Source: Entrophospora sp. SA101 (taxonomy: Eukaryota; Glomeromycota; Glomeromycetes; Entrophosporales; Entrophosporaceae). From it: DNA of 25,119 nt. The first letter of the stretch is position 1, and each line of letters starts with the position of its first letter. Shown here one piece after another: positions 1 through 25,119 of this stretch. The notes under the pieces were generated by a model. That model searched no databases. It saw nothing but the letters and a program-made list of their open reading frames with translations, and had not been told where the DNA came from. Where the stretch lies: assembly GCA_958430865.1 (NCBI GenBank), contig CAUDNR010004076.1, positions 41,412-66,530 on the forward strand, given 5' to 3'. A program made the translations under genes and the position numbers.

Positions 1-1157
1 TTATTACACATATAAATATTTCAGGTATGAATTGTACCCATGAAAATCGTTTTGACAAATATCCTTTGATTGAACCAAAAACCAATAAGAATAAAAGACT
101 AGAAAATGATATAATGGCTGTTGGTATATGCGATTGTTCAATATTATTTATGATATAAATGAGTTTGTCTAAAGTTGAAGATGCATGTCCCAATCCTTTC
201 CCTTCATGATGATTTAAGTCAGTTAATCTCAACATCACTAAGCATTGTTCAATAATAATTACTATTGCCACTGCTGAAATAAAACCTCTCAAAAGAGCAC
301 GTGATAACACCGAATCTATAAATCCCAATCTAACAATTCCAAGAATAAATGTCAGAATTCCAACAAAAAATGTTATCAATGATGCTATCATTATTGCAAC
401 ACTTTCATCATCTACTTTGCCTAAATACTTTTGTTGTTGTGCTACTGACGACCCCACAAGCATTGCCACTAGAGCTTCTGGTCCGATAACCAATTGTCTA
501 GGGATATTTAAAAATGAATAAATGGGTAAATGAATGAATAAATCAAAATAAACGCAAATATTAATTATAATTCACACCTTGAAGTACCAAGAAATGAGTA
601 GATGACTCCTGGAATCACAATACTATATAGCCCATGTACTGGAGGCAATTTCGCCAACACAGAAAATGATAAACATGAAGGTAGTAAAATTGCTGTAACA
701 GTCAAGCTTGCAAAAAAATCACCCCAAAAAGTATTCAATGAATAGCTTGGCATCCAACTAAATACTGGTACATAATATCTGAGTCTAGTTCTAAATGTTG
801 CCCATGAAAAATTTGACTTGGGATCTATTATTTGGATGACGATGAGGAAGATGATTTTAAAAAAGAAAAAAAGGCATTGATTAATTGAAAATTTTAATTG
901 ATGAATAATAATATATGGATATTTAGATTAATTACATAAATAAATATAAAATTTCAGATGATTTACCATTTCTTGTGGAGGTAAGAGGTGCTAATTCATC
1001 AATTTCTGAATCATCATCATCACTTTGGTTAGAACCTATTGAGATGTAACCAATTAAATAATTAAAGCGTATAAAATGGTTTTAATTTATACAAGCAGCA
1101 AGACTTACTAAAATCATAAGGTGTTGGTGTTCTTAATTCGCGAGGTGTATGAGACAT
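1..1157 (-). CDS. SulP/SLC26-family sulfate (anion) permease, N-terminal part, cut by window edge
   Basis: Membrane transporter that would carry sulfate or related anions across the plasma membrane. Exons rebuilt in phase: 1157-1109, 1035-967, 824-578 and 497 to the edge, about 287 residues; all introns are GT-AG. The start ATG at 1157 opens a short cytosolic tail with an acidic run (DDDDSEIDE, about residues 21-29). The family core follows: YYVPVFSWMPSY at 56-67, just before the first membrane helix, then PPVHGLYS at 100-107 and GTSRQLVIGPEA at 119-130, both hallmarks of SulP transporters. Several hydrophobic helices follow, and the last readable residues (FIPEIF) match the usual spot about halfway through the transmembrane domain. 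The rest of that domain and the C-terminal STAS domain would lie left of the window. The family is clear; the substrate is inferred from it. Confidence 0.9.
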
Positions 1158-2272
1158 TTTTTTATATATAATTAATGTTATTTTTCTTTTGCCAAAAAAT
1201 TTTCTAATACATTTAATGGAAAAAAATATTTATTTATTTTTTTTCACTTATTATTATTATTTTATTATTTTTTATTATACATATATATAAACAAACAAAT
1301 ACAGATCATTCTATTCTCAGGGTTACGAGGTAATGATCCAGATAGACAAGAATTTAAATAGGAAAAATAATTAGTAAAAGTTACACGCCAACTTCTCGTT
1401 TTTATAATATATTTTTTAAAAGAAAATTCGACTAACATTAATATAGTATTTATTATTATTGATTTATGTAATTTTTAGAGACTCTCTATTTGTAATAAGT
1501 AAAAAAACAGTGATTCAACCTGTTTAGTGTTACACGATATAATACATTGTTCGTGGGATTTTTTTATTTATTATTATTTATATTTAATGTGTAAAACGAA
1601 AAATGATGTATATTTTACCACAGCTAACCGGGAGAAAGGGGAATCTTTCTTCTGATAAAAACTCGGTAAGTTTGATTAGTGAATATTATTTTGGCTTAGT
1701 GGAATTACTTATATACATACATTTGACGACTAGATTAAAAAACCTTTTGGATAAAAACCAGTAACCAGCAGCCGTCATCGCCCTTTCTATGCGCGACTAA
1801 AATTAATGCTATTGAAACAATGATAACTATCAATGAAGAGTAGTTTTTACAAGTAGGTTATTAATAAGGAAAACAATATACTTCACCAAGATATTTTATT
1901 CAATGAAAATATCCCAAAAAGTTCATCTTATTTATTTGGAAGTTGATTGTATTGAAACTAATGTTGTTGTTGGCACTATCCATAGTTTTGGTAATTATTA
2001 ATTGGCAAAAGATTTGATATTTGTACGAGGAAATCAATTTGACATTATTAATTCAATTGGTCACAATCAAACAACACAAACCCCCGTTACAAGAAAATAT
2101 TAAAAAAAATCCCGCCCCTCTATTTACAATTATCCAATTCTACTATTCCTGCTACTTAATGCAATATTAGTGGTAAGTAATGAAGTAATGAGAAATATGG
2201 TTTCTTTTTTATTTTTAAATGTTCATATTTTCAATTAATCTCTAATTATACACTTTTGATAATAATAATATA
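1158..2272. other. Gene-free stretch upstream of the SulP gene
   Basis: AT-rich sequence with many short A/T runs. I see no open frame with coding character, no RNA gene and no clear repeat. The part next to 1158 must hold the SulP promoter and 5' leader, but no individual element can be named. Two GC-richer islets (about 1618-1665 and 1745-1795) stand out and were not identified. Confidence 0.5.
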
Positions 2273-2682
2273 CAGAGTGTGAAAAAAAAATGACGGCAAG
2301 GAAAAATAATTTAATAATATTTTATTTGTTTAAAATCCTAATAGACTATTACTATTGCTATTGTCAATTTTTTTTGTAAAGCCGATTCACATCTTTTTAG
2401 ACATCACTAAATTTTTTGACTTGTGCCGAAAAGTATCGGAAACCCCAAATGTATTAAATTAAACAAAAAAAAACACATACTGTAATTAATAACAATAGAA
2501 AACATTGTATCAATTTGTAGCTAAAGTTCCGAAGATTATAAATCTCACGCATCCGGCTTTTCTGGAATCTTGTCAATTAAAATAAAATAAATTCACAAGT
2601 TTAATATAATAATTGTTCCAGTCTACATACTAATAATTAATATGTTATAAAATGCAACCGCCATTTTTTTCGCAATACACTG
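2273..2682. mobile_element. Non-autonomous Tc1/mariner-like element with degenerate terminal inverted repeats
   Basis: The left end reads TA-CAGAGTGTGAAAAAAAAA (TA at 2271-2272). The right end, read on the opposite strand, is TA-CAGTGTATTGCGAAAAAAA (TA at 2683-2684), and both arms run on into TGRCGG. TA at both borders fits the target duplication of the Tc1/mariner superfamily. The 410-bp interior has no open frame. The arms resemble those of the 151-bp element at 6993-7143 (A-tract followed by CGGCGGT), so both may derive from related families. The arms contain gaps, so the insertion looks old. Confidence 0.55.
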
Positions 2683-2824
2683 TATGATTTTTATTTTAAG
2701 ATAATCAATCAGCAGGCACGTAAATCAATGTTTGGATTAAACATATGTGCTAATTTTGTCATGGTACAAGTTAATTAATCATATTAAGGAAAAATTGACA
2801 TGTAACATATTTTTAGTGATTAAT

Positions 2825-2890
2825 ATTAATATTTAAATATTCACTACCTATTACTATTTCCGTACGTAGGATGGGACGCATATGGAGCAT
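2825..2890. repeat. Copy of the 3' flank of the membrane-protein gene pair
   Basis: The block ending GATGGGACGCATATG near 2890 recurs at about 7335-7393, with the same preceding TATTCACTA and CCGTAC motifs. In the right copy this block lies directly downstream of the gene at 7541-9465. Here it lies about 2 kb away from the matching gene at 5050-6600. The material in between (about 2891-4930) may therefore have been inserted after duplication. Confidence 0.5.
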
Positions 2891-2988
2891 GAGCAAGTAT
2901 TGGACTATATTAATAATTATGAATGAATGTTAATATTTTTATTAATAAGCAAAATTATTAAAAAATATTCTATATTCTGAGAATTTTC

Positions 2989-3420
2989 TCACCAAAGATG
3001 GAAAAATTTACCATTTAATGTCCATTGAGTTCTATTATCAGCTCTTGTGATCAAACAAATTATTATCACATTATCATCATCATGTTTTAATTCAATCTTT
3101 ATAGATGCGTGATTTTGTCCATCTTTTATAAAATGAGAAATATTTCTTATATCCTTGAGAAACTTTGTTTTTAAATGAGGGAATAAATAAACAACAAGTA
3201 ATATCGATCAATAGTTATTATTACCCTTCTAATATAACTTATTTTCATCAACAGATTAGCATAATGATATAAAACATTTAAATTCCTAACCAAAGTATTA
3301 CATCCCAAGCCAAGAGCAATAGCAAACATGAAAGCACTTCTACCCTCATTAGGTCCAATAATTAGATTGAGATTTGGATCAGGTCTAAACTCTACCAACT
3401 CATAAATTGTAGTTTTTCAA
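2989..3420 (-). pseudogene. SMC5 N-terminal fragment, P-loop destroyed
   Basis: Two coding-like blocks. The first (about 3420-3280) reads VEFRPDPNLNLIIGPN and ends in FAIALGLGCNTL. This is the start of the SMC5 ATPase head, where SMC5 proteins have a GPNGTGKST-type Walker A. Here the loop reads GPNEGRSAF, so the essential lysine is missing. After about 110 nt with a possible GT-AG intron, a second block (about 3168-2989) reads ISHFIKDGQNHASIKIEL and then ITRADNRTQWTLNGK, matching the region after Walker A in SMC5. It stops at TGA 2991-2989. No coiled coil, hinge or C-terminal head follows. I read it as a decayed partial copy of the SMC5 subunit of the SMC5/6 DNA-repair complex, not a working gene. 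Confidence 0.7.
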
Positions 3421-3480
3421 TTCGATGTAAACAATTGCTCCTTTCTGATACTGCTTGAAGTGAAAATATTACCAAAAATG

Positions 3481-4510
3481 TTAAATTAACAAACAGAAAA
3501 GAAATTTAAAATCCTTGCCACCATTCAGTTGTTGAAAAATCTCAAATAATGATTTTTCAATATCAATGATCTCTGTTGCTTTTTTTTCTGCAACTTTATT
3601 ATAATGTGAAATGTTTGCATCTTTTTCATCAAGTTTTTCCAACATATTCTTCATTGTGAGTCGTAACAATCTCTAATTTTTTATTTCAATTACAAAAGAA
3701 AAATCAAGTATTTCAATAAATATTATTAATGGATTTTGAAAATTCCATCGAAACGTAATTTACTTACTAATTCATGTGCTAGTGATGGTTGGAATGAACT
3801 ACTTTTGATATATATTAGAAAAGAAAAAAGGGATTGATTGATGTTGGCGTGAAAACCAAATTTGTGTCAATTGAAATCATCACTCGGGCCAAGACAACAG
3901 CCTATTTTATTAATTCGAAACGTATAAATAGGACTGCCGTCCCAACATTTTTTTTCGTAACCAACCATTTGTTATTATTATTAAACATGAAAAATAAACT
4001 ATATGGATATCTCAGATAGCTTAGATCGTATTTAAAATCTAACATAATTATAAATAATTTCTTCAACAAATTTACCCGATGGCAGTTTCCATTTTCTATC
4101 AGTCGACATCTGTTTATATTGTTCTCAAATTCAATCAAAGAATCTTCAGTCATCTCATTATTATCACATTCCTTAATTAAATAGAAAAGAATCAACATAT
4201 TAATAATTGAATACCAATAGTAACATTTCGATTCAAAAAGAAGTTGCTGTGCCTCATCTTGTAATCGATCAATTTGTTGACTATAACTTGTATTAATATC
4301 TATTGCAAGAGTTTATAAAAAACATCATTCAGCACATGACGTGTTGCCTTCATATATGAGGATCAAATATATTAATTACCTGCTTGACTGGCTAGATCTT
4401 CAGGACATATAGTGGAAATAACTTCATATGAACTGTGGAACCTTGCTTCATTAAGAACTTTTACACCTTCTATGACATAATTTTTCCCGGCATTTCTTGT
4501 TAAATCATAA
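3481..4510 (-). other. Unidentified cluster of minus-strand exons, possibly a decayed gene
   Basis: Several coding-like segments join in phase. One (about 4500-4380, reading NEARFHSSYEVISTICPEDL) has a GTAATT donor at 4379. An 80-nt intron leads to the next exon from 4299 (YSQQIDRLQDEAQQLLFESK). A further segment around 4172-4072 reads MTEDSLIEFENNINRC. A short piece near 3795-3765 (SSFQPSLAHEL) is followed by GTAAGT and an exon from about 3675 to 3510 (NMLEKLDEKDANISHY, then KATEIIDIEKSLFEIFQ), which has a coiled-coil look. No intact gene model connects them all, and the region around 3800-4070 has stops. The last part faintly recalls the XLF/NHEJ1 coiled coil, but I do not claim it. It lies directly upstream of the SMC5 fragment on the same strand. 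Confidence 0.35.
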
Positions 4511-4740
4511 TCATGTTATGTTGGTGATGATTAAATCTTGATCCCTGAAATTCTTTGTTATATCAATGTTCATTTTGTCTGGTTTTGTTGCAGCATGCCC
4601 CAATTAATTTCATATTAACTATTTTATATAGTTCTATATATCACTTAAGATAACAATGGGATATTAATTATGATCACATTACAAATGACTAAATTTTGAA
4701 ATTGTCTGGTTTTGTTGCAGCATGTCCTATATGAAAATTA
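4510..4740 (-). repeat. Two direct copies of a dispersed repeat also found inverted at 23190-23400
   Basis: On the minus strand the core GCAACAAAACCAGACAA occurs near 4728 and again near 4595, about 135 bp apart. Plus-strand position 23208 has the same core. Similarity extends on both sides (GTGATATATAGAA and TTAATATGAARYTAATT downstream; AGGGATCAA upstream). The core translates as GHAATKPDK(M/V)NI in all well-preserved copies, so it may derive from a coding sequence. Confidence 0.6.
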
Positions 4741-5049
4741 CGCTGAAACAAGATTTGCAGAAGCAAAGAATTTTCAGGTGGCAAACACTGCACCCAACCC
4801 ACCCATTCCAACCCGCTTTATAAAATATCATTTTTATTATTTTTTAGTATAATATATATAAACACATGTACAAATGAAAAATACTAAAATATATAATAAT
4901 AAAATGATATGCGTTAATTGCATCAACTGAATTTTATATTAATTAATATAATATTTCATTTTGTATTTAAATATAGAAAAAATTTTGATTTGACATTTTG
5001 TCTGAATAAAAATAAATATTAATATCATAAAAAAGTAAAGAATTTGGTA
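4741..5049. other. Intergenic stretch, 3' side of first membrane-protein gene
   Basis: AT-rich. From about 4935 it is the left part of the tandem duplication and matches 7425-7540. Nothing coding is seen in 4741-4930. Confidence 0.5.
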
Positions 5050-6985
5050 TTATTCAAAAATTTCTTTACTACTACTAATACTACTAGTAGTAGAATTTTT
5101 ATTTATTATCGATTCATAATCAAAACCATTAATAGTAAAATCTTCTACTTCAAACACCCAACTTCCGGTTGCTGGAACAAATGTAATAAATTTTGTATTG
5201 GGTATATTCTTTAATCTAAGGATATGTTGTTGATATTGAGAATCTTTTGGATCTTTTATTGGTTGACGAGTAAGTTTATTTATTGCCCAACACTCATCCA
5301 ATGTGATAACAGCTCTTTTATTAAGACCACTTCCAACTGGTGGTTTATTAGAACCTTCTCCATAAACTGTACAATTTTTATCTTCAATGACAATAGTTTT
5401 ACCAAATATTTGTTCTATGGGTTCAATTTCACTAAGATCCACTGGAACAGAATAAAGAATATTACCAACATTATATTTTCCAACCGTAAAGTCCTTGACT
5501 TGTTTTAATTCTTCTTTTGGCATTTTTTTAAGATCAGAAATTAATGGGAAGCTGTAATAACCATACTTTTCTATTTTTGGTTTTTTTATTTTATGATTCT
5601 CTTTTTTCTCTTCTTCTTGTTGTTGTTTAGCACCAGCATTTGTACTGCCATCTTCCACACCGCGTGGATTTTGTGAACCACCTGGTGTTCTTTTCTTTTT
5701 ATAAAGTATATATCCGCCTACAACTGATGAAACTAATAATAATGTTGCTAATGGTGCCAGTGCTGCAATACTGTAAAATAATTGTTCATGTTTGTGTGAT
5801 ATCTTTGTTATGCTATTAGTTGCTACTGCCAAGTTATCTTTTAATATGTCTATTATAGACTCTGCAGTAATGTTTGTAGTATTATAAATAGTCTTGGTGG
5901 TGGTAGTAGTAACCGTACCAGTAGTATAAACTGTGATAGTATTAGCAACAAATTCTGTACTAATAGTATAACCTGTAGTGATAACAGTAGTATACTCTGT
6001 AATGACAGGAGTAGTATAATCTGTAACGGTAGTAGTGATATCAATCGAAACATAGGTAGAATCTTCAATAGTATTAGTAATAGTACACGTTTCCGGATCA
6101 CATGGTTGTATACACGTTTCTTCTGGACAATCTATTGGTTGGCAATTTACTGTTGGACATTCTGATGGTGTACAATCTCCTGCTGGACAATTTACTGGTG
6201 AACACGGTAACGGATCACACGATTTTGGTGGTGGACACGTTGGGCACGTTGGATTTGGTGTACACGCTGATTTTACTATAATACAACAACAACAACAACA
6301 ATAATAATTAGTTTATAATATCATCCTCAAATTCAAAAATTGTAATTTTTTAAATTTTTACAAATTTACGAAGATATCCATCTTTTTTGCATAATATAAA
6401 AAATTATAGGCCTATATTATTTATGAAAAATATGCAACTAAAAAATTATATAAAAATTATATAAGATTGCTGAGGTTCATATTTTTTCATATTTACAGTT
6501 TCTGAAATTGATGGATGACAGTTTCAATTAAAATTACTATGTCACCTTGATTCGCGAATAACAATGATAAAACACCAATTAAAATTGCGAATAATTTCAT
6601 TTTAATAATCGAATTCGATTTTTTTTAAAATTTATTCTTATTATTATTATATATATAATATATACACAAAATGGAAAATATTTTTGGTATTTATAACGAT
6701 AACTGTACAACGCATACATATTCACTTCATTATTAATATTAACATTAATATTTCGTATTAACAATCAGTTACTACTAACAAAGGCAGCCAAAATAGACAC
6801 AAGAAATTTTTATTTGGATGATTTGGCGCACTATCTGGTACGTTACTTGTTTAAGAATTTAAAGATGTTTGTTTGTTTGTTGTTGATAAAAAAGTTTTGT
6901 GCTGCTAATTCTGTGACCTGACAAAAAGGGGATTTATTTAATATTAAAATGTTGCTGTTTTTAAATGAGACTTAGTCCCCATTTT
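4935..6985. repeat. Tandem segmental duplication, left copy
   Basis: Matches about 7425-9835 in the same orientation: 3' flank, whole two-exon gene, 5' leader and roughly 250 bp upstream. Similarity is very high in the intracellular-domain exon part and in the upstream flank (6715-6945 against 9550-9800), moderate in the 3' flank, and lost in the ectodomain-coding part. The right end is cut by the MITE at 6993-7143. Confidence 0.85.
5050..6600 (-). CDS. Type I membrane protein with cytoplasmic Nup98-type autopeptidase domain (copy 1)
   Basis: Two exons, 6600-6546 and 6275-5050, joined in phase (CAAG|GTGACA ... TTATAG), give 426 residues. Residues 1-17 are a signal peptide (MKLFAILIGVLSLLF). 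About 20-82 is a Cys/Pro-rich ectodomain of irregular CxP units, and 83-160 is Thr-rich, a likely O-glycosylated stalk. One membrane helix lies at about 188-210, followed by KKKR (positive-inside), then an acidic/lysine linker. From about 256 the sequence reads [48 protein letters not shown] and [10 protein letters not shown]. These match, in order, the nucleoporin autopeptidase domain of Nup98/Nup145. The self-cleavage motif HF-S/T is D397-F398-T399 here, so the general-base His is replaced. Serine-rich tail ending KEIFE. ATG 6600 is chosen because a signal peptide follows and copy 2 shares it. Autoproteolysis is uncertain; the fold assignment is strong. Confidence 0.85.
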
Positions 6986-6992
6986 AAATATA
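6601..6992 (-). promoter_or_regulatory. Conserved upstream region of copy 1
   Basis: About 6715-6945 is nearly identical to 9550-9800 upstream of copy 2, including ACTGTACAACGCATACAT, the ATTAATATTAACATTAATATT tract and GATGATTTGGCGC. Conservation of non-coding sequence upstream of both genes makes this the likely promoter and 5' leader. It could equally just reflect recent duplication. Confidence 0.45.
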
Positions 6993-7143
6993 CAGTGCGT
7001 TAAAGAAAAAAACGGCGGTGACAAAAAATTGCATATCTCAACAATTACATAACATAATTAAATAATTTTCATCATATAATTTTGGCTACTTTTTCATTAA
7101 AAACAAAATTTTTACAAACCACCGTTTTTTTCTTAACACCCTG
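6993..7143. mobile_element. 151-bp MITE of Tc1/mariner type
   Basis: Flanked by TA on both sides (6991-6992, 7144-7145). The left end CAGTGCGTTAAAGAAAAAAA continues CGGCGGTG. The right end on the opposite strand is CAGGGTGTTAAGAAAAAAAC, continuing GGTGGTTTG. The inverted repeats are about 27 bp with few mismatches, and the interior has no open frame. It sits just past the upstream end of duplication copy 1. Confidence 0.8.
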
Positions 7144-7145
7144 TA

Positions 7146-7540
7146 TATACATATTTAAATTTAACATTTCAGAAAAAACAGATATGCCAAACAAAGTCTA
7201 TGAAGTTTATTCAGTTTCAATTTAACAATTTTAACTACATCATAGATATTGTTGACTGATCCGGATATTATTTAGGTAATAGGAAGTCAGATCTAGTATT
7301 AATGAAGATTAATATTCCGTGTTGGTATTTATTACTAATATTAAATATTTAATATTCACTATCTATTCCGTACATATGATGGGACGCATATGAAATTACG
7401 TTTCAACGAATTTATAATTCATTGATATTAAATTAATATAATATTTCATTTTATATTTAAGTGTAGAAAAAATTTTGATTTGACATTTTGTCTTAATAAA
7501 AAAATAAATATTAATATCATAAAAAAGCAAAAATTTGGCA
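7146..7540. other. Intergenic stretch between the two duplicated genes
   Basis: No gene seen. The part from about 7335 carries the block shared with 2825-2890, and from about 7425 the 3' flank shared with copy 1 (TAATATAATATTTCATTTT, then GATTTGACATTTTGTCT). Confidence 0.6.
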
Positions 7541-9465
7541 TCATTCAAAAATTTCTTTACTACTACTACTACTAGTAGAATTTTTATTTATTATCGATTC
7601 ATAATCAAAACCACTAATAGTAAAATCTTCTACTTCAAACACCCAACTTCCGGTTGCTGGAGCAAATGTAATAAATTTTGTATTGGGTATATTCTTTAGT
7701 CTAAGGATATGTTGTTGATATTGAGAATCTTTTGGATCTTTTATTGGTTGACGAGTAAGTTTATTTATTGCCCAACACTCATCCAATGTGATAACAGCTC
7801 TTTTATTAAGACCACTTCCAACTGGTGGTTTATTAGAACCTTCTCCATAAACTGTACAATTTTTATCTTCAATGACAATAGTTTTACCAAATATTTGTTC
7901 TATGGGTTCAATTTCACTAAGATCCACTGGAACAGAATAAAGAATATTACCAACATTATATTTTCCAACCGTAAAGTCCTTGACTTGTTTTAATTCTTCT
8001 TTTGGCATTTTTTTAAGATCAGAAATTAATGGGAAACTGTAATAACCATACTTTTCTATTTTTGGTTTTTCGATTTCCTTTTTTTCTTTTTCTTCTTCTT
8101 CTTCTTTTTCTTTTTGAGTCTTGGCATTTGTACTGCCACGCCCTATACTGCGTAGAATTTGTGAACCTCCTGACTTGTTTTTTCTCTGTTGATAAAGCAT
8201 ATATCCACTTGCAACTGATGCTGCTAATAATAATAATGTCAATGGTGCTAATGCTACAACACTAGTAAATAATTTTTCAACCCTGTATGATATCTCTGTC
8301 ATGCTATTAGTTGCTACTGTCAAGTTATAATTTAATATGTCTATAATAGTCTCTGCAGTAATATTTGTAGTAGTATATTCAGTGCTGGTATTAGTAATAT
8401 AATCTGTACTAGTAGTAGAATCTGTAGTAGTGCTAGTAATATAATCAGTACTAGTAGTATATTCAGTGTCGGTATCAGTAGTATAACTTGGATTCTCAAC
8501 AGTGGTAGATTCTGTATTGACAATAGTGGTATAAATCGGACTAGTGACATACTCTTCAATATTAGTAGTAGTACACGGTACCGGTGTACACGATACCGGC
8601 GGTACACAATCATGTGGTATACATGATACCGGTACACACGCCACTGATGTACACGATACCGGTGTACACGATACTGGTACACACGCTTGCTGTGTACACG
8701 ATACCGGTATACACGGTTGCGCTAGACAATCCTCGCACGGACACGGTGGATCTGGGTCACAACAGGTGGTACCACAGGTCGTTTGAGGTGGTACGCACTT
8801 TTTTGGTTCTGGTGTTATATCACAACATTTGGAATCACAGGCGACCGTTCGAGTTGCGGAACAAATTAGACAACAGAATTCACCACAGAAGGTGCTGGTC
8901 ACCGCACAATCCTCTGGCTGTGCCAATGTCGGTGTCGGTGTTGGTGTCGGTGACTCTGGTTCTGGTGTTGGTTCTGGTGTTGTTTCTGGTGTTGTTTCTG
9001 GTGTTGTTTCTGGTGTTGTTTCTGGTGTTGTTTCTGGTTCTGGTGTTGGTTCTGATTCTGGTGTTGTTTCTGGTTCTGGTGTTGTTTCTGGTGTTGGTTC
9101 TGGTTCTGGTGTTGGTTCTGGTTCTGGTGTTGGTTCTGGTTCTGGTGTTGGTTCTGGTTCTGGTGTTGGTTCTGGTTCTGGTTCCGGTGTTGGTTCTGGA
9201 TCTTGCGGGTGTGATTTTACTATGATAATAGGAAAACAATTTTTTATAATAATAATAATAATAATAATTAGAAAATAATTTTTATAATAACATCCACAAA
9301 TTCAAAAATTTTAAACTTTTTATAAATTTGTTGATATTTTTTCATAGTTTAAAGTTTTTGAAATTGATGGATGACAGTTTCAATCAACATCAATTTATCA
9401 CCTTGATTCACGTATAACAATGATAAAACACAAATTAAGATTATGAATAATGTGAATAATTTCAT
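7541..9465 (-). CDS. Type I membrane protein with cytoplasmic Nup98-type autopeptidase domain (copy 2)
   Basis: Exons 9465-9402 and 9219-7541, joined in phase across a 182-nt GT-AG intron (CAAG|GTGATA), give 580 residues. Signal peptide at about 1-18 ([18 protein letters not shown]). Residues 25-115 are low-complexity Pro/Glu/Thr repeats (PEPTPE and TTPE units). About 126-238 is a Cys-rich block beginning [11 protein letters not shown] and passing into six-residue units such as CTPVSC and CVPVSC. Then comes a Thr/Ser/Tyr stalk, a membrane helix at about 339-361, a charged linker with a Glu/Lys run, and the Nup98-type autopeptidase domain from about 412, almost residue-for-residue the same as in copy 1. 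The cleavage motif is D553-F554-T555 instead of HFS/T. The open frame has no ATG before the Cys block, which makes the upstream signal-peptide exon necessary. Compared with copy 1, the outside is longer and unrelated in detail. The ligand and role are unknown. Confidence 0.85.
8570..8720 (-). repeat. Coding repeats of about 18 nt in the Cys-rich ectodomain
   Basis: Repeated GTACACGATACCGG-like units on the plus strand encode tandem CxPVSC hexapeptides on the minus strand. Such repeats can expand and contract and may explain part of the length difference from copy 1. Confidence 0.6.
8930..9200 (-). repeat. Coding minisatellite (12- and 18-nt units) for the Pro/Glu/Thr stalk
   Basis: About five units of GTTGTTTCTGGT (8976-9040) encode TTPE repeats on the minus strand. 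About five 18-nt units of GGTTCTGGTTCTGGTGTT (9095-9190) encode PEPTPE-type repeats. They are in frame with the signal exon and the Cys-rich block. No counterpart exists in copy 1, which goes from the splice junction straight into the Cys-rich part. Confidence 0.85.
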
Positions 9466-9835
9466 TTTGATAATTGAATTCATTTTTTTAATTTTTTTTA
9501 AAAATTCATTCTTATATATACAAATGGGAAAATACTTTTGGCATTGATAATGATAACTGTACAACGCATACATCCTCACTTCATTATTAATATTAACATT
9601 AATATTTCGTATTAACAATCAGTTACTACTAACAAAGTCGGCCAAAATAGACACAAGAAATTTTTATTTGGATGATTTGGCGCGCTATCTGGTACGTTAC
9701 TTGTTTATTTAAAAATTTAAAGATGTTTGTTTGTTTGTTGTTGATAAAAAAAGTTTTGTGCTACTAATTTCTGTGACCTTGACAAAAGGGATTTATTTAA
9801 AATGACCTTTATTTTAATATACGGGTCATGATCAA
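9466..9835 (-). promoter_or_regulatory. Conserved upstream region of copy 2
   Basis: 9550-9800 corresponds to 6715-6945. It holds the same GTACAACGCATACAT, GATGATTTGGCGC and TGTTTGTTTGTTGTTG blocks at the same spacing. It is a probable promoter and leader by position; no core element can be named with confidence. Confidence 0.45.
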
Positions 9836-10185
9836 TAGTTGCCCAATTCCCATTACTGTGTATAACTCATCATGAAGAACATTTTTAATAAAATTTCGAA
9901 TTTTCTTACAATTTAAATAATGATTGCTATATTAATTTATTTATATGTAATAGGTAGTGTATATCAAATCAAAACTAGTTTATTTATATATTAGATAGTA
10001 TTTGTATTAGATTCTGTTCAGTTCGAATTTTGTTGATTTGTTCGGGGCATTATATATAAATAATTTATTTAAAAACAAAACAATCTAAAATTTGCTATTT
10101 GCATCACAAGATGACACTCCACATAATTGATTGCCAGGGCGCTTTCTATTCTCATGTTGTGCGTGAATTTGGAATCTGCGTCAAT

Positions 10186-10213
10186 TTTGAAATTCACGCG
10201 CGTGAAATTCAAA
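10186..10213. repeat. 28-bp near-perfect palindrome centred on CACGCGCGTG
   Basis: The arms TTTGAAATTCACGC and GCGTGAAATTCAAA are complementary apart from one base pair. It is unusually GC-rich at its centre for this DNA. It could be a binding site for a dimeric regulator or a hairpin remnant of a transposon; nothing in the sequence decides between them. Confidence 0.6.
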
Positions 10214-10738
10214 TTAGCCAATCAGAATTTTGTATTCAAACACCCCACCCCAAAATTTAATTACTCACTCATATAATAATAATAATAAATAGTTGCTCTG
10301 GTTTCTCCTCCTGTTCTTGTACCTGATGTTAAAAGTCTGTAGCCAATTTAAAAAGGTAGTCAATATTGTGAAATAGTAACGGGATTCATTACCAGAATTA
10401 TTGTTACACAGATTAAATTTCAAAAATTTATCTTCAGTTTAATATCATCTAATTTCTTTATTTGTAAATGGTTATGTGTCCTTTTTGTTCTTATGATCAA
10501 GAAATATCAAAGAGGTATTTTGGCTATTAGAAACAGTAATGTTTAGACTACTTTTCATGATTAGTCATCAAATATGTTACTTTATAATTCATGGGAATGT
10601 CTCGAGTTAAAAAATATATGACTTTCAAATAAATAACTTTCAAATAGGTTACTTTTGACCATGTAGCTTTGTAATAATTAATTAATTAATTAATTAATAA
10701 TAAATAAAATAACATTTTTTAAATTATTGGATCCCCCG

Positions 10739-10800
10739 GCAACCCGTTTCCCGACAGGATGTTTCCCGACATCGATTTCCCGATAAGACAATCTCCCGAC
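10739..10800. repeat. Short tandem repeat with CCCGACA core, four imperfect 15-16 bp units
   Basis: Successive units read GTTTCCCGACAGGAT, GTTTCCCGACATCGAT, TTCCCGATAAGACAAT and CTCCCGACATC. GC-richer than its surroundings. Function unknown. Confidence 0.7.
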
Positions 10801-11134
10801 ATCTCAAAATTATGTAGTAAAATAGAAATTTAGAATTTATTCTTCTATATATATAAAATACAGCCGCGTTTCAACTATGCAATTTCATTTTTGAATATCT
10901 TATATGATAACCAATTTCTGTATGTGTTAACACATATTTTCTTATTTTTTGACATATTAAAAAAAAAAAGAGTTTTTGAAAAGAAGTTTTTGACAAAAAA
11001 GTCCGTGCAATAAAATTTACCTCAACTTTTATTTTATTTTTTTTTGCTTTTGTAATTATTTTTTTATTTTAATAAATAACTAAATTTCATTGATATTATA
11101 TAAATCAAATTTTTAAATCAGTTTTTAAATTAGA

Positions 11135-11409
11135 ATGACTGCATGGGAGGAAAATACTCTGCCCAAAACTTTTATGAGTATACCTATATCTTTAATTCTA
11201 GCTGATTATTATCTTGAAGCTGCATAATTTTGCAGAACGAACTAATTACCCTTGTCAAAGCACTGAGCCATCATCTACTAGAGAATGATGATTATGGCTA
11301 CGGTTGGTTCCATAACTTACAGAAGCAAACTCGTATGACAAATAACTCGGGTAATTCTCCTATAATCACAAAAGCAACCCCACAAGAAAAGGTATTTGCT
11401 ACACTATAA
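11135..11409 (+). other. Two short coding-like pieces, unidentified
   Basis: An ATG at 11135 opens 30 codons (MTAWEENTLPKTF, ending in EAA) closed by TAA at 11225. Directly after it, TTTTGCAG at 11228-11235 looks like a splice acceptor for an open stretch to TAA at 11407-11409. That stretch reads NELITLVKALSHHLLENDDY and then GWFHNLQKQTRMTNN. The base composition differs from the flanks and looks coding. No donor linking the two was found, so this may be the decayed end of a gene. No family recognised. Confidence 0.3.
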
Positions 11410-11449
11410 GAGGGACATGTCTACTTCAAGGGAGGCATCGCTTATAACA

Positions 11450-12010
11450 TCACATAGTTGTGCAATGTGTTTAAAAAATTGGAGTTTTTTACAATATATA
11501 TTGTATTAATATTAGATTTTAAAAGAATTTATATATACGTTTTAATAAAATTTCTTACATGGTATTTGAGTATCTTGAAAAAAAAAGCATCTAAATTAAA
11601 AAAATATCAATGATTTGTTATATAGTTGGGTAGCATTAACTATATGCAAAAATTTACAAACCTTTGTTTATAATATACATAGTTGTGCGATGCATTCTTA
11701 AATTTGAGTATTAGTATCTTCTCATCTAAATATTAATGGCATGTTAAATAAATCTTTATGAATGATATAGGATAAATTTTTTTACATAGTTGTGAAATAC
11801 GTTCTTAAATTTGAGCATCCTATCATTTAAATTAAACAAAAATATTGGTAGCATTAATTATAATAAAACTTACATATCTTTACAAATGATACACGATAAA
11901 TTTTCTACATAATGCAATGCATTCTTAAATTTGAGTATTAGTATCTTCTCACCTAAATTAAACAAAAATGTTGATGATTAAAGTAGCATTAATTGTATGC
12001 GAGAATAATA
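11450..12010. repeat. Degenerate tandem repeat, period about 107-121 bp
   Basis: Units start at about 11451, 11677, 11784 and 11905 with ACATAGTTGTGCRATG, followed by CATTCTTAAATTTGAGTATT, TCTTCTCATCTAAATTAAAC and GTAGCATTAA. The first interval (226 bp) equals about two diverged units. Non-coding. Confidence 0.75.
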
Positions 12011-12104
12011 TAATTTATAAACCATTCTAAATCATTGATCCAATATTAACTTCCAAATTGTGGTACAAATATTTAAACAGATTTGAAAAAAAAAATTTCA
12101 TTTA

Positions 12105-12862
12105 CAGTCAGACCTCATAAATGCGCGCTATGTCTTGATCCCAACCTCAGGACTTAGTGATAAATGCACACCCTCCATACTCTGGTATTTTTTCAGTCCC
12201 ACTCATATGAAAACTCCCTCCATAAATGCATCCCACGTGACTAATGTATAAAATTCATCGTGTAACTATATAGGATAAATTTAGAAATCATCGGCAAATT
12301 TTTGATTTGATTGGATAATTTCCAATATGTAATTTCATTACTTTGTGTCACTAAATGCTTTCATAAAATGCAAGTTGAAGAAAATATTGTCTGTGAGGTT
12401 CCAGATGATGATAAAATAATCAAAGAACTTTGCAGAAATATATAAAAATAAAATGAATGTACCTGCTGACAATTTTGAGAAGATGACATTAAGCCTTGAG
12501 GAAGCATTAAAGGTCTTGAAACTGTACATTCATTTTTATTACAGCAAGAAAAAATAATGCTACAAACAAATAAAATTGGTTAATAAAATTGAAAGATATA
12601 TCAATATAAAAAAAGTAAATTCATCAAAACGAACTACAATGGATAGCTATTTTAGTATTACTGTATTTAAAATATTGTGACCAATGAAATTGCTTCTCTC
12701 CATAAATGCACGCTGTGCCAAGTTTAGATAATTCAGTTCGCAACTATCTTTTTCAAAAAGATCCAACTGAATACCAGAAACAAATTGAAGAGTTTTTTAT
12801 TGTAACTGCCGTTCATCGTGTCCCTTGGTCCCAAGGGGGGTGCATTTATGGAGGTCTGACTG
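12105..12862. mobile_element. pogo/Tigger-like DNA transposon remnant, 758 bp, TA target duplication
   Basis: TA at 12103-12104 and 12863-12864. The ends are inverted: left CAGTCAGACCTCATAAATGC; right, read outward-in, CAGTCAGACCTCCATAAATG, differing by one gap and few bases. The motif CTCCATAAATGCA recurs inside both ends (about 12162, 12222, 12700 and the terminus at 12840-12855), as expected for repeated transposase-binding sites. The interior carries plus-strand coding traces (VPDDDKIIKELCRN; then NFEKMTLSLEEALKVLK at about 12469-12520). These resemble the C-terminal tail of pogo-type transposases, where a segment of this kind follows the DDE domain. No catalytic domain remains, so it is non-autonomous. 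Confidence 0.75.
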
Positions 12863-12945
12863 TATATTTTCATTGACATTTTTGATGTATCACATGATTA
12901 TATGTTTTTGCATGTTAAGGATTACGAATATAATATTTATTGCAG

Positions 12946-13060
12946 TGTTGACAAATGACTTGTGAAATGACCTAGACATATAATATTTTATTATTAATTT
13001 CATATACCAAATGACCTTGGTCATTTGAAAAACAGCAAATGACATTGTAATTTGTCAACA
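12946..13060. mobile_element. Small 115-bp inverted-repeat element
   Basis: The left end TGTTGACAAATGAC (12946-12959) and the right end (13047-13060), read on the other strand as TGTTGACAAATTAC, match in 13 of 14 bases. A perfect 9-bp-arm hairpin, CAAATGACC-TT-GGTCATTTG, lies at 13008-13027. Target duplication is unclear. It could be a MITE or a foldback remnant. A separate direct repeat of a TTGCAWTTATTT...TTTACAATAAAA block follows at about 13101-13185. Confidence 0.5.
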
Positions 13061-13364
13061 TATATGATGATAAATATGATTTCATATTAGTTATAGTTTA
13101 CAATCAAAGTGTTGCATTATTTACAATAAAACATTGCAACTTTTGGAACAAAATGTTGCAATTATTTCTTTACAATAAAATGTGGTATACTTTTGTCCAG
13201 CATAGCTTCGCCCAATCAATAATGGATATTTTCCATTTTAATATAGATTATTATAATTAATGTAAGCTGCATAAAATAATAAAAATAATAAATTTAATGA
13301 TTATAAACACTTGCTGATAACTCTTGTAATTTTAAAGATGTGTTTTTTCGATATTTTTACAACC

Positions 13365-13515
13365 TAAATTATCATCACCATCAACTGCAGTGAGAAATGC
13401 CCTTAATCCTGGATCCACACCCACAATCAATCTATTCCTGCGGATTCTTTATTGAGTGAATATATACCAGCCTTCATTCTGAAAGATCTTCATTCCTAGG
13501 TAACATTCTTTCTCA
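13365..13515 (-). pseudogene. Degraded TnpB/Fanzor-like nuclease fragment (RuvC-I motif)
   Basis: The minus strand reads KECYLGMKIFQNEGWYIF, then after a stop/frame break NRLIVGVDPGLRAFLTAVDG, then DDNLGCKN and a stop. A [IV]-G-[VI]-D-P-G-[LV]-R-x-F core with the first catalytic Asp is the RuvC-I signature of TnpB relatives, in particular the DPG form seen in eukaryotic Fanzor proteins. Only this motif and a short lead-in survive; zinc finger and RuvC-II/III parts were not found. The assignment rests on one motif and is tentative. Confidence 0.4.
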
Positions 13516-15666
13516 GTAGAGGGCAATTGTGGTTTTATAATGATTTCTAATATAATTATATTTTTAAAATTAAAAAAAATGATTTTTATCAAACAGACAT
13601 GAATGCTTTTTTCTTCTTTCAAATCTAAAATATATGAAATGGTGCTAATAAAACAATAATATTTTTAAATACAATTCATGATAAAATAATTACAAATCTT
13701 TTTATTTAAATTAAATATTTGATCATAAAAATCTTCTTTCCATAATATACTTTTACATTTATCGGGAAATTATGTTCTTGATATGATTATTTCCTTGTCT
13801 TTGTCGTTTATTTTTTCTTAAACTTTCCTCAGGATTTTTATTTCAATGAACACTGCTTTCATCAAAATCAGATACAGTATGATTGATCAACTAGGAAATA
13901 TCCAACTTGATATGAAGAAAGAGGAAGAATAAAGAACCTTTCTCATTGTCATTATTTTCATCAATCAATTCATATATACTCATCCCAAGTATCTAGTTAA
14001 ATTTCTTTGATTTTTAGAAATATTTATTTCACTCAAATCAAATTCCTTCCAGGACAAGTGATCCATAAATCTTCTATGCATTGTGCTGGATCATTCATAA
14101 AATCTTGTGAATTAATAATGCTAATTGTGAATATAATTTTTTAAAGCTGAAACAATATTCATTTTTATGTAGGTGTACCGGAACCCTCTTGTATATTTAA
14201 AGAAAAATAATTTTTATATCAGTCAAAACTTCATCTTTACACCATCCAAATCTCTGATTTGGTATAAATAATCTTCTTCTATATTCAATTCTATATTAGT
14301 TATAGTGGTATTCAAATATTTTCTCTAATTCTGGCTCAGAACACCCAATATTTATGATAAATATTCCAAGGGATTCTTCATTTTCGCCCTCCTTTATTTT
14401 TTATACCAGTATATAATATGCAAATTTCCTAAACTGATCTTTGAACAAGTTTTCTTCAGCATTAAGATAACCATCCAGTGCGTTGTGAAACATGACTTTA
14501 AACCTTTAAAAAATGCTCTTGATTCACACCTATAATCCTTTTGTAGTAATATAGTACACGAACAATATAATCTCAAGAATAATTGATAAAACATTGATTT
14601 TTAATCAATAGGGTTGTATCGGCCTTTGACATTTGTGTACAAAAAAATTTATAATTATTATTGTCAACGATTAATTTTTGGGGGAGAGAATTTAATCAAT
14701 GACAATAAAAATAAAGGATCAAAATTGAATGGGGTATTTATTTACCAGCGCATAGTTTTGGATGCGGTTTAATTATTTTCAAGTCTCAAGAAAAAAAAGT
14801 TTTTGCTAAAATACATGGAACTCGACTTGTTTATTATATACTGTATTGGACATAATGTTACTACTTACTCAACTTTGTTGATCAATACAAATTAAATAGC
14901 GCGCACGTTGAAATACATCGCAACAAAATATTAATAATAAATAAGATAATGCCAAGAAGAGAGTAACAAACGTCATTATTAATACTAAAGGTGTTGTGAA
15001 ATTCAATCAAGAAATTTGCAAAATTGATAACTTGGAATCTTTATTTGCTTAACTCAAAAAAGGTGATTTTAATAAAGGCTTTAATCTCGATTCGATTTAA
15101 TTTTAGTTGAAAGCTTTAAGATTGACGCAAAAGAAATAAAATAGCCCTTTAAATTAATTGTATCTAAGCACAACAAGTGACTTGATGACGTGCGAGTTAA
15201 ATAATCACAATTTTATGTTTAAAGTCATGGACACAAATAAAATGTATAATAAATAAATAAAATTCATGATTGTTTTATCTTTTTATAACATACTGGATTT
15301 TTAAATGGCAATCTTGGAATGAATGGATATCTGCGGATCGCATCGCTAATAACAAGGAATTTATAATGAAAATAACAAGCAGAATATGGCACTGCTGTTT
15401 GTTAATGGTAAATGTGAGTTTAATGATGAACAGTTTCAAAGGTAGTAACAGCATCATTAATTGGAATACATGGTGTTGGAATGTTCTCCTTCAACTTCTT
15501 TCTCGTTGGTTGGAATAAATGATGTTTATCCGTTGCCATCTCAACATCTACTTGTCATTCATTGGTTGATAATTTGTATGGGATCATCCAATCAAATAAA
15601 AAAAATAAAAAATTGGTCACATGAAATTGAATTTCCTTTACTATATTTATTACATATATAAAAATT
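13516..15666. other. Gene-poor stretch with decayed coding scraps
   Basis: No intact gene. Minus-strand scraps around 14540-14270 shift frame repeatedly (FHNALDGYLNAEENLFKDQF, then ENEESLGIFIINIGCSEPEL, then RRRLFIPNQRFGW), and MNDPAQCIEDLWITCPGRN appears at about 14094-14040. They may be one decayed gene, perhaps belonging with the TnpB-like motif further along the same strand, but this is a guess. 15260-15660 has overlapping short frames on both strands without recognisable products; its right end must include the proteasome-gene promoter. Confidence 0.4.
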
Positions 15667-17002
15667 ATGAGTCGTGGTAAGGAACTCTTTTTGTATTGTT
15701 AATGATTATACTAGCACCAGCAAATTTGATCTTTTTATTGTTGAAAATCCTTAGGTTCATCAGCAGGTTACGATCGTCACATTACAATTTTTTCACCAGA
15801 AGGAAGACTTTATCAAGTTGGTATGATGTTGAAAAGTGTAAAAAAAAAATTGAAAAAAGAAACTAAATTTAACTGTATAGATGGCAATTATTGATTTCGA
15901 ATGATTTTTTTTTAATGTAAAATAGAATATGCCTTCAAAGCAATATCAAATTCTGGTATAACATCTGTAGGTGTTCGAGGAGATGACAGTGTAGTAATTG
16001 TAACACAAAAAAAAGTTCCTGTAAGTTATCAATCTACTTTTTTCTCTGGATATAAATATAAATATATTAATTTTAAAATAATTAAATAATTAATTAATGA
16101 ATTAGGACAAGTTATTAGATCCATCAACTATTACACATGTTTTTCAACTAACACCATATGTTGGATGTGTTATGACAGGGTTGATCGGTAAATTTAGAAT
16201 ATTTAACATATTATTATTAATAATAAAAATGGTAAATTAGAATATTTAACATATTATCATTAATAATAAAAATTTCTTTATTTTAACGAATAAACTTAAT
16301 TTATTATTGAAGCGGATGCACGTTCTCAAGTTACTCGTGCAAGACAAGAAGGTGCTGAATTTCGATACAAGTTTGGTTATGAGATCCCAACTGATATGCT
16401 TGCAAAACGTGTAGCCAATATCAACCAAGTATACACACAGCATGCTGCTATGAGACCATTGGGTGTTTGTATGTTATTGTTTATTAAATATTATTTTAAA
16501 AAAAAAAAACTTTGAAATATACATTTTATAATAATATATATATATATATATATATCAGCAATGATCTTGATCGGATACGATGACGAGAAAGGTCCACAAC
16601 TTTTCAAATGCGACCCAGCTGGTTATTATGTTGGATACAAAGCTACTGCAGCTGGAGCTAAACAGCAAGAATCTTTAAATCATTTGGAGAAAAAACTTAA
16701 AAAAGATCCTAAGTTGAATTATGAAGAAACTATAGAAGTATGTTTACATTACACGCACACACATATATATATTACAGATAAATATTGTTATTATTATATA
16801 TTCAAATTAATTAATTACTAATTATATACGTATATAATATATATTATAGTTAGCAATTACTACACTTTCTACAGTACTATCTGCCGATTTTAAATCAACT
16901 GAAATTGAAGTTGGCGTTGTTACAAAAGATAATAAGAAATTTCGAACATTATCAGTTGATGAAATAGATAGTCATCTCCAACGTATTGTTGAAAAAGATT
17001 AA
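15667..17002 (+). CDS. SCL1: 20S proteasome subunit alpha-1 (alpha type-6, yeast Scl1)
   Basis: Structural subunit of the outer alpha ring of the 20S proteasome, which gates entry of unfolded substrates to the proteolytic beta rings; cytosol and nucleus. Seven exons in phase: 15667-15676, 15755-15820, 15926-16020, 16106-16187, 16313-16468, 16559-16737 and 16850-17002, giving 246 residues, the usual length. All introns are GT-AG; the one before exon 6 ends in a TA microsatellite. The N-terminal alpha-subunit signature reads [20 protein letters not shown] (residues 8-27). Other conserved stretches are [15 protein letters not shown] and RPLGVSMILIGYD, then [18 protein letters not shown] 15667 gives the [12 protein letters not shown] start typical of this subunit; the first exon is only 10 nt. 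Its stop codon lies 59 bp from that of the convergent TTC4 gene. Confidence 0.95.
16536..16556. repeat. (TA)n microsatellite at an intron 3' end
   Basis: About ten TA units directly before the TATCAG acceptor of proteasome exon 6. It replaces a normal pyrimidine tract. Confidence 0.8.
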
Positions 17003-17061
17003 AAAATTTTTAATAATAATATTAACAATGATAATAAATAAAATGATAATATTGATATAGT
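17003..17061. other. 59-bp tail-to-tail intergenic gap
   Basis: Separates the stop codons of the proteasome and TTC4 genes. It is too short to hold two separate 3' UTRs, so the transcripts very likely overlap. AATAAAATGATAATAT near 17035 could serve as a polyadenylation signal on the plus strand. Confidence 0.6.
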
Positions 17062-18452
17062 CTAACTTTTATATTTTGATATAAATTCATCATGAAAACT
17101 TCCTTTATCTGATAATATGATGAAACTAGGAATACCATTCTTAACAATGTATTTGGGATGAGATAATGCCTCTTTTAGAATACATTTCTTTCCAATCTTA
17201 ATTAATTTTGGTTTAGCATCCATTCCTCCACTATTTGATGGATCATATTCAAAATAAATTTGTAAATTATTTAATGATCTATATCTGCCATCAACGTCCC
17301 AGGGTGCAGGATTTTCAAAAATTACTTCTAAATGATCAAGAAATGTAGTATCTTCATTAAAAGCTGCAACAAAATCTGACTCTTTGTATTCTGGATATAA
17401 AAAAAAAACAGGCCATATTAATTGTTGTGATTCTGGATGAAGATGAACAGAATGTGGTGAGTCAGGAGCATTCGAAGTTGATTCCATTTGAATATCGCGA
17501 ATCTTTTCAAAAATAATTAAAAGTATTATTATTTTGTAGTTGTTGCAGTTATCGATTGAAATAAAAAATAAAAAACCTTTATCGCCTTTTCCAATGCATT
17601 TTTTTCTTCTCTTTTTTTTAATTCCAATTCTAATTGTTTTCGTCGTTTCTCGTCCAAGACCTTCTTATGGTTTATACATTTTTCCTTCTCTTTTTGCATG
17701 GCAAGGTTATTTGGATCAATCTAATTTTTACTTTTGTTTATAAATTATTACACATACGTAAATGGCTAATAATATAAATGAATGATGAATGGCTAGCATG
17801 TACCAAAAGTGCATGATCACAACAATCCAAAGCCTCATCTAATTTATCAAGCATATATAAAGCTTTTGCAGATCGATAGAATGCTTTGATATTTTTAGGA
17901 TTGATTTTTAATGCCTTCGCACAATCATTTAAAACTCTACGATAATTTTCTATAAACAGAATATATATATATTAATATTTTACTAGCCCACCAATAATGA
18001 TCAATTATTGTTTATACTAACGTAATTCCAAATTGACAGCAGCTCTATTAGTTAAGCAAGCTTCAATTATTTTATTATCTTTGCAATCAGTATCCAATGC
18101 CTTAGTGTAAAAATTTATTGCATCTTGATAATGCGATTTGCCAGATTTGAAACATTCATTTCCTTGATTCTTAAAATTTTCTGCAATTTCTATTTCAACA
18201 TTCAATAACGAGTATAAGGATGATTATGATGTTAAAATAATCAATTATCTAATAAATAAATAAATATACACCTTCTGGTGGTCCATCATAAATCAAAGAT
18301 TGTAAAGCTGACAAAGTAGAATTTTCTTCTCTTTCATCCTCAGGCAGTTCAGTCATAAATAATGGAACTTTGTTGATTTCTTTGAAAAGATTCTCATCTT
18401 TGATTTTACCTAAACCTTCCTTAAATCTTGGTCTTTCTGGCATGTTGGGCAT
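17062..18452 (-). CDS. CNS1: Hsp90 co-chaperone, TPR protein TTC4/Cns1
   Basis: TPR co-chaperone that binds the C-terminal EEVD tails of Hsp90/Hsp70. In yeast Cns1 is essential and helps fold elongation factor 2. Five exons in phase: 18452-18272, 18189-18022, 17949-17804, 17720-17577 and 17502-17062, giving 359 residues (human TTC4 387, yeast Cns1 385). Residues 1-60 hold the family lead (LFKEINKVPLFMTELPED, then LIYDGPPEEIAENFK). TPR motifs span about 62-166: KNQGNECFKSGKSHYQDAIN, ACLTNRAAVNLEL, then NDCAKALKINPKNIKAFYR and LDEALDCCDHALL. A charged helix (about 175-213) follows, and then the C-terminal wheel domain from about 225 (WPVFFLYPEYKESDFV, PAPWDVDGRY, IPSFIILS). ATG 18452 is preferred: MPNMPERPRF begins the conserved part, and the upstream in-frame Mets lie in AT-rich leader. 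Divergent from the cap methyltransferase gene. Confidence 0.93.
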
Positions 18453-20300
<1,848 letters not shown>

Positions 20301-20929
20301 TGATAATAATATTCAAATAATAGATGACTCTTATATATAATCTTATTTATTTTTCACGTTATATTATTTAATTATTGCAGCAAATAAATTGATCATTAAA
20401 GTGTTCCAATAACCCAATAACAAGAACAATGTAAAAGAATTTTGATATAAAATAAATCTTGATTAATAAAAATAAAAAGAAATGAAACAATCCAATAGGA
20501 ACATGAAAATAAGGTGCATATTTTTCAACAAACTAGTTAACATTAAAAGGAAAAAATTCATTCTTAAATTTTGATATATGTAATCACATTCTTTTTATGA
20601 AGCATATCAAACCATTATTAAAAGATAAAGTAAAAATACCATTAATGGTTAACAAAACATTATATGAATATATCGCAGAACCATTTAAATTTATTATAAA
20701 CCTTGTATCTTTTCCTCCTTTTCCTCTAAATTGTAATATATTTTTTTTTGCCTCAAAGGATGATCTAGATCAAATATATTCATATACAGTTACGCCTGAA
20801 ACTTGGACATTTACTACAACCTAATAATTTTTTTATAATATTATAAAAATAAACATTTGATCATAAACATAACAATTTCGAATATTAATATATTAATTGC
20901 ATATCCAGCAGTCGTCTTCCTTGTTATGT
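20301..20929. other. Intergenic stretch with one small plus-strand ORF
   Basis: Mostly AT-rich. An open frame at 20597-20824 (75 codons; LKDKVKIPLMVNKTLYEYIA, then DLDQIYSYTVTPETW) looks partly coding and may be an isolated exon or gene remnant. No family recognised. Confidence 0.25.
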
Positions 20930-21480
20930 ATAAGATTTCAATTCTTTTGGAGCTTGGGTCTTCGCTGGATTAGCTGGTGATGATTGAGCAGCTGGAGCAA
21001 ACGACGTAGTTCCAGGGGCTACTTGTTCAACCAAAGGAATTTGTAAGCTTGTCAATTGTTTTGTAAAATCAACTGTTATACTCGCTTGATATGATGACAA
21101 TTATTCTGAAATTTTGTCCATGACGACGATTAACAGTTTGGAAAGAGATGAAGCTGAATCACCAGCTTAACATGACCAAAAACAACACATCCCAAAAGTG
21201 AGGAACCACCCAATCTGTCAGCTAGTTTTCCTATTCAATTGTAAATCAATCAAATTTAATTAATCAAATAGTTCGTGTATAAATAAAGCAAAAAAAAGAA
21301 AAATTTTAAAAATTGTTTGTATCAATTCGAGTTCTAGCTAAGACACCATGAATATCAGAAGTGGCTAAAAAAGCGTTTTGTCAAGAGTAAGAAGAACCTT
21401 CCAACAATGTTCTATAATTGTATGAGCATCAAAGATAAACCTAGCAAACTTGACTGGTCATAATATTAAACCAACTGAAT
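20930..21480 (-). pseudogene. Decayed gene, product not recognised
   Basis: Minus-strand coding traces run in order but with stops and frame changes: PVKFARFIFDAHTIIEHCWK, LLTLDKTLF, ATSDIHGVLARTRIDTNN (about 21470-21305). After an AT-rich intron-like gap come RLGGSSLL and LGCVVFGHVK, then GDSASSLSKLLIVVMDKISE (about 21225-21110). The last piece is SITVDFTKQLTSLQIPLVEQ followed by a Pro/Ala/Ser-rich tail ending APKELKSYT and a stop at about 20926. A block of roughly 130 residues is recoverable but broken in at least two places. It looks like a once-conserved cytosolic protein; I could not place the family. Confidence 0.45.
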
Positions 21481-21864
21481 TTCTTTGTGTAATTTTAATG
21501 TTCCTTATTACGCGAGAAAATTAATCAAATAATATTAATATTGGTAAAAAAATTTAACAAAAGATGGCGAATCTTTTTAGTCTCTTAACAAATCATTCTC
21601 AGTTGACAACGATAACTAAAATGGACAAGTCAATCGGCCAATATGTAATAATAATAATTATGTTTACAACTTTAGTGTAAATTTCTTCAATTAATGAGCA
21701 ATAGTAAACTAATACTAATAAAGACAATCCCTGATTAATTAATTAATTAATAAACAAGTTGATGGTGGGTTGCTATTAGTTAAAAAACGGATCAAAGACT
21801 GGCTTATCGAATACAATAATTACTGATGGTAATAACGATGAGAATGAATCGAAAGAAGGATTAA

Positions 21865-22212
21865 TTTTTAACTCAAGATTTCTTTTTAAAACAAAAATTC
21901 GTATTAAAAAGTCTCAACATTGGGGGCAAAGACTTCTTGGTTGAGGGTGAAGCTATTGTTGGTGAGCCTAGAATTAGAATTTCATCAATTATTTCTGGAG
22001 CAGTATGTAGGTTATGGAGAATTTTCACTTTGGAGTTGTGTTAAGGAATAATGGAACAGTAGGCATTCAAAAGCATTAGTTGCAGTTATTTTTACAGTAT
22101 AAAATGATTTTTGTGGATCAATAAAATATTTGTCATTGTAGCTTGAATCATCATTGATATTGAGGGTAATTGAGAAAGTGACTGATTTCCTAAGCAAGGA
22201 TGACTTTTCCAA
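21865..22212 (-). other. Minus-strand coding remnant, unidentified
   Basis: 22212-22012 is open (66 codons, MEKSSLLRKSVTFSITLNIN ... LQSENSP). Overlapping it in another frame, the strand continues VKILHNLHTAPEIIDEILIL and SPTIASPSTKKSLPPML down to about 21885. The two frames could be one gene with a shift. No family recognised. The stretch 21481-21864 between this and the previous pseudogene shows nothing I can support. Confidence 0.25.
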
Positions 22213-22361
22213 TTAATTCATCAATAATAATTTCTTTATGAAAAAAAAAAAATTTGAAAACTTTGTATTAATTAAATTAGAAATCAAAAGTCAACTTTTT
22301 AAATAGAATTACAAAAGCTAAAAATAACTACAAGGTAGAATATTAAGTGAGGGTTATTCAT

Positions 22362-22498
22362 TCATAAGGCTAAATCTAATTCTTCCATTTGACCATTATC
22401 ATCACCATCATCATCACCATCATCATCATCATCATCATCTGATACTTTCATTTGATATTCATCATCACCACCATCATCATCACCACCATCACCATCAC

Positions 22499-22561
<63 letters not shown>

Positions 22562-22860
22562 TGCCATCATCATCATCATCAACATCAAGATCATCAGCAT
22601 CAGCATCAGCATCAGCATCAGCATCAGCATCAGCATCAGCATCAGCATCAGCATCAGCATCAACATCAACATCAACAACATCAACATCACCTACATCACC
22701 TACATCATCATCATATTCATGATCATCTCCTCTTCTTCATCATAATAGTCATCACATTATGCTCATCTTCTGAATTGTAGGCTGCATAATGTTGACAAGT
22801 TGGTGCATGATAATGATTACCATCGTTACAAATATTTTCATAATCACCAAGACAACTGTC
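22362..22860 (-). pseudogene. Acidic low-complexity protein, last exon, frame broken
   Basis: After a plausible acceptor (TTTAAACCAG) the minus strand from 22860 reads DSCLGDYENICNDGNHYHAP and TCQHYAAYNSEDEHN. The frame then shifts near 22750; in the next frame come YYDEEEE and, after a further shift, DHEYDDDVGDVGDV. A long Asp-rich tract of DA and DD repeats follows, ending EELDLAL and TGA at 22364-22362. The acidic tail is built on a GAT/GCT microsatellite. Because that microsatellite is open in several frames, only the non-repeat ends are real coding evidence. It may be an intact gene with sequencing slips or a pseudogene. Confidence 0.35.
22393..22700. repeat. Compound trinucleotide/hexanucleotide microsatellite
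   Basis: (ATC)n with CACCAT interruptions from about 22393. There is a near-pure (ATC) run of about 20 units at 22498-22562 and a (GCATCA) run of about 11 units at 22596-22662, then (ACATCA) units. Open frames across it on both strands (Ile, Ser-Ile, Met-rich) are artefacts of the repeat. Confidence 0.95.
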
Positions 22861-23189
22861 CTGGTTTAAAGATTTTTGTTTTTAGGAAAAGATTTTTATG
22901 AAAAGTTTCAAAGGACAATAGAACTGATCAAATACTTACAGCCAGCAAAATTCATAACCGCAGCGGCAACTCATTGGGTCAAACCCTATATCAAACCATG
23001 ATTTTTGTTATGTAACCTATACTATATAGTTTGTGGGATTTATGCAGCAACAAATTGTTCAAGTACTGCGCCTATAAAAATTTGCATAAAATGAATAAAA
23101 ATGATCACCTCTTCCATTTTATGAAGAGTTTCCTGTTGTTTAGATAGGAAATTCACAAATTTTACTGAAGATACAATATGTTATATAAA
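22861..23189. other. Intergenic stretch
   Basis: No gene or clear repeat seen. It could contain upstream exons of the acidic gene, but none is recognisable. Confidence 0.4.
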
Positions 23190-23400
23190 GATACAATATG
23201 GGGCATGTTGCAACAAAACCAGACAAAGTGAACATTGGTATTACCAAGAATTCCAGGGATCAAAATTTGTAATGTGGTTATTAAAAATCTCCCATTTGTT
23301 TGTTATCTTGTTATCCGCTTTTTCCTTAATATTAAGTGATATATAGAATTACTCCTATATAAAAATAATTAATATGAAGCTAATTTACATTAGGTCTACT
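23190..23400 (+). repeat. Inverted copy of the dispersed repeat at 4510-4740
   Basis: GGGGCATGTTGCAACAAAAC through AGGGATCAAAATTTGTAATG and on to GTGATATATAGAATTAC and TTAATATGAAGCTAATT matches the minus strand of 4510-4740. An ATG at 23203 opens MGHVATKPDKVNIGITKNSR, which ends in a stop after 24 codons. Confidence 0.6.
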
Positions 23401-23562
23401 ATGAAACCCAAGAATTATAGTACAATCAGAAGTATTTTGAAGAAACAAGGTGAAAAAATTGCTCCTTATATTTTCAAAATAAATGATACTCAGAAACTTG
23501 AAGCTTATCTAAGAAAAGAAAGGATTACTCATGAATTTACCAAGAAGGAAAAAGAAGAATAA
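23374..23562 (+). CDS. Small lysine-rich hypothetical protein
   Basis: An ATG-started frame of 62 codons (MKLIYIRSTMKPKNYSTIRS; then LKKQGEKIAPYIFKINDTQK; C-terminal KKEKEE). Lysine- and isoleucine-rich; no signal peptide or membrane helix. Its start overlaps the end of the dispersed repeat, so it may belong to a repeated sequence. No family recognised; it may not be translated. Confidence 0.25.
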   Translation: MKLIYIRSTMKPKNYSTIRSILKKQGEKIAPYIFKINDTQKLEAYLRKERITHEFTKKEKEE

Positions 23563-24586
23563 ACATTAAGAAAGAAAACAGAATGAAGGTGTGTTATTAC
23601 CCAACAAAAAGCAGAAATCCTTAGAAGAGAAATGAAATCCTATGATTAATTATTTCTTTTTCATTGGCGTTGGTCATTAAAAATAATAAACATCAATCAT
23701 ATATGCGGATTTTTAACTGTTATTTTGAAAATTTGTAACATTTCCAAAATTTTATAATAATCAATTTTGAATCTTTACAAAAATTTTTTTACTGATATAA
23801 ATGAAAAAAACTCTGATGGCTATTGATTGAGCATTTGGAAATAGAATCACAGAAAGATTATTTTCACAGCCTGCTTGGTTATCAAGCCTTTAGATTTTAA
23901 AGTTTAAACATATTTCATTGGAGTTATAGGATTCCCCGAGAGGGACCAACTGCAATAGGAATTAACTTATTTGGACACTTGTGGAACACTCCGTTCACCA
24001 TATAATTCCCACAATATCAAAAAATTTCTGATAAGCACAGTATTTCTTAAAAATGAAATAAACTATATTTGTGATTGATGATGTTTACTATTTATATTGA
24101 AAAAAAAGTAGTGATATATTTTAAGAATAAGCAATCTTTATTAAGAAAAATTTCAAAGCTATGCATTCACAAATTTTGGTTTTTCTTGTGTTTTGGGGTA
24201 TCTTTATCCATCTGTCCACACAATGGGTATTATCGTTATTTAAAAAATGTTCTCTTGACATTTTCCCCTTTACATCTATATATAATGGAAAAGTTGATAA
24301 ATGAATTGTAAATGAGATATTTTATGCTAAAAAATAATAATGTAATACCTCCAAAAGAGCACCGAATTTTGCAATATGAAACAAATTCCATCTTTCAGAA
24401 TAAGATATTGGTATTCTAAAACTTAATACTTCATATATTCTATATGTTTTAATACAAATAATATCTGTAACATACACCGAAACATTATATTCTAAAAATA
24501 TTGATAAAACTTAGCCCTGTATATATGTAAAAAAATCAGACATCACATGCACAAAAAAATACTTACTATCTGTGAATACTCTGGAT
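23563..24586. other. Gene-free stretch
   Basis: AT-rich. Short open frames such as the one at 24075-24311 lack coding character. No repeat or RNA gene recognised. Confidence 0.45.
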
Positions 24587-25119
24587 TTAAAAGTTTTTTG
24601 CAGTGGTAGTAGTACAATTACCATATTGTGTAAAGTGATAATTTAAATAATCAACGCTATTATGTGCAAGCTTAGAAAAGTCACCTAAATAGTGTGACAG
24701 AGTGTATTCTTTTGGGCTGTAAGATTGTTCATATAAAATAGTTGCTGACTTGTCTTGATATACAACTGCATCATTCTTAGGGACACATCCACTATTGGAT
24801 GGTTTTTGATCATAATTGATATTATATGCTCTATCATTATGTGCCTCATTATCAATTTCACCACTATAACCAACAAAAACATAAAGTTATAAAAGAAAAT
24901 ATCATGAAAGGAAAAAAATATATATAATACATACAATTCTTTTCCTGATACAATTTTGCTAAAAAAAACTGAAAATAAGTCTAGTAGTCAGTAGATAGTT
25001 TGAGTAGACCATGTTTTTTCATTACAATCAACTTGCAAACTGCCATAATGGTAATAAAGAATGAAGTGACAAGAAATTTCTCTAGTCCATAATAATAGTG
25101 GACTTGGATTATCAGCAAG
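24587..25119 (-). CDS. 3' part of an unidentified gene, cut by right edge
   Basis: Three exons join in phase: edge to 25010, 24958-24935 (24 nt) and 24863-24587. Introns are 51 and 71 nt, GT-AG, with a branch-point-like CTGAC in the first. The product reads NPSPLLLWTREISCHFILYY, then HYGSLQVDCNEKTC and KIVSGKEFGEIDNEAHND. The C-terminal part is YNINYDQKPSNSGCVP, YEQSYSPKEYTLSHYLGDF and a tail ending TTTTAKNF before TAA 24589-24587. About 136 residues are visible, rich in Tyr, Asn and Ser with spaced Cys, and no membrane helix is seen. Lack of stops in the last exon, and phase agreement over both introns, support a real gene; the first donor (GTCTAC) is weak. No family recognised. Confidence 0.5.

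Follow-up and report, generated by a model that had tools for sequence, protein, structure and literature searches.

What does the autopeptidase domain (APD) of Nup98, known for severing Nup98 from Nup96 and for anchoring Nup98 in nuclear pores, do at the inner end of proteins that seem to be made for the cell surface? This is the question raised by a locus of the arbuscular mycorrhizal fungus Entrophospora sp. SA101. The initial annotation of the window (the whole stretch of 25,119 nucleotides analysed here) described two genes sharing one architecture: a signal peptide, a Cys-rich and Thr-rich ectodomain, a membrane helix and an APD. Both genes do lie in the window, but the contig (C1571) holds three intact copies, the third outside the window (Table 1). 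The locus would be a rare example in which a nucleoporin module belongs to some other membrane protein, and it may encode a family of fast-evolving surface proteins in plant-root symbionts, in which, to our knowledge, few receptors are known.

The assignment of the domain to the Nup98/Nup145 type, which had been proposed from family features, is supported by profile, sequence, tree and predicted fold. The two copies of the window score 154.8 and 152 bits against PF04096, far above the curated cut-off of 28.4 bits; among solved structures, the Chaetomium Nup145 APD is the closest in sequence (E 8.4e-28), and the predicted fold is that of an APD. From the 30 columns that are invariant across six Nup98s, 29 are kept, the exception being a change of Arg to Lys, and the KPPxGxGLN motif is present (as KPSVGSGLN in copy 3). 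FG repeats are absent from the three membrane copies according to the dipeptide count, as the initial annotation had stated: each protein contains one FG dipeptide, within the APD, against 34-45 in four comparison Nup98s (P0009, P0010, P0012 and P0013). Searching for the Gle2-binding motif (PF21240) gave no match at E<=1 in the copy 1 or copy 2 protein.

Both genes consist of a short exon and a long exon, separated by introns of 270 and 182 nt (copies 1 and 2, respectively). As had been anticipated, these introns have GT..AG ends in phase 1 and join the signal exon to the long exon in frame, judging from the DNA itself. The chance probability of open frames of 420 and 586 codons with this base composition is about 2e-16 and 1e-22, respectively. 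It could be argued that the gene models are artefacts, the signal exon being foreign or the APD tail being spliced into the next gene, so that no signal-membrane-APD protein exists. In line with this, the public SA101 model P0007 joins the APD tail to an exon of the next gene, and P0001 joins the end of a copy-2-type APD to exon 2 of copy 1. However, both models look like merged neighbouring genes, P0001 shares the exon-2 acceptor (..VKSAC), and exon 1, donor and acceptor are present in copies 1, 2 and 3. Besides, Met is found in copy 1 at residues 1 and 270 only, and the latter is inside the APD, so that a membrane protein would have no Met to start from if exon 1 were left out. An artefact of this kind is considered very improbable.

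Table 1. Features of the three intact copies; positions refer to the window unless a contig is named.
Feature	Position	Strand	Basis
Copy 1 gene (ATG at 6600, stop ends 5050)	5050..6600	-	sequence
Copy 1 exon 1: start codon and most of signal peptide (MKLFAILIGVLSLLFANQ)	6546..6600	-	sequence, hydropathy
Copy 1 intron, 270 nt, GT..AG, phase 1	6276..6545	-	sequence alone
Copy 1 exon 2 including stop codon; spliced protein 426 aa	5050..6275	-	sequence
Copy 1 ectodomain, residues 22-187: 13 Cys, 40 Thr, 17 Pro, 2 N-glycosylation sequons	5770..6267	-	
Copy 1 membrane helix, residues 188-206, then YILYKKKR	5713..5769	-	hydropathy
Copy 1 Nup98-type APD, residues 258-398	5137..5559	-	profile, sequence, tree, predicted fold
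Copy 1 codon GAT (Asp397) replacing cleavage-site His of HF-T/S	5140..5142	-	sequence, alignments
Copy 2 gene (ATG at 9465, stop ends 7541)	7541..9465	-	sequence
Copy 2 exon 1: start codon and most of signal peptide	9402..9465	-	sequence, hydropathy
Copy 2 intron, 182 nt, GT..AG, phase 1	9220..9401	-	sequence alone
Copy 2 exon 2 including stop codon; spliced protein 580 aa	7541..9219	-	sequence
Copy 2 ectodomain: Pro-Glu-Thr repeat stalk, then Cys-rich and Thr-rich parts	8270..9211	-	
Copy 2 membrane helix, residues 339-357	8213..8269	-	hydropathy
Copy 2 Nup98-type APD, residues 414-554	7622..8044	-	profile, alignment
Copy 2 codon GAT (Asp553) replacing cleavage-site His	7625..7627	-	sequence, alignments
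Copy 3, intact, outside window	C1571:13707-15619		

Signal peptides and helices were assigned by hydropathy rather than by a dedicated signal or topology predictor, and each copy has an N-terminal hydrophobic stretch and a single internal helix. Together with the gene structure, hydropathy bears out the proposed plan of signal peptide, Cys/Thr-rich ectodomain, single helix and cytosolic tail. From residue 22, the copy 2 ectodomain contains 25 Cys, 73 Thr and 3 N-glycosylation sequons. The APD should face the cytosol mainly on account of the signal peptide and the one helix, the charge bias alone being weak (Lys+Arg in the 15 residues after and before the helix: 4 and 2 in copy 1, 3 and 2 in copy 2). 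As the ectodomain gave no match above the Pfam cut-off in a scan of both proteins, its assignment to the surface is based on composition and on the signal peptide. Sub-threshold Pfam matches of copy 2 include Enhancer of rudimentary (E 0.003) and Trypan_PARP (E 0.01); neither protein matched the WSC domain at E<=1 in that scan.

Several observations go beyond the initial annotation: the replacement of the cleavage His by Asp, the presence of an ordinary Nup98-Nup96 gene in the same genome, and the near-identity of the APDs as against the divergence of the N-terminal parts.

Concerning the cleavage site, the organism's own Nup98 reads VQHFTTYGLEYES where the three membrane copies read VEDFTI[N/S]GFDYES, so that Asp-Phe-Thr is found in 3/3 copies instead of the His-Phe-(Ser/Thr) motif. 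According to the alignment, the nucleophile position is kept in the membrane copies and the His is lost. The Thr that follows the cut is also found in P0012 and P0013 from Cetraspora, and in 5hb6 ('Chaetomium thermophilum Nup145N APD T994A mutant fused to Nup145C N'). His is present in 6 of the 8 other APDs of the alignment, and in all five that extend at least 9 residues beyond the cleavage site; the two sequences without it, P0008 (Asn) and P0009 (Glu), stop at the Phe or one residue later, and P0010 likewise stops at or one residue past the Phe, yet has His. Since the cleavage His is Asp, the 'autopeptidase' of the membrane copies is probably inactive, and we infer that cleavage has stopped. 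The piece that resembles Nup98-Nup96 runs from the APD across the cleavage site and some ten residues into Nup96, and this Nup96-like peptide is partly altered (TTYGL to TINGF or TISGF).

The profile search covered the fungus's own genome (101 Mb, 2123 contigs) and revealed at least 8 matches to PF04096. The ordinary Nup98-Nup96 gene is located on contig C480; FG-rich ORFs precede the APD match there, and Nup96 follows it (PF12110, E 2.7e-47). The three intact membrane copies on C1571 are open over 426, 580 and 576 codons (copies 1, 2 and 3). A decayed version gave four fragment matches with internal stops on C409, C607, C1046 and C1676; these loci are 100% identical across the 7.3-9.0 kb compared and may therefore represent a single locus that was repeatedly assembled or copied. 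No match to the Nup88/Nup82 profile (PF10168) was obtained in the genome, and none was obtained in the controls either.

The origin of this piece was approached by comparing it with the ordinary gene. The APD DNA of the copies is 76-77% identical to the own Nup98 gene over about 440 bp, and the comparison of C480 (10 kb) with C1571:5001-66530 at E<=1e-20 gave only one further match, of 132 columns, away from these genes at about 31.4 kb of the contig. A maximum-likelihood tree of 11 APDs leaves 5 of its 8 inner forks open; it places the copies together with the own Nup98 (92/94, just below the tool's star level) and the Cetraspora Nup98 outside this group. The stem of the membrane copies measures 0.38 against 0.21 for the Nup98 branch. 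Copy 1 and the own Nup98 differ at 54 positions; at 14 of these Cetraspora has the Nup98 residue, and at 7 that of copy 1. This suggests, with modest support, that the APD was duplicated after the Entrophospora and Gigasporaceae lineages parted. Regarding the donor of the membrane half, a query made of the Thr-rich, helix and linker part of copy 1 gave at least 7 matches in the own genome, three of which are the intact loci of the family and four the decayed ones, and no relative lacking the APD. Assembly error was dismissed as the source of the fusion, because the join of helix and APD recurs in the three copies described here and in models of E. candida.

Beyond this genome, 5.8 billion proteins were searched with a method that needs shared 5-residue words and has length limits. 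Copy 1 has 7 homologues there, all of them gene models of Entrophospora sp. SA101 or E. candida. P0001-P0006 contain a hydrophobic helix and then a whole or partial APD: P0001 is 98% identical to copy 1 but merges two tandem copies, whereas P0002-P0006 carry part of the APD and resemble the decayed version. In P0007 only the end of the APD is present, attached to a different gene. Both of the E. candida models retrieved carry an incomplete APD, so the family may not be essential. Further protein searches (5 and 6 matches) added P0008-P0014, in which no hydrophobic stretch of membrane level was detected (highest 19-residue mean 1.18); P0011 and P0014 are fragments in which FG is scarce or absent. 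Among all these matches there is no helix-APD relative outside Entrophospora, which does not imply absence elsewhere given the word and length limits of the searches, and a scan of viral contigs gave no relative. The idea of a family, already put forward in the initial annotation, is reinforced by the three intact copies, the decayed version on four contigs and the six Entrophospora models P0001-P0006.

The rates of change differ between the parts of the protein. Comparison of the APD with that of the own Nup98 gave dS 0.84 and dN 0.22. If 30-50% of dS lies on the membrane branch, 78-117 nonsynonymous differences would be expected there under neutrality; about 44 of 69 are assigned to it by branch share, fewer than expected, which is support for selection rather than proof, because the estimate includes time before the fusion. 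Between copies 1 and 2, the APD plus tail shows dS 0.021 and dN 0.005, and the N-terminal part dS 0.454 and dN 0.344 (dN/dS about 0.76). The change is abrupt at the border between linker (dS 0.494) and APD (dS 0.024), and the flanking DNA on either side shows about 90% identity. This pattern suggests that the APD has undergone gene conversion or that the assembly switches between copies there; it is possible that switching among near-identical copies during assembly caused the homogeneity. The SA101 model P0001, where the N-terminal half of copy 1 is followed by an APD identical to that of copy 3 over 144 residues, fits either process.

These data also bear on whether the fusion has any settled function. 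A transient chimera, in which a captured domain is now being copied and is decaying, would be in line with the decayed version on four contigs, the partial-APD models of E. candida, the N-terminal dN/dS of about 0.76 and the recent near-identical copies of the segment. Three open copies, an APD core kept at 29/30 and the shortfall of nonsynonymous differences against the neutral expectation speak against it. It is regarded as improbable.

The reading favoured here, with a probability of about 0.55, is that the locus encodes a lineage-specific family of type I membrane glycoproteins of Entrophospora-type fungi, i.e. surface proteins with the APD as a docking tail. A piece resembling the own Nup98-Nup96 would have been placed behind a signal peptide, a Cys/Thr-rich ectodomain and a membrane helix; the protein would enter the secretory pathway with the APD toward the cytosol and, as the APD would no longer cut itself, the Nup96-like tail would remain attached. 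As the domain has probably ceased to cut but retains its fold, what it still does is likely to be docking. The APD may act as a docking module only, of the sort that attaches Nup98 to the beta-propeller of Nup88/Nup82 or to the N-terminus of Nup96. It would thus be the constant inner adaptor of a fast-changing, probably wall-facing glycoprotein, in an architecture like that of the Wsc/Mid2 wall sensors. The fuller proposal, that the inactivated APD and its built-in Nup96-like peptide serve as inner adaptor of cell-surface glycoproteins, with gene conversion keeping this part uniform as the outer parts diverge, is advanced tentatively. The locus also offers a natural test of the role of the APD apart from cutting, with the cutting residue gone, the fold apparently kept and the ordinary gene retained.

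The next explanation places these proteins in the nuclear envelope or ER, with the lumenal domain in the perinuclear space and the APD tail docking at pores, as a lineage-specific anchor of the pore membrane or a competitor for Nup98 sites. The APD core is kept, and the available text of two papers describes the APD as the anchor to Nup96 or Nup88 in the pore complex (PMC11148069) and Plasmodium Nup221 as a Nup98-family protein without HFS that has two predicted membrane helices (PMC6062611). Nevertheless, FG repeats are absent, the attached Nup96-like tail could occupy the binding groove, and the Pro-Glu-Thr stalk and the diverging Cys/Thr-rich ectodomain are, in our judgement and without a profile match, more like wall-facing fungal glycoproteins. 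A nuclear-envelope tether is seen as rather unlikely, and the surface glycoprotein with a docking tail is preferred.

No report of a signal-membrane-APD protein was found among the matches listed from the open-licence literature (titles and abstract openings), where Plasmodium Nup221 was the nearest to this plan; papers listed there on the Entrophospora genome and on wall sensors of mycorrhizal fungi contributed nothing about these genes apart from the wall-sensor review PMC9148135. Several known systems share parts of it. According to the accessible parts of the literature, Nup98 is split from Nup96 by the APD in the pore, and the APD also attaches Nup98 there, either to the Nup88/Nup82 propeller or to the N-terminus of Nup96 (PMC11148069, PMC5653651, PMC8907234). 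The membrane copies have in common with this Nup98-Nup96/Nup145 domain (PF04096, MEROPS S59) the sequence, the predicted fold, KPPxGxGLN, and Phe and Thr around the cleavage site; they differ in having Asp for the His of HF-T/S, in lacking FG repeats, in being fused behind a signal peptide, ectodomain and helix, and in retaining Nup96 only as a short peptide. Yeast Nup116 and Nup100 are extra APD paralogues not followed by Nup96, and are FG nucleoporins without a membrane helix. The Entrophospora copies resemble them as extra APD-bearing paralogues without a full Nup96 behind, but are membrane proteins without FG repeats. Both yeast paralogues bind Nup82 in vitro, according to the text available (PMC8907234). 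Plasmodium Nup221 belongs to the Nup98 family, lacks HFS and has predicted membrane helices as well; however, in the portion of PMC6062611 consulted it has two such helices, is treated among FG Nups and does not appear with the plan of signal peptide and Cys-Thr ectodomain. Finally, the Wsc and Mid sensors have, in the available text of PMC9148135, a Ser/Thr-rich ectodomain, a membrane region and a tail that binds Rom2. The Entrophospora proteins share with the Wsc/Mid2 sensors this kind of ectodomain (here rich in Thr), the Cys-rich part (Wsc type), the one membrane region and a cytosolic tail, which in the sensors has a binding role; they differ in giving no WSC match and in carrying, instead of a Rom2-binding tail, an APD.

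The decayed version of this gene family, which carries internal stops, is found on four contigs (C409, C607, C1046 and C1676; loci L019-L022), and it is 100% identical among them across 7.3-9.0 kb. These loci may be assembly duplicates or very recent copies. Large duplicated segments, with 97.8-99.5% identity, were also observed when the DNA of contig C1571, which contains the window at 41412-66530, was compared within itself (four pairs, listed below together with other features of the window).

Segment pairs of contig C1571 and further features of the window
Feature	Coordinates	Strand	Identity	Remarks
Near-identical segment pair	C1571:5001-13263 vs 23189-31462		99.5%	contig coordinates
Near-identical segment pair	C1571:8658-14756 vs 41412-47507		97.8%	contig coordinates
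Near-identical segment pair	C1571:13590-18889 vs 48833-54127		98.6%	contig coordinates
Near-identical segment pair	C1571:26846-31462 vs 41412-46017		99.1%	contig coordinates
136-aa ORF	window 3902-4312	(-)		adjoins copy 1
Long simple repeat	window 22328-22780			frames: poly-His on one strand, poly-Asp on the other
Ordinary gene pieces	window 2-571, 16516-16821, 17062-17664, 18777-19121			sulfate permease, proteasome subunit, Cns1/TTC4 wheel domain, mRNA cap methyltransferase

The ORF adjoining copy 1 has a counterpart beside the third gene, and in the SA101 gene model P0007 it is joined to another part, which we take to resemble a degraded Smc5 ATPase start; no such Pfam match was obtained at E<=0.001.

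Regarding the ordinary Nup98-Nup96 gene of this genome (L018, on C480), the alignment revealed that its cut site is HF-T, not HF-S, and the same HF-T site is present in the Cetraspora Nup98 proteins P0012 and P0013.
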